Positions 1 through 64,000 of a stretch of DNA of 64,000 nt are shown piece by piece. A program made the translations under genes and the position numbers. The stretch's first letter is position 1; each line of letters opens with the position of its first letter. This DNA comes from Leadbetterella sp. (GTDB lineage Bacteria > Bacteroidota > Bacteroidia > Cytophagales > Spirosomataceae), in contig JAHBUH010000001.1 in NCBI GenBank assembly GCA_019638185.1, positions 124,001 through 188,000 of the forward strand, given 5' to 3'. The notes under the pieces are model-generated. The model saw only the letters and a list, made by a program, of their open reading frames with translations, had not been told where the DNA came from and did no database searches.

Positions 1-474
1 CATCAGGGCTTCGGGCTCCAGATCGCTGTACCGCCGGATATTCTGCGCTATCAGGTCCGCATTTTCCAGCTTAAAACGCTCCGTAAACATATTCGGGTAG
101 AAATTCCGGATAAAAGCGGCGCTGCCCTTTTCTCCGATGAATGCGCGGGTTTTGTCCCGTTCTTTCTTCTTTTGTTCGCTGTCGGCAGCGGCAGAAGAAT
201 GGAAGAGACCCAGTCCCTGCACTTCTTCCGGATGCTGCGCAGCGTATTCCAGGGCAATATACCCGCCCATGGAATGACCGATGATCACCGGGTTTTCTAT
301 CTTTTTGGAGGTGATAAAATCTCGGAGATCATCGGCATACTCTTTAATAGTGGTATACCCGGTGCTGGACGCATGATCAAACACGTGCGACGTATAATAC
401 GTGTGAATGCACGGCAGGAAATCCTCCCATACCGCTGCATCCTCTCCAAACCCGTGTATCCAGATAATATCCAT
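1..474 (-). CDS. alpha/beta hydrolase, partial (C-terminus beyond window)
   Basis: This is the N-terminal 158 residues of an alpha/beta-fold hydrolase reading off the left edge. It starts MDIIWIHGFGED, where the HGFG segment fits the oxyanion-hole strand-loop of the fold. The nucleophile elbow GHSMGGY supplies the expected catalytic Ser; the acid and His lie outside the window. There is no signal peptide, so it is probably cytoplasmic. Its ATG shares one base with the TAA of the upstream nucleotidyltransferase gene (TAATG), so the two are very likely translationally coupled. The substrate cannot be told from the sequence; esterase, thioesterase and haloperoxidase-like enzymes share these motifs. 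Confidence 0.85.
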   Translation of the reverse strand, partial: MDIIWIHGFGEDAAVWEDFLPCIHTYYTSHVFDHASSTGYTTIKEYADDLRDFITSKKIENPVIIGHSMGGYIALEYAAQHPEEVQGLGLFHSSAAADSEQKKKERDKTRAFIGEKGSAAFIRNFYPNMFTERFKLENADLIAQNIRRYSDLEPEALM

Positions 475-1376
475 TAATCCCAGAGTTTCTCAGGGTACTG
501 TCCTTCTTTCACCAGCTTGATAAGTGCCTGGCCTACCGGCTCCTTATCTTCCGGGTAGGTCACCCCGAACCAGTCGGATGAATTGGTGAACACCTTGCAC
601 TTCCCTTTCCCTTCTTCCATCAGATTGCTCATCACCTTCGGAATGTAAAATTCCGCTTTAGGAGCATCAAAGTTCGCACGTGCATAGGCATGGAACATCT
701 TTTCTATTTCGGGGAAAACTTCCGGTTTAAAGCCCCAGAAATTCATGGAAACAGGGGTGTCATCGTCCAGGATCTGCGGTTCACCCAGGTCGTGAAAAAC
801 AATATTCCCGTCGGGAAGCCGCTCGATCTTCGTTCTTTCCACCACATCCGTCAGGTAGCCGTCTTCATTGACCGTACACACGCCCCTGGATACCGTACCG
901 TTTTCTGACAGCGTGTTTTTCAGCTTATAGCTTACCAGCGCATGAACGTCCGGGTTACTGTCTTCCTGCAGGAAACGGGCCAGGGTTTCAAACGCCTCAC
1001 GACCGTAAAAATCATCGGCATTGATCACCGCAAAAGGCGTTTGGGTGTTTTCCCAGGCACACAGCACGGCGTGGCCGGTTCCCCAGGGTTTCTGCCGGTT
1101 TACATCGCCCAGGTCGGCAGGCAGGTAGGAGTCATATCCCTGTATTGCAAAATCATATTCGATCTTTCCGTCCAGCTTGGGCCCGAAAAGCTGGATGCAA
1201 TCCTCGCGCAGCTCTTCACGTATAATAAACACCACTTTGCCAAACCCGCTCCGGATAGCATCATACAGTGAATAATCTATAATGGTTTCTCCATTGGGGC
1301 CGAAAGAGTCCAGTTGCTTAATGCCACCATAACGGCTGCCCATTCCGGCAGCAAGAATCAATAAAGTAGGTTTCAT
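474..1376 (-). CDS. sugar-phosphate nucleotidyltransferase family protein
   Basis: About 300 residues with an N-terminal nucleotide-binding signature LLILAAGMGSRYGG followed by KQLD, typical of NTP transferases of the GlmU/GalU/RfbA superfamily. The segment FAVINADDFYG holds the usual metal-binding Asp. The family transfers a nucleotide to a sugar phosphate; the actual sugar is unknown. I start at the ATG giving MKPTLLILAAG rather than the in-frame TTG two codons upstream, because a -7 box (TATTTTTG) lies about 27 bases upstream of this ATG. It is the first gene of a coupled pair with the hydrolase to its left. Confidence 0.85.
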   Translation of the reverse strand: MKPTLLILAAGMGSRYGGIKQLDSFGPNGETIIDYSLYDAIRSGFGKVVFIIREELREDCIQLFGPKLDGKIEYDFAIQGYDSYLPADLGDVNRQKPWGTGHAVLCAWENTQTPFAVINADDFYGREAFETLARFLQEDSNPDVHALVSYKLKNTLSENGTVSRGVCTVNEDGYLTDVVERTKIERLPDGNIVFHDLGEPQILDDDTPVSMNFWGFKPEVFPEIEKMFHAYARANFDAPKAEFYIPKVMSNLMEEGKGKCKVFTNSSDWFGVTYPEDKEPVGQALIKLVKEGQYPEKLWD

Positions 1377-1402
1377 TGACAATTTTTAAAATTTAATCGC
1401 TG

Positions 1403-1410
1403 CAAAAATA
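1403..1410 (-). promoter_or_regulatory. -7 promoter box for the nucleotidyltransferase gene
   Basis: Read on the minus strand this is TATTTTTG followed by C, an exact match to the Bacteroidota -7 consensus TAnnTTTGC. It lies 27 bases upstream of the ATG at 1376. No -33 TTG at the usual 19-21 base distance is visible, so only the -7 element is supported. Confidence 0.5.
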
Positions 1411-1559
1411 CGGCTTTCGCGGACAAAAGCGTAACCCTCACTCAAATAATCCCGATACTGATCCACGAAAACCGGAATTATATCGATTGTTTACCTTTAT
1501 CTTCTCCCGAATATTCCGGGATTTCTCTAAATTTATGCATTAAAACCTAAACTGTATAT

Positions 1560-4500
1560 ATGAGGAAAATACTTTTACTGTTGCTTCTTTTGACAGGGCA
1601 GGCGGCGGTTTTTGCACAGCCCAATCAAAACGGCGTGCAGGATAAACGCCCCGGCTATTTCCTGTTCAAAAATGCTACCATCCATGTGGATCCGGGCACC
1701 GTTCTGGAAGACGCATGGCTTCTGATCAAAGAAGATAAAATTGAAAAGGTAGGGAAAAACTTTGACTACCCGAAATCCGCCCGGGTGATTGACCTCCAGG
1801 GCCGGCACATCTATCCCTCTTTTGTAGACATCTATTCGGATTACGGCCTGCCTGAGCTGAAGCGCCCTATGGGTGGCGGCCGCGGCGGTGCTGCCATGAG
1901 CTTCGAGTCGGAAAAGAAGGGGGCCTATGCCTATAATCAGGCCATCAAACCGGAAGTAAAGGCGGCTGAGGTCTTCGTCATTAACCCCAAAGCGGCCGAT
2001 GAACTCCGTAAGATCGGTTTCGGATCCGTGGTATCTCACCTGAAAGACGGTATTGTCAGGGGAAACTCCGTGCTGCTTACCCTGGGAGAGGAAAAAGACA
2101 GCAAGTCGCTCATCAAAGCCGATGTCTCCTCACACTACTCCTTCCTGAAAGGCCTGAGTACCCAGACCTACCCGGTTTCCCTCATGGGCTGTGTGGCGCT
2201 CCTGCGCCAGACCTACTACGATGCCGACTGGTACAAAAAAACCAAAGACCAGCCGGAGCGTAACCTGTCTATGGAAGCTTTTGCCGCTAACCAGAGCCTG
2301 CCTTCCGTGTTCCAGAGCAGCAGTTTTCATGATGCACTGCGGATCGATAAGCTGGGCAAAGAATTTGGCGTGAAATACATCATTAAATCAGGGGGCGATG
2401 ATTACAAGCGCATCGATGAGATCAAAGCGCTGAACACCCACCTCATTCTTCCGCTGAATTTCCCCAAAGCCCTGGATGTGGAAGACCCCATAGATGCTGA
2501 AAACGTGGCCCTGGGGGATCTGAAGCACTGGGAGCTGGCTCCCGCTAACCCGGCAGCCGTAGCGGCTAAAGGCATAGACTTTTCCATTACCACGGCTGAC
2601 CTGCCGCTGAAAGCTGCTTTCTTTACCCAGCTTCAGGCGGCCATTAAAGCCGGCCTGAGTAAAAAAGATGCGCTGGCGGCCCTCACGGTAAACCCCTCGC
2701 GTATCCTGAAGATCGAAGACAAGGTGGGTACCCTGAAGACCGGCCTGCTGGCTAACTTCCTTATCACCGATAAAGATATCTTCGAAGAAAAAGCGAAAAT
2801 CCTGGAAAACTGGGTGCAGGGAGCCAAGTTTGTGATAAACGATGTCTCTACCTCCGCTATAGCCGGGAAATACAATACCACCATTCCCGGGTTTAACCGC
2901 CTGACCGTTTCCGGGGAGCCGGAAAAACCAGCCCTGGAACTGGCCATGGACACCGTGAAAGTGAAGCCTACCGTCAGCCGCGATAAAAACTTTCTGACCA
3001 TTACCTACCGGAAGGGCAATGAAGGCGTATCCCGCCTCACCGGCCTCATCGGGGAGAAAAAGATCACCGGCCAGGGCGTAGATGCCAAAGGCCAGGCCTT
3101 TAACTGGACGGCTACGCTCATTGAAGAAAATGCAGCCGCTGCCAAAGCGGATTCAGCCGGCGCCCGTACCCGGCCTGCCCCTGCCAAAGGTGGCGTGCTT
3201 TACCCGTTTGTAGCCTTCGGAAACAAAGAACTACCCCGTTCTGAAGACCTGCTGATCAAAAACGCCACCGTATGGACCAATGAAAAGGAAGGTACCCTGG
3301 TGACTGACGTGCTGGTGAAAAACGGTAAGATCCATTCGGTAGGGAAAAACCTGGCCGCTGGTAATGCCCGGGTTATAGACGGTACGGGTAAACACCTCAC
3401 AAACGGCATCATTGATGAACACAGCCATATCGCCCTCTTCTCCATTAATGAAGTGGAGTCGGTTTCCTCTGAAGTACGACAGGAAGATGTGATTAACTCT
3501 GAGGATATCAATATCTACCGCCAGCTGGCCGGTGGGGTGACCACTTCCCAGCTGCTGCACGGCTCGGCCGACTGTATCGGGGGCCAATCGGCCATCGTGA
3601 AGCTGAAATGGGGAGAATCACCTGAGAAACTGATCATCCCGAACTCACCCAAATTCATCAAATTTGCCCTGGGCGAAAACGTGAAAAGAGGAAACTCCAG
3701 CACCACCCCTAACCGCTATCCCATCACCCGGATGGGCGTGGAACAGGTGTTTGTGGATGCCTTCACCCGGGCCATTGCCTATAAAAAAGAGTGGGAAACC
3801 TATAACAAGGCCAAAATAAAAACCGGCTTAACGGCGCCTAAGCGCGACCTGGAGCTGGATGCCCTGGTGGAGATCCTGAACGGTGAACGCCACATCACCT
3901 GCCACTCTTACGTGCAGTCGGAGATTAACATGCTCATGAAAGTGGCCGACTCCCTCGGGTTTAAGATCAATACCTTCACCCATATCCTGGAAGGCTACAA
4001 GCTGGCCGATAAAATGAAGGCGAGAAGCATTAACGGCTCTACCTTCTCCGACTGGTGGGCTTATAAAATGGAAGTGAAAGAGGCCATACCGTTTAACGCG
4101 GCCATCCTGAATAAAATGGGCATCACCACCGCCATTAACTCGGATGACGCCGAAATGGCCAGAAGACTGAACCAGGAAGCGGCTAAAACCGTGCTTTACG
4201 GCGGACTTACCGAAGAAGAAGCCTGGAAGACCGTAACCCTGAACCCGGCTAAAATGCTGAAGCTGGATGATCGCCTGGGCTCGGTGAAGAGCGGCAAAGA
4301 CGCTGACCTGGTGCTCTGGACCGATAACCCGCTTTCTATCTATGCCAAGCCTGAAAAAACCATCATTGACGGTACCGTTTATTTCGACCTGGACACCAAG
4401 GATCAGAAAGAAAAAGAGCTCCGTGACGAGAAAAACCGGCTGATCCAGATCCTCCTGGCCGAGAAAGGCAAAGGGACCCCTACGGAAAGGCCCGTGATGC

Positions 4501-4607
4501 GGCAGCGCCAGGAGCACATCCACTGTGACCACATCATGGAATATGACGGCGTGTCCGTTGAAAATCTCGATTTGTTCTTACGTATCTTAAACGCCAGCGG
4601 TAAATGA
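1560..4607 (+). CDS. exported double amidohydrolase-domain protein
   Basis: 1015 residues with a signal peptide (MRKILLLLLLLTGQAAVFAQ) and two imidazolonepropionase-like amidohydrolase modules. The C-terminal module (about 560-960) looks active: metal-binding HSH at 621-623, further His at 782 (TCHSY) and 808 (FTHIL), and Asp in NSDDAE at 862-863. The N-terminal module (about 30-430) keeps the fold markers (HIYPSFVDIYSDYG, the ALTVNPSRILKIEDKVGTLKTG tail-type signature) but has no HxH, so it is probably non-catalytic. The reaction is unknown; relatives cleave cyclic amides or dipeptides. The next gene overlaps it by four bases (ATGA). Confidence 0.85.
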   Translation: MRKILLLLLLLTGQAAVFAQPNQNGVQDKRPGYFLFKNATIHVDPGTVLEDAWLLIKEDKIEKVGKNFDYPKSARVIDLQGRHIYPSFVDIYSDYGLPELKRPMGGGRGGAAMSFESEKKGAYAYNQAIKPEVKAAEVFVINPKAADELRKIGFGSVVSHLKDGIVRGNSVLLTLGEEKDSKSLIKADVSSHYSFLKGLSTQTYPVSLMGCVALLRQTYYDADWYKKTKDQPERNLSMEAFAANQSLPSVFQSSSFHDALRIDKLGKEFGVKYIIKSGGDDYKRIDEIKALNTHLILPLNFPKALDVEDPIDAENVALGDLKHWELAPANPAAVAAKGIDFSITTADLPLKAAFFTQLQAAIKAGLSKKDALAALTVNPSRILKIEDKVGTLKTGLLANFLITDKDIFEEKAKILENWVQGAKFVINDVSTSAIAGKYNTTIPGFNRLTVSGEPEKPALELAMDTVKVKPTVSRDKNFLTITYRKGNEGVSRLTGLIGEKKITGQGVDAKGQAFNWTATLIEENAAAAKADSAGARTRPAPAKGGVLYPFVAFGNKELPRSEDLLIKNATVWTNEKEGTLVTDVLVKNGKIHSVGKNLAAGNARVIDGTGKHLTNGIIDEHSHIALFSINEVESVSSEVRQEDVINSEDINIYRQLAGGVTTSQLLHGSADCIGGQSAIVKLKWGESPEKLIIPNSPKFIKFALGENVKRGNSSTTPNRYPITRMGVEQVFVDAFTRAIAYKKEWETYNKAKIKTGLTAPKRDLELDALVEILNGERHITCHSYVQSEINMLMKVADSLGFKINTFTHILEGYKLADKMKARSINGSTFSDWWAYKMEVKEAIPFNAAILNKMGITTAINSDDAEMARRLNQEAAKTVLYGGLTEEEAWKTVTLNPAKMLKLDDRLGSVKSGKDADLVLWTDNPLSIYAKPEKTIIDGTVYFDLDTKDQKEKELRDEKNRLIQILLAEKGKGTPTERPVMRQRQEHIHCDHIMEYDGVSVENLDLFLRILNASGK

Positions 4608-5899
4608 AAAAACTAATTATATCCCTGTTTTGCCTGCTCTCCGGAACGGCTTTTGCCCAGAACCCGGGCGCCGGAAAAGCATCCGCAGAACCCGTACTTT
4701 TCTACAATGCGCATATTTTCACCGGTAACGGCACCGAGCATGCCGCCGGTTCCATGCTGATTGAAAAGGGGCTCATCAAAGAGGTTTCGGCCTCTGATCT
4801 GTCGGCCAAATACCCGAACGCCAAAAAGGTAAATGTGGAAGGCCGGCATATTTATCCCGGCATTATCTCACCGGCCAGTACACTGGGCCTGGCAGAAATA
4901 GAATCCAGCCGGCCTACGCTGGACTATAACGAGCTGGGCGATTATAACCCGAACGTGCGGGCGCTGGTGGCCTACAATACCGACTCCGAGGTGATCCCCA
5001 CCGTAAGAGGTAACGGGGTGCTCATCACCCAGGCTACGCCTTCAGGCGGAGTGATCTCGGGGCGTTCTTCCATTTTCTACCTAGACGGCTGGAACTGGGA
5101 AGATGCCGTGCTGAAGCCGGATGACGGGCTTTGGCTCAACTGGCCCCGGCGAATGAGCCCCAGCTTTAATTTCCAGACCATGACCCGGGAGCTTCAGAAA
5201 AATGAGCACTACCAGAAAACCGTGGATGAACTGCGGGAGCTTTTTGCGCAGTCGGTGGCCCAGAAAGCAGGTGGTGATCCGTACGATAACCTCAAACTAA
5301 CCGCCCTTAACGGCATCCTGAGCGGTGACCAGCGCCTGTTTATCCAGGCCGGAACCGATAAAGAAGTCATAGAAGCCATTAATTTCTGCAAGGAAGTAGG
5401 GGTGAAGCACCCCGTGGTGGTAGGCGCGGTCACTTCCGAGCTGGCCATCCAGACTCTGAAAGAAAATAATGTGCCTATCATTGTTTCACCTACCCACCGC
5501 TTACCGGATCGCGTGGACTCTGATGTGTGGGAGGCCTATAAGCTGCCCGCCTACCTGGCCGGAAAAGGGCTGACCGTAGGGCTTCACTATAACGATTCCT
5601 ACTGGAGAACCCGTAACCTCCCGTTTGTGGCCGGAAATACCGTAGCACACGGGCTTACCAAAGCCCAGGCGCTGGCCCTCATTACTTCCTCTAACGCAAA
5701 GATCCTGGGCATCGATCAATGGGTGGGTACCCTGGAAGCCGGGAAACACGCCACCTTCATCATCAGTGAAGGAGATATCCTGGATATGCGCACGGCAAAG
5801 GTGACCCGCGCCTTCATCCGCGGTGCCGAAGTAAACCTGGATGATAAGCAGAAACGACTGGCTAATAAGTACTTTGAGAAGTACGGACTCAGTAAATAA
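4604..5899 (+). CDS. exported amidohydrolase-like protein lacking the HxH motif
   Basis: 431 residues with signal peptide MKKLIISLFCLLSGTAFAQ. The layout is that of an amidohydrolase: N-terminal composite beta segment, HIYPGIISPAS where the metal-binding HxH would normally follow, and the C-terminal LITSSNAKILGIDQWVGTL signature. The metal-binding His pair is absent, so catalysis by the usual mechanism is doubtful. It is closely related in plan to the N-terminal half of the preceding gene, with which it overlaps by four bases, so the two proteins are likely made together and may form a complex in the periplasm. An intrinsic terminator follows. Confidence 0.8.
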   Translation: MKKLIISLFCLLSGTAFAQNPGAGKASAEPVLFYNAHIFTGNGTEHAAGSMLIEKGLIKEVSASDLSAKYPNAKKVNVEGRHIYPGIISPASTLGLAEIESSRPTLDYNELGDYNPNVRALVAYNTDSEVIPTVRGNGVLITQATPSGGVISGRSSIFYLDGWNWEDAVLKPDDGLWLNWPRRMSPSFNFQTMTRELQKNEHYQKTVDELRELFAQSVAQKAGGDPYDNLKLTALNGILSGDQRLFIQAGTDKEVIEAINFCKEVGVKHPVVVGAVTSELAIQTLKENNVPIIVSPTHRLPDRVDSDVWEAYKLPAYLAGKGLTVGLHYNDSYWRTRNLPFVAGNTVAHGLTKAQALALITSSNAKILGIDQWVGTLEAGKHATFIISEGDILDMRTAKVTRAFIRGAEVNLDDKQKRLANKYFEKYGLSK

Positions 5900-5920
5900 G
5901 CCGGGATTCAATAAAATATC

Positions 5921-5955
5921 AAAGGCTGTCTCTGGAAAGAGGCAGCCTTTTTTCT
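5921..5955 (+). terminator. intrinsic terminator after the amidohydrolase pair
   Basis: A 12-base-pair stem (5921-5932 with 5939-5950, one G-T pair) closes a six-base loop and runs into a T tract. It ends the two-gene amidohydrolase transcript 22 bases after the stop codon. Confidence 0.85.
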
Positions 5956-6001
5956 TGGGGAATACCCTATTTCAGGATTGAAAAAATCCCCTTTTTAAGG
6001 G

Positions 6002-6033
6002 ATTGATGCCTGTTTCTAAACCGCCTAGTTTTG
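6002..6033 (+). promoter_or_regulatory. Bacteroidota promoter for the small lipoprotein gene
   Basis: A -33 ATTG (6002-6005) is separated by 20 bases from a -7 TAGTTTTG (6026-6033, followed by C), matching the TTG / TAnnTTTGC consensus. It lies 40 bases before the ATG at 6073. Confidence 0.7.
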
Positions 6034-6072
6034 CATTATCAAAAAGAAGTTAAAACTTAAAAAAAGCAAATT

Positions 6073-6474
6073 ATGAAAAAGTTTCTGTTAATGGGTCTTA
6101 TGTTCATCAGTCTGGCAGCATGTAAAAAGGATAAAGATCCTGCACCTGATCTGGCCACCCGGGCCTCCGGTACCTTTATTGCTACCCGGTTTATCTACCA
6201 GGGGACCAATATTCCGCTAACCGGTGGGACGGAAATAGCCATTATACTTCAAAAGAATACGGCTGAAACCGTTAACGGGTCCCTCCGGCTTAAGATGCAG
6301 GGGCAGTCTACTACTGAACAATCACTGGGAACGCTTACCGTTAAGGATGCCGGCAGCGGCATGGATCTGCTGGAAAGCGGTATAAAGGTAGGCAGCATCA
6401 GCAGTGATAACCAGCTTTCTGTCTCCGGAGAAGATGAAGACGGAGTGTATGAGATTATTGCTAAAAAGCAATAA
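6073..6474 (+). CDS. small lipoprotein of unknown function
   Basis: 133 residues with a lipoprotein signal: hydrophobic MKKFLLMGLMFISLAAC with the lipidated Cys at residue 17, followed by a charged KKDKDPAP linker. The rest (about 30-133) alternates beta-strand-like segments with Gly/Thr-rich turns and resembles the small single-domain beta lipoproteins common in Bacteroidota, but I recognise no named family. It stands alone between a terminator and the tyrA-like gene, with its own consensus promoter. Confidence 0.75.
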   Translation: MKKFLLMGLMFISLAACKKDKDPAPDLATRASGTFIATRFIYQGTNIPLTGGTEIAIILQKNTAETVNGSLRLKMQGQSTTEQSLGTLTVKDAGSGMDLLESGIKVGSISSDNQLSVSGEDEDGVYEIIAKKQ

Positions 6475-6487
6475 CGCTACGAATCAG

Positions 6488-6513
6488 GGCAGGGTCTCAC
6501 TGGAGACTCTGCC
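6488..6513 (+). other. 11-bp stem-loop downstream of the lipoprotein gene
   Basis: Positions 6488-6498 pair with 6503-6513 (one G-T pair) around a four-base loop, beginning 13 bases after the lipoprotein stop codon. There is no T tract on either side, so it could be an mRNA 3'-end stabiliser or a T-less terminator. Its role is not shown by the sequence. Confidence 0.45.
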
Positions 6514-6640
6514 TCCACACTACTTTACTTCCTCGCTACGGGATGTGGAAATGATTGCCCCAAAGCAGTAGCACAGAACAGCTTGCCGGGAGTTTCTGCG
6601 TCTTTTTCCCTGCCCTCTTTTATTTCCCCCCCCTTTACGG

Positions 6641-6648
6641 TAAATTTG
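6641..6648 (+). promoter_or_regulatory. -7 promoter box for the prephenate dehydrogenase gene
   Basis: TAAATTTG matches TAnnTTTG and sits 20 bases upstream of the ATG at 6668. The region 20 bases further upstream has T-rich sequence but no clear TTG. Confidence 0.45.
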
Positions 6649-6667
6649 TCGTTTCAAAAAAAGAAAT

Positions 6668-7921
6668 ATGAAAATTGGTGTGATCGGCCTCGGCGACATG
6701 GGAAAGCTCTTTGCCCGGGTATGGGCCCAAAAGGGCTATGAAGTGTACGGCTGTGATCTTCCTGACCGCACGGAAGCGCTGAGGGAAGCTCTCCCCGGTG
6801 TGCATGTGCTGGAAGATGCCGTGGCCGTCTCCCGCATCAGTGACATCATCATGTATGCCGTAGAGACCGAGCGCATCGAAGAAGTAGCCCGTATGGCGGG
6901 CCCTTCCACGAAATTCGGTGCCGTGGTCACGGGCCAGACCTCCGTGAAAACCCCGGAAGTGCTGGCTTTTGAAAAACATTTACCCCACGATGCCCAGATC
7001 GTAGGTTCACATGCCCTTTTCGGGCCCTCTATTTCACCGGAAGGGGAGATCGTGGCCATGTACAGGCATCGCTGTACGGATGAGGCCTTTGAGCAGGTCA
7101 GGGAGCTCTACCGCTCTACCGGAGCCACCGTGGAAGAACTGGACAGCTACCGCACCCATGACCAGATGATGGCCGATATCCAGGTGATCACCCACGTGGG
7201 TTTTGAAAGCCTGGGCACGGCGTTTATGCACCGCAAGGTTTATCCCTGGGAAGACAAAAGCCAGATCCAGGGCATTGATAATATTAAGCTGCTGCTTACG
7301 CTGAGGATATTCTCGTACAAACCCCACGTGTATTCGGGGCTGGCCTTTGAAAATCCTTTTGCCATCCGGGATGTCCGGAAATTTGCCCTGATTGAAAATG
7401 AGCTTTTCGGCTGGATGATCACGGAAAACCGGAAAATGCTGGAAGCACGCGTGTTTAAAGCGCGCGACAAGGTCTTTTCAGCTCCCCAGGCGGAAATGAT
7501 GCTGGATGATTCCCTGCTCCGGGAATACACCCTGAACCCCGGCAGTAATCATAAGCCTAACTCTCACCTGAGCCTGCTGACCATGGTCTGCACCTGGGCT
7601 GACCTGGGCATAAACCCGTACAAAAGCCTGGTCTGCCAGACGCCGCCTTTCCGGCTGCGGGTAGGGCTGGCCGAGTACCTTTTTAATAACGAAGACCTGC
7701 TGCGGGAGTCGCTGGATACGGCGCTGACCGATAAATCGAACTATATTGATGACCTGGCCTATCATACCGCGGTGCACGAGTGGACCAATATCCTGGAAAC
7801 AGGGGATAAGCGCGCCTATGAAAAGCAGTTTATGGCCACCAGCAGCTTCCTGGGTGATCGCCTGCAGGAAGGACGTGAAAAGAGTACCCTCCTGTTAAAC
7901 CGCTTAAACCATCGCCGATGA
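6668..7921 (+). CDS. tyrA: prephenate dehydrogenase, yeast-Tyr1-like
   Basis: 417 residues. The N-terminus MKIGVIGLGDMG is a Rossmann dinucleotide-binding loop (GLGDMG at 7-12). The segments TGQTSVKTPEVLAFEKHLP, SHALFGPSISPEG and the HDQMMADIQVITH helix recall the fungal Tyr1 prephenate dehydrogenase more than the usual short bacterial TyrA. The predicted reaction is NAD(P)-dependent oxidative decarboxylation of prephenate to 4-hydroxyphenylpyruvate, for tyrosine. The length is close to fungal Tyr1 (about 450) and longer than bacterial TyrA cores (about 280). The stop overlaps the next gene by four bases (ATGA). Function is inferred from these motifs only. Confidence 0.8.
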   Translation: MKIGVIGLGDMGKLFARVWAQKGYEVYGCDLPDRTEALREALPGVHVLEDAVAVSRISDIIMYAVETERIEEVARMAGPSTKFGAVVTGQTSVKTPEVLAFEKHLPHDAQIVGSHALFGPSISPEGEIVAMYRHRCTDEAFEQVRELYRSTGATVEELDSYRTHDQMMADIQVITHVGFESLGTAFMHRKVYPWEDKSQIQGIDNIKLLLTLRIFSYKPHVYSGLAFENPFAIRDVRKFALIENELFGWMITENRKMLEARVFKARDKVFSAPQAEMMLDDSLLREYTLNPGSNHKPNSHLSLLTMVCTWADLGINPYKSLVCQTPPFRLRVGLAEYLFNNEDLLRESLDTALTDKSNYIDDLAYHTAVHEWTNILETGDKRAYEKQFMATSSFLGDRLQEGREKSTLLLNRLNHRR

Positions 7922-8466
7922 AAGTAGACCTGAGCCAATACCGTAACCCGGAATATGACCACGGGGCTGGTGCCCTGAAAAGGCTGGCCTGGCACCTGTT
8001 CAGCAAGGCCTTCATCCATTCCCAGCTGCCTTTACCCGTGAGCTTTAAGCGGGCTGTGCTGAGAATTTTCGGGGCAAAAATAGGCCGGGGTGTGGTCATT
8101 AAGCCTAACGTGAACATTAAATACCCGTGGTTCCTGGAGATCGGAGACCACGCCTGGATAGGAGAGGAGGTGTGGATAGATAACCTGGTGATGGTCCGGA
8201 TCGGGGCCAGCTGCTGCCTGTCGCAGGGGGCTATGCTGCTGACCGGAAACCACGATTTCACCAAAACTACCTTTGATCTCATCACCGGGAGCATCACCCT
8301 GGAAGAGGGCGCCTGGCTGGGAGCGAAGACCGTGGTGTGCCCCGGAGTGACCGTAGGAAGCCACGCGGTATTGGCCGTAGGCTCTGTGGCTACGAAAAAC
8401 CTGGATGAGAGAACCATCTATCGGGGAAATCCGGCTATTTCGATAAAAAAACGTACCGTTAACTAA
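7918..8466 (+). CDS. WcaF-like hexapeptide-repeat acetyltransferase
   Basis: 182 residues. The N-terminal helix pair (RLAWHLFSKAFIHSQLPLP) precedes a left-handed beta-helix of hexapeptide turns: IGRGVVIKPNVNIKYP, IGDHAWIGEEVWIDN, and GAWLGAKTVVCPGVTVG. The catalytic-type His is seen in LLTGNHDF. WcaF-group enzymes acetylate sugars in colanic-acid or other exopolysaccharide pathways; the substrate here is unknown. It overlaps the preceding gene by four bases and is followed, after an A+T-rich gap, by a polyprenyl-phosphate sugar transferase, which fits a role in surface polysaccharide. Confidence 0.85.
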   Translation: MKVDLSQYRNPEYDHGAGALKRLAWHLFSKAFIHSQLPLPVSFKRAVLRIFGAKIGRGVVIKPNVNIKYPWFLEIGDHAWIGEEVWIDNLVMVRIGASCCLSQGAMLLTGNHDFTKTTFDLITGSITLEEGAWLGAKTVVCPGVTVGSHAVLAVGSVATKNLDERTIYRGNPAISIKKRTVN

Positions 8467-8554
8467 CTTTTTTTTTTATAATTACTACTATTGTATATTT
8501 TTACGGAGCCATGTAGAAAAAACACGTATAATAGAGAAATTTAGTGCCACTTTT

Positions 8555-9712
8555 ATGAATCTGATATTAGAAGAATTAGTTACAGAAAATCTGTTGCGGG
8601 TAATTATTTCAGGATTAACGGCTTTAGCGGTTACCTGGAAATCCATTCCCGTGATCCGGAACATCTGTGAAGAGCGTGACTTGTCTGACAGCCCTATTAA
8701 GAGGAGCTCCCATAAGCACCCGGTACCCACTTTCGGTGGGGTGGGTATTTTTGCGGGTACGTTCATCGGTTACATGATATGGAACTTCATGGACGAGGGC
8801 TACCTCATGCATAAGGTTTTTGCCTGTACGGTCATCCTGTTTTTTCTCGGCATTAAAGACGATATTTATGGCCTGAGCGCCACTAAAAAAATATTTTCCC
8901 AGATCCTGGCGGCCCTGCTTATCGTGGTGGGGAGTGATCTTCGGGTGTCCAGCTTTTTCGGGATTTTCGGCATCCAGGAGCTGCCTTACATAGCCAGTGT
9001 GCTGTTTTCCATCTTCCTGATCGTAGCTCTGATCAATGCCTTTAACCTCATTGACGGCATTGACGGCCTCTCGGCCGGGGTGGCCATGTTCGCCAGCGGG
9101 GGCTTTGCGCTCTGGTTTATGCTGAATAACTACTGGTCTCTGGCCTGCCTGGGCTTCAGCCTGGCCGCTTCCCTGTTTGCCTTCCTGCGCTTTAACTTCT
9201 CCAAGACCAGTAAAATATTTATGGGGGATACCGGCTCACTGGTAGTAGGTTTCTGGGTAGCTGTTATGGCCCTGAAATTTGTGGAAGTAAACGTGAATCC
9301 TACTACTGAAAATGTGTACCAGAATGCTCCCGTGATTGCCATCGCGCTGCTTTCCGTACCGATATTTGATACGCTCAGGGTGTTTGGCATCCGTATTTTA
9401 AGAGGAAAATCACCCTTCTCGGCTGACAGGAGCCACGTGCATCACCTGATGGTAGACCTGGGCCTGAGTCACCCGGTGGCCTCATTTATCCTCTACGGGT
9501 TTACCATCCTGTTTACTTCGGCCATCTACTTCTCACGGCAGTACTTCACTAATACCCAGCTGTCTGTAGCCATCCTGGTTATCTTTTCACTCTATATCCT
9601 GGTAGGATTCCTGCTGGAAAAAGAGCGCGTACGCTACGTGCGTAACCGCGCTTCCAAAAAAGGCCGGGAAACCACTACGGGTGTGGCGGAAGAGAAGGTG
9701 AGAGTGAGCTAA
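8555..9712 (+). CDS. MraY/WecA-family polyprenyl-phosphate sugar-1-phosphate transferase
   Basis: 385 residues, about ten to eleven hydrophobic segments. Family signatures are clear: the Asp-rich FLGIKDDIYG, NAFNLIDGIDGLSAG, FMGDTGSLVVGF, and the HVHHLMVDLGLSH loop, which is the WecA/MraY His-rich cytoplasmic loop. These enzymes attach a sugar-1-phosphate (commonly GlcNAc-1-P) from a UDP-sugar to undecaprenyl phosphate, starting O-antigen, teichoic-acid-like or exopolysaccharide synthesis at the inner membrane. The absence of neighbouring murein genes and its resemblance to WecA/TagO argue against MraY itself. It converges on guaA with only six bases between stops. Confidence 0.88.
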   Translation: MNLILEELVTENLLRVIISGLTALAVTWKSIPVIRNICEERDLSDSPIKRSSHKHPVPTFGGVGIFAGTFIGYMIWNFMDEGYLMHKVFACTVILFFLGIKDDIYGLSATKKIFSQILAALLIVVGSDLRVSSFFGIFGIQELPYIASVLFSIFLIVALINAFNLIDGIDGLSAGVAMFASGGFALWFMLNNYWSLACLGFSLAASLFAFLRFNFSKTSKIFMGDTGSLVVGFWVAVMALKFVEVNVNPTTENVYQNAPVIAIALLSVPIFDTLRVFGIRILRGKSPFSADRSHVHHLMVDLGLSHPVASFILYGFTILFTSAIYFSRQYFTNTQLSVAILVIFSLYILVGFLLEKERVRYVRNRASKKGRETTTGVAEEKVRVS

Positions 9713-9718
9713 AAACGC

Positions 9719-11245
9719 TTACTCCCACTCAATCGTCGCCGGCGGCTTGGAACTAATATCATATACCACCCGGTTCACCCCCCGTACCTTATTAATGATC
9801 TGGTTAGAAACCTCGCCCAGGAAATCGTAAGGCAGGTGGGCCCAGTCGGCAGTCATACCGTCTACGCTGGTTACAGCCCGCAGGGCCACCACGTTTTCAT
9901 AGGTTCTTTCGTCGCCCATCACACCCACGCTTTGCACCGGCAGCAGGATGGCACCCGCCTGCCAGATGGAATTATACAGGCCTTTTTCCCGCAGGGAATC
10001 AATGAAGATGGCGTCTACATTCTGAAGGATGGCCACTTTCTCCGGGGTGATATCGCCCAGGATACGGATGCCCAGCCCCGGTCCGGGGAAAGGATGGCGC
10101 GAGATCAGGTGATCCGGCATATTCAGGGAGCGGCCCACCTGCCGTACGCCGTCTTTAAAGAGCAGCTTAAGCGGTTCCACCACTTTCAGTTTCATATAAT
10201 CAGGCAGCCCGCCTACGTTATGGTGCGATTTAATGGTCACTGACGGCCCTTTTACCGACACCGATTCGATGATGTCAGGATAGATGGTACCCTGGCCCAG
10301 CCACTTCACGCCTTCCAACTGATGGGCTTCGTCGTCAAAAACCTCGATAAACGTTTTACCGATGGCCTTCCGCTTGTCTTCCGGGTCGGTCAGGCCTTCC
10401 AGGGCTGTATAAAAACGCGCTTTGGCGTCTACTCCTTTTACATTCAGTCCCAGGCCTTTATAAGAATCCAGTACCTGCGTGAACTCATTTTTGCGCAGCA
10501 GGCCGTTATCTACAAAAATACAATACAGGTTAGCGCCGATGGCCTTGTGGATCAGCAGGGCGGCCACGGAGGAATCTACCCCGCCGGATAATCCCATCAC
10601 CACCTTATCCTGGCCCAGCATTTCTTTCAGCTCAGCCACCGTAGATTCCACAAAAGACTCCGGTGTATAGCTCTGATCACAGCCGCAGATACCCACCACA
10701 AAATTCTCCAGCATCCTTTTCCCGTCTTCCGAGTGCGTCACTTCGGGGTGAAACTGGATGCAGTACGTTTCTTCATCATCAAAAGTAAAGGCAGCGTTCG
10801 TCACGGATTCCGTGGAGGCGGTCAGGCGGGCGCCTTCCGGCAGCCGCATGACGGTGTCTCCGTGCGACATCCACACCTGGGAGTGGGCCGGGATGCCCAG
10901 GAAAAGCTTATCATTTGAATCTACGGATACCAGGCGCGCCCTGCCGTATTCCCGGCTGTCTGACTTTTCCACTGATCCGCCAAACTCTTTGGCCATCAGC
11001 TGTGCACCGAAACACACGCCCAGCAGGGGCAGTTTTCCCTTTAACAGGCTGAGATTTATAGTAGGAGAGCCTTCTTCCATCACCGAGCTAGGGCTTCCGG
11101 AAAGGATCACCCCCTTGATATTTTCGGTGAGGGCAGGGATCTTGTTAAACGGGTGGATCTCACAATAAACGTTAAGTTCCCGCACCCTGCGGGCAATAAG
11201 CTGGGTGTATTGCGACCCGAAATCAATGATCAGAATCTCCTGCAT
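9719..11245 (-). CDS. guaA: glutamine-hydrolysing GMP synthase
   Basis: 508 residues, the usual size. The N-terminal class I amidotransferase domain has the nucleophile Cys78 in [10 protein letters not shown] and the His-Glu pair in FHPEVTHS. The ATP-pyrophosphatase domain has the P-loop GLSGGVDSS, and the C-terminal dimerisation domain ends in KPPATIEWE, the classic GuaA terminus. It converts XMP, ATP and glutamine to GMP in the cytoplasm. It is transcribed alone, divergently from the permease gene at 11312. Confidence 0.98.
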
Positions 11246-11285
11246 AATATATTTACTTGATGATAAATTGTCTAAAATACTGTAC

Positions 11286-11293
11286 TATTTTTG
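11286..11293 (+). promoter_or_regulatory. -7 promoter box for the LolC/E-type permease gene
   Basis: TATTTTTG followed by C is an exact TAnnTTTGC match, 19 bases before the ATG at 11312. It also explains why an in-frame TTG inside this box (11291) is not the start. A TTG lies 15 and another 26 bases upstream, neither at ideal spacing. Confidence 0.55.
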
Positions 11294-11311
11294 CGGAAGC
11301 AGAAATCTTCA

Positions 11312-12523
11312 ATGAAAATATCCTACTTCATAGCTAACCGAATAAGAAACTCCCGGGGCCAGTCTTTCTCCCGGGTCATCGTGAGAGTAGGCATCCTGAG
11401 CGTGGCCATCACCGTTTCCGTTATTGTTCTGTCGTTTTTTGTACTCCTGGGTTTCAAAAACACCATTAAAGAGAAGCTCTTCAGCCAGACGTCTCATATT
11501 CAGGTCAGCAAAATTACACTTAATCGCTCATTTGAGGAAACCCCCGTTCCAAATAATTCCGACTATTTTAAGCAGGCTGCGGCCCTGCCCGGCGTGAAGT
11601 CGGTTAACCGGGTAGCCTATAAGTCGGTCATCCTGAAGTCGGAAGAAGAAATTTCCGGCGTGGTCATGAAAGGGGTGGATGCTGACTACGACTGGACGGA
11701 GTTTGAAAAGAACCTGACCGAAGGCCGCGTGCTGAACCCGGATTCTGCTAATGAGATCATCCTCAGCACCAAGATCGCCGGCCTGCTGAACACCGGGGTG
11801 GGGGAGAGCATCTATGTTTACTTTATCCAGGATCCGCCCCGGGCCCGTAAGCTCACCGTAGTGGGCATTTACGATACGCACGTGGAAGAGCTGGATCAGC
11901 TCTATACCCTTACGCATCTCTCCCTGATCCAGCGCATTAACCTCTGGGAAAACGGGGAATACGGCCACCTGGACATTTACCTGAAAGACCTGAACCGGGT
12001 AGCGGAGGTGAAATCGCAGCTTTTAGACATTTTTCCCCAGGACTATAAGGTAACGCTGATAGAAGAACTGCTGCCGCATTTCTTCGAATGGTTTAAATTC
12101 CTGGACCGGAATATCGTGATGATCATTGTGCTGATCATGATTGTGGCGGCATTTAACATGATTTCCGTGCTTCTCATCATGATCATGGAGCGTACACCCA
12201 TGATCGGTCTGCTGAAGTCGCTGGGGGCGCCGGGTAAGCAGATCCGCCGTATCTTCCTTATTAACAGTTCCTGGATTATTTTTTACGGCCTGCTGCTGGG
12301 CAATGTCCTGGCGCTGCTCCTGGCTTTTGTGCAGTGGAAATTCCAGTTGATCCGCCTGGATGCCCAAAACTACTATATGAACTATGTACCCATAGAATGG
12401 AGCTGGCTGGCCGTGGCGGGGGTAAATGCAGGTGTTTTTATCCTGGTGCTGCTGGTTACCGTGCTGCCTACCTTCAGTATTACCCGGATCAGCCCGGTAA
12501 AGGCCTTAAAATACAAAGACTGA
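11312..12523 (+). CDS. LolC/LolE-type ABC transporter permease
   Basis: About 403 residues starting MKISYFIANRI, the typical N-terminus of lipoprotein-releasing permeases in this phylum. One TM segment (about 21-48) is followed by a large MacB-like periplasmic domain (about 50-260), then three TM segments in the last 140 residues with the FtsX-type signature MGLLKSLGAP-like stretch (PMIGLLKSLGAPGKQIRR). LolC/E extract lipoproteins from the inner membrane with the LolD ATPase; the ATPase is not adjacent here. The start chosen is the ATG downstream of the -7 box rather than the upstream TTG. It converges on the LiaF-like gene. Confidence 0.85.
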   Translation: MKISYFIANRIRNSRGQSFSRVIVRVGILSVAITVSVIVLSFFVLLGFKNTIKEKLFSQTSHIQVSKITLNRSFEETPVPNNSDYFKQAAALPGVKSVNRVAYKSVILKSEEEISGVVMKGVDADYDWTEFEKNLTEGRVLNPDSANEIILSTKIAGLLNTGVGESIYVYFIQDPPRARKLTVVGIYDTHVEELDQLYTLTHLSLIQRINLWENGEYGHLDIYLKDLNRVAEVKSQLLDIFPQDYKVTLIEELLPHFFEWFKFLDRNIVMIIVLIMIVAAFNMISVLLIMIMERTPMIGLLKSLGAPGKQIRRIFLINSSWIIFYGLLLGNVLALLLAFVQWKFQLIRLDAQNYYMNYVPIEWSWLAVAGVNAGVFILVLLVTVLPTFSITRISPVKALKYKD

Positions 12524-12572
12524 GCCCGTTGACCAGGCCCAGTCTTATGAATAGTTTGCAGCGTGTACCTGC

Positions 12573-13571
12573 TTAGTATCTTTTCACGGTGAAATTAGAC
12601 ATCCCGCTGTCGGTATCAATATAAATCTTTTTGGCAGCACTGTCAAAGCCCTCCGTGCGGTACAGGCCCGACTTGATCTTGGTGAAGCCGGTGAAATTCT
12701 TGGCATTCAGGGCGCCGTCCATTTTGATTTCGCAGCCTACGCCCTCAGGCACTTCAATGTCAATGTTCGCCACTCCGCTTTCAATCTTCACGGTAGACTC
12801 ATTCATCAGGTCACCCAGCTTCAGGTCAATGTTCGAAGCGCCTGTCTCCAGGTTGATCTTACGCACTTTATAAGGAGTAAGGTCATATTTCAGGTCTCCG
12901 GCACCGATTTCCATATCAATATCCCACACCGGCTCTGTGTTCAGTTTCAGGATCACCTTCCGGTCTATGCCTTTGTCATTCAGGTGAATGTTATTCTTAC
13001 CTTTCATTTTAAACGACACCTTCTGGTGGGTTCCTGAATTTTCCTCGCGGAGGGCAAAACCACTTACTCCTGCCAGGCGGGTATCGGCGGCGAAGAGCTG
13101 GCCGGCATCTGCTTTTTCCAGTAAAAACTGGGCAGCACCACCACCTATACTTAACTCTGCACTTTTTACGCCGGCTATTTTATCTACCTTATACGTCTGG
13201 TGGTTCGCGCTGGAAGAAGAGTCGCTGCCTTCATCGTAGGTAAACTCATTGTCGTTATCGTCCACATCCACATCAAAATCAAATCCCTTTTCATTCAGCC
13301 GGTCTTCCACCTTTTTAAAGGTATTAGACGTGCAGTTATAGATGCCAAAGGGGATGGCCAGGGCCACCAGCAGCACCGAAGTGGAATTCATCAGGCTGCG
13401 CCGGCTGTCCAGCATTACGGCCACACCGGCCAGGATGATCAGCACCGGCCAGAACCGGGCTATCTGCCGCATGCTCACGTCAAAGCTGAACCAGTTATTC
13501 ACCAGCCCCAGGGCCAGGCCCCCCAGCGCGATCAGGATCACACCCAGGAAAATATTGTTCGTGTTTTTCAT
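12573..13571 (-). CDS. LiaF-TM / toast-rack envelope protein
   Basis: About 332 residues. The N-terminus is a LiaF-type four-helix membrane module (IFLGVILIALGGLALGLV, FWPVLIILAGVAVML, and SVLLVALAIPFGIY). A charged linker (about 95-130) leads into a beta-rich toast-rack domain with GGGAAQFLLEKA, IGAGDLKYDL, TGASNIDLKLG and SGVANIDIEVP repeats. Such proteins take part in envelope-stress sensing with PspC-like partners. I start at MKNTNNIFLG rather than nine codons upstream, since the upstream codons read as leader sequence. The PspC-domain gene lies directly upstream on the same strand. Confidence 0.8.
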   Translation of the reverse strand: MKNTNNIFLGVILIALGGLALGLVNNWFSFDVSMRQIARFWPVLIILAGVAVMLDSRRSLMNSTSVLLVALAIPFGIYNCTSNTFKKVEDRLNEKGFDFDVDVDDNDNEFTYDEGSDSSSSANHQTYKVDKIAGVKSAELSIGGGAAQFLLEKADAGQLFAADTRLAGVSGFALREENSGTHQKVSFKMKGKNNIHLNDKGIDRKVILKLNTEPVWDIDMEIGAGDLKYDLTPYKVRKINLETGASNIDLKLGDLMNESTVKIESGVANIDIEVPEGVGCEIKMDGALNAKNFTGFTKIKSGLYRTEGFDSAAKKIYIDTDSGMSNFTVKRY

Positions 13572-13635
13572 AATTGTAATAGTTTTTCGGCCAGTCACCT
13601 TTCAGGCAACTACTCCGGTTCCGGATTTTATAGTT

Positions 13636-14112
13636 TTAGAAGCTGGTTCCGCCGGTATTTCCGCTATAAGGAGTACCCGGGCCCTGCTGATGATCGTCTT
13701 TTTCTTTCACAATGATCCAGACACCCAGCCCGATCAGCACCAGGGGCCACATATTTTTGATATAGGAGAAAAGATTGATATCAAAAAATGTTTTGAAAGA
13801 AAAAATGGCACCCAGAATGATCAGGACCAGTCCGCCTGCAATATTTCCGTTTCTTGTTTGATTGCTCATTTCGTTATCTGCGTTTAAATTACTGTTTTCT
13901 AAATTACTTACTGTTTCCAAATATCCATATCGCTTAGGCAATAGGGCCCACAATACCAGGTACGCTATTCCGATGGGGATCGCTGTGAATAGCAGTATCA
14001 CAAAGATGACCCGGACCAGCGTTACGTCCGTTCGGTAGTAATCTGCCAGTCCCAGGCAGACACCCCCCAAAATACTGTTCTGATTTTTAATTCTATACAT
14101 TTTGCTTTCCAT
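13636..14112 (-). CDS. PspC-domain protein with LiaF-like C-terminal membrane segments
   Basis: 158 residues. The first 60 residues are a PspC domain: MYRIKNQNSILGGVCLGLADYY, VTLVRVIFVILLFTAIPIGIAYLVLWALLPK. A polar linker follows (65-88), then a second helical hairpin (GNIAGGLVLIILGAIFSF, MWPLVLIGLGVWIIV) like the LiaF membrane module of the next gene. PspC proteins sense membrane damage. The ATG four codons downstream (14100) is an alternative start; the -7 box at 14123-14130 allows either. The two genes are 64 bases apart and probably cotranscribed. Confidence 0.85.
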   Translation of the reverse strand: MESKMYRIKNQNSILGGVCLGLADYYRTDVTLVRVIFVILLFTAIPIGIAYLVLWALLPKRYGYLETVSNLENSNLNADNEMSNQTRNGNIAGGLVLIILGAIFSFKTFFDINLFSYIKNMWPLVLIGLGVWIIVKEKDDHQQGPGTPYSGNTGGTSF

Positions 14113-14122
14113 AATTGTTAAG

Positions 14123-14130
14123 CAAATGTA
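14123..14130 (-). promoter_or_regulatory. -7 promoter box for the PspC/LiaF pair
   Basis: On the minus strand TACATTTG followed by C matches TAnnTTTGC exactly, 11 bases before the ATG at 14112 and 23 before the internal ATG at 14100. A minus-strand TTTG is present 26 bases upstream, further than usual. Confidence 0.5.
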
Positions 14131-14272
14131 GGCACAAGAATCAGTACTTGGTATTGCAAACTACATGAGTGGTATTTTAGCTGGATGAGAGAGGGGATTT
14201 GGTGTATCAAAATTTACAGGGTCCTGACGCGCTATATCCTGCTCTCTTAATCCGCTTATAACTAGTGTTTTA

Positions 14273-14839
14273 TTAGTAGTTCTCTTCAATATATTCCAGG
14301 GCTTCCATCAGCTCCGAATGAGCACTTATTCCTACCTGCTTTTCAAAGCTCCCCATGAAAGCAAAGCCGTTAATCCGTTCGGTTTCTGACTTAACATTCT
14401 CAAAATCAAAACCTTGTAAAATTTCATTGTCCAGGTCGGCCAACTGGTTTTCCCGGGCGGCCTCAGCGGATGTAAGCAGCAGAATCACCTCCGGATCCGG
14501 GATGAACGGTAACAGGGCTACATCATCGGACCATTCCAGTACCTTCAACGGGGTGTCCACCAGCGGCAGCAGGTGAAACTGTTCCGGGCTGAAAAGAAAG
14601 CCGTCTAAGCCGTATTCTTCCAGGGAAGCCGTAATGAGGGAAACGTCAGCCGTGCCCAGGGAGCCCAGGATCTTCACGCCGCTCAGCCAGCCCCGGATCT
14701 CCTCCAGCTTCTTTTTAGGTACGTAATATTCGCTTTCTTCGTTCAGATCAAAGGAGATATAGTCTACAAACATCCCTGCGCAATACCGGGCTTCCGATAA
14801 ACTGGTAACACTTTTAACCAATACCTTCTTATTCAGCAT
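14273..14839 (-). CDS. TrpF-like (phosphoribosylanthranilate isomerase-like) beta/alpha barrel protein
   Basis: 188 residues. The opening KVLVKSVTSLSEARYCAGMFVDYISFDL and the YYVPKKKLEEIRGWL that follows track the start of TrpF (KICGIT..., GAD..GFVF, the S.R.V phosphate region), but the catalytic Cys of the KICG motif is replaced (KSV) and the Arg/Ser-rich S-x-R loop is changed. The protein is shorter than TrpF (about 205-210). A barrel-fold paralogue with a lost isomerase site is the best reading; the real role is unknown. There are no trp genes nearby. It has its own promoter, divergent from mnmA. Confidence 0.6.
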   Translation of the reverse strand: MLNKKVLVKSVTSLSEARYCAGMFVDYISFDLNEESEYYVPKKKLEEIRGWLSGVKILGSLGTADVSLITASLEEYGLDGFLFSPEQFHLLPLVDTPLKVLEWSDDVALLPFIPDPEVILLLTSAEAARENQLADLDNEILQGFDFENVKSETERINGFAFMGSFEKQVGISAHSELMEALEYIEENY

Positions 14840-14854
14840 ACTTTATTTTTTTTG

Positions 14855-14862
14855 CAAAATTA
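14855..14862 (-). promoter_or_regulatory. -7 promoter box for the TrpF-like gene
   Basis: On the minus strand TAATTTTG followed by C matches TAnnTTTGC exactly, 16 bases before the ATG. A minus-strand TTG (14885-14887) lies 22 bases upstream, slightly outside the usual spacing. Confidence 0.55.
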
Positions 14863-14947
14863 AGGAAGAACCAAAAACGAACGGCAAGTGTTTAGTTATT
14901 TTGTGGTTTAAACTAAAATCGGAGGACTTTGAACCCTCGCAGAAGAA

Positions 14948-16054
14948 ATGTCAGAAAAAGGAAGAGTATTAGTGGCCATGAGCGGCGGTATCGACAGCTC
15001 ACTGGCGGCGGTCCTGTTACACGAGCAGGGCTATGAAGTGGTAGGAATGACCATGAAGACCTGGGATTATGCGTCATCTGGCGGTACCAAAAAAGAAACC
15101 GGCTGCTGCAGCCTGGATTCTATTAACGATGCCCGCGCCATAGCCGTTAACCTCGGTTTCCCGCATTATATCCTGGATATCCGTTCGGAATTCGGTGATT
15201 CGGTGATCGATCACTTTACCGGGGAATACCTGGAAGGCCGTACACCCAATCCCTGCGTTTTATGCAATACCCATATCAAGTGGGACGCCCTGCTCCGGCG
15301 GGCTGATAACCTGAACTGTGATTTTATTGCTACCGGCCATTATGCCAAGATCCGGCAGGAAAACGGCCGTTACGTGATTTCACGGGGCATAGACCAGACC
15401 AAAGACCAGAGCTATGTGCTGTGGGGTGTTTCCCAGGAAAGCCTCTCCCGCACGCTGCTGCCCCTGGGTGACCTCACCAAAGCGCAAATCCGCGACATGG
15501 CCCGGGAAAGAGGCTTCTTTGACCTGGTAAATAAGTCAGAGTCTTACGAGATCTGCTTTGTGCCGGATAATGACTACCGAGGTTTCCTGAAAAGAAGGGT
15601 GGAAGGCCTGGAAGAACAGGTGGCCGGCGGGAATTTTGTACTGGAAAACGGGCAGGTAGTGGGTCAGCACGAAGGCTATCCTTTCTACACCATCGGGCAG
15701 CGTAAAGGTCTGAAAATAGCCATGGGCTACCCGGTGTTTGTGACGGAGATCCGGAAGGAAACCAATGAGGTGGTGCTGGGTACCGAAGAATACCTGAAAA
15801 AGAACGGTATGGTGGTGAGCAAGCTTAACCTCCAGAAATATGCCGCTATCCCCGAAGGCGGGCTAAGCACCACTACCAAGATCCGGTACAAGGACCGCGG
15901 TGAAAGCGCTTACATCCAGCAAACGGAAGAAGATAAGATCGAAGTCATTTTTGATGAGCCGGTATCGGCCATTGCACCCGGCCAGGCCGCAGTATTCTAT
16001 GAAGGCGATGACGTGGTGGGCGGTGGCTGGATCATGAAAAGCTACCGGGTATAA
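14948..16054 (+). CDS. mnmA: tRNA-specific 2-thiouridylase MnmA
   Basis: 368 residues, normal length. The PP-loop SGGIDSS is at 12-18. Catalytic Cys103 lies in NPCVLCN and the persulfide partner Cys203 in SYEICFVPDNDY, with the same spacing of about 100 as in E. coli (102 and 199). The central YTIGQRKGL and the C-terminal beta-barrel are present. The enzyme adds sulfur to U34 of tRNAs for Glu, Gln and Lys. It is preceded by a GGAGG-like stretch further upstream than a normal ribosome site. It is followed by a hairpin shared with the convergent lipoprotein gene. Confidence 0.97.
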   Translation: MSEKGRVLVAMSGGIDSSLAAVLLHEQGYEVVGMTMKTWDYASSGGTKKETGCCSLDSINDARAIAVNLGFPHYILDIRSEFGDSVIDHFTGEYLEGRTPNPCVLCNTHIKWDALLRRADNLNCDFIATGHYAKIRQENGRYVISRGIDQTKDQSYVLWGVSQESLSRTLLPLGDLTKAQIRDMARERGFFDLVNKSESYEICFVPDNDYRGFLKRRVEGLEEQVAGGNFVLENGQVVGQHEGYPFYTIGQRKGLKIAMGYPVFVTEIRKETNEVVLGTEEYLKKNGMVVSKLNLQKYAAIPEGGLSTTTKIRYKDRGESAYIQQTEEDKIEVIFDEPVSAIAPGQAAVFYEGDDVVGGGWIMKSYRV

Positions 16055-16067
16055 GGCCGGGCGCGGC

Positions 16068-16103
16068 ATAAAAAATGCAGGGGCGTCGCAAGCAACGCCC
16101 CTG
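16068..16103 (-). terminator. terminator hairpin between mnmA and the convergent lipoprotein gene
   Basis: A 9-bp perfect stem (16078-16086 with 16095-16103) closes an eight-base loop. On the minus strand it is followed by TGCA and a run of T, so it best terminates the lipoprotein gene ending at 16128. Lacking a T run on the plus side, it may act only weakly on mnmA. Confidence 0.7.
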
Positions 16104-16127
16104 GCTACCCTTTCCATTGTGCAGATG

Positions 16128-17411
16128 TTAGGTGTGTGCTAATCGGGGGTCATCAAAGAGGTCATTCACCTGGTTCTCGTTAGCTTTGGGCAAAGAACCC
16201 AGGTTCACCCGTTCATAGACCCGGTTACAAGGCGTATCTTCGTTATAGATAGTATAGTACCATACGGTATCGGGGGTATCCTCCAGTACACTGGTTTCCC
16301 CGTCTGCCTGGAGTTCATCCATGCGCTGAGCCAGGTAAGGGTTATTGGAAGTGCTGTATTCCAGTTTGTTACAGGTGGTATTGATGTGATGAACGCTACC
16401 ATTACTGTAAATGGTGATGGCCGTAACGGAGGACATGGGGCCAGTAGCGGCAGCGCTGACTAAGGTGATTTTAGTGCCGTCAGGAGTTATTAACGTACGA
16501 CTGTTCCCTAAGCGATCTTTGATATGTTTCCCATTCAGGTTTTCATGCTCAGCCGCAGACCCTATCCCAAAGGCTTCTCCCCAAAACTGAACCGTATATT
16601 TTGCATTATAAGTGACGGTTACGGTTAGATTTTTTGAATTGTTGGCAGACGCTTGATTAACAGCAATTTTAACCTGGGTCCCTTTCCCGGAATTATATTC
16701 ATAAACACCGCTACCTTGCGATAAAAATCCCCCTTGAGGCATCACCTCCTGGCAGGTACCCAGTGTGGGTAGATCCGCGGAGTTCCGGCTGTCCAGTACC
16801 ACGGTCAGCTTCAGGCTTCCCAATGAAAGCACACGCAGGTCACTGATAGGCAGATCCGGCCGGATGGCATCGCCGTTATTGGAGTTATTAAGGGCAGCAA
16901 TGAGGTTAAGGTAATCCCCTGACGTTCCCGGAACGGTCCCCGTAGGGGTAAACGTATACTCTACCAGGTCTTTACCGTCACCGGCCGTATAGCTGTTCAG
17001 CTGAATGCTATACTTCAGGCCGTTCACTTCCACCCAGGGATTACTGCCTTCTGTCAGGGTTACAGCCACATCCAGCACCTGACCGGCAGGGCCGCCTTTT
17101 CGCAAGCCCATGGAATAGGTGCCGGCGCTCTGTTCAGCCAGCTCAAAGATGTCAATGACCGGGCAGTAGTTAAATGCGAATTGCGGAAAATGGCGTACTA
17201 CCCCCGTAGATACCCGCTGCAATTCCAGGTTTTGGATGTCAATTTTGGAGATACCGCCCCAGGTGGCCATTGCCACAAACTGCTCCTTCAGGCTCATGGC
17301 CATAAAGCGGTCTTTGGAAGGGCGGCTGTCTTCATTAGAAGGTACGTTTTCGTGTGAACAGGACAACAGGAACAAAAAGGCCAGAACCGGCACCAATAGT
17401 TTTCTTTTCAT
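16128..17411 (-). CDS. large lipoprotein of unknown function
   Basis: 427 residues beginning MKRKLLVPVLAFLFLLSCSH, a lipoprotein signal with Cys at about residue 18. The body is rich in Thr, Ser, Asn and Gly, with many beta-like segments and no recognisable catalytic motif. Features include an early region naming a cluster of short hydrophobic strands (HFPQFAFNYCPVIDIFELAEQ) and a C-terminal part with two Cys (TCNKLEY, DTPCNRVY) that could form a disulfide. It is expected in the periplasm or outer membrane. I do not recognise the family. Confidence 0.75.
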   Translation of the reverse strand: MKRKLLVPVLAFLFLLSCSHENVPSNEDSRPSKDRFMAMSLKEQFVAMATWGGISKIDIQNLELQRVSTGVVRHFPQFAFNYCPVIDIFELAEQSAGTYSMGLRKGGPAGQVLDVAVTLTEGSNPWVEVNGLKYSIQLNSYTAGDGKDLVEYTFTPTGTVPGTSGDYLNLIAALNNSNNGDAIRPDLPISDLRVLSLGSLKLTVVLDSRNSADLPTLGTCQEVMPQGGFLSQGSGVYEYNSGKGTQVKIAVNQASANNSKNLTVTVTYNAKYTVQFWGEAFGIGSAAEHENLNGKHIKDRLGNSRTLITPDGTKITLVSAAATGPMSSVTAITIYSNGSVHHINTTCNKLEYSTSNNPYLAQRMDELQADGETSVLEDTPDTVWYYTIYNEDTPCNRVYERVNLGSLPKANENQVNDLFDDPRLAHT

Positions 17412-17515
17412 AGGTTTCGAATTTAGGATGAATCATGATGCAAAAATACCGGCCCATGAAATACCGGTAAATCCATAAAAACCTACATTTACCAGGGGGG
17501 CTTATGTAGGGAAAC

Positions 17516-17869
17516 CTACATTGTCACCCCCCTGACGATCATTACCAGGTCATTGCCCAGCTCCAGGTAGCCCATATCATACACACAGTAACACGTGGTT
17601 CCGTTCCGGGATTTTCGGTGGTGGGTAAAATAACCGAAGTCAAAGTCAGCCAGGGTCTTACGCCTTACCCGGGCGGTCCGCGCCGGACACAGCGCATCCA
17701 GGATACGCCGGTTTTTTCTCAGCGTATTATTAATATTCCGGATGGAATTGTTCTGAAATGCCGTCAGGCGGTTATGGTGGGTGTTCCTGCACATATCACT
17801 GCAGAATTTCTGGTCGGCACGGCCCCGGAGCCGGCTCCCGCACTCGCGGCAGGTTCTGGTATTGTTCAT
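17516..17869 (-). CDS. small zinc-ribbon-like protein
   Basis: 117 residues. The N-terminus has RTCRECGSRLRGRADQKFCSDMCRNTHHNR, with two CxxC-type pairs that could bind one zinc, followed by a basic helical region (NNTLRKNRRILDALCP) and a C-terminal part YDMGYLELGNDLVMIV. Small proteins with this C-R-x-C-G ... K-F-C-x-x-x-C-R pattern are common and uncharacterised in Bacteroidota. Nucleic-acid binding is plausible from the basic residues but not shown. Confidence 0.7.
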   Translation of the reverse strand: MNNTRTCRECGSRLRGRADQKFCSDMCRNTHHNRLTAFQNNSIRNINNTLRKNRRILDALCPARTARVRRKTLADFDFGYFTHHRKSRNGTTCYCVYDMGYLELGNDLVMIVRGVTM

Positions 17870-17901
17870 TGTGTTTCAAAAGTTTTGTGGAGCAAGCCGG
17901 C

Positions 17902-18861
17902 TTAAGCCAGGCTTTGATCCAGTTTTAAGACGGCTGCCCTGTAATCTTCGCTCATCTTCCGGATCAGGTCGCTGACCGGCAGCACATTTTTTAAGGTACC
18001 CACGCCCTGGCCGGCCGACCAGACCGTTTTCCAGGCTTTAGCCTCGGCCTGGGCGGCATCCAGCTCCTTCCCGAAGTCTATTTTGGCCGCCCGCGACCAC
18101 TGCTCTTCCGTGATCCCGTTTTTTTGGAGGCTCTTCAGCAGGAAATTGGCGTGAACACCCGATATGGCAGCGGTATAGACAATGTCTTTGGCCTCGCTTT
18201 CACAGATCATTTCCTGGTATTCCGCGGAGGCGGCCGCTTCCCGGGTGTTGATAAATACGGTACCCGCATAAGCAAGGTCAGCGCCCATGGCCAGGGCAGC
18301 GGCTATATCCCCGCCGCGACTGATGCAGCCGGAAAGCAGTACCGTCTTGTCAAAAAACGTACGGATCTCGCCCACAAACGCCATGGGATTTAGCAAGCCC
18401 GCGTGGCCACCCGCTCCGGCACATACCAGGATGAGGCCATCTACACCCGCTTCGGCCGCTTTCTCGGCATGTCTTTTTTTGATCACATCGTGGTAGACTA
18501 TCCCCCCGTAGCTGTGCACGGCGTCCACTACCTGGCTTACGGCTCCCAGTGAGGTAATGACGAGCGGTACCCGGTGTTTTATGATCACCTGTATGTCTGC
18601 CATCAGGCGTTCATTAGTAGGATGAACGATGAGGTTCACTCCAAACGGAGCCGGTTTTATGCCGGTCTCCTGCTCAAACTTCTCCAGTTCGGTCTGAATC
18701 TCCGTCACCCAGGCTTCAAACCCCTCCGTGGTGCGCTGGTTAAGGGCCGGAAAAGTACCGGCGATGCCGGCCTTGCAGCACTCGATCACCAGCTTCGGAT
18801 TAGAGATCAGGAACATGGGAGCCGCCACCAGCGGCAATTTTAAGTGGGTTAAGGTGTGCAT
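17902..18861 (-). CDS. nitronate monooxygenase family flavoprotein
   Basis: 319 residues forming an FMN TIM barrel of the 2-nitropropane dioxygenase family: PLVAAPMFLISNPKLVIECCKAG at the start, VLVNLIVH-type strand (PFGVNLIVHPTNERL), the CAGAGGHAGLLNP phosphate-binding turn, and ALAMGADLAYAGTVFINTREA. The family oxidises alkyl nitronates or related anions, often as detoxification. It shares the strand with tesB, with one base between stop and start, so the two are probably cotranscribed. Substrate not determinable. Confidence 0.9.
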   Translation of the reverse strand: MHTLTHLKLPLVAAPMFLISNPKLVIECCKAGIAGTFPALNQRTTEGFEAWVTEIQTELEKFEQETGIKPAPFGVNLIVHPTNERLMADIQVIIKHRVPLVITSLGAVSQVVDAVHSYGGIVYHDVIKKRHAEKAAEAGVDGLILVCAGAGGHAGLLNPMAFVGEIRTFFDKTVLLSGCISRGGDIAAALAMGADLAYAGTVFINTREAAASAEYQEMICESEAKDIVYTAAISGVHANFLLKSLQKNGITEEQWSRAAKIDFGKELDAAQAEAKAWKTVWSAGQGVGTLKNVLPVSDLIRKMSEDYRAAVLKLDQSLA

Positions 18862-18862
18862 A

Positions 18863-19726
18863 TTATTTCTCGGTTTTAGGTCTGATTAATCCTTCCTGGG
18901 TCACAGACGCCACCAGTGTGCCGTCTCGGGTAAAAATATTTCCGCGGGTAAAACCACGGCTGTTAGACGCGCTGGGGCTGTCTATGGCATACAGCAGCCA
19001 GTCGTTTACCGTAAAATCACGGTGAAACCAGATGGCATGGTCCAGACTGGCCATAAAGACATCAAAAGGGTAGGGGCCCTCGGTATGCGGTAAGGTGGCC
19101 GTGATCAGCAGGTTATAGTCAGACACATAGGTGAGCAGCTGCTGATGGATCTCCGGAGAGGCTTCCACCGCCTGCTTAGCCTTGAACCACACGTGTTTAT
19201 AGGGTGGTTTAGTGCTGTTATCAAAAATATCGAAACCCTCCACAATCCGAAATTCAAACGGCCGGGAAGTGATCAGCTCGGAAATGGTATTGGGGATCCA
19301 TTTTTCAAACTTCCTGATGATCTCCTCATCCGATTTCAGCCCTTCCGGCCCCGGTACCTGCGGCATTTCAATAGAATGATCATAACCGCCCTGGTTTCTT
19401 TTCTGGTAGGAAGCAGACAGGAAGAAGATAGCGATGCCGTTCTGCTTGGCCACCACCCGGCGGGTGGAAAAGCTGCCCCCGTCGCGGATTTTCTCCACTT
19501 CGTAAACGATGGGCACGTTAATATCACCGGCCAGGAGGAAGTATGCATGCAGGGAATGGGCCGCCCGTTCCGGGTCTACCGTTTGGGTAGCGGCGCTTAA
19601 AGCCTGAGCCAGCACCTGCCCGCCAAAAACCCGTTTCCAGGGAGAAAGATAGTTTTGACCCAGGAAAACAGTTTCACTCAGGCCCTTCATTTTCAGAAGA
19701 TCAATAAGTTCGCGGATGTCGGTCAT
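18863..19726 (-). CDS. tesB: acyl-CoA thioesterase II
   Basis: 287 residues, the normal TesB length. It has the double hot-dog layout: VFGGQVLAQALSAA in the first half, SLHAYFLLAGD, GGSFSTRRVVAKQNG, and in the second half SLDHAIWFHRDFTVNDWLLY and SNSRGFTRGNIFTRDGTLVASVTQEGLIR. The catalytic Asp (DHAIWFH) and Thr/Gln (SVTQEG) are present. It hydrolyses medium- to long-chain acyl-CoA. It lies just upstream of the nitronate monooxygenase gene on the same strand. Confidence 0.93.
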   Translation of the reverse strand: MTDIRELIDLLKMKGLSETVFLGQNYLSPWKRVFGGQVLAQALSAATQTVDPERAAHSLHAYFLLAGDINVPIVYEVEKIRDGGSFSTRRVVAKQNGIAIFFLSASYQKRNQGGYDHSIEMPQVPGPEGLKSDEEIIRKFEKWIPNTISELITSRPFEFRIVEGFDIFDNSTKPPYKHVWFKAKQAVEASPEIHQQLLTYVSDYNLLITATLPHTEGPYPFDVFMASLDHAIWFHRDFTVNDWLLYAIDSPSASNSRGFTRGNIFTRDGTLVASVTQEGLIRPKTEK

Positions 19727-19812
19727 GGGGTATCTCGGATGATGCTTGTAAATGTAATGGTTTTTAGCCGGGAGAGCAAGGAATTACCCAGGAATTCATT
19801 CCGGCGGTTTCC

Positions 19813-20008
19813 GGAGCAGAGCTCCGAAAAAAAGAAAAGCTCCCAGAAAATCCGAGAGCTTTAATCTAACCCCTAAAATAAACCACTATAATAATCTCTT
19901 ATCCAAAAAATCTTTAAGCTGTGTTTCTTATATAACGCAACAGATAGTTAAAATGTTGCCTCTATTGTAAATATTTGTGTTAATTCATCATTAACACATG
20001 CAAAAATA
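19813..20008 (-). ncRNA. candidate small RNA in the tesB/lipoprotein divergent region
   Basis: This 336-base region (19727-20062) has no convincing coding frame. On the minus strand there is an exact -7 box TATTTTTGC (20001-20008), then a perfect palindrome (19977-19984 with 19990-19997, five-base loop), a second inverted repeat GCAACA/TGTTGC (about 19937-19959), and finally a stem AAAGCTC/GAGCTTT (19836-19842 with 19856-19862) followed by a T tract on that strand. That terminator faces no coding gene on the minus strand, which suggests a transcript of about 160 bases. No known RNA family was recognised and no -33 is seen. Confidence 0.4.
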
Positions 20009-20062
20009 AACCTTTAAACTGGTATTTGCTCTAATAAATAAGAAAAAAAAATTAAAAAAAAT

Positions 20063-20419
20063 ATGAAAAAGCTGATTTTGGCAAGTGTAGTGGCTGCTCT
20101 CAGTTTCTCCTGCGCCCGGGGGCAGTATCGCGAGAGAGCGTATGCGCATGAAGACCACAGGGGTTATGACCGGGATGCGGAGTACAGGATTGAGTCTTTC
20201 CAACGTCAGGCGTGGCGGAAGATTGAGACCGGCAGGAGACAGGGGCGCCTGTCCCGGGGAGAGTATAACCGGCTGATGCGCAAGTATAACGAGATTGAAG
20301 TCATGCAAAGACGGGCCCTTCGGAACGGGCGGATATCGCCCGGGGAAAGGAGAGACCTGGAAAGAGAAATGGCTGCTTTAGACCGTATGATCCATCGTGA
20401 TCTGCGAAACAGGTTTTAA
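20063..20419 (+). CDS. small exported protein with two basic helical repeats
   Basis: 118 residues with a signal ending ALSFSCARG; the Cys at residue 17 may be a lipobox Cys. The mature part is strongly basic and helical. Two segments share the pattern G-x-[LI]-S-x-x-E-x-x-x-L: about 63-78 (GRLSRGEYNRLMRKYN) and about 88-104 (GRISPGERRDLEREM). Similar short exported proteins with paired G-x-[LV]-[ST]-x-x-E-x-x-x-L units occur in many Gram-negatives, without known function. A bidirectional terminator follows the stop. Confidence 0.75.
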   Translation: MKKLILASVVAALSFSCARGQYRERAYAHEDHRGYDRDAEYRIESFQRQAWRKIETGRRQGRLSRGEYNRLMRKYNEIEVMQRRALRNGRISPGERRDLEREMAALDRMIHRDLRNRF

Positions 20420-20440
20420 TGAGTAATAGTTTTGTGAATT

Positions 20441-20473
20441 AAAAAAGAGCAGCTCTTTGAGCTGCCTTTTTTT
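20441..20473. terminator. bidirectional terminator
   Basis: GCAGCTC (20449-20455) pairs with GAGCTGC (20459-20465) around a TTT loop, flanked by an A run upstream and a T run downstream. It can end both the gene at 20063-20419 and the convergent gene at 20480-21322. Confidence 0.85.
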
Positions 20474-20479
20474 GATTCT

Positions 20480-21322
20480 TTATTTCACCTGGTCTACCAG
20501 TTTTTTGGCGTCACTCACCACTTTTTCCAGCGATCTTACTTTCTGTTTGGCTTCTGAAAGTTCCTTTTTGAGGTCTTCCAGCTCTTTCTCTTTTTTCCCC
20601 AGCTTATCTTCGGCCTTTTCGGCATCTTTCTGGATCCGGGAGATCTCCTTATCTTTTTTCTGGGAAGCCTTGCCCAGTTCTGATTTGGACTTTTCATCCA
20701 GCACCTGGGTGCTGTCTGTAGATAATTGATTCACGATCTCCTCTTTTTCCGACATGGCTTTAGCGATCAGCTCAGGGGAGGAATCCAGTTTTTTGCCCAG
20801 CTTTTGCTGTTCTTTCAGGTTAGACTCAATGGATTTCTCAATTTTGCCCTGGTCTTTTTTGGCCTCCTTCAGATCATCTTCGGCCAGGGAAAGGTTTTCA
20901 CCGATGAGCCGGGCCTGGGATTTCTGGCGGGAAAAATCAATAAACTCCTGGACAAACTTTTCAGCACCGCCGGGGTTAAGCTCGTGATTACTCAGGGCAT
21001 TATGCGCATCATTCAGGAAGAAAAATTCCAGCTTTTCCAGTTTTTTGGTGGATTTGGACACCACATCAATATAGTTCAGGTCCGTGGAAACCGTGTTTCC
21101 CCTCAGGTTCTGGATGCGGTAAATATTTTTCCCGGGCTTAGACACTTTCCCGAACTGGCCCAGGTATTTTTCCAGGTCATCCGTCAGCTCTTTGGAATCC
21201 TGGTTAGAAAGTACGGAGTACGACCGCTTTTCCAGTCCGTTATGCATATTCTGGCCCACATACACCTGGGCGAGCAGTGGGGTACTGCTGATGAGGAGAA
21301 CAATAAGAAGTAATTTTTTCAT
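20480..21322 (-). CDS. exported coiled-coil protein of unknown function
   Basis: 280 residues with signal peptide MKKLLLIVLLISSTPLLAQ. The N-terminal half (25-130) is mixed; the C-terminal half (about 140-280) is a long charged coiled coil rich in Lys, Glu and Asp, with repeating heptads (DLKEAKKDQGKIEKSI, DKLGKKEKELEDLKKELSEA). No Cys and no catalytic motif. It is probably periplasmic and could be a structural or tethering protein. It shares the strand with the methyltransferase gene upstream, 14 bases apart. Confidence 0.75.
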   Translation of the reverse strand: MKKLLLIVLLISSTPLLAQVYVGQNMHNGLEKRSYSVLSNQDSKELTDDLEKYLGQFGKVSKPGKNIYRIQNLRGNTVSTDLNYIDVVSKSTKKLEKLEFFFLNDAHNALSNHELNPGGAEKFVQEFIDFSRQKSQARLIGENLSLAEDDLKEAKKDQGKIEKSIESNLKEQQKLGKKLDSSPELIAKAMSEKEEIVNQLSTDSTQVLDEKSKSELGKASQKKDKEISRIQKDAEKAEDKLGKKEKELEDLKKELSEAKQKVRSLEKVVSDAKKLVDQVK

Positions 21323-21336
21323 TCTGTATAAATTTT

Positions 21337-22527
21337 TTAGCCTACGGCTTTTTTAGTTACTATTGCTATCTTTTTCCGGTTTATGTCCTCGGTCAGGTAA
21401 AGGTAGGTGTCTCCGCCGTCTTTCCACTGGAGTTTTTTTCTTACCTCTTCCGGCCGCAGGGGAAAATTCCGGCAGATGATGTTGGCCTGCCTGCCCGGTA
21501 CTATATCATTTAGACGGTTTTTATCAAAATTAGTCACACCCTTTACCGCCATTATGCGGCCGGGGAAGTGGGGCAGCGCCGTCTCATGGGTATACAGATG
21601 ACTGTTAGGAGCCATTTTCAGGAGGTCAAACCGCCTGGCCACGCTGGTAAAGGCCCCGGCTTTCAGCAGGGCGGCATTCGGTTCATAGAGGTAGTGCAGC
21701 GGCAGGCCGTACTGAGGGACTGCCTCTTTTTCTTCCTGGTGTGTAAAGATAAATTCCGGCTGGGATGTGGCCAGGTTCACACAGCGGATGGGCGGATCAG
21801 CCACCCCGGCTTCCCGCAGGATGAACACCAGCTCTTTTACTTCGTTTTTTTCGGCCAGGATGATGACTTCATTCACCGTTTCCAGGCGGCTGATGGCCAG
21901 CTTAAGATCCAGCATGGGGGAATATTTCACCATAATGGCCCCGGCATGCTCCAGAATACGGCTACGGAGCGCTGGCAGGTCCGGCAGGCAGTCTTCCGGC
22001 AGCACCAGTTTGCGGTTTGCCATGTCCCGGCGGGAGGGGTCAAGGTACACCCAGTTGTACTGCATACCCGGCCAGGGATAATCTTCCGCCTCAAAACACG
22101 TGAAGCTTACGTTCCGGGCACCCAAAACCTCAAAATTATGGCGCACCACTTCCGACAGCCCGGCATCCGGCTCATTATGCGTAAAATGCTCAAATTTTTG
22201 AGAAAGAAAATAGCTGTCCACACCCAAACCGCCACTCAGATCCAGCCCGTTTTTACCCCCCACGAAACCCGCTTTGTACCGTGCCGTCAGTTCCGAGGAG
22301 CTTTGTTCCATATTTATACCGGCATAAGGCAGCGTTTTCCCGTTCTCATACCACTCCGGCACCTTCTTCTCCATCACCCGCAGGTGATCCAGGTGCCCCG
22401 CCACCCGCCGCAAAAGCTCCGGCTCATACTTCCCCGCATGCTGCAGCACAAAATCCGCCGCACCGGTAGTCCCGTCCTTTTCTTTCAGCGCAATATCCCG
22501 CGCCTTTATCCGAAGATCAAGCGACAT
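21337..22527 (-). CDS. class I SAM-dependent methyltransferase with THUMP-like C-terminus
   Basis: 396 residues. The methyltransferase core has the SAM-binding loop GLDLSGGLGVDSYFLSQ (about 94-110) and the motif WVYLDPSRRD, where the DPxR pattern resembles the DPPY-type active-site loop. An N-terminal helical domain precedes it and a C-terminal THUMP-like part (ending in DGGDTYLYLTEDINRKKIAIVTKK) follows. Proteins of this plan are found across Bacteroidota and are thought to act on nucleic acid, but the target is not established. It is cotranscribed with the coiled-coil gene downstream. Confidence 0.8.
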   Translation of the reverse strand: MSLDLRIKARDIALKEKDGTTGAADFVLQHAGKYEPELLRRVAGHLDHLRVMEKKVPEWYENGKTLPYAGINMEQSSSELTARYKAGFVGGKNGLDLSGGLGVDSYFLSQKFEHFTHNEPDAGLSEVVRHNFEVLGARNVSFTCFEAEDYPWPGMQYNWVYLDPSRRDMANRKLVLPEDCLPDLPALRSRILEHAGAIMVKYSPMLDLKLAISRLETVNEVIILAEKNEVKELVFILREAGVADPPIRCVNLATSQPEFIFTHQEEKEAVPQYGLPLHYLYEPNAALLKAGAFTSVARRFDLLKMAPNSHLYTHETALPHFPGRIMAVKGVTNFDKNRLNDIVPGRQANIICRNFPLRPEEVRKKLQWKDGGDTYLYLTEDINRKKIAIVTKKAVG

Positions 22528-22635
22528 ACCCGGCAGCCATTATGACAGTGAACAAAAACAATAAACAAAAAAACAGCCCCAAATTAAGCCGTTCCCAAGA
22601 AAAATCACCAGCAAACAGAGTTTGTTTCAGCCCGC

Positions 22636-22763
22636 GATGAGGGCCGAAGGGTGCGTAAAATGCAAGGCGTTGAGGATGAGATTGAAGGAGCATACTAAAA
22701 GTATGTGACTGAAAGCGAATTCCGAAAACAACGCAGCAGTTTATGTGCCCTTCGGACATCATC
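22636..22763. repeat. 128-bp imperfect palindromic element
   Basis: The outer arms 22636-22663 and 22738-22763 are imperfect inverted copies sharing a CCGAAGGG core and flanking GATG and TAAA blocks. An inner pair GCGTTG/CAACGC (22667-22672, 22729-22734) and a central CATACT-AAA-AGTATG hairpin (22691-22705) continue the same fold. It fills most of the 234-base gap between the methyltransferase and Spy-like genes and reaches the latter's stop codon. It looks like a dispersed palindromic repeat rather than a plain terminator, since there is no T run. Confidence 0.65.
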
Positions 22764-23211
22764 AGTCGTGGTTGCGTTCTTTGAGACGGTCGAGCAACAC
22801 CTGGTTAAAGCGCTCCTCCGACACCAGCATAATCCCATACTGCTGCTCCGAGATCACCTTCAGAAAATCCCCCTTATACCGCCGCGTCAGGTCCAGTTCC
22901 TTCTGCTTCAGCTCCTGGATGCGCTCCTGCTTTTTATAGGCGTCATCGTCTTCCGAAAAATTGCGGGAGAGCAGGCGGATCTCCCGGCGGATCTCCTTGC
23001 GCTGGTTATCACAGGCATGGTAAATGGGCCAGAACCGCTCTGCCTGGCTTTTGGTGAGCTTCATGTCACTGGTCAGCTTGGCTATTTTTATCTGCAGAAT
23101 ACGGTCCTGTTGGGTTGAGGTGGCCGGATTTGTGTTATTTACTTTCCCCGAAACCTGCGAAAAGGCATTCAGCGACAGCAACAGCAAAAACCCTATTGAA
23201 ACATATTTCAT
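22762..23211 (-). CDS. Spy/CpxP-like periplasmic protein
   Basis: 149 residues with signal peptide MKYVSIGFLLLLSLNAFSQ. The mature protein is helical and charged, with the LTxxQ-type motif LTKSQAERFWPIYHACDNQRKEIRREI. This pattern is seen in small proteins that follow ECF sigma/anti-sigma pairs in Bacteroidota and is thought to belong to the Spy/CpxP stress-sensor fold. Its gene follows the anti-sigma-like gene on the same strand, 18 bases apart, so it is probably part of that stress-response operon. Confidence 0.75.
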   Translation of the reverse strand: MKYVSIGFLLLLSLNAFSQVSGKVNNTNPATSTQQDRILQIKIAKLTSDMKLTKSQAERFWPIYHACDNQRKEIRREIRLLSRNFSEDDDAYKKQERIQELKQKELDLTRRYKGDFLKVISEQQYGIMLVSEERFNQVLLDRLKERNHD

Positions 23212-23229
23212 TTCTTCCTCGTAATTCTA

Positions 23230-23937
23230 TTAAATATTGATCCCATTTTCCAATAAATAGGAAGTGATCTCCTTATCGGAAACTTCTGAAGTCAGGAAAA
23301 CTTCGTTTCCCTCCAGGACAAAATTCAGGTCTTCTTCCATCAGGGGCTGCTCCCTCAGGTAGGCGATCATGGCATCCGAACTGATGCCGGCCAGCTCATC
23401 TTTCGGCGCCGGGTTATTCCACGACAGGCCGTAAGCCACCAGGCCGATGACCGCCACAGCGGCAGCACTCCGCATCACCTTAATATTTCTGAACAGGGTG
23501 AATTTCTCTTTCCGGGCCCCGGTGGTCGTCGCCAGGATATCTTTTTCCAGTGTATCAAAATAGCCGGCAGGAACTGAAGCCTGAGGTAAATCCTGCAGCC
23601 TTGCCTCCGCCATGATGCGGTCTTCCAGGCCTTCAAAGTAGCCTTTCTCCACGGCCGGACGTTTCAGGCCGTCAATTTTCACACGACTGAGGATCTGCTC
23701 TTCCAGGGCATCGAAATAGCCTTCCGGGGTGCCCGGCGTACCGTTCAGCGGTGCCAGCCGGGTGGTGGAAAGAAGCTGTTCTTCCAGGGTATCAAAGTAC
23801 CCTTCCGGAACAGCGGGACGACGTAATTCAGACAGCACCGAGATCTTCACCCCGGATAAAAGCCGCTCTTCCAGCCCGGGGAAATATCCCTCGGGAACGG
23901 TAAAAGGGGCCTTTATTTTGCTGTTTTCCAAATTCAT
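23230..23937 (-). CDS. anti-sigma-factor-like protein with five PxGYF repeats
   Basis: 235 residues. Five copies of a 13-residue unit of the form [PE]-x-GYF-x-x-LE-x-x-[IL]-[LM] lie at about 15-27, 44-56, 71-83, 97-109 and 123-135. A single TM helix follows (about 155-173) and then a short periplasmic tail. Anti-sigma-type proteins beside ECF sigma genes in this phylum usually carry one or two such PxGYF units; five is unusual. The gene directly follows the ECF sigma gene, so a role in holding that sigma factor at the membrane is likely but not proven. No zinc-binding HxxxCxxC motif is present. Confidence 0.75.
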   Translation of the reverse strand: MNLENSKIKAPFTVPEGYFPGLEERLLSGVKISVLSELRRPAVPEGYFDTLEEQLLSTTRLAPLNGTPGTPEGYFDALEEQILSRVKIDGLKRPAVEKGYFEGLEDRIMAEARLQDLPQASVPAGYFDTLEKDILATTTGARKEKFTLFRNIKVMRSAAAVAVIGLVAYGLSWNNPAPKDELAGISSDAMIAYLREQPLMEEDLNFVLEGNEVFLTSEVSDKEITSYLLENGINI

Positions 23938-23985
23938 CGTAATTAATAAATCTTTTTAAATAAGACTGCTGAAAAGAGAAATGGT

Positions 23986-24531
23986 TTAATGGTTTGTTAA
24001 ATATTCCTCTATTTTCTTAACCGCAAAATGGTAGGTGGCTTTGAGGCCGCCCACGCTGGTTTCCGTGATCTCTGCTATTTCTTCGTATTTGAGGTTCTCA
24101 AAATACTTCAGGTTAAAGACCACCCGCTGCTTATCCGTCAGTTCCAGCAGGGCTTTCTGCAGCTTCATCTGTATCTCATCGCCGTCCAGGTAGGTATCAC
24201 TCCGCGGGGATTCCAGGCTGGCCACCAGCATCTCGTTATCGTCTATGGATACGGAATTGTCCTTTCTTTTCTTTTGCAGGAAGGTCAGCGCTTCATTGGT
24301 GGCTATCCGGTACAGCCAGGTGTACAGCTTGGAGTCGCCGCGGAACTTATCCAGGTTTCTCCAGATCTTGATGAAAGTCTCCTGGGTCACGTCATCGGCA
24401 TCGTCATGGTCCACCACAATCTTCCTTACATGGTAATAGATCTTTTCCTTGTAAGCTTTCAGGATCATGCGGAAGGCCTGCTCGTGCGTGGCTTCGTTCC
24501 CCAGAAGTGCTATGATTTCGTCGTCTTTCAT
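23986..24531 (-). CDS. ECF-type RNA polymerase sigma factor
   Basis: 181 residues. Region 2 is clear: YKEKIYYHVRKIVVDHDDADDVTQETFIKIWRNL, then FRGDSKLYTWLYRIATNEAL. After an acidic linker, region 4 has LTDKQRVVFNLKYFENLKYEEIAEITETSVGGLKATYHFAVKKI, a helix-turn-helix. It directs RNA polymerase to stress or envelope promoters. Its anti-sigma-like gene follows 48 bases downstream. It begins 17 bases after the stop of the transketolase C-terminal subunit gene, on the same strand, so read-through from the transketolase promoter is possible. Confidence 0.95.
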   Translation of the reverse strand: MKDDEIIALLGNEATHEQAFRMILKAYKEKIYYHVRKIVVDHDDADDVTQETFIKIWRNLDKFRGDSKLYTWLYRIATNEALTFLQKKRKDNSVSIDDNEMLVASLESPRSDTYLDGDEIQMKLQKALLELTDKQRVVFNLKYFENLKYEEIAEITETSVGGLKATYHFAVKKIEEYLTNH

Positions 24532-24547
24532 CCTTGCGGCGCTTCGC

Positions 24548-25504
24548 TTATTTCTTTCTGCTGATCACTTTTTGAGCTGCAGCTACTATATTCGCGGCTT
24601 TCAGGCCGTATTTTTCCATGAGCTGATCCGGCGTGCCCGATTCCCCGAAAGAGTCATTCACCGCAATGTACTCCTGGGGAGTAGGCCGGTTTTCTGACAG
24701 GAACTGCGCTACGGCATCGCCTAAACCGCCGTTTGCCTGGTGTTCTTCACAGGTCACCACACAGCCGGTTTTCTTAATGGATTTCAGGATGGCGGCCGTA
24801 TCCAGCGGTTTGATGGTATGTATATTAATGATCTCGGCGGAGATGCCCAGCTCTTCCAGTTTCTCACCGGCCTGGATGGCTTCCCATACCAGGTGGCCGG
24901 TAGCAATGAGCGTCACATCCGTGCCCTCATTCACCATCCAGGCTTTCCCGATCTCGAATTTCTGATCCGCGCCTGTAAATACAGGCACCACAGGGCGTCC
25001 GAAACGCAGGTATACCGGGCCGTGGTAATCTGCTACGGCCTTGGTGGCTGCCTTGGTCTGGTTGTAATCGCAGGGATTGATCACTACCATGTTCGGCATG
25101 GCGCGCATCATGGCCAGGTCTTCCAGGATCTGGTGGGTGGCGCCGTCTTCGCCCAGGGTGATACCGGCATGGGAAACGGCGATCTTCACGTTTTTATCCG
25201 AGTAAGCCACCGATTGGCGGATCTGGTCGTACACCCGGCCGGAACCGAAGTTGGCGAAAGTGGTGGCGTAGGGCACTTTGCCCGAAATAGAGAGGCCGGC
25301 GGCAATCCCCACCATATTGGCTTCTGCAATACCGGTCTGAAAGAAACGTTCCGGATGGTTTTTGATAAAATTATCCAGTTTCAGGGATCCTATCAGGTCG
25401 GCGCAGAGGGCTACCACGTTCGGGTGGCTCTGGCCCAGTTCCGTCATGGCATCCCCGAAGCCTGAGCGGGTATCTTTTGATTCGGTGTATGTATATTTCT
25501 TCAT
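24548..25504 (-). CDS. transketolase C-terminal subunit
   Basis: 318 residues corresponding to the pyrimidine-binding and C-terminal domains of transketolase. Seen are DTRSGFGDAMTELGQSHPNVVALCADL, the region with the conserved Glu that activates thiamine (FFQTGIAEANMVGIAAGLS), and the C-terminal domain from about residue 190 (VTLIATGHLVWEAIQAGEKL). It needs the N-terminal subunit encoded just upstream. Together they would make the transfer reaction of the pentose phosphate pathway, or a related ketol transfer. Split transketolase genes are known in several bacteria and in archaea. Confidence 0.93.
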   Translation of the reverse strand: MKKYTYTESKDTRSGFGDAMTELGQSHPNVVALCADLIGSLKLDNFIKNHPERFFQTGIAEANMVGIAAGLSISGKVPYATTFANFGSGRVYDQIRQSVAYSDKNVKIAVSHAGITLGEDGATHQILEDLAMMRAMPNMVVINPCDYNQTKAATKAVADYHGPVYLRFGRPVVPVFTGADQKFEIGKAWMVNEGTDVTLIATGHLVWEAIQAGEKLEELGISAEIINIHTIKPLDTAAILKSIKKTGCVVTCEEHQANGGLGDAVAQFLSENRPTPQEYIAVNDSFGESGTPDQLMEKYGLKAANIVAAAQKVISRKK

Positions 25505-25520
25505 TATCGTTTAGCAATAT

Positions 25521-26387
25521 TTAATAATCTCCGAAAGTTAGCGGTAGCTGATCCAGTGCTTTGGCCAGCTGCTCATCGTTAGGAGCGGAGCCGTGCCATT
25601 TGTGCGTTCCCATCATATAATCTACCCCTGCGCCCATTTCGGTATGCAGCAGGATCAGCACGGGCTGTCCCTTGCCGGTGAGGCGTTTGGCTTTCCGGAG
25701 CCCGGCTATACAGGCTTCCATGTTATTGCCCTCTTTTATTTCCATCACATTCCATCCGAAGGCCTTGTATTTGGCTTTCAGGTCACGGTTAGCCATTACT
25801 TTCTCTGTGGGGCCGTCTATCTGCTGGTAGTTCAGGTCAATGATGGCAATGAGGTTATCCACCTTGTGGTGAGGCGCAAACTGCGCGGCTTCCCAGATCT
25901 GGCCTTCCTGCTGCTCGCCGTCGCCCATCAGGACATACACCGTGCGCGGGTCACCGTCCAGTCTTTTTCCCAGCGCGGCGCCGATGGCCACGGAAAGGCC
26001 CTGGCCCAGTGAGCCCGAAGCCACACGGATGCCCGGAAGCCCCTCGTGCGTGGTAGGGTGCCCCTGGAGGCGGCTGTTGATTTTACGGAAAGTGGCCAGC
26101 TCTTCCACACCGAAATAACCCCTTCGGGCCAGAACGGAGTAGAACAGGGGTGAAATATGACCGTTAGAAAGAAAGAACAGGTCTTCGTCATGACCTTCCA
26201 TCTTAAAGCTGAGGTAACCGCCTTTTCCTTTCCGGTTCGAGATCTTCATCTGCTGGAAGTACAGGGCCGTGAGGATGTCAGTACATCCCAGTGATCCGCC
26301 GGGGTGACCTGATTTACAGCCGTGAACCATCCTTACAATGTCTCTTCGAACCTGTGAGGCTATGTCCTGAAGTTCTTTGATTTGCAT
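25521..26387 (-). CDS. transketolase N-terminal (thiamine diphosphate-binding) subunit
   Basis: 288 residues. The TPP-binding motif begins GDGEQQEGQIWEAAQFA and ends NYQQIDG (the GDG...N pattern). Other transketolase markers are GCKSGHPGGSLGCTDI near the start and SLGQGLSVAIGAALGK. It lies 16 bases upstream of the C-terminal subunit gene, in the usual N-then-C order. The start has an exact -7 box upstream. The gene is divergent from the BlaI-type repressor. Confidence 0.94.
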   Translation of the reverse strand: MQIKELQDIASQVRRDIVRMVHGCKSGHPGGSLGCTDILTALYFQQMKISNRKGKGGYLSFKMEGHDEDLFFLSNGHISPLFYSVLARRGYFGVEELATFRKINSRLQGHPTTHEGLPGIRVASGSLGQGLSVAIGAALGKRLDGDPRTVYVLMGDGEQQEGQIWEAAQFAPHHKVDNLIAIIDLNYQQIDGPTEKVMANRDLKAKYKAFGWNVMEIKEGNNMEACIAGLRKAKRLTGKGQPVLILLHTEMGAGVDYMMGTHKWHGSAPNDEQLAKALDQLPLTFGDY

Positions 26388-26409
26388 TAATATAGAGTTT
26401 AAAACTCCA

Positions 26410-26417
26410 CAAAAGTA
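26410..26417 (-). promoter_or_regulatory. -7 promoter box for the transketolase operon
   Basis: On the minus strand TACTTTTG matches TAnnTTTG, 22 bases before the ATG at 26387. No -33 is visible at 19-21 bases. Confidence 0.5.
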
Positions 26418-26490
26418 TCCATTTTCTTCCGATGCGTAAAATAATTATGCAGGTGTTATGCAATATATGATGAAAGAAATGCAGGATTTT

Positions 26491-26521
26491 ATTGGAAACT
26501 ATGGAAATAGTTATAACTTTG
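26491..26521 (+). promoter_or_regulatory. promoter and palindromic operator of the BlaI-type repressor gene
   Basis: A -33 ATTG (26491-26494) is 19 bases from the -7 TAACTTTG (26514-26521). The spacer contains a perfect interrupted palindrome, AACTAT-GGAA-ATAGTT (26497-26512). A palindrome between -33 and -7 upstream of a BlaI-family gene is the expected place for autorepression. A direct repeat TTATGCA (26445-26451 and 26456-26462) lies further upstream. Confidence 0.65.
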
Positions 26522-26549
26522 GAGTGAAAAACCTAACTGAACAGTAATT

Positions 26550-26927
26550 ATGTCAGAACTATTAAGAGAATTAACGCGGGCCGAGGAGGAGATCATGCAG
26601 GTATTGTGGGATAAGGAGCGGTCATTTGTAAAGGAAGTCATAGAAGTGCTTCCCGAGCCTAAACCGGCTTATAACACGGTGTCTACCATCATCCGGATCC
26701 TGGAGCAAAAGGGATTTGTGGCCCACCAGGCCTTTGGTAAAACCCACCAGTATTTCCCGGTGGTGAGTAAAGAAGAATACCGGAAGTTTGTCACGGGCAA
26801 ACTGATGAGCGGGTATTTTGATAATTCGGTAGGGAACATGCTGTCTTTTTTCGTGAAGGAGCAGCAGGTGGACCTGAAAGATGCCGATGAGCTTTTAAAG
26901 ATGATAGAGGAGCTTAAAAATCAGTAA
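26550..26927 (+). CDS. BlaI/MecI-family transcriptional repressor
   Basis: 125 residues. The winged-helix N-terminus reads LTRAEEEIMQVLWDKERSFVKEVIEVLP, then YNTVSTIIRILEQKGFVAHQAFGKTHQYFPVVS, typical of BlaI/MecI. The C-terminal dimerisation helices follow, and a cleavage site would lie in this half in the beta-lactamase system. The partner M56 sensor gene begins six bases after the stop. Other members of this pair in Bacteroidota have no link to beta-lactams, so the signal sensed is unknown. Confidence 0.92.
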   Translation: MSELLRELTRAEEEIMQVLWDKERSFVKEVIEVLPEPKPAYNTVSTIIRILEQKGFVAHQAFGKTHQYFPVVSKEEYRKFVTGKLMSGYFDNSVGNMLSFFVKEQQVDLKDADELLKMIEELKNQ

Positions 26928-26932
26928 AGATC

Positions 26933-28342
26933 ATGCATTATTTGATCCAGGTTAATCTGTATTTGGTGGTGTTCTTCGGCTTTTACGTCTTATTCCTGCG
27001 GAAAGAGACGTTTTACCAGGCTAACCGCTTTTACCTTATGCTCAGTGGGATCATGTCTTTTGTGATCCCTTTCCTGCATACGGCATGGGTGAAGGGGTGG
27101 TTTGTGACCCGGGAGGTCAGCCACATCATGGCCAGTTATGATACCACCGCGCTGGAGACCCCCATTACGGCGGTGGCGGGTACCCACCTGATTTCCCTGA
27201 GTCATATTCTGCTGGGCCTTTACGTGGCCGGATTGGTTTTTTACACCTGGAAGTTCGGCGTGAGCATCTTCCGTACCATCCGTTTTGTGGCTGATTTTAC
27301 CGGCGATGACGCGCAGGCCTTTTCTTTTTTCGGCAAGGTGCGGGTAGGGAAGTCGCTGCTGCGGTATAAGCCCGTCCTGGACCATGAGCGGATCCATGTG
27401 ATCCAGTGTCACTCGTTTGATGTCATCCTCTTTGAAGTGATCTCCATTCTGTGCTGGGTTAATCCCCTGGTGTATGTCCTGAAAAGAGAGATCCGGCTCC
27501 TGCACGAGTACCAGGCCGATGCCTATGCCAGCCGAATGGCCGGATCCAAAGCCTATTACGCGGCGCTGCTGCTGAGCCGGAAGTTTGGCGTAACGCCGGA
27601 GTCCATCCTGGGGAACAGCTTTTTTAAGCAGTCTTTACTCAAATCCCGGATTCAGATGTTAAGCAAGGAGAGTTCGCATAAGCGCGCCCTGCTGAAATAC
27701 GGGTTTATAGCGCCCATCTTCCTGGGCATGATGGTGCTGGCATCGGCCAGTATAGCCCGCTCTGAAAACCTGGGGAAAATAGAGAAATATTCCGAAGACC
27801 TGGTGTTTGAGAACCCGGCACCGCGGCTGATTGCTGACCGGAAGGAAGTGAAGGTAGACCTGACCGAGTTCCGGAAAAATGGTACCGTGAAAAACCTGGC
27901 AGAAGAAGACGATATCACCTTTGAAAAAGAAAAAGTAACCCAAAGGGATATCCCGCCGCCGCCCATGGAGAAGAGACCGGAAAAGATAGAGCTGCAGTTC
28001 ACTGAAATCCCCTTCAGAGACGAAGAGGTCTTTGTAGGGGTGGAAAGTCAGCCCTATTACCCCGGTGGGGAAGACGCCATGTACCGGTTCCTGAATACAA
28101 ATATCCGCTATCCCTCGGCGGCTGCCCGGGCCAATATACAGGGCCGGGTAACGCTCCAGTTTATCGTGGAGAAAGATGGTACGGTGACTTCCCCGAAAGT
28201 ACTGAAGGGAATCGGGTTTGGCGCAGATGAGGAGGCCGTACGGGTGGTCTCCAGCATGCCGCAATGGACCCCGGGTATGCAAAACGGGCGCTCTGTACGG
28301 GTATATTACACTATTCCTATTATGTTTACGCTTTCTGAGTAA
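26933..28342 (+). CDS. BlaR1-like M56 membrane metallopeptidase with TonB C-terminal domain
   Basis: 469 residues. About four TM segments in the first 285 residues. The metallopeptidase motif HERIH is at 151-155, followed by QCHSFDVILFEVISILCWVNP and the HEYQAD Glu region. After a TM helix near 265-285 comes a Pro- and charge-rich linker (330-370), then a TonB-like C-terminal domain (YPGGEDAMYRFLNTNIRYPS, ANIQGRVTLQFIVEKDG, PQWTPGMQNGRSVRVYYTIPIMF). Signal sensing through the membrane and cleavage of the BlaI repressor is the expected role. It is coexpressed with that repressor, six bases upstream. Confidence 0.9.
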   Translation: MHYLIQVNLYLVVFFGFYVLFLRKETFYQANRFYLMLSGIMSFVIPFLHTAWVKGWFVTREVSHIMASYDTTALETPITAVAGTHLISLSHILLGLYVAGLVFYTWKFGVSIFRTIRFVADFTGDDAQAFSFFGKVRVGKSLLRYKPVLDHERIHVIQCHSFDVILFEVISILCWVNPLVYVLKREIRLLHEYQADAYASRMAGSKAYYAALLLSRKFGVTPESILGNSFFKQSLLKSRIQMLSKESSHKRALLKYGFIAPIFLGMMVLASASIARSENLGKIEKYSEDLVFENPAPRLIADRKEVKVDLTEFRKNGTVKNLAEEDDITFEKEKVTQRDIPPPPMEKRPEKIELQFTEIPFRDEEVFVGVESQPYYPGGEDAMYRFLNTNIRYPSAAARANIQGRVTLQFIVEKDGTVTSPKVLKGIGFGADEEAVRVVSSMPQWTPGMQNGRSVRVYYTIPIMFTLSE

Positions 28343-28400
28343 AGGATATAGGGGCTCATTATACAGGCTGAACCGCTAAAGGTTTTACGGCGCAAAATTT

Positions 28401-28853
28401 TCAGGCGCCCAGAATCTGCTCGCTGTGATTTTTGGATTTTACATCCTCAATAATATCAGTGATGATCCCGTTTTCATCGATCACAAAAGTGGTGCGTTTC
28501 AGCCCCATGTAATGCTTCCCGAAGGTGAATTTCTCACCCCATACGTCAAAGAGATTCACCAGCTGCTGGCCGGTATCTTCCAGCAGGTCAAAGGGCAGCT
28601 TAAATTTCTCCCGGAACCGCTGATGCGATTTTTCCGAATCCGTACTCACGCCCAGGATCTCATACCCCACCTGACGGAATTTCGTGTAGTTATCCCGCAG
28701 GTTACAGGCCTCTACGGTACAGGTGGGGGTATTGTCTTTGGGATAAAAATACAGCACCAGCTTTTTCCCCTGGAAATCGCTGAGTTTCAGCAGGCGGCCA
28801 TCCTGGTTACGGGCTTCAAAATAAGGGGCTTTATCGCCGGGTTTTAATTTCAT
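28401..28853 (-). CDS. bcp: thioredoxin-dependent thiol peroxidase (Bcp)
   Basis: 150 residues. Peroxidatic Cys45 lies in TPTCTVEAC, with the resolving Cys at 50, as in E. coli Bcp (Cys45 and Cys50). Other markers are GDKAPYFEARNQDG and LVLYFYPKD. It reduces peroxides using thioredoxin. It is one base downstream of the M23 peptidase gene on the same strand. Confidence 0.95.
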   Translation of the reverse strand: MKLKPGDKAPYFEARNQDGRLLKLSDFQGKKLVLYFYPKDNTPTCTVEACNLRDNYTKFRQVGYEILGVSTDSEKSHQRFREKFKLPFDLLEDTGQQLVNLFDVWGEKFTFGKHYMGLKRTTFVIDENGIITDIIEDVKSKNHSEQILGA

Positions 28854-28854
28854 G

Positions 28855-30702
28855 TTATGGAATAACGGTTTCGTATGACTGTGTATTGTTACAAAAATCA
28901 GTGACTTTCAGCACCAGGTTTCCGGAAAAAGACTGGTCTGCATCGCGTTTCCGGGCCCAGATAGCCCCGGTTTTATATTCATAATCCATCAGGACCCATT
29001 CGCCGTTCACATAGCATTCTATCTTCTGGATGCCGGAGAGCTTATCGGCTATGGTGAAGCGGAGCGCGTCGGCATTGACCGTGCGGGGCGTGATGGAAGG
29101 TGGGTCAAAATCATAGAGGGTCAGATAGGTGCCAAACTCCCGGGTTTTGAAACTGATGGTCTTGTCTTTCCACTGTCCGCCGATGAATTTTCTTTTCTGG
29201 CCCTCCAGGTACACTTTCTGTTTCTCCGGGTAGGTAACCTGGCCGGTCTTGGTCCAGTGCAGCTGGGCATCGCCTTTCAGCGGAATCACGTCTTCGTGCA
29301 GCACCAGGGCCTCATCGCTGACATTGGTGAAAATGTAGGCGTCATCGTAAAGGGTTCCGCTGAAGTCGCCCTGGAGATTAGGGATATTGATCTGGGGGTT
29401 TTGCAGGGTGATGGCGGTGTTTACCGGCAGGCTTACCTTTTTATCGCCAATGAGCACCTGCTCCGGGAAACCTTCTTTCAGGTCGTATACCGCAGTACGG
29501 GCGCCGGATGAGGAACTGCGGACAGGTACGCTGATCTCCTTGCCGCCGTAGGTGATGATCCTTATGTTATCTGTATCTTCCGTGGTATTTATTTTAAGGA
29601 AGTTATTCATGACGCTAACCGCCTGCAGGGCGGGTTCGGCCAGGATTTCGGTGTTATCTTTCACCAGGTTAAATCCCAGTGAGGCGGCGTTACCGTGCGA
29701 GTCCCGCACCCGGATACTGACCTCATTCTGCGCTTTTTCGGGTTTTAGAAGGCCCCAGTGGTTATTGGATTCGTAGAAATCAAAGCTGTTCGCCTCTTCC
29801 ACGTAGCACTTGTGAACCTTCCGGCCGCTTTTGATCAGCTCTTCATAATTTACGTGGATGTTCATGTCCAGCTTATTATGAAAGGCCATGCGGTCCAGCC
29901 GGAAGCGGTACTGGCGTTTATCATTCATCTCCAGCTCAATTTCATTCACCCCCAGCCGGAAAGGCGAATTAGCGGCACGGTCATAGGTCAGGATCTCCAC
30001 GCCGATCAGGCCCGTGGCCCGGATCTGCTGGGACAGGAAATACCGGCTTCCCTGCTTCACGGGTTTGAAATCGAAACTACCAAATTTACCGTTGATCCGC
30101 GCATCCGCCGACATGCATTTCAGGGTAATCACTTCTATCACCGGGGGCGTAAGGTCATGAATCTCTTTAAAGCCGAACTGCTCGGGGTCCAGGGCATTTT
30201 CTTTTTCATCCCGGATCTCAAAGTGCAGGTGGGGGCCTGCAGAACCGCCGGTATTCCCGGACAGCGCCACCAGGTCACCCTGCGCATAGTTAAACCGGCC
30301 GGCCTCTATGGGTAAGTCTATTTCCCAGGTTTTCTGCTCGTATTGTTTGGAGGTAAGGTAACGGTTGAGCTCGGCATTAAATTCTTTCAGGTGCGCGTAC
30401 ACGGTGGTGTAGCCGTTAGGGTGGGTGATATAGAGCACATTACCGTAGCCGCCGTTTTGGACGCGGATCCGGGAAACATAGCCGTCAGCGGCCGCCACCA
30501 CGCGTTTTCCTTCCTGGCCGCCGGTGCGGACATCCAGGCCGGAGTGGAAGTGATTGATCCGGATGTCACCGAAGCAGCCCGACAGCGACGTGGCCTGCCC
30601 CGGGTTAATGGGCATGATGAAGTAGCCTTTGGGGAAACTTTGCTGGGCCCGGGTATTAAAAAAGAGTATAAGCGTGAAAGCGAGTAATATTGTTTTTTTC
30701 AT
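28855..30702 (-). CDS. exported M23-family peptidase with long C-terminal beta region
   Basis: 615 residues with signal peptide MKKTILLAFTLILFFNTRAQ. The LytM domain is at the N-terminus: Zn ligands His53 and Asp57 in HSGLD, YAHLKEF and GPHLHFEI. The rest (about 190-615) is beta-rich with no catalytic motif and may be immunoglobulin-like or a binding region. It probably cuts peptidoglycan cross-links or acts as an activator; the HxxxD...HxH set suggests an active peptidase. It reads into bcp. Confidence 0.9.
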   Translation of the reverse strand: MKKTILLAFTLILFFNTRAQQSFPKGYFIMPINPGQATSLSGCFGDIRINHFHSGLDVRTGGQEGKRVVAAADGYVSRIRVQNGGYGNVLYITHPNGYTTVYAHLKEFNAELNRYLTSKQYEQKTWEIDLPIEAGRFNYAQGDLVALSGNTGGSAGPHLHFEIRDEKENALDPEQFGFKEIHDLTPPVIEVITLKCMSADARINGKFGSFDFKPVKQGSRYFLSQQIRATGLIGVEILTYDRAANSPFRLGVNEIELEMNDKRQYRFRLDRMAFHNKLDMNIHVNYEELIKSGRKVHKCYVEEANSFDFYESNNHWGLLKPEKAQNEVSIRVRDSHGNAASLGFNLVKDNTEILAEPALQAVSVMNNFLKINTTEDTDNIRIITYGGKEISVPVRSSSSGARTAVYDLKEGFPEQVLIGDKKVSLPVNTAITLQNPQINIPNLQGDFSGTLYDDAYIFTNVSDEALVLHEDVIPLKGDAQLHWTKTGQVTYPEKQKVYLEGQKRKFIGGQWKDKTISFKTREFGTYLTLYDFDPPSITPRTVNADALRFTIADKLSGIQKIECYVNGEWVLMDYEYKTGAIWARKRDADQSFSGNLVLKVTDFCNNTQSYETVIP

Positions 30703-30735
30703 TTGTCTCAGGTTCGGAATCTAAACGGAGGCCTT

Positions 30736-31344
30736 TTATTTCACTTCAAAGTCCAGTAAAACCTGCCCTTCAAGAGTGCCCGTGAGGCGGTCGCCCGGGT
30801 GCACGGGCCCTACACCCGCCGGGGTGCCGGTAAAGATCAGGTCGCCAGTTTTGAGGGTAAAATACCGGGAAACGAAGGCCACCAGGTAATCAAAGGAATA
30901 GATCATCAGGGAAGTGTTTCCTGACTGCCTGCCCTCGCCGTTTACTTCCAGCCGGAAGTTCAGGTTCTTCAGGTCGTAATCCTGTTTGGGCAGGAATTCC
31001 GATAGGGGAGCCGAGCCGTTAAAGCCTTTGGCCAGGTCCCAGGGTAAGCCTTTCGCTTTGAGTTTAGCCTGGAGGTCACGGGCGGTAAAATCTATCCCCA
31101 GCCCGATCTCATCGTAATATTTATGCGCAAATTTTTCTTCAATATTTTCCCCCGTTTTTGAAATTTTCAGCACAATTTCCAGTTCATGGTGTATATCCTG
31201 TGAAAAGTCAGGATAATAAAAAGGTTCGTTATTTCGTAAAACAGCGGTTTCGGGCTTTGAAAAGATGACGGGTTCATCGGGGGTTTGATTGCCCAGCTCT
31301 TTGATATGTTCCAGGTAGTTTCTGCCTACAGCTAAGATTTTCAT
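30736..31344 (-). CDS. fumarylacetoacetate hydrolase family protein
   Basis: 202 residues, the length of the short FAH proteins. Conserved parts are KILAVGRNYLEHIKELGN, PVIFSKPETAVL, HELEIVLKISKTG (metal-binding Glu) and GDLIFTGTPAGVGPV. The FAH fold binds a divalent metal and hydrolyses or decarboxylates beta-dicarbonyl-type compounds (for example acylpyruvates). Exact substrate unknown. It is divergent from the M48 gene, with overlapping promoters in the 69-base gap. Confidence 0.92.
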   Translation of the reverse strand: MKILAVGRNYLEHIKELGNQTPDEPVIFSKPETAVLRNNEPFYYPDFSQDIHHELEIVLKISKTGENIEEKFAHKYYDEIGLGIDFTARDLQAKLKAKGLPWDLAKGFNGSAPLSEFLPKQDYDLKNLNFRLEVNGEGRQSGNTSLMIYSFDYLVAFVSRYFTLKTGDLIFTGTPAGVGPVHPGDRLTGTLEGQVLLDFEVK

Positions 31345-31363
31345 TCCCTATTATTATGACTTT

Positions 31364-31395
31364 TTTGACAAATTTACGTCTAAACATTAAATTAG
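31364..31395. promoter_or_regulatory. overlapping divergent promoters of the FAH and M48 genes
   Basis: Plus strand: -33 TTTG (31364-31367), 20 bases, -7 TAAATTAG (31388-31395, one mismatch), before the M48 ATG at 31414. Minus strand: an exact -7 TAAATTTG (31369-31376) before the FAH ATG at 31344. The two signals overlap. Confidence 0.6.
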
Positions 31396-31413
31396 CGAAA
31401 ACTTAATTGAAAT

Positions 31414-32250
31414 ATGAACAAATTAGCAAGAATACTGGCCGGCGCCACTTTTATGATCCTTTTTGTCTGGTCATGTCAGCGGGTACCCCTGACTAACCGC
31501 AAGCAGTTTGTGGGTCTCGTGAGCTCAGGTGAGATGATGAGCCTGAGTTATAATGAGTACAAGGGTTTCCTGGACACCTCCAAAGTGCTGCCCGCATCTA
31601 ACCCTAATTCACAGCTGGTGACCCGGGTAGGCGAGCGCATCCGGAAGGCTGCTGAAGATTACCTGATCCAGAATAAGCTGGGCCATCTGCTGAACGGCTA
31701 CCAATGGGAATTCCGCACCGTGGAGAGCAAGGAAGTGAACGCCTGGTGTATGCCCGGCGGGAAAGTTTGTTTTTATACCGGTATTTTACCCATCTGTAAA
31801 ACCGAAGACGGTGTAGCCGTGGTCATGGGGCATGAAGTGGCGCACGCCATTGCCGAGCACGGCCGTGAGCGGATGAGTAATGCCATGGCGGCTCAGGGCA
31901 TCACCCAGGTGGGGGCCATTGCTACCGGCGTAGCTACCGGTAACCAGGAGCTGATGAACCTGGCCGGGCAGGTGCTGGGCATAGGTACCACCGTAGGGGC
32001 CGTTCTGCCTAACAGCCGGAGACAGGAAGCAGAAGCAGATAAGATAGGCCTGATCTTTATGTCTATGGCCGGGTATAATCCCAAAGAGGCCGTGGATTTC
32101 TGGAAAAGAATGGCCGAAGCCGGCAAAAACCAACAAAAACCACCCAAAATGCTGTCTACTCACCCCTCTGACGAAAGCCGCATAGCCGAGCTGGAGAAGA
32201 ACCTGGATGTGGCGATGAAGTACTACACAGCGTATGCGGGAAGAAAATGA
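31414..32250 (+). CDS. M48-family metallopeptidase lipoprotein
   Basis: 278 residues. The lipobox Cys is at 21 (VWSC). The zinc site HEVAH is at 140-144 with the third ligand in RRQEAEADKIGL. The plan is that of the periplasmic lipoprotein M48 proteases (BepA/LoiP-like), which degrade or assist misfolded outer-membrane proteins. It has a good -33/-7 promoter. The long perfect palindrome at 32255-32317 follows the stop. Confidence 0.92.
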   Translation: MNKLARILAGATFMILFVWSCQRVPLTNRKQFVGLVSSGEMMSLSYNEYKGFLDTSKVLPASNPNSQLVTRVGERIRKAAEDYLIQNKLGHLLNGYQWEFRTVESKEVNAWCMPGGKVCFYTGILPICKTEDGVAVVMGHEVAHAIAEHGRERMSNAMAAQGITQVGAIATGVATGNQELMNLAGQVLGIGTTVGAVLPNSRRQEAEADKIGLIFMSMAGYNPKEAVDFWKRMAEAGKNQQKPPKMLSTHPSDESRIAELEKNLDVAMKYYTAYAGRK

Positions 32251-32254
32251 GATA

Positions 32255-32317
32255 ATAATGGTTAATGGTTAATTATTAATGCATGAACGGCATCCGAAAT
32301 TAACCATTAACCATTAT
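32255..32317. repeat. 20-bp perfect inverted repeat of TGGTTAA units
   Basis: The 20-base arm at 32255-32274 is an exact reverse complement of 32298-32317, with a 23-base spacer. Each arm contains two tandem TGGTTAA blocks. A second related palindrome is at 33390-33449. Both lie a few bases after the stop codons of forward genes, so they may act as 3' ends or be dispersed repeats. Confidence 0.75.
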
Positions 32318-32370
32318 AAATTATTTACTCCACATACACAGCGCTTCCGCTTTTACGTTTAAAAGTAAGT

Positions 32371-33120
32371 ATGAAGCTTATTATCCTTTTCCTGATCACT
32401 ACCTGCAGCGTATCTGCCCAGATGGCTATTTCGGAAAGTGTGTTTGAAACACAGGAGGTTAACCGGAAGAAACCGGTCACTTTTACGCATGTTCCTTTTC
32501 TTTTATTGCGGGTTAATCCCAGCGCCTGGCTGGGGTATAACAATACCTTCCAGTTCGGAGCCGAAGTGGCCCCGCCCATCGGAAAGCTCAGCTTTGCGTT
32601 TGATTACGGTACGGGTAAGGGGAAGAGTAACCTGAATAAGCAGGTGCGTGGGCTTCAGCCGGATAACCGTAACAAGGAGCTGCGCGGGGAGGTCCGGGCC
32701 TATTTTTCGGACTGGTTTCCGTTTTATGCCCTGGATAAAAAGCCGTTTGGCCGGTATTATGCCCTGGAATATATTAACGGCACGTATGACCGCACCCTGG
32801 GTGTGCCCGTGCCCGGTACGCCGGTCACCGATGAGGGCAGCATAGCGGGTATCTACCGGCAGACCCGCGAAAAGACGCACGTACTGCACGTGAAGTTTGG
32901 CCGGCATATTCACCTGCACCGTCACCTGTTCCTGGATGTTTACGGGGGAGTAGGGGCAGGGAGGTCTGTTTTTACTGCTGAGGGCGCTAAAATAGAGGGT
33001 GAACGCCTGTATAACCCGGTGGAATTGGGCTTTTTAGCGCACAAGCGCTACGAAACCCCCAAAAACAAGCAGTATTTTTTCAGTAAAACCCTGGGTGTAC
33101 GAATTGTAGTTCCGATATGA
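32371..33120 (+). CDS. exported beta-barrel-like protein of unknown function
   Basis: 249 residues with signal peptide MKLIILFLITTCSVSAQ. The mature part has alternating amphipathic strands with aromatic girdles (FQFGAEVAPPIGKLSFAFDYGTGKG, RYYALEYINGTYDR, HLFLDVYGGVGAGRSVF) and ends in a hydrophobic strand VRIVVPI, as in small outer-membrane barrels. It overlaps the following lipoprotein gene by four bases (ATGA), so the two are coupled. It resembles the DUF3575-type outer-membrane proteins of this phylum but I cannot assign it firmly. Confidence 0.7.
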   Translation: MKLIILFLITTCSVSAQMAISESVFETQEVNRKKPVTFTHVPFLLLRVNPSAWLGYNNTFQFGAEVAPPIGKLSFAFDYGTGKGKSNLNKQVRGLQPDNRNKELRGEVRAYFSDWFPFYALDKKPFGRYYALEYINGTYDRTLGVPVPGTPVTDEGSIAGIYRQTREKTHVLHVKFGRHIHLHRHLFLDVYGGVGAGRSVFTAEGAKIEGERLYNPVELGFLAHKRYETPKNKQYFFSKTLGVRIVVPI

Positions 33121-33383
33121 AAAAGCTGCTGATGATAGGAAGTTTACTGACCCTGGCCTCCTGCTGGGCACCCCGCTGCCCGGTAGACGGATGTCAGTTT
33201 GTGAGAGAGCACCGCCACAGTGACCTGGTAACGGGTACGTTCCGCAGCCGGTACATGGTGATGCCCCGCGTCCACTTTTTCTGGGATGGCTCGAATAAAG
33301 GAGAGGAGCTACCTGACCCGAACCTGGCACCGAAAGGCACGAATAAGAAGGTGAGGAAGAAGTTTCCGTGGGAGAGATGGTAG
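33117..33383 (+). CDS. small lipoprotein of unknown function
   Basis: 88 residues: MKKLLMIGSLLTLASCW, lipobox Cys at 16. Three further Cys/His-rich spots (CPVDGCQF, HRHS) suggest a disulfide or metal site. The remaining sequence is basic and ends FPWERW. Its start overlaps the stop of the barrel-like gene, so it is probably made together with it. No family recognised. Confidence 0.65.
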   Translation: MKKLLMIGSLLTLASCWAPRCPVDGCQFVREHRHSDLVTGTFRSRYMVMPRVHFFWDGSNKGEELPDPNLAPKGTNKKVRKKFPWERW

Positions 33384-33389
33384 GGTTTT

Positions 33390-33449
33390 AATGGTTAATT
33401 GTGAATGGTTAGTGTGGGGATGTGTCGGGCTCATTAATCATTAACCATT
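33390..33449. repeat. second TGGTTAA palindrome
   Basis: AATGGTTAAT (33390-33399) and ATTAACCATT (33440-33449) are exact inverse copies, sharing their core with the 20-bp palindrome at 32255. A further AATGGTTA block lies inside. It starts seven bases after the stop of the small lipoprotein gene and its right arm ends three bases before the stop of the convergent DUF1801 gene. Confidence 0.65.
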
Positions 33450-33451
33450 AT

Positions 33452-34387
33452 TTACCGTTTATATTTATCGTGCAGGCCTTTTCCCTCGCTGATCATCGGT
33501 TTTATTTTCTCCAGGCGCGCCAGTTGGGTAGTTTCCTGTTTGGCTTCTTCAATGTATTCGATATAATCTTTTTGTTTTCCGGGGGTGAGGCTGTTAAAGG
33601 CCTGTAAGAAGGCCGGATCGGTCTGAAGGTGCTCGTTCAGGAGGCCAGTAGGCTGTACGGGGCGTGATTTTTCCGGCTTGATCTCCTTGCCGTCTTTTAT
33701 GGTCTGGATGGATTCCAGCACGTAGGCCATGATCTTCTTGGGGTTCATTTGGGAGACATCGGTGAAGCGCCATTGCCGCAGGGACTTGGTTTTGCCTTCT
33801 GAAGCGCTGATCAGCACTTTTTCCTTGTCTTCCAGGAACACGCCGTTATAAAACCAGATGGCAAAAAAGTCTTTAAAGCCGCCCCAGCCCACTACATTTT
33901 TGCCCTGGAAGGTATAGATATCGGAGCCCCACTTGAATTCTTTTTTCAGATCGGTGCGGTTCACGATATCCTGCATGATCTCTATCGCTTCTTTCCAGTT
34001 GGCGTTATATTTATGCCATTCGGGACCCTGCTTGTCTTTCCGCCGATCCACGTTATAGCTTACCATCCGCCGGATCAGTTCTTCGGGCAGCGGGGCGTCA
34101 AGGGGGATCTGGATGGCACCTCTGCTGGTCTTGTATTGCCGGATCTCTTCTGCAAAGGTTTCAATGGCCTCGGCGCCGGGATAGATGCCGAGATGATTTT
34201 TGAAGAGGGCAAAATGCACCAGGTTACCGTTATAGCGGAAAGTGGGTATGCGGTAAGAGATGGTCTCTGTGGTACCGGCGGGTACGGTTTCCCGGATGAT
34301 CTGCCGCACTTTTTCCAGGAGGGGCCTTCGCTCTTCCGGGGCCAATGCGATATACTCATCTATGGTAGAAAATGTGGCTGTATTCAT
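33452..34387 (-). CDS. DUF1801 and YdeI/OmdA fusion protein
   Basis: 311 residues with two DUF1801-type domains and a YdeI-like tail. Domain one (about 1-115): EYIALAPEERRPLLEKVRQIIRETVP, ETISYRIPTFRYNGNLVHFALFKNHLGIYPG. Domain two (about 120-230): WHKYNANWKEAIEIMQDIVNRTDLKKEFKWGSDIYTFQGKNVVGWGGFKDFFAIWF. Tail (260-311): YdeI-like LTPGKQKDYIEYIEEAKQETTQLARLEKIKPMISEGKGLHDKYKR. These are soluble proteins of uncertain role, sometimes tied to stress or iron. A four-base overlap couples it with the DUF1801 gene upstream. Confidence 0.85.
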   Translation of the reverse strand: MNTATFSTIDEYIALAPEERRPLLEKVRQIIRETVPAGTTETISYRIPTFRYNGNLVHFALFKNHLGIYPGAEAIETFAEEIRQYKTSRGAIQIPLDAPLPEELIRRMVSYNVDRRKDKQGPEWHKYNANWKEAIEIMQDIVNRTDLKKEFKWGSDIYTFQGKNVVGWGGFKDFFAIWFYNGVFLEDKEKVLISASEGKTKSLRQWRFTDVSQMNPKKIMAYVLESIQTIKDGKEIKPEKSRPVQPTGLLNEHLQTDPAFLQAFNSLTPGKQKDYIEYIEEAKQETTQLARLEKIKPMISEGKGLHDKYKR

Positions 34388-34806
34388 AGGCGGGTATGCT
34401 TTTTACTCACCTCGTCAATGGTAGCCCGCATGAGTTTTACCAGTGCTTCTTCCCGGATATCGGCTGCTTTTTTAGCATAGATACAGGCTTTCCCCATGGT
34501 AAATTTACCCAGGCCTTCCAGCAGGTGTGCCTGTGACTCTCCGCCGGTATGAACATACAATGAAATGGCCGTCTTCCGGGGTGAAAAACCGAGCAGTGGG
34601 GCCGTGCCTTCATGACCGCTGTCGTACTTGTAACGGTACTCTCCGAAACCGATGATGGTGGGGCCAAACATCCGGGGTTCCTCACCGGAAATACGTTTCA
34701 TAAGCTCCAGGAGGTAGTAACTATCCTTCCTTTTTTGCTCTTTGTCAAGGCCCTCTATAAAGGCGGTGACATTTTCGTCGGTATAGTCGGTCTTGTTCGC
34801 TGCCAT
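34384..34806 (-). CDS. DUF1801 protein
   Basis: 140 residues, one DUF1801 domain: the signature RMFGPTIIGFGEYRYKYDSGHEGTAPLLGFSPRKTAISLYV is typical, and the last part KACIYAKKAADIREEALVKLMRATIDE follows the family. There is no known enzymatic role. It overlaps the fusion gene downstream by four bases. Confidence 0.85.
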   Translation of the reverse strand: MAANKTDYTDENVTAFIEGLDKEQKRKDSYYLLELMKRISGEEPRMFGPTIIGFGEYRYKYDSGHEGTAPLLGFSPRKTAISLYVHTGGESQAHLLEGLGKFTMGKACIYAKKAADIREEALVKLMRATIDEVSKKHTRL

Positions 34807-34901
34807 GATGCTGATGTTTTAATTCACTTTGAGCTTATATCCCTTGTATGGGGCCGCATCCCTTTCCGGAAGTGCTTTCCTTACAGGCGGATAGCTCAAA
34901 G

Positions 34902-36044
34902 TTAATTAAAAAAATCCTTCATTTTAGCAAAGAAGCCTTTTCCTTCGTTTCCGGCCTTGGGCTGGAAATTCTGGGAGTCTTTTATTTTATAGAGCAGTTC
35001 TCTTTCTTCCGCGCTCAGGGTCTTGGGGGTATATACGTTCACGTAGATGAGCTGGTCGCCCACGCCGTAGCCGTTTATATCCCGGATACCTTTGCCTTTC
35101 AGCCGGAGCACTTCACCGGCCTGTGTGCCCGGCTTGATGGTGATTTTCACACGGCTCCCGATAGACGGCACTTCCACTTCTGCGCCCAGGGCCAGGTCAG
35201 CAAAGTTCAGCATGAGGTCATAGACCACGTTATTGCCGTCGCGTTTCAGCATAGGATGCTCCTCTTCTTCGATCATGATGAGGAGGTCACCTGCTACGCC
35301 GCCGCGGGCCGGCACATTACCTTTTCCGGACATGGACAGCTGCATGCCTTCAGCCACACCGGCCGGGATTTTGATAGACAGCATGTCTTCTTCCAGCACG
35401 CGGCCCTCGCCGAAACAGGCTTCGCAGCGCTCTACCACCACCTTGCCTTCGCCATTACAGGCATGACAGGTATTGGTAGTGACCATCTGGCCCAGCATGG
35501 TCTGCTGTACTCTTTTTATCTGGCCGGTACCGTTACAGGTAGAGCAGGTCTGAAGCGAGCTGCCGTGTTTTGAACCGTTACCGCTACACGATTTACAGGA
35601 AGTATACCGTTTTACTTTGATCTTTTTTTCTACCCCGTTAGCTACGTCTTCCAGGTTCAGCTTCAGCTTGATACGGAGGTCAGAGCCTTTCCGTACGGCC
35701 CGGCGCCCGCCACCGCCGCCAAAGAAGCTGCTGAAAGGGCTGCTGTCACCGAAGATATCGCCAAACTGGCTGAAGATATCTTCCATGTTAAAGCCACCGG
35801 CTCCGCCACCGAAGCCGCCGTTCACTCCCTGGTGTCCGAACCTGTCATAGCGTGCCTTTTTGTCAGGATCAGAGAGCACGCTGTAGGCCTCGGCTATCTC
35901 TTTGAATTTTTCTTCGGCTTCTTTGTCGCCGGGGTTTTTATCAGGATGATACTTGATAGCCAGTTTGCGGTAAGCCTTTTTAAGGTCATCCTGGCTTACG
36001 TTCTTGTCTACTCCCAGTAATTCGTAATAATCTTTCTTCGCCAT
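34902..36044 (-). CDS. dnaJ: molecular chaperone DnaJ
   Basis: 380 residues. The J domain has the HPD tripeptide in [17 protein letters not shown]; a Gly/Phe-rich linker follows (about 75-110); four CxxCxGxG zinc motifs ([32 protein letters not shown]) make up the zinc domain; the C-terminal substrate-binding part follows. It is the cochaperone of DnaK, acting in the cytoplasm. grpE lies 14 bases upstream on the same strand; dnaK is not in the window. Confidence 0.97.
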
Positions 36045-36058
36045 CGTGTTTTTTTACC

Positions 36059-36568
36059 TTAATTTCCTACCACCACTTTGGCGTAACGGATCACCTTGTC
36101 GTTCAGGAAATACCCTTTTTCAAGTTCATCAATGACCATTCCCTTTTTACTTTCATCGGCCGGAAACTGGGTTACACATTCGTGGAGTTCCACATCAAAC
36201 GGCTGATCTTTAGCCTCCATAGCTTTCAGTCCTTTGCCTTCAAGTACTTTGCTGAATTTGTGATAGATCAGGTCCACCCCTTCTTTAAGCGCTTTTACAT
36301 CTTCGGTTTTGTCCATCGCTTCTTTGGCGCGCTGAAAGTCATCCAGTACGGGGAGAAGGTCTTTTACCAGCCCTTCCGTAGCGTTCAGAACCGTATCTAT
36401 CTTTTCTTTGGCGGTTCTTTTTCTAAAGTTATCAAATTCAGAATATAATCTCAGGTATTTGTCTTTGGACTCCGCCAGCTCGGCTGTCAGCTTTTCCACT
36501 TCGGAGGTTGGGTCCCCGCCAGCGGTCAGTTCCGGCTCTTCTACTTTGTTTACTTCTTCTTGTTCCAT
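36059..36568 (-). CDS. grpE: nucleotide exchange factor GrpE
   Basis: About 169 residues starting MEQEEVNKVEEPEL, an acidic N-terminus, then a long coiled coil (LTAELAESKDKYLRLYSEFDNFRKRT) and the GrpE beta domain (VDLIYHKFSKVLEGKGLKAMEAKDQPFDVELHECVTQFPADESKKGMVIDELEKGYFLNDKVIRYAKVVV). It releases ADP from DnaK. I use the ATG at 36568; the longer frame starts at a TTG and adds residues without a GrpE counterpart. Confidence 0.95.
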   Translation of the reverse strand: MEQEEVNKVEEPELTAGGDPTSEVEKLTAELAESKDKYLRLYSEFDNFRKRTAKEKIDTVLNATEGLVKDLLPVLDDFQRAKEAMDKTEDVKALKEGVDLIYHKFSKVLEGKGLKAMEAKDQPFDVELHECVTQFPADESKKGMVIDELEKGYFLNDKVIRYAKVVVGN

Positions 36569-36654
36569 TACAGCGTATATACTATATTTTCTGTAATAGT
36601 TAAGCAATAATTACTCCATAGCGGGATTTGCTGCCAAAGTGACAGGATTAAGAC

Positions 36655-37755
36655 TCAGGGCTTGACAGTTTTCCACCATTCGCTGAACTGCTGGGTGGTG
36701 TCATTCAGGTGTACGATTTCCCCTATTTTGGGGGTCAGGAGGCGGTCATGACGGACCGCAGCATGCTTTACCGCCAGCTCCAGGGGCTCATCCCAGGGGT
36801 GGCGCGCCAGGGGAAATTTACCCGAATGAACGGGCAGTACGGCTTTGGCCCGGAGGTCATGCTGAACATGGGGAAGTTCATCCGGAAGCGTATGGATATA
36901 CTTCCAGTAGATGTTATACTGGCCGTTTTCCAGGATGGCTACGTCAAAGGGGCCGAATTTCCGACCGATCTCCCGGAAATGGGTATCATAACCGCTATCA
37001 CCCCCAATAAAGAGCCGGAAATCACCGGCATACAGCACATAAGAGCACCAGAGGGTCTGGTTAGGACGTAAAGACCGGCCTGAAAAATGCCGGGCCGGTG
37101 TGGCTGTGATCTGCAGGCCGTCAGAAAGCGGCCGGCTGTCCCACCAGTCTAATTCAGTGATGATGGCCGGATCAAAGCCCCAGCGCTCCAGATGCTCACC
37201 CACGCCCAGGCCACAGATCACCCGCTTAACTTTAGGAACCAGCTTTTTAATGGTAGGGTAATCCAGGTGGTCATAATGGTCATGGGAGATGACCAGGTAA
37301 TCTATTTCCGGCAGGTCGGCCACGGAATAGGCGTCACTACCTTTAAAAGCCTTCATGATGCCCGGAACGGGCGAGGCGTTCCCGGAGAAAACCGGGTCTA
37401 CCACGAAGATCTTATTCTCGGCTTTGAAAATATAGGAGGAGTGGCCAAACCACACCAGCGACAGGTCTGTGAGCTGATGCAGATCCGTTTTAACGCTGGG
37501 TATGGGCGCTTCCGGTTCCAGCCTGTCCGGTTTTTTACCCAGCATCTGGTAGATGAGCTTGGGCATGGTGGCGCCTTCCGTCAGCTGGGGTGTGAAGCTC
37601 AGGTTTTTAAATTCCCCGTCCTGGTAGTTAGGCGACTGCCGGATGCGTTTCAGGCGTTCACCCGAGGGCGATTTCCCGAATACAGGCAGCTGCAGGATCA
37701 GGAATGCGATCACCGCCAGACCCACCAGGATATAAAGTAATAATGCCCATTTCAT
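36655..37755 (-). CDS. metallo-beta-lactamase-fold hydrolase, NAPE-PLD/UlaG-like
   Basis: 366 residues beginning with a TM anchor (MKWALLLYILVGLAVIAFLILQLPVFG). The MBL core has FGHSSYIFKAENKIFVVDPVFSG, the HxHxDH site SHDHYDHLDYPTIKKL, and ARHFSGR. The plan resembles NAPE-phospholipase-D and UlaG-like enzymes with the long N-terminal extension. It is a membrane-anchored phosphodiesterase or hydrolase with unknown substrate. It is the gene after moxR on the same strand (three bases apart). Confidence 0.88.
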   Translation of the reverse strand: MKWALLLYILVGLAVIAFLILQLPVFGKSPSGERLKRIRQSPNYQDGEFKNLSFTPQLTEGATMPKLIYQMLGKKPDRLEPEAPIPSVKTDLHQLTDLSLVWFGHSSYIFKAENKIFVVDPVFSGNASPVPGIMKAFKGSDAYSVADLPEIDYLVISHDHYDHLDYPTIKKLVPKVKRVICGLGVGEHLERWGFDPAIITELDWWDSRPLSDGLQITATPARHFSGRSLRPNQTLWCSYVLYAGDFRLFIGGDSGYDTHFREIGRKFGPFDVAILENGQYNIYWKYIHTLPDELPHVQHDLRAKAVLPVHSGKFPLARHPWDEPLELAVKHAAVRHDRLLTPKIGEIVHLNDTTQQFSEWWKTVKP

Positions 37756-37757
37756 TT

Positions 37758-38714
37758 TTATAATAGCTCGGAAATGATCTTCTCGGTAGTAACTCCTTCG
37801 GCTTCCGCCTTGAAGTTCCTGACAATCCGGTGCCTCAGGATAGGGTAAGCTACGGCTTTGATGTCTTCGATGTCCGGTGAGTATTTCCCGTTAAACAGCG
37901 CATGGCACTTCGCAGCCAGCACCATGTTCTGGGAGGCACGGGGTCCTGCTCCCCACTCCAGGTAGGTTTTAGCCTGTGCTGAGGCGCCGGCTATATTGGG
38001 ACGGGTTTTGTGCACCAGTCTTACGGCGTATTCTACCACGTTATCTGCTACGGGTACTTTACGGATCAGCTGCTGAAATTCAATGATCTCCTCAGCGGTC
38101 AGGACTTTATTTACTTCCACGGTGCGACTGGAAGTGGTATTTTTCACGATCAGCATTTCCTGCTCAAACGTAGGGTAGTCCAGGCTCACCATAAACATGA
38201 AGCGGTCCAGCTGGGCTTCAGGCAGGGGGTAGGTACCTTCCTGCTCTATGGGGTTTTGGGTGGCCAGTACAAAGAAAGGCCGCGAGAGGTTATGTTTCTG
38301 GCCGGAAACCGTTACGGCGTATTCCTGCATGGCTTCCAGCAGGGCCGACTGGGTCTTGGGCGGGGTACGGTTAATCTCATCCGCCAGGATGATGTTCGCA
38401 AAAACCGGCCCTTTCACAAACTTAAAGTTCCGGTTGTTATCCAGCGTTTCCGAACCCGTGATGTCAGAGGGCATGAGGTCAGGCGTAAACTGGATCCGGT
38501 TAAATTCCAGGTCCAGGGCGGAAGCTATGGTTTGCACCAGCAGGGTCTTGGCCAGCCCGGGTACACCCACCAGCAGGCAGTGCCCCTGGCAGAAAACTGC
38601 GGTAAGCAGCAGTTTAACGGTTTCTTCCTGGCCTACAATTATCTTCCCGATCTCCCGGGTAAGCTCCTCGTATTTAAGCTTTAAAGCATCTGCAGATTCT
38701 ACGTCTGATTTCAC
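37758..38714 (-). CDS. MoxR-family AAA+ ATPase
   Basis: 318 residues. Walker A GVPGLAKT, Walker B ILADEINRTPPKTQSALLEAM, sensor ATQNPIEQEGTYPLPEAQLDRFMF: the MoxR signature. MoxR proteins are chaperones that mature metalloenzymes or surface proteins, often with von Willebrand A proteins, which are not adjacent here. It starts at GTG, supported by the one-base overlap with the upstream PPIase stop (TAGTG). Confidence 0.95.
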   Translation of the reverse strand: MKSDVESADALKLKYEELTREIGKIIVGQEETVKLLLTAVFCQGHCLLVGVPGLAKTLLVQTIASALDLEFNRIQFTPDLMPSDITGSETLDNNRNFKFVKGPVFANIILADEINRTPPKTQSALLEAMQEYAVTVSGQKHNLSRPFFVLATQNPIEQEGTYPLPEAQLDRFMFMVSLDYPTFEQEMLIVKNTTSSRTVEVNKVLTAEEIIEFQQLIRKVPVADNVVEYAVRLVHKTRPNIAGASAQAKTYLEWGAGPRASQNMVLAAKCHALFNGKYSPDIEDIKAVAYPILRHRIVRNFKAEAEGVTTEKIISELL

Positions 38715-40030
38715 TATTTAAATAAGTTACAGGTTTCGTATTCTTTATCGATGTTAATATAGACCTCCGCCAGCGCTTCACTGAGCCATTTTTCTATGCG
38801 CTCGTTTTGCTTTATTCTCAGTGCATAGGTTTTAAGCATTTCGTAGTCATCTTTCAGGTTAACTTTGTGGGCGGGTTTGCGGGCTACTACCTTGATCAGC
38901 CGCATACCGGTTTTCCCCTGGGGCGTACGGTAGTTCACGGCGTCACTGATGTCATTCAGCTTCAGCCGGTCTACCACAAAATACAGGCCCGGTTCCATGT
39001 TAACGTCTACCGTGTACCAGGTGCCGTTAGCCTGGGGATTATGAATAATACCGCCGGCATCACGGGTCAGCTCATCCTGGGAATGGGCTTTCACCATTTT
39101 ACTCCAGTCCAGGGTATCGGCTATAATCACCTTTTTCAGGCTGTCCAGGTAGCGCTTAGGCTCTGCAGTACTCAGAATGAGGTAATCCGGCATGAGAAGG
39201 ATGTGGCGGGCGCGGTATTCCTGTCCTCTTTTTCCGAGGGTCTGGATGAGGTGGAAACCGTATTCCGACTCCACGATGTCAGACAGCTTGCCGGTATCCA
39301 GACTCATGGCTGCGGCTTCAAATTCCGGTACCATGCTACCTCTTTTAACCCAGCCCAGGTTACCGCCGTTAGCTGCGCTACCCTGGTCTTCCGAGTATTC
39401 TTTGGCCAGCGCACCGAAATCTTCACCGCTCTCAATACGCTTCTTAATGCCCTGGAGCTTGGAGATCAGGTCATGGCGCAGCTCGGGCGTGATGGGGGCC
39501 AGCCGCACAATCTGCGACAACTGCACCTGCGTACCTACTTCCCAAAGGCTGTCTTTGGGAATGCTCTCATAGAATTTCTTTACTTCCAGGGGGGTAACGG
39601 TGATCTTATCGTAGATGGTATTCTGCATTTTTTCAGCCGTCAGCTGCTCTTTAAGATCCGTACGAAACTCGTTTTTCAGGGTTTCAATAGACTTGCCGAA
39701 CTGATCTACAATGTTCTTTTCGTTACCGTAAAAAGTGATCATCTGGTTCATCCGGGCATCCAGCTGCTCTTTGATGACGTCGTTATCCACAATCACCGAG
39801 TCAATTTCCGCCTTGGCCACCAGCAGCTTCTGAACAGCCATGCTTTTGAGGGCATCACAGCTGCTTATACTTTGTCCTTCTTTTTCGGAACGGGCTTTTA
39901 TCGCTTCCACCTCTGATTTGAGGATGTAGTAATTATCTATTTTAGCGATGATTTTGTCTACGTTGGTGGTCTGGCCAAAGGAGATCAGGGGAGTAGCCAG
40001 GCTGAACGCCAACATCCATTTTTTAAACAT
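38714..40030 (-). CDS. SurA-like periplasmic peptidyl-prolyl isomerase
   Basis: 438 residues with signal peptide MFKKWMLAFSLATPLISFGQ. A SurA-type N-terminal chaperone domain (about 21-165) precedes a parvulin rotamase (about 168-265; QLSQIVRLAPITPELRHDLI, SEDQGSAANGGNLGWVKRGSMVPEFEAAAMSLDTGKLSDIV, YGFHLIQTLG), and a second degenerate one follows (267-370). It folds outer-membrane proteins in the periplasm. Its start codon directly abuts the stop of the larger PPIase (no gap), and moxR begins within its stop codon. Confidence 0.92.
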   Translation of the reverse strand: MFKKWMLAFSLATPLISFGQTTNVDKIIAKIDNYYILKSEVEAIKARSEKEGQSISSCDALKSMAVQKLLVAKAEIDSVIVDNDVIKEQLDARMNQMITFYGNEKNIVDQFGKSIETLKNEFRTDLKEQLTAEKMQNTIYDKITVTPLEVKKFYESIPKDSLWEVGTQVQLSQIVRLAPITPELRHDLISKLQGIKKRIESGEDFGALAKEYSEDQGSAANGGNLGWVKRGSMVPEFEAAAMSLDTGKLSDIVESEYGFHLIQTLGKRGQEYRARHILLMPDYLILSTAEPKRYLDSLKKVIIADTLDWSKMVKAHSQDELTRDAGGIIHNPQANGTWYTVDVNMEPGLYFVVDRLKLNDISDAVNYRTPQGKTGMRLIKVVARKPAHKVNLKDDYEMLKTYALRIKQNERIEKWLSEALAEVYINIDKEYETCNLFK

Positions 40031-42355
40031 TTATTTGCTCTTTTTTAAATCGTTTATAATTTCATTTAATTCCGCAGAATTATAATTCAGCCTGAATTTT
40101 TCGGCCAGCTTTTTCTGAAGCTCGTCTTTCAGAGATTCCTGGTATTTAATAATTACGTCTGTCTTATAGTCTTTGTAGGTGCCTTTTATCTTCCTGATTT
40201 TTAAGGTATACTCTTCCACTCTGCCGTCCAGGCGGATCATTCCGCTCTTATTTCCCCAGGAGGTTTTCATTACCGCCTCAAAGTCACCCCGGTTAATCTT
40301 AAACGTATCAAAGGAGATCGCATCCGGGTTTTTGGAATTAAAGGTTCCGGCCAGATCAGACTCCAGGTTACTGAAGAATGAAAACGTAACGGCCTGGTTT
40401 TTGGACCAGTCGAAACGGTCATGGGTGACGGAGCTCCTGTAATTCACTTCGGAAATCCGCTTCAAAGGTAGTCCATTTTTTACTAAATAGTTCACTACTT
40501 CCTTTATTCTTAACTCGGAAAGGGCTTCTTCTTCGCGCGCATCCACGTGCCCGCCGATTTCCACGATGTACCCCGGGTTTTTATCCATTATTTCTATCAG
40601 GCCCTGCAGCTTCCGCATGTCCTGCTCATTCAGGGTGTAGGTGTTTTGGGGATAAAGAAGGGGAGCAATGCCCCGATACAGCTTATAAGGTTTCTGCCCC
40701 GCAGCCAGCTCCTTGAATTTTTTATAAGCGTCTTCACTGGCATAGCTCATGACAGACATGGTGCCGGTTTCATTGGGGGTAAAGAGCTCTTTGTTTTTTT
40801 CATAGAACCGTTTCTGGGCCAGCGTGTCCTGCATGGATTTTTCCAGGACAAAGCGGTTCAGGAACTCCGTATACAGGATATTTTCTTCCTGGGCTTTCAT
40901 CCAGCGCTGAAGGTCAGGGCTCTGGCGGAGGGCGGTCTGCTCCTGGTAGCGGATGATCTCACGGTTCAGGAATTTGTCAAAGAGCATATTAAATATCTCC
41001 GCCGGATTTTCTCCCGGCCATTTTTCAAACTCCTGGCGTTCTTCCACAAAGCTGTAGAAGTTACCCACGGTCAGGGGCTTGTCATTAATGGTCACCACCA
41101 CATCATTCAGGATCACCGTGCCGGGCTTCACCCAGTTCCGGTTAAGAATCCGTACGCTGGCAAAACGCAGGGCATTGGCCAGGACGTCTTCTTTGACCTG
41201 TACGCGGTTATTCTTCCGGAAGTTAGCGATCTGCCGGTTTATGAGGTACTCGGCCCGGGAGTCAGTGGTCAGCTTGCTTTCGTTCTGTTTCAGGAATTCT
41301 TCTTTGGACAAAGGCTTGAATTTCTCCAGCAGCCGCACCAGGTGAAGGCCGGTGGATGACTGGATGGGCTTAGAGATCTCCCCTTTTTTCAGGGCAAAAA
41401 CGGCCTCTTCAAAGGGAGCTTCGGTCTTGCCCACACCAAAAGGCGCAAGGATGCCGTTATTCGGCTTGGAGTTAAAGTCGTCCGAAAAGCTCTGCACAAA
41501 ATCCTCAAATTTTGCCCCTTTTTCTATCTCATTCCGGATGGAGTCCAACTGGTTATAAAGCTTATTGACTTCAGCCGCCGGCATGTCTTTCGGAATATGC
41601 TTAAAGATGTGCTGAACCTGTACGGTACCGCTGTTTTTCCGCACGTCATTGACTTTAATGATATGGTAACCGGCAGAAGTACGGATGGGCAGTGAAACCG
41701 AGTCTTTGGGGACGGTATAAACGGCCGTTTCCAGCGGGTAAACCAGGTAAAATGCAGAGAACCAGCCCAGTGAGCCGCCGTTTGCCGCGGTTTTCGGGTC
41801 TTTGGACCAGCGTTTAGCCTGGGTCTCAAAATCATTGTTGCGCACGGCCAGGTTCCGGATATTTATGAGCTCTTTGTAGAGCTTAAGGGAATCTGCCGGA
41901 GACGCATAGGCTGAAAGCGGGATAAATATATGTGAAGCATTGATTTCTTTCAGGTACCTTTCATAGGCTTCATTACCCAGGCGCCGGATTTCCGGACCAT
42001 CCTCCAGTGCATTGGCTACCGCCAGCTGCAGGTGAGAGGCGATCTGTTCCCGGAAGTTAGGGGTGGTGTCCATGCCCAGGGAGCGGGCTTCGGCCACAAA
42101 AAGCTGGCGCTGGATCACCTCGCGGATGATCTCTTCATTAGTACCGGAGTCAAGGGCCACGGTATTTTCCAGCGACACGGTGAAGTCGTTCCTGGTTAAT
42201 CCCTTCCCGCTCATGGAAATCACCTGCGGTTCCGGCGCTCCGGTATTGGCTGCTGAACTTACAACTTTCGGACTACCGGGCTGGGTGGAAGGTTTGGCGC
42301 ATGCAAGGGTTAAAAGGGATAAAACAAAGGGAATATATCTTATATGAAATGGCAT
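40031..42355 (-). CDS. large lipoprotein PPIase with OmpA-like segment
   Basis: 774 residues with a lipobox (LTLAC, Cys about 19). Two parvulin rotamase domains are at about 141-237 (SHIFIPLSAYASP, ANGGSLGWFSAFYLVYPLE) and 249-345 (QHIFKHIP, NNGILAPFGVGK). A chaperone-like helical region follows. Residues about 573-662 resemble an OmpA-like peptidoglycan-binding domain: NTYTLNEQDMRKLQGLI, IGGHVDAREEEALSELR, VVNYLVKNGLPLKRI, and NQAVTFSFFS. The periplasmic isomerase may thus be tethered to the cell wall. First of three genes with moxR; no gap to the next. Confidence 0.85.
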   Translation of the reverse strand: MPFHIRYIPFVLSLLTLACAKPSTQPGSPKVVSSAANTGAPEPQVISMSGKGLTRNDFTVSLENTVALDSGTNEEIIREVIQRQLFVAEARSLGMDTTPNFREQIASHLQLAVANALEDGPEIRRLGNEAYERYLKEINASHIFIPLSAYASPADSLKLYKELINIRNLAVRNNDFETQAKRWSKDPKTAANGGSLGWFSAFYLVYPLETAVYTVPKDSVSLPIRTSAGYHIIKVNDVRKNSGTVQVQHIFKHIPKDMPAAEVNKLYNQLDSIRNEIEKGAKFEDFVQSFSDDFNSKPNNGILAPFGVGKTEAPFEEAVFALKKGEISKPIQSSTGLHLVRLLEKFKPLSKEEFLKQNESKLTTDSRAEYLINRQIANFRKNNRVQVKEDVLANALRFASVRILNRNWVKPGTVILNDVVVTINDKPLTVGNFYSFVEERQEFEKWPGENPAEIFNMLFDKFLNREIIRYQEQTALRQSPDLQRWMKAQEENILYTEFLNRFVLEKSMQDTLAQKRFYEKNKELFTPNETGTMSVMSYASEDAYKKFKELAAGQKPYKLYRGIAPLLYPQNTYTLNEQDMRKLQGLIEIMDKNPGYIVEIGGHVDAREEEALSELRIKEVVNYLVKNGLPLKRISEVNYRSSVTHDRFDWSKNQAVTFSFFSNLESDLAGTFNSKNPDAISFDTFKINRGDFEAVMKTSWGNKSGMIRLDGRVEEYTLKIRKIKGTYKDYKTDVIIKYQESLKDELQKKLAEKFRLNYNSAELNEIINDLKKSK

Positions 42356-42426
42356 ATGTTCTTATATAGGACCGGTCCTTAGCGGCACCGGGAATAAATT
42401 CTATCTGAAAAATAACACTAAAATCT

Positions 42427-42434
42427 CAAAAATA
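42427..42434 (-). promoter_or_regulatory. -7 promoter box for the PPIase-moxR operon
   Basis: On the minus strand TATTTTTG matches TAnnTTTG, 71 bases before the ATG at 42355. No -33 TTG at the proper distance was seen. Confidence 0.4.
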
Positions 42435-42450
42435 TTATATGACGGCGGCA

Positions 42451-43500
42451 TTAAAACTCAGTATTGGGCTGCGGTTCCTGCTGCGAAAGGCAGTGGAAGC
42501 TGCCCAGCCCCCAGATGATCTCGGTAGAATCAATGCCCGTCACCACACGATCTTTGAAGCACTGCTGAAGGATTTCCAGCGCTTTTTCGTCGTTTTTTGA
42601 GCGGTAAGTAGGTACTATCACGTGGCCGTTTGTGATCAGGAAGTTCGCATACGAAGCCGGCAGGCGTAACCCTTCGGAGTACACCGGATCCGGCATCTGG
42701 ATCTCCACGATATTCAGCGGACGGCCGTCGGGCAGTCGCATTTTTTCCAGGAGCTTCCGGTTTTCTTCCAGGATAGCGTGGTTTTCATCGGTTTTATTGG
42801 CTTCCACCATAGTAATAACAGTGTCCTCGTTCACAAATCGCACGGTGTCGTCAATGTGCCCGTCGGTATCATCGCCCACAATACCGTCTTCTACCCACAG
42901 CACCTGCTCCACGCCATAAAAATCACAGAGGTATTTCTCGATCTGCGCCGGAGTGAGGTGGGGGTTCCGGTTTTTATGGAGCAGGCAGGACCGGCTGGTC
43001 AGTACGGTACCTTTTCCGTTAAATTCCACGGAACCGCCTTCCATAACTATACCGGGGCTCACCACAGGCAGGCCCAGGGCACCGGCTATCCGGCGGGGGA
43101 TGGCATTATCGCTGTCAAACGGCGGATATTTACCGCCCCAGGCATTATATTCCCAGTCTACGATCATCCGGGAGTCATTGTGTTTATTAACCAGGAAGGC
43201 CGGACCGTGGTCGCGGCACCAGGAGTCATTGGTAGGAAACGGGTAGAGTTCCACGCGGCTGGTGTCAATGCCGGCTTCGTGGATACGCGTTTCAATGAGT
43301 TGACGGGCGTTTTCATCGGCCACGTTGATTCTCACTTTCTGGCTGAGAGTGATGGTTCTGATCAGCTCAAAGTAGGCCGGCCAGATCCGGGGAAACCGGT
43401 CTTCCCAGGTTTCGGTATTGACAGGAAAGCTTAACCAGGTCGCTACTTGCGGGTGCCATTCGGCAGGAAAATAATAACCGTTTTCGGATGGTTTGATCAT
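42451..43500 (-). CDS. aguA: agmatine deiminase
   Basis: 349 residues, family length. Conserved blocks: SWCRDHGPAFLVNK, WEYNAWGGKYPPFDSDN, EGGSVEFNGKGTVLTSRSCLLHKNRNP, DDTDGHIDDTVRFV, and the C-terminal catalytic Cys in GSFHCLSQQEP. The enzyme converts agmatine to N-carbamoylputrescine, toward putrescine. The Porphyromonas-type peptidyl-arginine deiminase is in the same family, but that is usually longer and secreted. It is divergent from the arginine-related GNAT at 43953 and has a good -33/-7 promoter. Confidence 0.9.
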   Translation of the reverse strand: MIKPSENGYYFPAEWHPQVATWLSFPVNTETWEDRFPRIWPAYFELIRTITLSQKVRINVADENARQLIETRIHEAGIDTSRVELYPFPTNDSWCRDHGPAFLVNKHNDSRMIVDWEYNAWGGKYPPFDSDNAIPRRIAGALGLPVVSPGIVMEGGSVEFNGKGTVLTSRSCLLHKNRNPHLTPAQIEKYLCDFYGVEQVLWVEDGIVGDDTDGHIDDTVRFVNEDTVITMVEANKTDENHAILEENRKLLEKMRLPDGRPLNIVEIQMPDPVYSEGLRLPASYANFLITNGHVIVPTYRSKNDEKALEILQQCFKDRVVTGIDSTEIIWGLGSFHCLSQQEPQPNTEF

Positions 43501-43520
43501 GCTGCTTAATAATTAAGGTG

Positions 43521-43552
43521 CAAAATTAACCTTTTTGGCCCGCTTACCCAAA
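43521..43552 (-). promoter_or_regulatory. strong promoter for agmatine deiminase
   Basis: On the minus strand: -33 TTTG (43549-43552), 20 bases, -7 TAATTTTG followed by C (43521-43528). This is one of the best Bacteroidota promoters in the window. The ATG is 21 bases downstream. Confidence 0.7.
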
Positions 43553-43591
43553 TCAGCGCCGGATATAGCGGAAGAAGGCGGCCTTTATCCA

Positions 43592-43622
43592 CCGGCCGGG
43601 CGGCTGCACGGCTCCCGGCCGG
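43592..43622. repeat. G+C-rich palindrome in the agmatine deiminase/GNAT intergenic region
   Basis: Nine-base arms CCGGCCGGG (43592-43600) and CCCGGCCGG (43614-43622) are perfect inverted copies around a 13-base loop. A GCTGC/GCAGC pair overlaps. No T run is present on either side. It lies between the divergent promoters. Confidence 0.6.
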
Positions 43623-43767
43623 CAGCTCCCGACCCCTAGTTACAATAGGATGATAGTGAGTATTTTGTGAGAATTTATTAAAGAAAAATGAACTTTCTGC
43701 CGGAATATAACATTCTGTTAACAAAAAATATATGGATAAAACGATCTAAAGAAACAAAAGAGCAGTA

Positions 43768-43775
43768 TATCTTTG
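43768..43775 (+). promoter_or_regulatory. -7 promoter box for the GNAT leader transcript
   Basis: TATCTTTG matches TAnnTTTG exactly. The expected transcription start is near 43782, only about two bases before the ATG of a short open frame. No clear TTG -33 is seen at 19-21 bases. Confidence 0.5.
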
Positions 43776-43783
43776 TATTGAAA

Positions 43784-43849
43784 ATGGAAAACATCAATCT
43801 CCCCATATCGCCTTTCCGACGACTTAGGTCCGCAAGGACCCAAGCTTGA
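43784..43849 (+). CDS. putative arginine-rich leader peptide (21 codons)
   Basis: A 21-codon frame from ATG 43784 to TGA 43849, starting about two bases after the expected transcription start. Four of seven consecutive codons (12, 13, 15 and 18) encode Arg, as CGA CGA AGG AGG. The frame runs through a GGTCC-GCAA-GGACC hairpin (43827-43840) with a GNRA loop. The leader lies upstream of the arginine-linked GNAT gene, so attenuation by arginyl-tRNA supply is a reasonable guess. A chance open frame cannot be excluded. Confidence 0.45.
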   Translation: MENINLPISPFRRLRSARTQA

Positions 43850-43950
43850 GACACTTTACTGACCAGCAAGGCGTCTCGACCTCTCTATCTTTCACTGATT
43901 TCTTAACAACCAAAACGGATACACCGTCTCCTTTAGGGCTAAGCCCTCAC
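43826..43950 (+). promoter_or_regulatory. structured mRNA leader with alternative hairpins
   Basis: Segment GGTCC (43827-43831) pairs with GGACC (43836-43840) but AGGTC (43826-43830) can also pair with GACCT (43878-43882). GAGAC (43848-43852) can pair with either of two GTCTC copies (43873-43877 and 43926-43930). The stem AGGGC-TAA-GCCCT ends just before the GNAT start. These alternatives are mutually exclusive, as in an attenuator. There is no T-run terminator, so control at translation or by Rho is more likely than by an intrinsic terminator. Confidence 0.4.
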
Positions 43951-43952
43951 AA

Positions 43953-44669
43953 ATGACGATGAACATAGTAGAAAAGAAGACTTACGGGGATTTTGTGGTT
44001 CAGGTGGCCACAGAAGAACATTATGAATATGCGGAGCAGATCTGCGATGAGATGGAAGCCAGCGCCAGGGCGCGGGGCACGGGTATTGCCAAGCGTAAGC
44101 CCGAGTACATCCGGCTGAAGATGTCAGAGGGAAAGGCGGTCATTTGCCTTACCACAGCAGGATCATGGGTGGGTTTTTGTTACATTGAAACCTGGGATCA
44201 CGGGAAGTTTGTGGCTAACTCGGGGCTGATCGTGGCACCGGATTACCGGAAGTCGGGGATAGCCACCTACATTAAGGCCATGGCCTTTAAGCTTTCCCGT
44301 ACCAAATACCCGGAAGCCAAGATCATAGGCCTTACCACCAGCCTGGCGGTGATGAAGATCAATTCGGAGCTGGGTTACCTGCCCGTTCCGTTCTCCGAAC
44401 TGCCTAAAGACGAGGATTTCTGGAAGGGGTGTTCCAGTTGTGTGAATTTTGATATCCTGAACCGGACTAACCGGGCGCACTGCCTGTGTACGGGGATGAA
44501 GTATGAGCCGCCTAAGGAAGAGAAGAAAACCGAGTTCTGGGATTTCATTTCTCAGTCGTCTATCTATGAGAGCTTTATGCGCATGAAGCAGCGGGTATTG
44601 CTGGGCCGGGAGGAAAAAACTAAAAAAAAAGCTCCAGCCCTGGTGAAGCGGGAGATGCAAGAAGCGTAG
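43953..44669 (+). CDS. GNAT acetyltransferase of the Bacteroidota arginine cluster
   Basis: 238 residues. The acetyl-CoA site is NSGLIVAPDYRKSGIATYIK (about 89-108). RGTGIAKRKPEYI and the Cys cluster C160, C163, C177 and C179 (WKGCSSCVNF, HCLCTGM) match the GNAT commonly encoded next to argG in Bacteroidota, a candidate N-acetylglutamate synthase for arginine synthesis. Here no arg gene is adjacent, though agmatine deiminase is divergent upstream. The alternative start is ATG 43959. A basic helical tail (220-238) ends the protein. Confidence 0.8.
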   Translation: MTMNIVEKKTYGDFVVQVATEEHYEYAEQICDEMEASARARGTGIAKRKPEYIRLKMSEGKAVICLTTAGSWVGFCYIETWDHGKFVANSGLIVAPDYRKSGIATYIKAMAFKLSRTKYPEAKIIGLTTSLAVMKINSELGYLPVPFSELPKDEDFWKGCSSCVNFDILNRTNRAHCLCTGMKYEPPKEEKKTEFWDFISQSSIYESFMRMKQRVLLGREEKTKKKAPALVKREMQEA

Positions 44670-44692
44670 AAAATATCAAAGGGATAATTGAA

Positions 44693-44724
44693 TAGAGAGT
44701 GGCAGAAATGCTGCTCTTTTTTTT
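44693..44724 (+). terminator. probable terminator after the GNAT gene
   Basis: GCAG/CTGC with an imperfect lower stem (a small bulge) is followed by eight T. It sits about 30 bases after the GNAT stop and ahead of mgsA. Confidence 0.5.
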
Positions 44725-44805
44725 GTAATTTAGAGGCGGATCCGGTGGCGAATGACGGGGACGCCGCACTGTTGTTGTTTCTGAATAAAGCGAAGCGTTG
44801 CCCAA

Positions 44806-44876
44806 TGAAACATTTCCGACGGTGCGCCGCCCGACGGTTCGCCGCGCGACGGTTCGCCGCTCGGCTGAAAGTTTCA
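44806..44876. repeat. inverted element enclosing three 15-bp tandem repeats
   Basis: Units CGACGGTGCGCCGCC, CGACGGTTCGCCGCG and CGACGGTTCGCCGCT lie at 44817-44831, 44832-44846 and 44847-44861. They are enclosed by imperfect inverted arms: TGAAAC at 44806-44811 with GTTTCA at 44871-44876, and CCGA with TCGG just inside. The element ends 36 bases before mgsA. It is not a CRISPR array: no spacers separate the units. Confidence 0.65.
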
Positions 44877-44912
44877 CGATTACCGGCTTTCAATACAAAA
44901 AAAAATAAAAAT

Positions 44913-45365
44913 ATGAATATCCGGAAGGTAGGAGCCAGGAAGAACATTGCGCTGGTGGCGCATGATCATAAGAAAGACGATATTATAGGCTGGGCACTTG
45001 AAAATAAGCATATCCTGAAAGATCATTTCCTGATGGCCACGGGTACCACGGGCCGCTTACTGGAAGAACGCCTGGAGCTGCCGGTGAAAAAGTTACTCAG
45101 CGGGCCGCTGGGCGGTGATCAGCAGATCGGCTCGCTGATTGCTGAAGGCCAGGTAGATATCCTTATTTTCTTTTGGGATCCCATGCAGAGCCAGCCGCAT
45201 GATCCGGATGTGAAGGCGCTGTTACGCCTGGGCGTGGTGTGGAATATTCCTATGGCCTGTGATACGGCTACAGCTAACCTTATCTTTTCTTCACCACTGA
45301 TTCATGAGGAGTATACAGTGAAGCTGACGGATTATGAGGAGTATAAAAACCGGGTGCTTAAGTAA
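44913..45365 (+). CDS. mgsA: methylglyoxal synthase
   Basis: 150 residues starting MNIRKVGARKNIALVAHDHKK; the length fits MgsA. The phosphate-binding TGTTGRLLEE, the active-site SGPLGGDQQIG with catalytic Asp, FFWDPMQSQPHDPDVKALLRL and the CDTATANLIF end are all present. It converts dihydroxyacetone phosphate to methylglyoxal, a side-step of glycolysis used when phosphate is short. An in-frame extension to 44688 is rejected because it crosses the repeat element and has no homologous sequence. Confidence 0.96.
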   Translation: MNIRKVGARKNIALVAHDHKKDDIIGWALENKHILKDHFLMATGTTGRLLEERLELPVKKLLSGPLGGDQQIGSLIAEGQVDILIFFWDPMQSQPHDPDVKALLRLGVVWNIPMACDTATANLIFSSPLIHEEYTVKLTDYEEYKNRVLK

Positions 45366-45378
45366 GTTTTTATAACAA

Positions 45379-45409
45379 AAAAGCCCCGTTTCTGAAAAAC
45401 AGGGCTTTT
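45379..45409. terminator. bidirectional terminator between mgsA and rpmE2
   Basis: AAAAGCCC (45379-45386) pairs with GGGCTTTT (45402-45409), and GTTT with AAAC inside. A-T ends allow it to serve both mgsA and the convergent rpmE2 gene. Confidence 0.8.
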
Positions 45410-45433
45410 GTATGCCTTGAAGCGTAAATATGC

Positions 45434-45679
45434 TTATTTTCTGGCGTAACGTCTGTTGAATTTCTCCACGCGGCCGGTAGTATCCAGTAATACGTTTTTA
45501 CCGGTATAGAACGGGTGCGACTTGGAGCTAACTTCCACTTTACACACAGGGTATTCTTTTCCGTCTTCCCATACGAGGGTCTCTTTGGTTTCCACGCATG
45601 AACGGGTAAGGAATTTATCGTCTGAGGTCAGATCCCAGAAAATCACTTCTCTATAATTCGGATGAATGTCTTTTTTCAT
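45434..45679 (-). CDS. rpmE2: 50S ribosomal protein L31, type B
   Basis: 81 residues: [20 protein letters not shown], the SHPFYTGK stretch and the basic [11 protein letters not shown] end mark L31. The four zinc-ligand Cys pattern of the A type is not present, so it is type B, used when zinc is scarce. Two Cys remain (RSC and PVC). A -7 box TACCTTTGC lies at 45720-45727 on the minus strand. Confidence 0.95.
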
Positions 45680-45719
45680 TTCTTATTTAAACTTTAGCCT
45701 AAAAATCCTTTTCGGGATG

Positions 45720-45727
45720 CAAAGGTA
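45720..45727 (-). promoter_or_regulatory. -7 promoter box for rpmE2
   Basis: On the minus strand TACCTTTG followed by C matches TAnnTTTGC exactly. It lies 41 bases before the ATG and inside the end of the upstream aminotransferase gap. No -33 at good spacing. Confidence 0.5.
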
Positions 45728-45728
45728 G

Positions 45729-46811
45729 TTAAATCTTTTCAAATTCATATAACAATTCCGCGATATTTTCGGGAGAATTGGAAATGAAGTTGGAAATACG
45801 GATCTGGCTGTCCTTCCCCGGACCGTACCCGGAGCCGATAACCAGGTTTTTCTCTTTGAGCCGGCTTATGAGGGTGCCTGAAGGCATTTCGGTGTTAAAT
45901 ACGGCCACGGTTTTGGAGCGCAGCTCGGGGTCTTTCACCGAAACGGAGAATCCCGGCCGGTTTTCAAAGAAGCTGTAGAGCTTTTTGGCGTTCACCGCAT
46001 TGGTTTTCCGGATGTTTTCAATGCCGGTTCTGTTCATGTCTTCGGCTATGCGGCCCAGTAAAAAGATGCCCAGCACGTTAGGGGTGGAGGGGTTCTGGAA
46101 TTGTCTGGCGTTTTTCCAGAGTGTGGGCAGGTCGTGGTGGGCGCCGATGCACACTCCTTTTTCTTTCAGTTGGAGGGCCTTATCCAGGCACTTTTCATTA
46201 GCGATCCAGACACCCAGTCCGGCCGGCATGCCGAAGTTTTTCTGCACGGAAAAGAACACCGAGTCCAGCAGCTTGCAATCCAGCACCGGGATGGGAGCGG
46301 AAGAGACCACGTCTACTGAAAAAAGTTTGGCAGAATGGCTGCGCTTTAGCTTATGAATGTCGGCTTCCCGCATCTGCACGCCGGTAGAGGTCTCGTTCTG
46401 GGTGATACAGACCAGTTCTGCGTACTCCGGTACCCGGATCTCGCCGTAGGTAAAACCTTCGCTCAGGGGCTTTTGAAGGGCCGTGGCCTGTTTTTGGAGC
46501 GACTGGGCGTATTGGTAGTATTTTTCGGAGAAGGAGCCGTTCACCAGGTGAAAGGATTCAAACTCCACCAGGCTTTGCAGGCTTTTCTCCCATATTTCGG
46601 AAGCCGATCCCGTAAACATAATGGCATTTTCCTCCGGGATATTCAGCAGGGTGCGCAGTTGCTCATCTGCATGCTGGTATATTTTTTTAAACTCACCACT
46701 CCGGTGGGAGATGGAGCCCAGCTGCTTATCGGTAAATTCCCGCAGGTACTCTTCGAATTTCGGGTAAAGCTCCGCAGGTCCTGCGGTAAAATATTTTTTT
46801 TGTCGCTCCAT
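45729..46811 (-). CDS. SerC-like class V aminotransferase
   Basis: 360 residues. Markers of the phosphoserine aminotransferase branch: YFTAGPAELYP, SISHRSGEFKKIY, NETSTGVQ, and the PLP-lysine region SVQKNFGMPAGLGVWI. The predicted fold binds PLP by that Lys. SerC activity (phosphohydroxypyruvate to phosphoserine) is the most likely, but the sequence is divergent enough that another 2-oxo acid substrate is possible. It is a single gene with a -7 box at 46835-46842. Confidence 0.8.
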   Translation of the reverse strand: MERQKKYFTAGPAELYPKFEEYLREFTDKQLGSISHRSGEFKKIYQHADEQLRTLLNIPEENAIMFTGSASEIWEKSLQSLVEFESFHLVNGSFSEKYYQYAQSLQKQATALQKPLSEGFTYGEIRVPEYAELVCITQNETSTGVQMREADIHKLKRSHSAKLFSVDVVSSAPIPVLDCKLLDSVFFSVQKNFGMPAGLGVWIANEKCLDKALQLKEKGVCIGAHHDLPTLWKNARQFQNPSTPNVLGIFLLGRIAEDMNRTGIENIRKTNAVNAKKLYSFFENRPGFSVSVKDPELRSKTVAVFNTEMPSGTLISRLKEKNLVIGSGYGPGKDSQIRISNFISNSPENIAELLYEFEKI

Positions 46812-46834
46812 CGGGTTCGCTGATTATCAGCCGG

Positions 46835-46842
46835 CAAAATTA
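46835..46842 (-). promoter_or_regulatory. -7 promoter box for the aminotransferase gene
   Basis: On the minus strand TAATTTTG followed by C matches the consensus exactly, 24 bases before the ATG. It is separated by about 40 bases from the panD -7 box on the other strand. Confidence 0.55.
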
Positions 46843-46885
46843 GGATAATTTCACGGAACGCGGATAAAAATTACCATTTCTGTAG

Positions 46886-46893
46886 TAATTTTG
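46886..46893 (+). promoter_or_regulatory. -7 promoter box for panD
   Basis: TAATTTTG followed by C matches the consensus exactly, 21 bases before the ATG of panD. No TTG at 19-21 bases. Confidence 0.55.
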
Positions 46894-46913
46894 CATAAAA
46901 AGAAAAGAGCACA

Positions 46914-47264
46914 ATGCTTATCAATGTTTTTAAATCGAAGATCCACCGGGTAAAGGTCACGCAGGCGGAGCTGAATTATGTGGGCAGCATTACTATTGAT
47001 GAAGACCTGCTGGATGCCGCCGGCATCCGGGAAAACGAGAAAGTGCAGATTGTGAATAATAATAACGGCGAGCGACTGGAGACGTATGCCATCAAGGGCC
47101 GTCGGGGCTCCGGGGTGATCTGCCTGAACGGTGCTGCGGCCCGTAAAGCCCAGCCCGGTGATATCGTGATCATCATTTCCTACGCCTGGATGACTCCCGA
47201 AGAAGCCGCCGGCCATCAGCCCACTGTGGTTTTCCCGGATGAAAATAACCGGGTGGTTTCATGA
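46914..47264 (+). CDS. panD: aspartate 1-decarboxylase
   Basis: 116 residues. The self-cleavage site is Gly24-Ser25 in YVGSITID; the pyruvoyl group forms at Ser25. [43 protein letters not shown] and [18 protein letters not shown] are all family blocks. It makes beta-alanine for pantothenate. The stop overlaps the next gene by four bases (ATGA), so the membrane protein is translationally coupled. Confidence 0.96.
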
Positions 47265-48229
47265 AAAGGGTATTCGGGAAAGTCATTTCTTACCTGATTC
47301 CGCTGGTGCTGGGACTGGGTCTTCTGCATTGGGTCTTTAACGAGATAGACCTGGAGAAGACTTTCCTGGATTTTAAAAATGCCAATTATTTCCTGGTGGG
47401 CGCCGCGGGTATCCTGGCGCTGCTGTCTCATATTTTTCGGGCTGCCCGCTGGACCCTTATGCTGAAGCCCATGGGCTATAAGCCTTCCGTTTATCATGCC
47501 ACACTAGCCGTGCTGATCGGCTACCTGACTAACCTCATTTTCCCCAGGGCCGGAGAAGTGGCCCGGGCCGTAAGCCTTCAGAAAAGCGAAAAAGTGCCCT
47601 TTGACAAAGCCTTCGGTGCGGTGATCGCCGAGCGGGTGACCGATGTACTGATGCTTTTAGTGCTGGTAATGGTAAACCTGGTTCTGGAGCACGAGCGTAT
47701 CCTGCACCTCTTCCATGAGCTGATGCCGGATCTAAGCGGAAGCTGGCTGATGCCGGTGCTGATCCTGGTTTTCTGCCTCCTGGCTTTCCTGTTTTTCCGG
47801 TTCAGAGACCGGCTATTCCGCCTGCCGCTTATCCACCGGTTCCGCTCGTTTTTCGAAGGGCTCAAAGAAGGCTTCATGAGCGTACTGAACCTGGAAAAAC
47901 CGGGTCTCTTCGTACTGCAGTCGTTCGTGATCTGGTTACTGTATTACATTTCATCCATGCTATTGTGCTACTCCTTGGATATCGGCACATCCCTATCCCC
48001 GCTTGCTGTGCTGACCATCCTGGTAATGGGCAGCATCGGCATGGCCATGCCCACCATGGGCGGCATAGGCAGCTACCACCTGCTGGTGGGCAAGATCGTG
48101 GTCCTGTATGGCCTGACCAACCAGGACGGCGTATCGCTGGCCACTTTCCTGCATACCATTAACGGGATCCTGTTTGTGATCATTTTCGGGGTGGTAGCGC
48201 TGGTGCTGAGTACTTTGAAGGAGGAGTAG
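47261..48229 (+). CDS. UPF0104/LPG-synthase-TM family membrane protein
   Basis: 322 residues with about eight TM segments. The family markers are [45 protein letters not shown], and [15 protein letters not shown] near the C-terminus. This is the integral membrane half of lysylphosphatidylglycerol synthase and related proteins that flip lipids or export glycolipid carriers. No synthetase domain is attached, so the role is probably flippase-like. Coupled to panD by overlap. Confidence 0.88.
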
Positions 48230-48259
48230 TGATGCTATGCTTGTCTTGAGGTAGGCTGC

Positions 48260-49015
48260 TCAGTTGCCCGGCCCTTTTATATTCAGCTCAATCTCCTGGT
48301 AACTGTTTGGCACCTCCTGCTTAAAATCAGCAATAATATTTGATTCATAAGTACCGCCGCGCTTTGCCACCTTTAATGCCATAGGTACACCCTCAGATGG
48401 TTTATGTACGACTGATATTTTATACCGGCCTACGGGAATGTCGCGTAAGCCTTTATTATCATAAAGCCCGCTCAGGTGATAGGGGAAATTTTCTGCTTTG
48501 CGAACAATAGTCTGCCCGGAAGACCCATCTACCAGCTTTCCAACCGGCTCCAGTCGAAATTCCACCTCCTCTGCCGGAATAAAATCATCGCTCATATAGG
48601 TGACGTAACCGCCAATACGACTGTCATCAGTGGTGCCCGGGATTAGGCCGGTCAATTTCCATTTCATATTTCTCACGCCGCCTTCAGTAGTAGTTAAGGG
48701 GTCCGTACTTTCGGGTTCAAGGCGGAATGTATAGGTCATATTATTGTAGGTTTTAATATATTCTCCGTGTACGCTCCAGCTGCCACCGGGTTGCCCTTTT
48801 AAATTTAAGGCGTATTCCCCCTTCTCATTGGTTACACCTATGACATTGGTATTGTAGTAGGTATGATGCCCGGCGTAAACGGTGACACCCTTTAGCGGCT
48901 GCCCACCGGCATCCATGATTTTCCCGGTAACTGACCCCTTTTCTGCGCCAATCTCCGCGTCGGATTTTTGGGAACATGAACTGATTAGTAGTACTGCGAT
49001 AAGTAAGTATTTCAT
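48260..49015 (-). CDS. carboxypeptidase-regulatory-like lipoprotein
   Basis: 251 residues with lipobox ISSC (Cys about 14). The first domain is a carboxypeptidase D regulatory-type fold: GSVTGKIMDAGGQPLKGVTVYAGHH, VTNEKGEYALNL (about 27-75). The rest has beta segments including IPVGRYKISVVHKP. No catalytic residues. It is likely to be surface or periplasmic, role unknown. Its upstream gap has no consensus promoter that I could find. Confidence 0.75.
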   Translation of the reverse strand: MKYLLIAVLLISSCSQKSDAEIGAEKGSVTGKIMDAGGQPLKGVTVYAGHHTYYNTNVIGVTNEKGEYALNLKGQPGGSWSVHGEYIKTYNNMTYTFRLEPESTDPLTTTEGGVRNMKWKLTGLIPGTTDDSRIGGYVTYMSDDFIPAEEVEFRLEPVGKLVDGSSGQTIVRKAENFPYHLSGLYDNKGLRDIPVGRYKISVVHKPSEGVPMALKVAKRGGTYESNIIADFKQEVPNSYQEIELNIKGPGN

Positions 49016-49210
49016 AATTCTGTTTGTATGCTCGTTCGATAATTTGTTTTACGACAACAAAATTACCGCGGCATAGGGGAGGCGGCAATGGGCAGAAATG
49101 TTCATTTACTTAGGTAGTAGTACTTATCACAGGGATAAAAATGCAGGTCTCTGCCTGTATTGAAGATTTTATGAAAGCAAAAGGCTGGAATTAGTCGAAG
49201 TTAAATAATT

Positions 49211-50353
49211 TCACTTACTCAGCTCAAAACTATGTTTTTCAAATTCATTTCCATTAATGATCAGCGCTACCTGGTGAAGTCCGGGATGAAATTTCCGGGT
49301 GGTCACCAGTCGGAAAGAATGCTTTCGGACTATGGGGGTTACCGAATTGCCCACGTATTCTTTTTCGCTGATTTTGTGCACTTTCCGGGCCAGGGTTCCG
49401 TTCGCTTTTTGGTAGTAAATGCAGTATTCAAGCCGTAGTTTGATGGGTTTATGACCAGTATTCCACAGCTTAAAACTAAACTCCAGGGAATTCCCGATTT
49501 TAACTCCGGGTACTGAAATTTGAAAATTCTCAATGCGGATATTTTCTATAATGGAGTCAAAACCGAACAACTCTATCGCCTCCCGGTGGCCTTGTTTTAA
49601 GAGTGTACGACAACCGTGCTTTATGATCCAATCCACTTCTTTCGAGGTGCCCTTCCATCTTTTCACCATATCCATCACTGTTTCCGGGTTATCTTTAGCC
49701 ATGTCATTCAAATTATTGGCTACGCTTAACCGCACAAACCTTGACGGGTCATTTTTAAGGTTTTCAAGGATCGGAAGGATAGGTGCAGGATCTTTTTTCA
49801 AATTGGACAGGGCCATTGCCCAGGGCAGGCGCGGACGGCACCCCTCTGATGCAAGCCGCCTTACTCCCCAATGGCTGTGCTGCGACCAGGCTAACATTTG
49901 CTTCATCATTTGGTCCGGGTATTTTAGAATAAAGGGACGAACACAAAATTCACAGGTGGTAAACTGGGTCACTTTTTCTATTGCCTTAACAGAGGTTTCG
50001 TAATCGTCTAAGCCATATTGTTCTATGTAATTATCCAAAGCCGCCCCATATCCCAACGTAAGTAACCCGAAATTCTTATCGTCTATTTTTGAAAAATCCG
50101 GGAGAGTATCTTTTACATGATCTAACAGTTCAAATATTTTAGCGATCGCCTCTTTATAATCGGCCGGTAGAAAATCTTTCAGAACGGTGGTTATGTGCCT
50201 GCCGAGCTGTTTATATTCCCTATTTTCCCATTCCTCATCCATTATCCGGGACACAAAACGGTCCGCATCAAAATCGTTAATAACCCGTTTCAGGTCTTTC
50301 GTGAATCTATCGAAAAATTGTGCGTTGTAGATATTTTTAAAAGCTTCAGCCAT
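49211..50353 (-). CDS. AlkD-like DNA alkylation repair protein with C-terminal beta domain
   Basis: About 380 residues starting MAEAFKNIYN. A HEAT-type helical repeat superhelix (about 1-260) has AlkD-like signatures: HSHWGVRRLASEGCRPRLPWA, PILENLKNDPSRFVRLSVANNLNDMAKDNPETVMDMVKRWKG, VDWIIKHGCRTLLKQG. The C-terminal (about 275-380) is beta-rich and not part of AlkD, perhaps an Ig-like addition. AlkD removes alkylated bases (N3/N7) from DNA. I use the ATG; a TTG 14 codons upstream is less likely. Confidence 0.85.
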   Translation of the reverse strand: MAEAFKNIYNAQFFDRFTKDLKRVINDFDADRFVSRIMDEEWENREYKQLGRHITTVLKDFLPADYKEAIAKIFELLDHVKDTLPDFSKIDDKNFGLLTLGYGAALDNYIEQYGLDDYETSVKAIEKVTQFTTCEFCVRPFILKYPDQMMKQMLAWSQHSHWGVRRLASEGCRPRLPWAMALSNLKKDPAPILPILENLKNDPSRFVRLSVANNLNDMAKDNPETVMDMVKRWKGTSKEVDWIIKHGCRTLLKQGHREAIELFGFDSIIENIRIENFQISVPGVKIGNSLEFSFKLWNTGHKPIKLRLEYCIYYQKANGTLARKVHKISEKEYVGNSVTPIVRKHSFRLVTTRKFHPGLHQVALIINGNEFEKHSFELSK

Positions 50354-50512
50354 ATTTTTAGGTTTATTTGGGGGGGAGATTAGAATCGGGTGCAAATTAA
50401 AACAAAAAGGGGGTAGAGGGAAAGGGGTGAATTTCTGTTGGGGGGAACTTACACGGTTTATGGGATGGTGCCAAAAAAAGAAATAAAAATATGCGTTTTA
50501 TAATTAGTGAGC

Positions 50513-50893
50513 TTAATCTAGCTCAATATAATTCTTATTTGACTCACCTTGTTTCATAAATTCAATAGTTTCTTGGTGGTTATATGACTTTCCGTGTATA
50601 GTTCCCTTTACAAATGTATTTTCAGGAAAACGTTGGTCATAAGATGCTATTCTCAGGTCTTTCAATTTCTTCTTTTCTATCTGTTGGCGAGCAGGCAATT
50701 TTAGCATTTGATTCTGTAATCTAGAAATTCCTGAAAGGATAAATTGATAGTCTCCATCTAAGGATTCTAGTTTAACAATCAGGCCTGGCAACCCGGAAAA
50801 CTTATATGGTCCTTCAGAGATTGGGATCTCAGGAGAATAAGTAATGGTAGGTATTCTGTAATAAACCAGAATTGCAGTTTTGTTCCCCCCTTA
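50513..50893 (-). pseudogene. 5'-truncated GLPGLI family gene
   Basis: The reverse-strand reading has a GLPGLI block: SEGPYKFSG then LPGLIVKLESLDGDYQFILSGI, preceded by a degenerate TYSPEIPI. GLPGLI proteins of Bacteroidota are usually about 250 residues with a signal peptide; here only the C-terminal half survives. The frame opens 5' of this block with no ATG or signal peptide, and upstream frames carry stops. I therefore call it a decayed remnant at the border of the A+T-rich segment. Confidence 0.65.
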
Positions 50894-50969
50894 GACTATC
50901 TATAGACAATAAAGGTTCAACGATCTGACCATCAAAGAGGATTGAATGAAAATTTGGCAGTCTCTATGG

Positions 50970-51632
50970 TTAGATTTCTTCAAGTCTAATTTTTTTACCT
51001 TTTACCTCTAATATTTTAAACTCTGTATTAGTCATAAATAAAACCTCTTGCTCATTAGCTTTTATCTTGGTTATATCCTTCCCTCTACTTTTTTTACTGG
51101 TCAATATTTTGATATAATATCCAGGTCTATTACCCCATTTTTCACCTTTATGAGAAGAAATAAAGGAGGGAAATCTAATTGTGTTAGGGCTTGTCATCCA
51201 CTCTTTGCGGAGAACTTTGCATAAATCACTATATGATGATTCATGAATAATTTCATTTTCATTAAACGATGGCAACTTTCCTAAAACATTTTCAAGTAAT
51301 TTAGTATATGTTTTGACATAGAGTGGCGCGTTTTCATAACCATTATCGCTTAAAGAAGAATTAATTCGATTGGAACCTATACTTGTATAAAAAAAGAGAA
51401 CAAAAGATTCTTCTATGGTAAATGAGTAGTGTTCTTTAGCTTTTTTATAGGAAGACTCTTCTTTATCAATAGTCTTTAAAAAGTTACTAAAGCAACTTAG
51501 AAACAAATCTTTCTCTCCTTTGCCTTCCTCGAACAATATCCTAGGATTTTTAGCAGCCTTTTTTTTAGTTTGCGCGTATTCTTCGTCTACAAAGTTGTTA
51601 TATGCTGTATTAAGTTCAATAATTATATTCAT
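50970..51632 (-). CDS. ADP-ribosyltransferase-like protein
   Basis: 220 residues, A+T-rich and not exported. The C-terminal half fits the ADP-ribosyltransferase fold: PSFISSHK (about 155-162, matching the STS strand), YYIKI (172-176), GKDI (184-187), NEQEVLF (193-199; E194 and E196 form an ExE-type pair) and TEFKILEV. The Arg of the usual R-S-E triad is missing: at the place of the first motif I see EIIH (H130), so it may be a divergent or inactive toxin. No antitoxin-like gene is obvious. It is in the reverse-strand trio with the next two genes. Confidence 0.55.
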   Translation of the reverse strand: MNIIIELNTAYNNFVDEEYAQTKKKAAKNPRILFEEGKGEKDLFLSCFSNFLKTIDKEESSYKKAKEHYSFTIEESFVLFFYTSIGSNRINSSLSDNGYENAPLYVKTYTKLLENVLGKLPSFNENEIIHESSYSDLCKVLRKEWMTSPNTIRFPSFISSHKGEKWGNRPGYYIKILTSKKSRGKDITKIKANEQEVLFMTNTEFKILEVKGKKIRLEEI

Positions 51633-51698
51633 GTATTATATATTCAGCTAAAAGGTATATGTTGTACTGAGTACGAAATACTATTTTGGTATAGGATA

Positions 51699-52247
51699 TT
51701 ATTTCTGAAAGTTATTCTTTAAGTCTCGGCTTAGTTGCTCATAAAAAGATTTGCCCCAAAGAAGTCGATCCTTATCCCTAAGTGATAAATTCTGTGGCTC
51801 GTATTTTTTTACACTTTCAAGATAATCTTTGTAACCTGTCCAGAGTTTCTCAAAGTTGCTAATATTGGCCAGTCCTTTGAAGTCCTTCAAAGTCTCACAA
51901 ACCCTACTGTCATAAACTGTGAAGTTGTCAGGATATAATATTGACAAAATTGCCGAACTCATTGGAAGTAAAAAACCATAATCCACAAATAGAACTTTGA
52001 GCTTAGCTTTATCATCGGTTGCTGAAAATATTTTACCCGTTAAATCCTTAACAATTTGCTCTATATCATGACCATTCTTGTCTTTCAGAAGCCTTTCAGC
52101 AATTTTAGTTTTGGCTCTGTTTGCCTTCCAAATTATGATACAGAAAAAATCAAAAGCTGTCAAATAACCATCACGACGGAAGTTGTTACGAACATCAGTC
52201 AAAATGTAATTTTCAAGGTCGTAATATTTAATGTAATCAATCATCAT
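51699..52247 (-). CDS. unknown helical protein, possibly helix-hairpin-helix related
   Basis: 182 residues, A+T-rich. It has a helical pattern with SSAILSILYPDNFTVYDSRVCETL, which recalls the AxxxLhxxxPxxFpxxDxRv pattern seen in proteins with helix-hairpin-helix DNA-glycosylase-like domains. I cannot confirm any family. No signal peptide. It lies 66 bases upstream of the ART-like gene on the same strand and 146 bases downstream of the DUF3883 gene, so a shared transcript is likely. Confidence 0.5.
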   Translation of the reverse strand: MMIDYIKYYDLENYILTDVRNNFRRDGYLTAFDFFCIIIWKANRAKTKIAERLLKDKNGHDIEQIVKDLTGKIFSATDDKAKLKVLFVDYGFLLPMSSAILSILYPDNFTVYDSRVCETLKDFKGLANISNFEKLWTGYKDYLESVKKYEPQNLSLRDKDRLLWGKSFYEQLSRDLKNNFQK

Positions 52248-52282
52248 AATATTATTGCGATGGTTCCCAGATTAGTACTCTC

Positions 52283-52379
52283 ACGGGTTTCGGCGCACAA
52301 AGTTTAAATTTATTACTATAGTTCATTCGAGACACAAAATTTTAGGTCTGTCCTTCAGTTTCACTAATGTAAAACCCGT
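52283..52379. repeat. inverted repeat between the DUF3883 and helical-protein genes
   Basis: ACGGGTTT (52283-52290) and AAACCCGT (52372-52379) are exact inverse copies about 80 bases apart. They fill most of the gap between the two genes. Purpose unknown; possibly the ends of a small inserted element. Confidence 0.4.
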
Positions 52380-52393
52380 TTTTGCCTTAGTTT

Positions 52394-53512
52394 TTAATAA
52401 GTTATAATATATCCGTTAGCTTCCTTAATCAGATTATTAACATCTAAATCTTCAAATGTCGGCTCGTTTTCAATGTCGTACACTCTTCTCAATATATACC
52501 TATCGTTATTACTTTCTAGTGTCTGTAATTCGTGATTTGTTATGAAAAACCTTTTTGCATAATCATCATCTTGTCGTCTTGCTGTGGTTTTTACTTCTAT
52601 AAATATATCATTTTCATTCTCGTCTAAAGAAAGAACATCATATCCATAGTGTATTGATTCCAATGCACGGTGACGAGGATATCCTTTTTTTGAAATTCCA
52701 AGTTTTAAAAGCTTTTCTCTTTCTACTGCAATAACATATTCCTCTCCTTTCAAACCAATTAAGGCATTTTTCTCAGCCTTCTTTGCACTTTGTTCAGGTG
52801 TTGGAGGTTTAATCTTTCTTTCAGGAATATGTATCGAATTTTTAATTCCACCCATTAAAAAAATAACAAGAGAGACATAAAAATCCAAAATTGACATTTC
52901 TATAATTCCTAAATCATTCGGATAAATTTTAGCCGTAATTTGAGAATTCTGCGGACTAATTCTTATTGAGTTTAACCAGTTCTTCGGCAATTCGACTTTC
53001 CCATCTGAGTAGGCCGAAAAACCTAAATCGAAGAGGGAATTATACTCTCTTTCATAAGCATTATTTATCATAATTGTATTGGACAATTCTTCTGCCAGAG
53101 TTTTGAGATTAGCTTCTAGACTTTTTCTTTGTTCTTCACTTAAACTTCTTGCGGAAGCTCTTCCAAAATAGAAACCTACATTTAAATATGGCGCTTCTTT
53201 TTCTATGACAAAGCTTATTTGAGCTGCGTATTGCTTATTTATTGACCCTTTAAACAAAGTAGACCATACATTTAATAGTTTATTACCTCTACTTATTGGG
53301 TTATGTTCGGGAGAGGCATTAGTTTCAAATGGCCCGAATTCTGATGAATATTTACTAGAAAAGAAATCGGCTATTTTTCTTAGTTTGTCTTTTACTTTCC
53401 TAAACGCTTCTACTTCTCTAACGTCTGCGTTCGAGTTAATAGAATTATTCCTATATATTCTAGTGCTTAGACTATTTATCAATTTAAGATCGTCAATTGT
53501 TATGGTTTCCAT
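52394..53512 (-). CDS. DUF3883 (NOV-C)-type putative nuclease
   Basis: 372 residues. The N-terminal two thirds are unknown and helical. The C-terminal (about 250-345) has a DUF3883-type restriction-endonuclease-like fold: GLKGEEYVIAVEREKL (E257), YDVLSLDENENDIFIEVKTT (D292 and the ExK pair E306/K308), then FFITNHEL and YILRRVYDI. In many defence genes this domain is joined to helicases or McrB-like proteins. Here it stands at the head of a trio with two small unknown genes. Function not known; nuclease activity is inferred. Confidence 0.7.
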   Translation of the reverse strand: METITIDDLKLINSLSTRIYRNNSINSNADVREVEAFRKVKDKLRKIADFFSSKYSSEFGPFETNASPEHNPISRGNKLLNVWSTLFKGSINKQYAAQISFVIEKEAPYLNVGFYFGRASARSLSEEQRKSLEANLKTLAEELSNTIMINNAYEREYNSLFDLGFSAYSDGKVELPKNWLNSIRISPQNSQITAKIYPNDLGIIEMSILDFYVSLVIFLMGGIKNSIHIPERKIKPPTPEQSAKKAEKNALIGLKGEEYVIAVEREKLLKLGISKKGYPRHRALESIHYGYDVLSLDENENDIFIEVKTTARRQDDDYAKRFFITNHELQTLESNNDRYILRRVYDIENEPTFEDLDVNNLIKEANGYIITY

Positions 53513-53686
53513 TCTGAGATATGAGTATCAATAAAACTACAGCTAACGGCTTCCGACTTGGAGCAACTTGCTACGAAGCCAACAGTTCAAATTTAGCAAA
53601 TAAATTGATAAATAATTGTCATGTAACTATCTACATCGGATTCATCAAATATAATAATCTGTTTTTACTCTAACAAAATCTTCTAT

Positions 53687-53717
53687 AGCAAACTCATCCG
53701 GGTTTGCTCTTTTTTTA
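53687..53717 (+). terminator. orphan forward terminator before the RecA-like ATPase gene
   Basis: AGCAAAC (53687-53693) pairs with GTTTGCT (53702-53708) and is followed by a run of T. No plus-strand gene precedes it nearby. It ends about 22 bases before the ATG at 53739, so it could be an attenuator or the end of a lost gene or small RNA. Confidence 0.7.
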
Positions 53718-53738
53718 TTCACTTAAATCAAACCGTTT

Positions 53739-54578
53739 ATGAAAATCGAACTCGCAAAACGAGAGCAGGCCAAGATTAAGATTGGCTTGCAAGGACCGAG
53801 CGGCTCTGGTAAGAGCTTTTCTGCTCTTTTATTGGCTCATGGTCTTACCAATGACTGGACTAAAATAGTAGTCATTGACACGGAGAATAAATCCTCCAGT
53901 TTGTATTCGCACCTGGGAGACTTTAACATCCTTGATCTGAAACCTCCTTACAGCCCTGAAAGATACATTGAGGCTATAAATCTGTGTGTAAAGTATGGTA
54001 TGCAGGCCATAATCATTGATAGTATCTCAATGGAGTGGGAGTATATCCTTGATGCTCATTCCCAGCTTACAGGTAACTCTTATACCAACTGGGCTAGATT
54101 TACTCCGAGGCATCAGAAATTCATTCAGGCTATCCTGCATGCTGATATCCATATCATCTGTACGCTCCGGTCTAAGCAGGATTATGTGCTGACCGAGAAT
54201 GAAAAAGGGAAACTAGCTCCTGAAAAGGTTGGGATGAAGGCAATTCAGAGGGATGGAACAGACTATGAACTTACCCTGATGTTTGAGCTGGATATCAAGC
54301 ATAATGCTGTCACCACTAAGGACAGAACAGGTCTGTTTTCAGGTAGATTACCCTTTCAGATCACTCAGGATACCGGCAAAGAGATTCTGAACTGGTGTCA
54401 GACTGGTGAAATAGTTGTAAGAGACTATGAAAACCTGATCAAAGGCTGTAATAGCCTTCAGGAGCTTCTTTCGCTGTTTGAAAGCGTATCCAAAGAGGTA
54501 CAGCAGCAGTTTAACTCCGATTTTACACAAAGAAAACTTCAATTAACCCCAAATTATGCAAGCAATGGAATTAGTTAA
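53739..54578 (+). CDS. RecA-like AAA_24-type ATPase of mobile elements
   Basis: 279 residues. Walker A GPSGSGKS is at 19-26, Walker B IIIDS at 91-95. The downstream RFTPRHQKFIQAILHADIHIICTLRSKQDYV segment and KAIQRDGTDYELTLMFELD follow the AAA_24 family often found in phages and Bacteroidota integrative elements, thought to act in recombination. The next gene (DUF3871) overlaps by 23 bases. Beside this there is no integrase or mobilisation gene in view. Confidence 0.75.
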   Translation: MKIELAKREQAKIKIGLQGPSGSGKSFSALLLAHGLTNDWTKIVVIDTENKSSSLYSHLGDFNILDLKPPYSPERYIEAINLCVKYGMQAIIIDSISMEWEYILDAHSQLTGNSYTNWARFTPRHQKFIQAILHADIHIICTLRSKQDYVLTENEKGKLAPEKVGMKAIQRDGTDYELTLMFELDIKHNAVTTKDRTGLFSGRLPFQITQDTGKEILNWCQTGEIVVRDYENLIKGCNSLQELLSLFESVSKEVQQQFNSDFTQRKLQLTPNYASNGIS

Positions 54579-55526
54579 AGTAGATCGTCACCTCGTCACC
54601 GGGGAGCAGTCAACAGAGCGGCCTTTCATAGTGGCCAATACCAGTCCTATGAATATGTTTGAACTGGAACATGAACATATCATTCCGGTATTTGTAAAAG
54701 ATAATGAGCCAGTTATATCCCATCAGGATTTCATTAACTGCGTTCAGGAAGTATCAGGTCAGGTGTTTCCTCATGAGACCATTTTAAAGCCCTCTATTCG
54801 CGTTTCTCACCCAATCACAGAATACCCGAAGCGAAAGATAAGCCTGCTAAAGAGCTTTTAGAGCATGAAAAGACCATCTATTATGAGAGGATGGCATTTG
54901 TGCTGGAAATTCCTTCTATCAGCTCTACGATCAACGGCAATAAGCTCAATCTGACTATTGGAGGAATCAAAGCTTATAATCTGGACAATCTGTATAACAG
55001 AAAGGGGGCTGATGAGCATTTCAAGGTATTCATCGGCTTTCAGAACAAGGTCTGCTGTAATATGTGCATCTGGTCTGATGGCTATACTGGCACTATAAAG
55101 GCAAGAAGTATTACCGAGTTGATGAAGCAGATATTTACGCTGTTTCTGGAGTATAACATCGAGAATCAGCTTACACTTTTGAGACAGTATACGGGTTACT
55201 ACCTCTCAGAAAGCCAATTTGTGACCTTTTTGGGCAGAACGAAGCTATACCAGTACCTACCTGTACAGGAGAAGAAGGTTTTACCGGAATTTATGTTTGG
55301 AGAGAATCAATTGAGTATGGTAGCAAGAGATTACCTGGCTGATGAAGATTTTAGCAGGACAGACACAGGAGATATAAGTCTATGGAACCTGTATAACCTC
55401 TTTACAGGAGCGAATAAGATGTCCTACATAGATACTTTCCTGAACCGGGGCTTAAATGCATCGCAGGTTATTCATCACCTGACAGAATCTTTCAACAAAA
55501 ATGAACCGAGTTGGTTTCTCACATGA
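54556..55526 (+). pseudogene. DUF3871 gene with a frameshift
   Basis: Two consecutive reading frames together make one DUF3871 protein. The first (54556-54861) has HIIPVFVKDNEPVISHQDFI and ends off-frame; the second continues IPEAKDKPAKELLEHEK from about 54822 through EIPSISSTINGNKLNLTIGG, NLDNLYNRKGADEHFKVFIGF and YNLFTGANKMSYIDTFLNRG. The break is a -1 shift near 54815-54825. DUF3871 proteins occur with the AAA_24 ATPase in Bacteroidota mobile elements. It may be a real inactivating mutation or a sequence error. Confidence 0.75.
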
Positions 55527-55759
55527 ACAAACCGTTTAAAGTAATAGACCCGTTCTCAATATTGTTTGTGGACAGGTCAGGGAAACTAAGGAGGGCATAT
55601 TGCCCTTTTTTTGTGCGCTGTAGGAGCCCTGTAGATCGCTATGTTCTCAATCAGATGGTAGCAGTAGAAATGGTAAAGACTAACGGGTGTGAAAGCTCGA
55701 TAGAGTTTCTTATTTCAGGCAGAAGCTACCAGCATCATTTCTTTGAGATAGTAAGCTGA
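55523..55759 (+). CDS. small protein of unknown function
   Basis: 78 residues from ATG 55523, overlapping the DUF3871 stop by four bases (ATGA). It has a strand-rich start (FKVIDPFSILFVDRSGKLRRAYCPFFVRC) and ends HHFFEIVS. No known family. The overlap says it belongs to the same mobile-element operon. Confidence 0.55.
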   Translation: MNKPFKVIDPFSILFVDRSGKLRRAYCPFFVRCRSPVDRYVLNQMVAVEMVKTNGCESSIEFLISGRSYQHHFFEIVS

Positions 55760-56087
55760 TGGCTATAGGGATTTATGTAGTGACTAATTTTTAATTTTAA
55801 AAATTATTAGTTAGCAGTTCTTTTAACGTAAAAGATTAATAACAGGAGCACAAAAAAATGTAAGCGTACAAAATATGCAAACTGTGCAAAAAGTTTTGGT
55901 GCCTGCCTGATTTAATCTTTTATACAATTGTGAAAAGAGGATTGAAGGATGAAGTTTTTACAAATTGAGTATTTTACATTGGTTAAACAATGGGGATAAA
56001 TCGGAGTCGTGTGCAAATGGTGCGCACATCCGGTGCACCCAAAAACAAAAAAGGAGCTAAGATATCCTTAACTCCTTGATTTTCAAG
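55760..56087. other. 328-base gap between the mobile-element genes and tRNA-Ala
   Basis: No convincing gene. It holds an A+T-rich near-palindrome (55783-55811; ACTAAT ... ATTAGT), some short repeats near 56012-56040 (GGTGCGCAC / GGTGCACC), and the tRNA terminator. I saw no direct copy of the tRNA 3' end here that would mark an attachment site. Confidence 0.5.
56051..56077 (-). terminator. terminator of tRNA-Ala
   Basis: AAGGAG(C)TAAG (56051-56061) pairs with CTTA(A)CTCCTT (56067-56077) with one mismatch; on the minus strand it is followed by a T run. It lies directly downstream of the tRNA in its own direction. Confidence 0.75.
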
Positions 56088-56161
56088 TGGAGAAGATCGG
56101 GCTCGAACCGACGACCTCTTGACTGCCAGTCAAGCGCTCTAGCCAACTGAGCTACATCCCC
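56088..56161 (-). tRNA. tRNA-Ala (GGC anticodon)
   Basis: The minus-strand 74-base sequence folds as a cloverleaf. The D arm is GCTC...GAGC, the anticodon stem is CTTGA/TCAAG with loop CTGGCAG (anticodon GGC), and the T loop is TTCGAGC. The acceptor stem has G3-U70, the Ala identity pair. One U-U mismatch is in the acceptor stem. CCA is not encoded. Its 3' end faces the accessory region. Confidence 0.96.
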
Positions 56162-56198
56162 TGCCTTAGCGAGTGCAAATATACGGAAGAAAAATAAT

Positions 56199-59100
56199 TT
56201 ACCAACCTGCAATCATAAAATTTACTCCGGTGACCTGTCCTTGCCACTGTTTGTCGCGGTAGGGGTAGGACAGGTAGGGCTCAATGATGAGGTAACCCAG
56301 GAGGTTCATGCGGAGGCTCAGGCCGAGTGACACTACGGCGTTATTGCGGGAGAGCTTTGAAACGGTGGCGGTGGAGCCCTCGGCGGGTGGGGTGGAGCGG
56401 GTGCTCCACGTCATGCCTGTGTCAAAGAAAAAGTTAAGGTCGGAGGCTACGTAATTGAAGGGGATGAGGGCCAGTTTTTTGTGGCCGGTAAACGGAAGCC
56501 GCAGTTCTACGTTAGCTACAGCCATCTGTTCGCCGCTGAGGCTGCTTTCGCCTACCTGGTTCCAGGAGCCAATGAACATGTTTTTATCCAGTCCGTGTAC
56601 GTACCAGGGGTAACCCAGGTAAAGCGGGTAAATGCGGTTCAGGCTCTCCAGGTTCCGGGGATTCAGGCGGCCTTCGTAGTAGAACCGGCCGGCCAGGGTG
56701 AGGGGCTTGATGTACTGGTATTTGCGGAGGTCAGTGAGCAGCAGGTTGTAATCGGTGGTGCCGAAGTATTTTCCTGCCTCCAGGCGGTAGCGGTAGCCTT
56801 TGAGGGGCGCTACGGAGCCAAAGGTGGTATTGTCACCCACCAGGGCGCCGAAGACCTGCGTGGTGTTAAAGCCTGTGAGCCCCAGTGTTTCCTTACTGAC
56901 CCGCTCGGCCTTGCTGTAGCCTGTGGTGATAAAGTCTACCAGGTAACCGGAATTAGTGACGCCCATCAGGCCGTGGCGGGGGTAATCTTTGGCGGTGTAG
57001 GTGTACCAGTTGCTGTTTACGCCCAGTTCCAGGCGGGTCTGGCGACTGAGCGGGCGGATCACATAGCCGGAAACCTGGTCTATGAAGAGCCGGATGATGC
57101 GTTCTTTCATCACACCTTCTATGTAGGTGAGGTTTCCGGTGGACTGGACGGTATCGCCCTGCGCGATCTTATAGCCACCGTAGAGCCGGTAGGGAATGTG
57201 GCCACCGGAAAATCCGTATTGCCATTTATTTTTCTGGTTCAGGTAGTACACCTGGCCGCCGAAGTCTTCGATCTCCCCGTTCAAGGCCACGGTGGCGGCC
57301 AGTTGGTTATTATTCAGCATATCACTGAAGAGGGCCATGACCCCACCGGCCATACCGGCGCCGAAACGGGATACGCCGGCAGAAATACCGGAGTTCGCCA
57401 GGTAATCGAGCTTAAATTTTCCTTTGTAGGGCAGGTCTTTGTAGACTTCTGCAGTGACCACGGCGGGGCGCTGGTTGCGGTCCAGGTTCTGCTGCACCAC
57501 ATCTTCGCCGCGGGTGATCCTTCCGGGGGGCACGATACCCGCGCCGGTGTTACGGGTAATTACCTCATAATTACGGGAGCCCGGCGCAGGGGAAAAGACA
57601 ATGCTGTATTCGCCTTTGTTCAGGAGATTATACACCAGATCACCCGACTTTGAGGCTACGGAAAGGGCGGGGGAGTAGGCGGTGATGCCGGATATGCCGG
57701 TGTAATAGTTAGTTATGCGGCTGATCTTTCCTCCGGCCAGTTCCATACGGTAGAGGTCGCGGAAGCCGTCAGGCGAGCTCAAGAAGTAGACATATTTCCC
57801 ATCGGCCGAGGCCTGGGGATTCATGTTATCTATGTCATTAAACTGGGGCAAGACGTCTACCTGGCCGGAACTGAGGGTATAACGGGCTATTTTCAGGTGC
57901 TCTTTTTCCAGGTATTCGGTGTTTCCGCCCCGGTCAGTGACAAAATAGATAAACTGGCCGTCAGGTGACCAGGCCGGCTGCACATCGGAGTAGCGGTCAT
58001 TGGTAAGGTTCTTAAGCTGGCCGGTGCGCAGATGGTAGAGAAAGAGATCCACCGTACCGTCTTTGATGCCGGTGATTGCCAGTTGCTCGCCGTCGGGTGA
58101 CCACGCCGGGTTAGTGAAGGCGTCCAGTTCCCGGATGGCATATTCTTTTTTGCCGCCCTGGAAGGCGTCCAGTACCAGCACTTTGTTCCGGGCTTTGGAC
58201 TGGATGACGAGCGCTACTTTCTGGCCGTCGGGTGACCAGGTGATGGTAGATTCCAGGAAAGAGTAGGAGTCTACGTGCTGCCCGAAGCCGTCGGTATTGA
58301 TCTTTTTGACCACTTTGCCGGTAGCGCTCTCCGCTATGAAGAGGTTCATGCTCAGGACATCTTTGGAGGAGATATAGGCCACGTAGCGGCCATCAGGACT
58401 GATGGAGGGCGAAATGTTCATGGTGCCGCCGCGACTGGCGGAGGCAATTACCCCTTCGGTAGCGGTCTTATCGCGGCTGCCTTCAAAATGGGTGTAATAT
58501 TGCTTCAGGTCATTTTTGAATTTATTGGAGAAGGCCTCGATATCCATGCGGAAGATTCGGATGAAGGCTTCCTGGATGCCGTAAATGGCTACCTGCTTGT
58601 AGAGGGGCCGGATGATCTCGTCGCCGTACAGGCCGGTTACATAGGCCCAGAAGGCCTGGCCCCAGCGGTAGGGGAAGTATTTGTGCTGTTTGACTACCAG
58701 GTCTTCTATGGACGGGAGGTCATTGTTTAAGACGGCGTCGCGCATCCAGAGGGCGGTATGGGGGTCATTCCGGCCCAGGGAAAGGTATTCGGCCAGCCCT
58801 TCGGTCATGAAAAGGGGAATGTTTCCCATGTTCTGGAGGCTGGTGGAGTCGCTGCCGTAGGTCATGGTCTGGTATTGGAATACGTGCACCATTTCGTGGC
58901 CCAGCACGTGGTCTGTCTGGCGTTTGGTGAAAAACAGGGGCATAACCACCCGGGTTTTGAGGCCTTCGGTCACTCCGCCGGTGCCTTCGCCAATCTGGCC
59001 GCCGATGACGGTGGTTTCCTGGAAATCAGGGTGAGAGTTATAGACGATGAGCGGATTGGGCTGGATAAAAGACATTTTGAAGATCTCCTGGTGATTTTTA

Positions 59101-59300
59101 TACCAGTGTTCGCTGTTCCGGAGCAGCTCATCTGCCAGGGGTTTATTATGCAGGTAGTAGTACAGGTCAAAATGACTGCTACGGAGAACTTTAAATTCGT
59201 TAGTGCGGTTCCGGGTCTTGTTCTGCCCGAAATACTCGCCCTGAGCGGCGGCCTGAAACGTATAAAGGATCAGGCAGATCAGTAAAACTTTCCTGGCCAT
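56199..59300 (-). CDS. exported M-A-type peptidase/beta-propeller/outer-membrane barrel fusion
   Basis: 1033 residues with signal peptide (MARKVLLICLILYTFQAAAQ). Domains in order: gluzincin peptidase-like region with HEMVH at 135-139 and MTEGLAEYLS as the third-ligand region; a PD40/TolB-type propeller with several SPDG repeats (about 290-560); and a C-terminal outer-membrane barrel (about 650-1033), the surface-antigen or BamA type. It is the last gene of the Ppx-TlpA-NlpC operon. Probable peptidase and pore-like surface protein. Family known in Bacteroidota but role not established. Confidence 0.85.
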   Translation of the reverse strand: MARKVLLICLILYTFQAAAQGEYFGQNKTRNRTNEFKVLRSSHFDLYYYLHNKPLADELLRNSEHWYKNHQEIFKMSFIQPNPLIVYNSHPDFQETTVIGGQIGEGTGGVTEGLKTRVVMPLFFTKRQTDHVLGHEMVHVFQYQTMTYGSDSTSLQNMGNIPLFMTEGLAEYLSLGRNDPHTALWMRDAVLNNDLPSIEDLVVKQHKYFPYRWGQAFWAYVTGLYGDEIIRPLYKQVAIYGIQEAFIRIFRMDIEAFSNKFKNDLKQYYTHFEGSRDKTATEGVIASASRGGTMNISPSISPDGRYVAYISSKDVLSMNLFIAESATGKVVKKINTDGFGQHVDSYSFLESTITWSPDGQKVALVIQSKARNKVLVLDAFQGGKKEYAIRELDAFTNPAWSPDGEQLAITGIKDGTVDLFLYHLRTGQLKNLTNDRYSDVQPAWSPDGQFIYFVTDRGGNTEYLEKEHLKIARYTLSSGQVDVLPQFNDIDNMNPQASADGKYVYFLSSPDGFRDLYRMELAGGKISRITNYYTGISGITAYSPALSVASKSGDLVYNLLNKGEYSIVFSPAPGSRNYEVITRNTGAGIVPPGRITRGEDVVQQNLDRNQRPAVVTAEVYKDLPYKGKFKLDYLANSGISAGVSRFGAGMAGGVMALFSDMLNNNQLAATVALNGEIEDFGGQVYYLNQKNKWQYGFSGGHIPYRLYGGYKIAQGDTVQSTGNLTYIEGVMKERIIRLFIDQVSGYVIRPLSRQTRLELGVNSNWYTYTAKDYPRHGLMGVTNSGYLVDFITTGYSKAERVSKETLGLTGFNTTQVFGALVGDNTTFGSVAPLKGYRYRLEAGKYFGTTDYNLLLTDLRKYQYIKPLTLAGRFYYEGRLNPRNLESLNRIYPLYLGYPWYVHGLDKNMFIGSWNQVGESSLSGEQMAVANVELRLPFTGHKKLALIPFNYVASDLNFFFDTGMTWSTRSTPPAEGSTATVSKLSRNNAVVSLGLSLRMNLLGYLIIEPYLSYPYRDKQWQGQVTGVNFMIAGW

Positions 59301-59304
59301 AGCG

Positions 59305-59760
59305 TTAGATCTTGGGTCTGGTGGCTCTTACAAATTTAGGTTTCCAATAGTTAGAATGCAAATTGTCTTCGCGCACACCGGCCGAGCTGGAAGAATGCAC
59401 GAAGAGGGTGACCTCTTTACTAACGATTTTTGTGACGATTCCCGTATGATTGATCCGGGAGGTTTTACCGATTTTAAAGTATACCAGGTCGCCTGGCCGG
59501 AGATCCGATTTACTTACCCCCGGAAATACGTCAGCCTGCTCATAAGAAGACCGGGGAAAAGGGCGCCCCAGCTCAGAGAAAGTCCTGAAAACCAGTCCCG
59601 AGCAGTCCATCCCCTCGGCGGTGTTGCCCCCGTATTTATAGGGTGTTCCTTTGTACCGGAGGGAAATATCGGTCAATACGGCGTTCCGGTTCACCGCCGG
59701 AGTTTTCCGGCAGGAGTAAAACAGCAGGGGAAGCAGCAGTATGAAGCCTATTTTTCTCAT
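59305..59760 (-). CDS. NlpC/P60 lipoprotein endopeptidase
   Basis: 151 residues, lipobox Cys17 (FYSC). The catalytic Cys53 is in MDCSGLVFR, the His at about 105 in NHTGIVT and a second His in VHSSSS. It cleaves peptidoglycan cross-links. It overlaps the thioredoxin gene upstream by four bases and is followed after four bases by the propeller-barrel gene. Confidence 0.95.
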   Translation of the reverse strand: MRKIGFILLLPLLFYSCRKTPAVNRNAVLTDISLRYKGTPYKYGGNTAEGMDCSGLVFRTFSELGRPFPRSSYEQADVFPGVSKSDLRPGDLVYFKIGKTSRINHTGIVTKIVSKEVTLFVHSSSSAGVREDNLHSNYWKPKFVRATRPKI

Positions 59761-61127
59761 TTTCCAAAGATCAGCCGGTCAATTTCCTGGATCAGCGAAC
59801 GCCCGTCGTCCAGCCGGGGTTCATCCACGGTATTGGAAAGGATCCGGCCCGATTTATCCAGGATCAAATAATTGGGCAGGATATCGGTGCTGTAATTCTT
59901 TTTCAGAAAAGGGTTATTGTACCCGTTCAGGTGAATGCCCAGGGGTTTATAGGTTTTGACAAAACTCCTGTAGCTATCACGGGGGCTGAGATTCACAAAG
60001 ATAAAGGCCAGGTCATTCCTCTTCGAGTAATAGCCTTCCACAAATTCCATGGCTTTGATGTCTTCTTTGCACAAAACGCATTCTTCGTCATAAAACCCGA
60101 GAACAATGTTCTTTCCCCGGAAGTCTTTCAGCTCCACCAGCTTACCTTTGCGGTTCTCCACGATAAAGTTAGGCGCCTCTTTGCCGGTTTCCAGTACTTC
60201 CTGCTTCCGGAAGTGGTAGGCAATGACCTTTTTGTAGACGTCGTTATCGGAAAAAAACATATAGTCCTGTCCCAGCAGCTTGATCTCTTCCGTGAGGCCG
60301 TCCAGGTTCAGGTAATCCAGGATTTTAGCGGCCAGGATTTTTTCAGTGATGCCCTGGCCCACGATCTTCCGGAAGTTTTTGAGGTATTCGTATTCCAGTG
60401 TGCGGGAATTTTTATAGCGAAAATCGGTCAGCGCATTTCCCGCCAGCCCGTCGGCCAGTTGGCCCAGGTAAATGGATTTGGCTTTTATCTCCTCGCTGAA
60501 AGCATTCCAGTTCATCTGCAGGGTACTGTCAGGCTGTTTACTGAAATTCAGGTAACCCAGTTCTTTCAGCTTGAATTTCCCGGTGATATCGGCTTTCTGG
60601 AGGGCGTGGAATTCGGGGGAGAAGGAGTGGGCCTGCGCCTCCAGAAGTTCGGTCTGCTCCCGGATCAGTGCTTCGGTCCGGGCAAAAAAATCAGCCCGGG
60701 AATGGGTTTTGAAGTTATTCAGCTCCATTTCATAGTCGCGGTCCACCTCATATTTCTGCCGGAGCATGAGCTGGTAAGCCCATTTGGCGGAGCCGGGCCC
60801 CTCTACCCGGAGGGTGCCGTTAAAGTCGTCGTTATCAAAGGTTAGGTGAATCTGGTCGCCCGGCTCAATTTTCAGCAGGTGCAGGCCGTGTTCCCCGAAG
60901 GAAATATCGCAATAGGCGATCCCGTTCAACGGGAATTCCACGAGGTAGGCGCTGTCGCTGTTTATTTTCAGGGTATATTCCCGGGGATCGGAGATCCAGT
61001 CGGAATAATAGGTAAACGTCAGGTAGTCCTGTGGCGGATGATTTATTTTCCCGGTAAGCCGGAAGAAGTCCTGTGCCATTACCAGGCGTGAACTGATCAG
61101 CAAGCCGATCAAAAGGATCCTACTCAT
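59757..61127 (-). CDS. TlpA-like thioredoxin family protein
   Basis: 456 residues with signal peptide MSRILLIGLLISSRLVMAQ. The N-terminal half is a DUF4369-like beta domain; the middle is helical. The C-terminal thioredoxin fold (about 315-456) has the active site CVLC within VLGFYDEECVLCKEDI. It probably reduces disulfides in the periplasm. It overlaps ppx upstream and nlpC downstream by four bases each. Confidence 0.88.
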   Translation of the reverse strand: MSRILLIGLLISSRLVMAQDFFRLTGKINHPPQDYLTFTYYSDWISDPREYTLKINSDSAYLVEFPLNGIAYCDISFGEHGLHLLKIEPGDQIHLTFDNDDFNGTLRVEGPGSAKWAYQLMLRQKYEVDRDYEMELNNFKTHSRADFFARTEALIREQTELLEAQAHSFSPEFHALQKADITGKFKLKELGYLNFSKQPDSTLQMNWNAFSEEIKAKSIYLGQLADGLAGNALTDFRYKNSRTLEYEYLKNFRKIVGQGITEKILAAKILDYLNLDGLTEEIKLLGQDYMFFSDNDVYKKVIAYHFRKQEVLETGKEAPNFIVENRKGKLVELKDFRGKNIVLGFYDEECVLCKEDIKAMEFVEGYYSKRNDLAFIFVNLSPRDSYRSFVKTYKPLGIHLNGYNNPFLKKNYSTDILPNYLILDKSGRILSNTVDEPRLDDGRSLIQEIDRLIFGK

Positions 61128-62002
61128 TCATTCAGTAAATTTTGATACACTTCCAGCATGATCCCGTCTTTCAGGCCCAGGTCAGGCACCGCCATGGACT
61201 GCGATTTGGACCAGCGCATTGCCGACAGGTAGATATCGGAGGCAAAGGTGACCACATCGGCCCGGTCAGGGTTCATTTTTAGCTTGTTTATCCTTTCGTC
61301 TACGGTATACTGGTTAAAATATTCCACTACTTTTTCGATATCTTCCAGGGTGCCTTGCCCGTTTTCGTCTTTAGGCACATATTCAAAGATCTTGCTGATG
61401 TTTCCGCCGGTACCGATGGAGATGACGTCCTTTTTCTGCGGGATATTGTCCAGGATCCACCGCTGCATCTTTTTCCAGACATCGCGGTTCACCTTCCCCT
61501 CCATCAGGCGCACGGAACCGATTTTAAACGATTGAGAGGTTTCTTTTATTTTGCCGTTATAGATGTTCAGCTCGGTGCTGCCGCCGCCCACGTCTATATG
61601 AAGGTAGGTTTTATCGTTATCGAGTTCATTGACAATCACGTTATTGATCATTTCCGCCTCTTTTTCACCTGAAATCAGGTTAATGGTCATGCCCAGCTCC
61701 AGTTTTACCCTTTCGCAGATGTTCAGGCCGTTTTCAGCTTCCCGCAGGGCGGAGGTGGCGCAGATGAGGTAGGCGTCTACCTCGTGGAGTTCCATCAGCA
61801 GGCGGTAAACGGTCAGCAGCTTTTTTAATTTCGCTTCGCTGTCGTAGCCGATCTTGCCGTCGCGGAATACATCATGGCCCAAACGGAGGGCAAAGCGTAC
61901 GTATTCTACTTTTTTAAAGACGGCCTTCCCGTCATCGTTTAAAACGGAGGAGATCTGCATTCTGGCGGCGTTGGAACCGATGTCTATGGCTGCTATTTTC
62001 AT
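61124..62002 (-). CDS. Ppx/GppA-family phosphatase
   Basis: 292 residues. ASKHA signatures: IDIGSNAARMQ, AEMINNVIV, HIDVGGGSTELNIYNGK, and SIGTGGNISKIF. The family hydrolyses polyphosphate or pppGpp; the two cannot be told apart here. Shorter than the full E. coli enzymes (about 500), as usual in Bacteroidota. It heads the four-gene operon. A -7 box overlaps that of the divergent ybeY gene. Confidence 0.93.
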   Translation of the reverse strand: MKIAAIDIGSNAARMQISSVLNDDGKAVFKKVEYVRFALRLGHDVFRDGKIGYDSEAKLKKLLTVYRLLMELHEVDAYLICATSALREAENGLNICERVKLELGMTINLISGEKEAEMINNVIVNELDNDKTYLHIDVGGGSTELNIYNGKIKETSQSFKIGSVRLMEGKVNRDVWKKMQRWILDNIPQKKDVISIGTGGNISKIFEYVPKDENGQGTLEDIEKVVEYFNQYTVDERINKLKMNPDRADVVTFASDIYLSAMRWSKSQSMAVPDLGLKDGIMLEVYQNLLNE

Positions 62003-62037
62003 GCGCTGATTGATTTAACTCATTTTACGTAAAGGGC

Positions 62038-62068
62038 CTTGCCCGTGGCAAAAATATACATAATTTTG
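62038..62068. promoter_or_regulatory. back-to-back promoters of ybeY and the Ppx operon
   Basis: Plus: -33 CTTG (62038-62041), 19 bases, -7 TAATTTTG (62061-62068). Minus: -7 TATTTTTG followed by C (62049-62056). The two -7 boxes are only four bases apart. Confidence 0.65.
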
Positions 62069-62109
62069 AAAATATTTTAATCAGACCGGGTAGGTTTTAT
62101 CGGATCAGC

Positions 62110-62532
62110 ATGATAAATTTTAATGTAGAGCTTAGCGGTTTCCGGCTAACGGAGCGAAACAGGAAGAAAGAACTGCTCAAACAGATCATCAGGGAGCATG
62201 GGTTTAAACCGGGTGAACTGAACTATATTTTTGTGAGCGATGAGGAGCTGCTGAAGATCAATATAGAATACCTGAATCATCATACATATACGGATATCAT
62301 CACGTTTGATAATTCGGAAAGTGATCAAATGATAGAGGGCGATATTTTCATCAGTGTGGAGCGGGTAAGGGAAAATGCGGCGAAGTACCAGACGTCTTTT
62401 GAGCAGGAGCTGATCCGGGTGATGGCCCACGGCGTACTGCACCTGGCCGGCTATAAGGATAAAAAGCCGGAGGAGGCACAGGCCATGCGGGAAGGGGAAG
62501 AGAGGGCCTTAAAGGCGTATTTTGAGCAATAG
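62110..62532 (+). CDS. ybeY: rRNA maturation endoribonuclease YbeY
   Basis: 140 residues. The metal motif is MAHGVLHLAGYKDK, a Bacteroidota variant of HGxLHLxGxDH in which the final His is replaced. YTDIITFDNSES and EGDIFISVERVRENA also match. It helps process the 3' end of 16S rRNA. The convergent elaA gene ends 11 bases after its stop. Confidence 0.94.
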   Translation: MINFNVELSGFRLTERNRKKELLKQIIREHGFKPGELNYIFVSDEELLKINIEYLNHHTYTDIITFDNSESDQMIEGDIFISVERVRENAAKYQTSFEQELIRVMAHGVLHLAGYKDKKPEEAQAMREGEERALKAYFEQ

Positions 62533-62543
62533 TAAGCAAGCGT

Positions 62544-62987
62544 TCAGGGTAGCACCATGATCTTATGTGGAATGCCGTCTTCCAGGTATTCCGGCCCTTC
62601 GGTGCGGAAGCCCAGTTCGCCGTAAAACTTTTCGAGGTAGGATTGGGCCCCGATTTTTATAGGGTGCTTCCCGAAGAGGCGGTAACATTCCCCGATAGAG
62701 TATTCCATGATCTGCCTGCCGAAACCGTGTCCCCGGAAGCGGGGAGAAACGATTACCCGGCCTATGGACAGGTAGCCGTCATAGGACTGGTGGAGATCAA
62801 AAATGCGCGTACAGGCCGCCAGTTCCTCTTCATGCATGCCCTGGCAGTGCCATGCCCGCCGGTCTTTCTGGTCAGGATCCTGGTAAACGCAGTTCTGTTC
62901 TACCACAAAAACCTCCGACCGCAGCGCCAGCAGATCGTAGAGCTCACCCACACTCAGCTCATCAAAGAATTTACAGGTAAAGACCAT
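62544..62987 (-). CDS. ElaA-family GNAT acetyltransferase
   Basis: 147 residues: LYDLLALRSEVFVVEQNCVYQDPDQKD, LSIGRVIVSPRFRGHGFGRQIMEYSI and IKIGAQSYLEKFYGELGFRTEGPEYLEDGIPHKIMVL are the ElaA blocks. The acetyl acceptor is not known. Its upstream region overlaps the tatD promoter. Confidence 0.9.
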   Translation of the reverse strand: MVFTCKFFDELSVGELYDLLALRSEVFVVEQNCVYQDPDQKDRRAWHCQGMHEEELAACTRIFDLHQSYDGYLSIGRVIVSPRFRGHGFGRQIMEYSIGECYRLFGKHPIKIGAQSYLEKFYGELGFRTEGPEYLEDGIPHKIMVLP

Positions 62988-62993
62988 TTTTCA

Positions 62994-63001
62994 TATTTTT
63001 G
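62994..63001 (+). promoter_or_regulatory. -7 promoter box for the TatD gene
   Basis: TATTTTTG followed by C matches TAnnTTTGC exactly, 14 bases before the ATG at 63016. Position overlaps the start region of the divergent elaA gene. No clear -33. Confidence 0.5.
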
Positions 63002-63015
63002 CGAAAATTAATAAA

Positions 63016-63681
63016 ATGTTCCTCGATTTTCATACCCATGATGCCCGGAAAGAGGCCGGTGTTCAAAATATTTACAATGTTATTTTGAATGCGGAGGCTA
63101 TGGCGGATGAAACGTGGAAAAACCGGGAAGCCGTATCCGTGGGTATCCATCCGTGGTATATAGATGCCGCACGGACAGAAGAAACCCTGCACTACCTGGA
63201 GCAGGTGGTGGGCCTGGAGGTGGTGAAGTGCATCGGGGAGGCGGGGCTCGATAAGCTCCGGGGACCGGATCTCCGCGTGCAGGAGGAGGTGTTCATCCGG
63301 CAGATCCGGATAGCCGAAGCGGAGGGTAAGCCGGTGGTGATTCATTGTGTGCGGGCTTACCCGGAGCTGATGGCGCTGAAGAAAGCGCTGAATCCGGCTG
63401 TGCCTATGGTCATTCATGGCTTTAGCCGGAAACCGGAACTGGCCGCTGAACTGGTTTCCGGTGGCTTTTACCTTTCTTTCGGGAAGGCCATCCGGGATAA
63501 GCCGTATGTGCAGCAGGCTTTGCAGGAAATTCCTGCTAAACGCCTGTTCCTGGAAACGGATGGTGAGGCGGAGATAAAAGAGATTTATTCCAGGGCGGCG
63601 GAGCTCCGGGGCATTACGCTGGCTGAATTACAGGAAATAATAAGGCAGAATTATAGTACGATCGGGTTAATAAACAAATGA
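63016..63681 (+). CDS. TatD-family hydrolase
   Basis: 221 residues, slightly shorter than TatD (about 260). MFLDFHTHD at the start is the HxH metal site; CIGEAGLDKLRGP gives the Glu; VIHCVRAYPELM and FLETDGEAEIKEIY follow the family pattern, although the usual second His in the VIHGFSRKPEL strand is retained. It is a metal-dependent nuclease or 3'-5' exonuclease candidate. Close to the start of a TcdA-like gene. Confidence 0.85.
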   Translation: MFLDFHTHDARKEAGVQNIYNVILNAEAMADETWKNREAVSVGIHPWYIDAARTEETLHYLEQVVGLEVVKCIGEAGLDKLRGPDLRVQEEVFIRQIRIAEAEGKPVVIHCVRAYPELMALKKALNPAVPMVIHGFSRKPELAAELVSGGFYLSFGKAIRDKPYVQQALQEIPAKRLFLETDGEAEIKEIYSRAAELRGITLAELQEIIRQNYSTIGLINK

Positions 63682-63736
63682 AAAACGGATGTCCGGACAG
63701 CAGTTCGGGTACGAGTGGCTTTACTAAATTTATATT

Positions 63737-64000
63737 ATGAATGATTTATCGTGGCTCTCCCGTTCGGAGTTGCTGGTGGGCCGGGAAGGCATAGAAAAAT
63801 TACAGCGCTCTCATGTGCTGGTGGTGGGATTGGGCGGTGTGGGATCGTATGCTGCCGAGTTTATCTGCCGGTCAGGGGTAGGAGAAATGACTATTGTGGA
63901 TGGCGATGTGGTGGATCCTTCTAACCGGAACCGCCAGCTTCCCGCCCTCTTTACCACCCACGGCGTTTCCAAGGCCGAATGGATGCGGGAACGGCTGCTG
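63737..64000 (+). CDS. TcdA-like ThiF-family E1 protein, partial
   Basis: First 88 residues before the window ends. The Rossmann loop GLGGVGSYAAEF and VDGDVVDPSNRNRQLPAL are the ThiF/E1 ATP-binding signatures. The most likely member is TcdA, which cyclises t6A in tRNA. The rest, with the Cys residues, is outside the window. The start MNDLSWLSRSELLVG matches the TcdA N-terminus. Confidence 0.88.
   Translation, partial: MNDLSWLSRSELLVGREGIEKLQRSHVLVVGLGGVGSYAAEFICRSGVGEMTIVDGDVVDPSNRNRQLPALFTTHGVSKAEWMRERLL

What the first reader, a model, noticed from the sequence alone, without database searches (positions are those of the whole stretch)
43768..43952. Arginine-rich leader peptide and alternative hairpins before an arginine-linked GNAT gene
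The GNAT typical of Bacteroidota arginine gene clusters is preceded by a leader of about 170 bases. It begins with a nearly leaderless 21-codon frame whose codons 12-18 hold four Arg codons (CGA, CGA, AGG, AGG). The same stretch forms GGTCC-GCAA-GGACC, which competes with pairing of AGGTC (43826) to GACCT (43878). GAGAC (43848) can pair with either of two GTCTC copies, and a hairpin AGGGC-TAA-GCCCT lies just before the GNAT start. Together this looks like a ribosome-sensing attenuator for arginine supply, with no intrinsic terminator, so translational or Rho-linked control is more likely. I know of no described element of this kind in the phylum.
Basis: partly seen in the sequence, partly recalled or inferred. 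Interest (0 to 1): 0.75.

Follow-up and report, generated by a model that had tools for sequence, protein, structure and literature searches.

The report
Arginine-sensing leader before arginine-synthesis gene
A short arginine-rich reading frame with RNA hairpins sits just before a gene that probably starts arginine synthesis, and similar leaders recur in many relatives, so it looks like a real but untested arginine-supply switch.

Summary
The leader is real. The 21-codon frame (43784-43849, MENINLPISPFRRLRSARTQA) has Arg codons CGA, CGA, AGG, AGG; CGA is the rarest Arg codon in the window's large genes (20 of 629). A model of its two hairpins matches once in this genome and in 89 of 97 GNAT loci of the family. 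The hairpins covary (96% of cells paired; 48 double-changed cells, 1-10 in slid controls). Within each leader group the frame is under coding constraint (pN/pS 0.26 and 0.62; above 1.3 in the other frames). In 83 GNAT loci elsewhere in the phylum, 41 have a short upstream frame with 4 or more Arg in its last 12 residues; shuffles average 2.6 (max 7). In two relatives checked with protein models the GNAT precedes arg genes, so it is probably the first arginine enzyme. Arginine sensing by a leader peptide is thus well supported. A covarying pseudoknot over the GNAT start (CGTC 43925, GACG 43955) is the best candidate output in part of the family; Rho-linked or terminator control stays open. No experiment exists. 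Leader-peptide control of amino-acid operons is reported for flavobacteria in general terms; ten paper searches showed no arginine case in the phylum.

The parts
43768..43775 (+). putative -7 promoter box TATCTTTG (TAnnTTTG)
   Evidence: a TAnnTTTG box lies 7-19 bases before the leader ATG in 16 of 28 leaders of this type; consensus recalled
43784..43849 (+). leader frame MENINLPISPFRRLRSARTQA, Arg codons CGA CGA AGG AGG
43827..43840 (+). hairpin P1 GGTCC-GCAA-GGACC over the last Arg codons
   Evidence: covariation, 98.8% of cells paired, 4 of 5 pairs with double changes
43846..43879 (+). hairpin P2, overlaps and follows the stop codon
   Evidence: covariation in the family, 94.0% of cells paired, 5 of 6 pairs with double changes; fold
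43880..43916 (+). C-rich, G-poor spacer
   Evidence: C exceeds G in 28 of 28 leaders of this type and 62 of 110 control regions
43917..43931 (+). box GGATACACCGTCTCC: stem S1 (GGA/TCC) with loop strand CGTC (S2)
43935..43947 (+). hairpin P3 AGGGC-TAA-GCCCT
   Evidence: position kept but sequence variable in relatives by eye; not counted for covariation
43955..43958 (+). GACG, partner of CGTC 43925-43928, next to the GNAT start (pseudoknot strand)
   Evidence: CGTC/GACG 44, TGTC/GACA 11, TGTC/GACG 2 of 57 rows; recovered by an unbiased scan
43953..44669 (+). GNAT gene, probably ArgA2-like; likely start 43959
   Evidence: role inferred from gene order in relatives and PMC9026213, PMC7311316 (passages)

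Best explanation
A leader-peptide regulator of arginine supply. Shown by comparison: a translated-looking, Arg-rich leader frame; hairpin P1 on its last Arg codons; hairpin P2 at its stop codon; in part of the family a pseudoknot that ties up the GNAT start. Inferred: when charged Arg-tRNA is scarce, the ribosome stalls on CGA CGA AGG AGG, covers the 5' arm of P1 and changes which of the downstream structures form, so that the GNAT (probably the first enzyme of arginine synthesis) is made; when arginine is plentiful the ribosome runs to the stop, is released, P1 and P2 form and the pseudoknot closes the start. A possible link is pairing of the freed P1 3' arm (GGAC 43836-43839) with GTCT 43926-43929, which would break the pseudoknot; this link has no covariation behind it.
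For: Arg is the one residue strongly enriched in short frames upstream of this GNAT across the phylum: 41 of 83 loci, shuffles mean 2.6, max 7 of 40 shuffles. Covariation of P1 and P2 in 50 leaders. Model R1: one match in the own genome, 89 of 97 family loci, of which 44 of the 52 not used to build it. Coding constraint within both groups. Rare Arg codons. GNAT followed by arg genes in relatives. S2 pairing with double changes in 11 of 57 rows, also found by the unbiased scan. No terminator in the window.
Against: No expression data. Nested folds show no change of start accessibility with ribosome position (0.46, 0.46, 0.46, 0.45). The cross-pairing GGAC/GTCT is kept in 46 of 53, lost in 7, and the parallel control also yields one helix. 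The pseudoknot box is missing in 33 of 90 rows examined (two of the 33 are from other families). 42 of 83 phylum loci miss the strict Arg criterion. R1 finds nothing in 97 of the 106 loci outside the family that it was given. Terminator-like sites occur in 34 of 218 upstream regions against 1-12 in mononucleotide shuffles, so transcription termination may be the output in some relatives. Pooled over both groups pN/pS is 0.59 in frame and 0.84 and 1.65 out of frame.
Confidence: 0.82

Rival explanations
1. The nascent peptide itself is an arrest peptide that senses free arginine or ornithine in the ribosome, rather than the Arg codons sensing charged tRNA.
For: Residues beyond Arg are conserved with synonymous change (HTTPF, L.I[ST]P). 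P.R occurs in 23 of 37 hand-listed leader peptides against a mean of 9.7, max 19, when the non-Arg residues are permuted.
Against: The peptides differ widely between families while Arg content stays. Some leaders lack the Arg after PF (L028, L070, L098, L112). The 37 peptides are related and hand-picked.
Confidence: 0.2
2. The output is Rho-linked termination in the spacer: a ribosome held on the leader, or its absence, decides whether Rho can load.
For: C exceeds G in the spacer in 28 of 28 leaders of this type and in 29 of 29 chosen loci elsewhere in the phylum; 62 of 110 control regions. No intrinsic terminator in the window.
Against: Base skew is not a Rho site; the spacer also fits a need to stay unstructured. 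The covarying start pseudoknot points to translation.
Confidence: 0.25
3. P2 is an intrinsic terminator or pause hairpin.
For: In L073, L084 and L095 P2 is directly followed by a T run; 34 of 218 regions score as terminator-like against 1-12 in shuffles.
Against: The window has none; P2 in the family has few G-C pairs; many leaders lack a T run after P2. The shuffles kept single-base content only.
Confidence: 0.12
4. P2 is a binding site for a trans-acting protein.
For: The loop CCTACGTGG recurs in leaders of other Cytophagales families (L162, L182, L184).
Against: The loop is not conserved in the window's own genus; no candidate protein.
Confidence: 0.07
5. The feature is a chance short frame with chance hairpins.
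For: Arg-rich short frames and 5-base stems do arise by chance.
Confidence: 0.02

Closest known systems
Leader peptides of amino-acid operons in Flavobacterium psychrophilum (PMC9723704, passages)
   Same: same phylum; [quoted passage not shown]
   Different: no arginine case in the main-text passages; the supplement, which lists 64 structured leaders, was not available
Bacteroid-trp motif RF01692 (PMC2864571, passages)
   Same: cis-regulatory RNA in Bacteroidetes; recalled as a tryptophan attenuator
   Different: tryptophan; no Rfam match here
rbfL of Staphylococcus aureus (PMC13009471, passages)
   Same: leader peptide with rare Arg codons senses arginine limitation and controls translation
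   Different: other phylum; pausing blocks rbf; target is a biofilm regulator, not arginine synthesis
speF leader of Salmonella (PMC6386406, search listing and start of abstract only)
   Same: leader region with alternative RNA conformations that respond to arginine
   Different: controls an ornithine decarboxylase; no sequence comparison made
trp and his attenuators of enterobacteria (recalled)
   Same: clustered codons of the end product in a short frame, hairpins after it
   Different: those end in an intrinsic terminator; the window has none

Membership tests
ribosome-mediated amino-acid attenuator | short translated frame before the regulated gene | tested here: met
   frame conserved with coding constraint; translation itself not shown
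ribosome-mediated amino-acid attenuator | codons of the pathway's end product enriched in the frame | tested here: met
   41 of 83 loci outside the family, shuffles 2.6; rare CGA codons
ribosome-mediated amino-acid attenuator | regulated gene belongs to that pathway | tested here: met
   L055 and L066: GNAT followed by argG-, argD-, argF- and argB-type genes (several below the curated cut-off); role of this GNAT itself inferred
ribosome-mediated amino-acid attenuator | mutually exclusive RNA structures | tested here: inconclusive
   one cross-pairing, no covariation, not above the parallel control; nested folds show no switch
ribosome-mediated amino-acid attenuator | terminator or start occlusion as output | tested here: inconclusive
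   start pseudoknot covaries in 57 of 90 rows that hold the box; no terminator in the window, some in relatives
ribosome-mediated amino-acid attenuator | derepression when the amino acid is scarce | not testable with these tools
   needs experiment
Bacteroid-trp (RF01692) | match to the covariance model | tested here: not met
   no match to it
ligand-sensing arrest peptide (SpeFL-like) | conserved nascent chain needed for stalling | tested here: inconclusive
   non-Arg residues conserved within the family, not across families
ligand-sensing arrest peptide (SpeFL-like) | response to free ornithine or arginine | not testable with these tools
   needs in vitro stalling assay
Rho-dependent leader | Rho loading and premature 3' ends | not testable with these tools
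   only base skew measured

The most novel reading that the evidence does not exclude
A widespread arginine switch of Bacteroidota in which a partly conserved nascent peptide ([ST]P.R, HTTPFR) and rare Arg codons hold the ribosome on P1, and the freed P1 arm opens a pseudoknot that locks the start codon of the first arginine enzyme: translational attenuation in a phylum recalled as not relying on Shine-Dalgarno pairing.
Probability: 0.22. Interest if true: 0.8.

Novelty: new variant of a known kind. Interest (0 to 1): 0.6.

Why it matters
It would give Bacteroidota a defined arginine sensor at the entry of the pathway, explain how a gene for the first enzyme is tuned even where it has left the arg operon, and offer a compact system to study leader-peptide control with a start-codon pseudoknot.

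Tried and rejected
A known Rfam family: none (the only weak hit was SNORD82, E 4.4). A terminator in the window: none. A ribosome-position switch from nested folding: no effect on the start region (that script began one base late, at 43785, which does not touch the region measured). A second leader at argG in the own genome: argG lies elsewhere (C7) and I saw no Arg-rich frame in its short upstream gap by eye. The 37 and 34 leader peptides used were listed by hand from earlier outputs, and the 50 rows of alignment A1 were chosen by me from 79 distinct windows. A solved relative of the GNAT: only distant GNAT enzymes, best E 1.5e-06, so its activity was not settled; I did not compare it with BT3761.

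Full report
The observation. The frame runs from ATG 43784 to TGA 43847-43849 and reads MENINLPISPFRRLRSARTQA. Upstream lies a TAnnTTTG box, downstream the GNAT gene, and on the other strand an agmatine deiminase-like gene. G101, listed as the same genus as the window, has the same leader as Emticicia sp. CRIBPO (L031 duplicates L010), so the window probably comes from Emticicia or a near relative.

Conservation in the family. The GNAT is found in 194 of 200 family genomes. I read the upstream region in 97 of these (30 loci and 67 fetched) and in 38 loci. The leaders fall into two main groups: the window's type (L.I[ST]P.RR..RS.RT, 28 rows) and a Spirosoma-like type (HTTPFR.RS.RT). Model R1, built from 50 of 79 distinct windows, matches 89 of the 97 family loci; 45 of the 97 had gone into the model, and 44 of the other 52 match. 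The eight misses are L106, L108, L119 and L131-L135; each still shows an Arg-rich frame by eye. In the own genome R1 matches once. In 241 genomes of the order it matches 32, once each: 25 in the family and 7 in other families. Of those 7, five had loci and all five have the GNAT beside the match; two were not checked.

RNA structure. On A1, P1 and P2 have 96.2% of cells paired, 9 of 11 pairs with a change on both sides and 48 double-changed cells, against 1-10 cells when partners are slid. In L021, L022, L026 and L069 P1 is replaced as a whole by GATAT/ATATC. In six leaders an Arg codon inside P1 has become Trp while the stem is kept (L013, L025, L042, L110, L121, L130), so the stem is selected apart from the peptide. 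Near the GNAT start, a box GGA-N5-7-CGTC-TCC can form an H-type pseudoknot with GACG before the start codon. In 57 of 90 rows my search pattern found it; the pattern itself fixes GTC and GAC, so only the fourth pair is a free test: CGTC/GACG 44, TGTC/GACA 11, TGTC/GACG (wobble) 2. The double change occurs in Spirosoma and in genera g31 and g7. S1 is GGA/TCC in 55 and GGG/CCC in 2. At least one leader is counted twice (L010 and L031). A scan of all column pairs in 53 leaders, with no structure given, returns four helices: P1, P2, S2 and GGAC 43836-43839 with GTCT 43926-43929. The first three have 19, 17 and 10 double-changed cells; the last has none, is kept in 46 of 53, and one helix also appears in the parallel control, so it stays a guess.

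Coding. In the ten codons before P1, pN/pS is 0.26 in the Spirosoma-like group (1.45 and 1.80 in the other frames) and 0.62 in the window's group (1.35 and 3.37). Pooled, it is 0.59 against 0.84 and 1.65. These are raw pairwise counts without a tree. In 32 large frames of the window CGA is 20 and AGG 49 of 629 Arg codons.

The phylum. The GNAT is found in 83 of 198 genomes drawn from the phylum. In 83 upstream regions from these outside the window's family, 41 hold a short frame with at least four Arg in the last 12 residues; 40 sets of dinucleotide shuffles give a mean of 2.6 and a maximum of 7. The next largest excess is Gly, 6 against 0.2; Leu is 8 against 10.7. R1 itself matches none of the 97 (of 106) outside loci it was given, so the sequence and hairpins are not recognisably homologous by this model; what recurs is the Arg-rich frame with folding at its end. 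In 34 such loci the region around the leader stop folds slightly better than shuffles (mean z -1.19; 27 of 34 below zero, 21 below -1).

The gene. Of ten loci whose neighbours I listed, eight have an argG-like gene next to the GNAT by eye and two (L031, L037) do not. Protein models confirm argG, argC, argD, argF and argB types in L055 and argG, argD, argF and argB types in L066, with several scores below the curated cut-offs. A GNAT at this place is called ArgA2, a predicted N-succinylglutamate synthase, in PMC9026213, and BT3761 is given that role with genetic support in PMC7311316 (passages of both). I did not compare the window's GNAT with BT3761; the role is inferred. In the own genome argG lies on another contig.

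Mechanism. The sensor half (ribosome, Arg codons, hairpin on them) is well supported by comparison. The output half is open. For translation control speaks the covarying start pseudoknot and the lack of a terminator in the window. For Rho speaks the C-over-G spacer (28 of 28, and 29 of 29 chosen loci elsewhere, against 62 of 110 controls). For termination in some relatives speak terminator-like sites in 34 of 218 regions against 1-12 in shuffles. Nested folding with parts masked by a ribosome shows no switch.

Novelty. Ten searches of open papers showed no arginine leader in this phylum. General reports of leader peptides exist for F. psychrophilum (PMC9723704) and B. thetaiotaomicron (PMC7366714; passages). 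Supplements and subscription papers were not seen. I rate it a new variant of a known kind.

Noticed in passing
window 44816-44864: Three near-identical GC-rich units (CGACGGTKCGCCG) in a row between the GNAT and the methylglyoxal synthase gene.
   Followed up: no
window 42451-43500: Agmatine deiminase-like gene divergent from the leader; arginine-derived metabolism on both sides of one intergenic region.
   Followed up: no
L080, L086, L102 and other leaders of genus g32: Leader frame, P1 and P2 are kept but the start pseudoknot is missing and another long hairpin seems to take its place.
   Followed up: no
L162, L182, L184: P2 loop CCTACGTGG is shared by several Cytophagales families although the stem differs.
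   Followed up: partly
L024 upstream region: Extra sequence inside the leader gives a different Arg-containing frame before a degenerate copy of the usual one.
   Followed up: no
L104: Leader peptide cut short (HTTPFRFRP) with the stop codon in the P1 loop, while P1 persists as GGCC-GTAA-GGCC.
   Followed up: no
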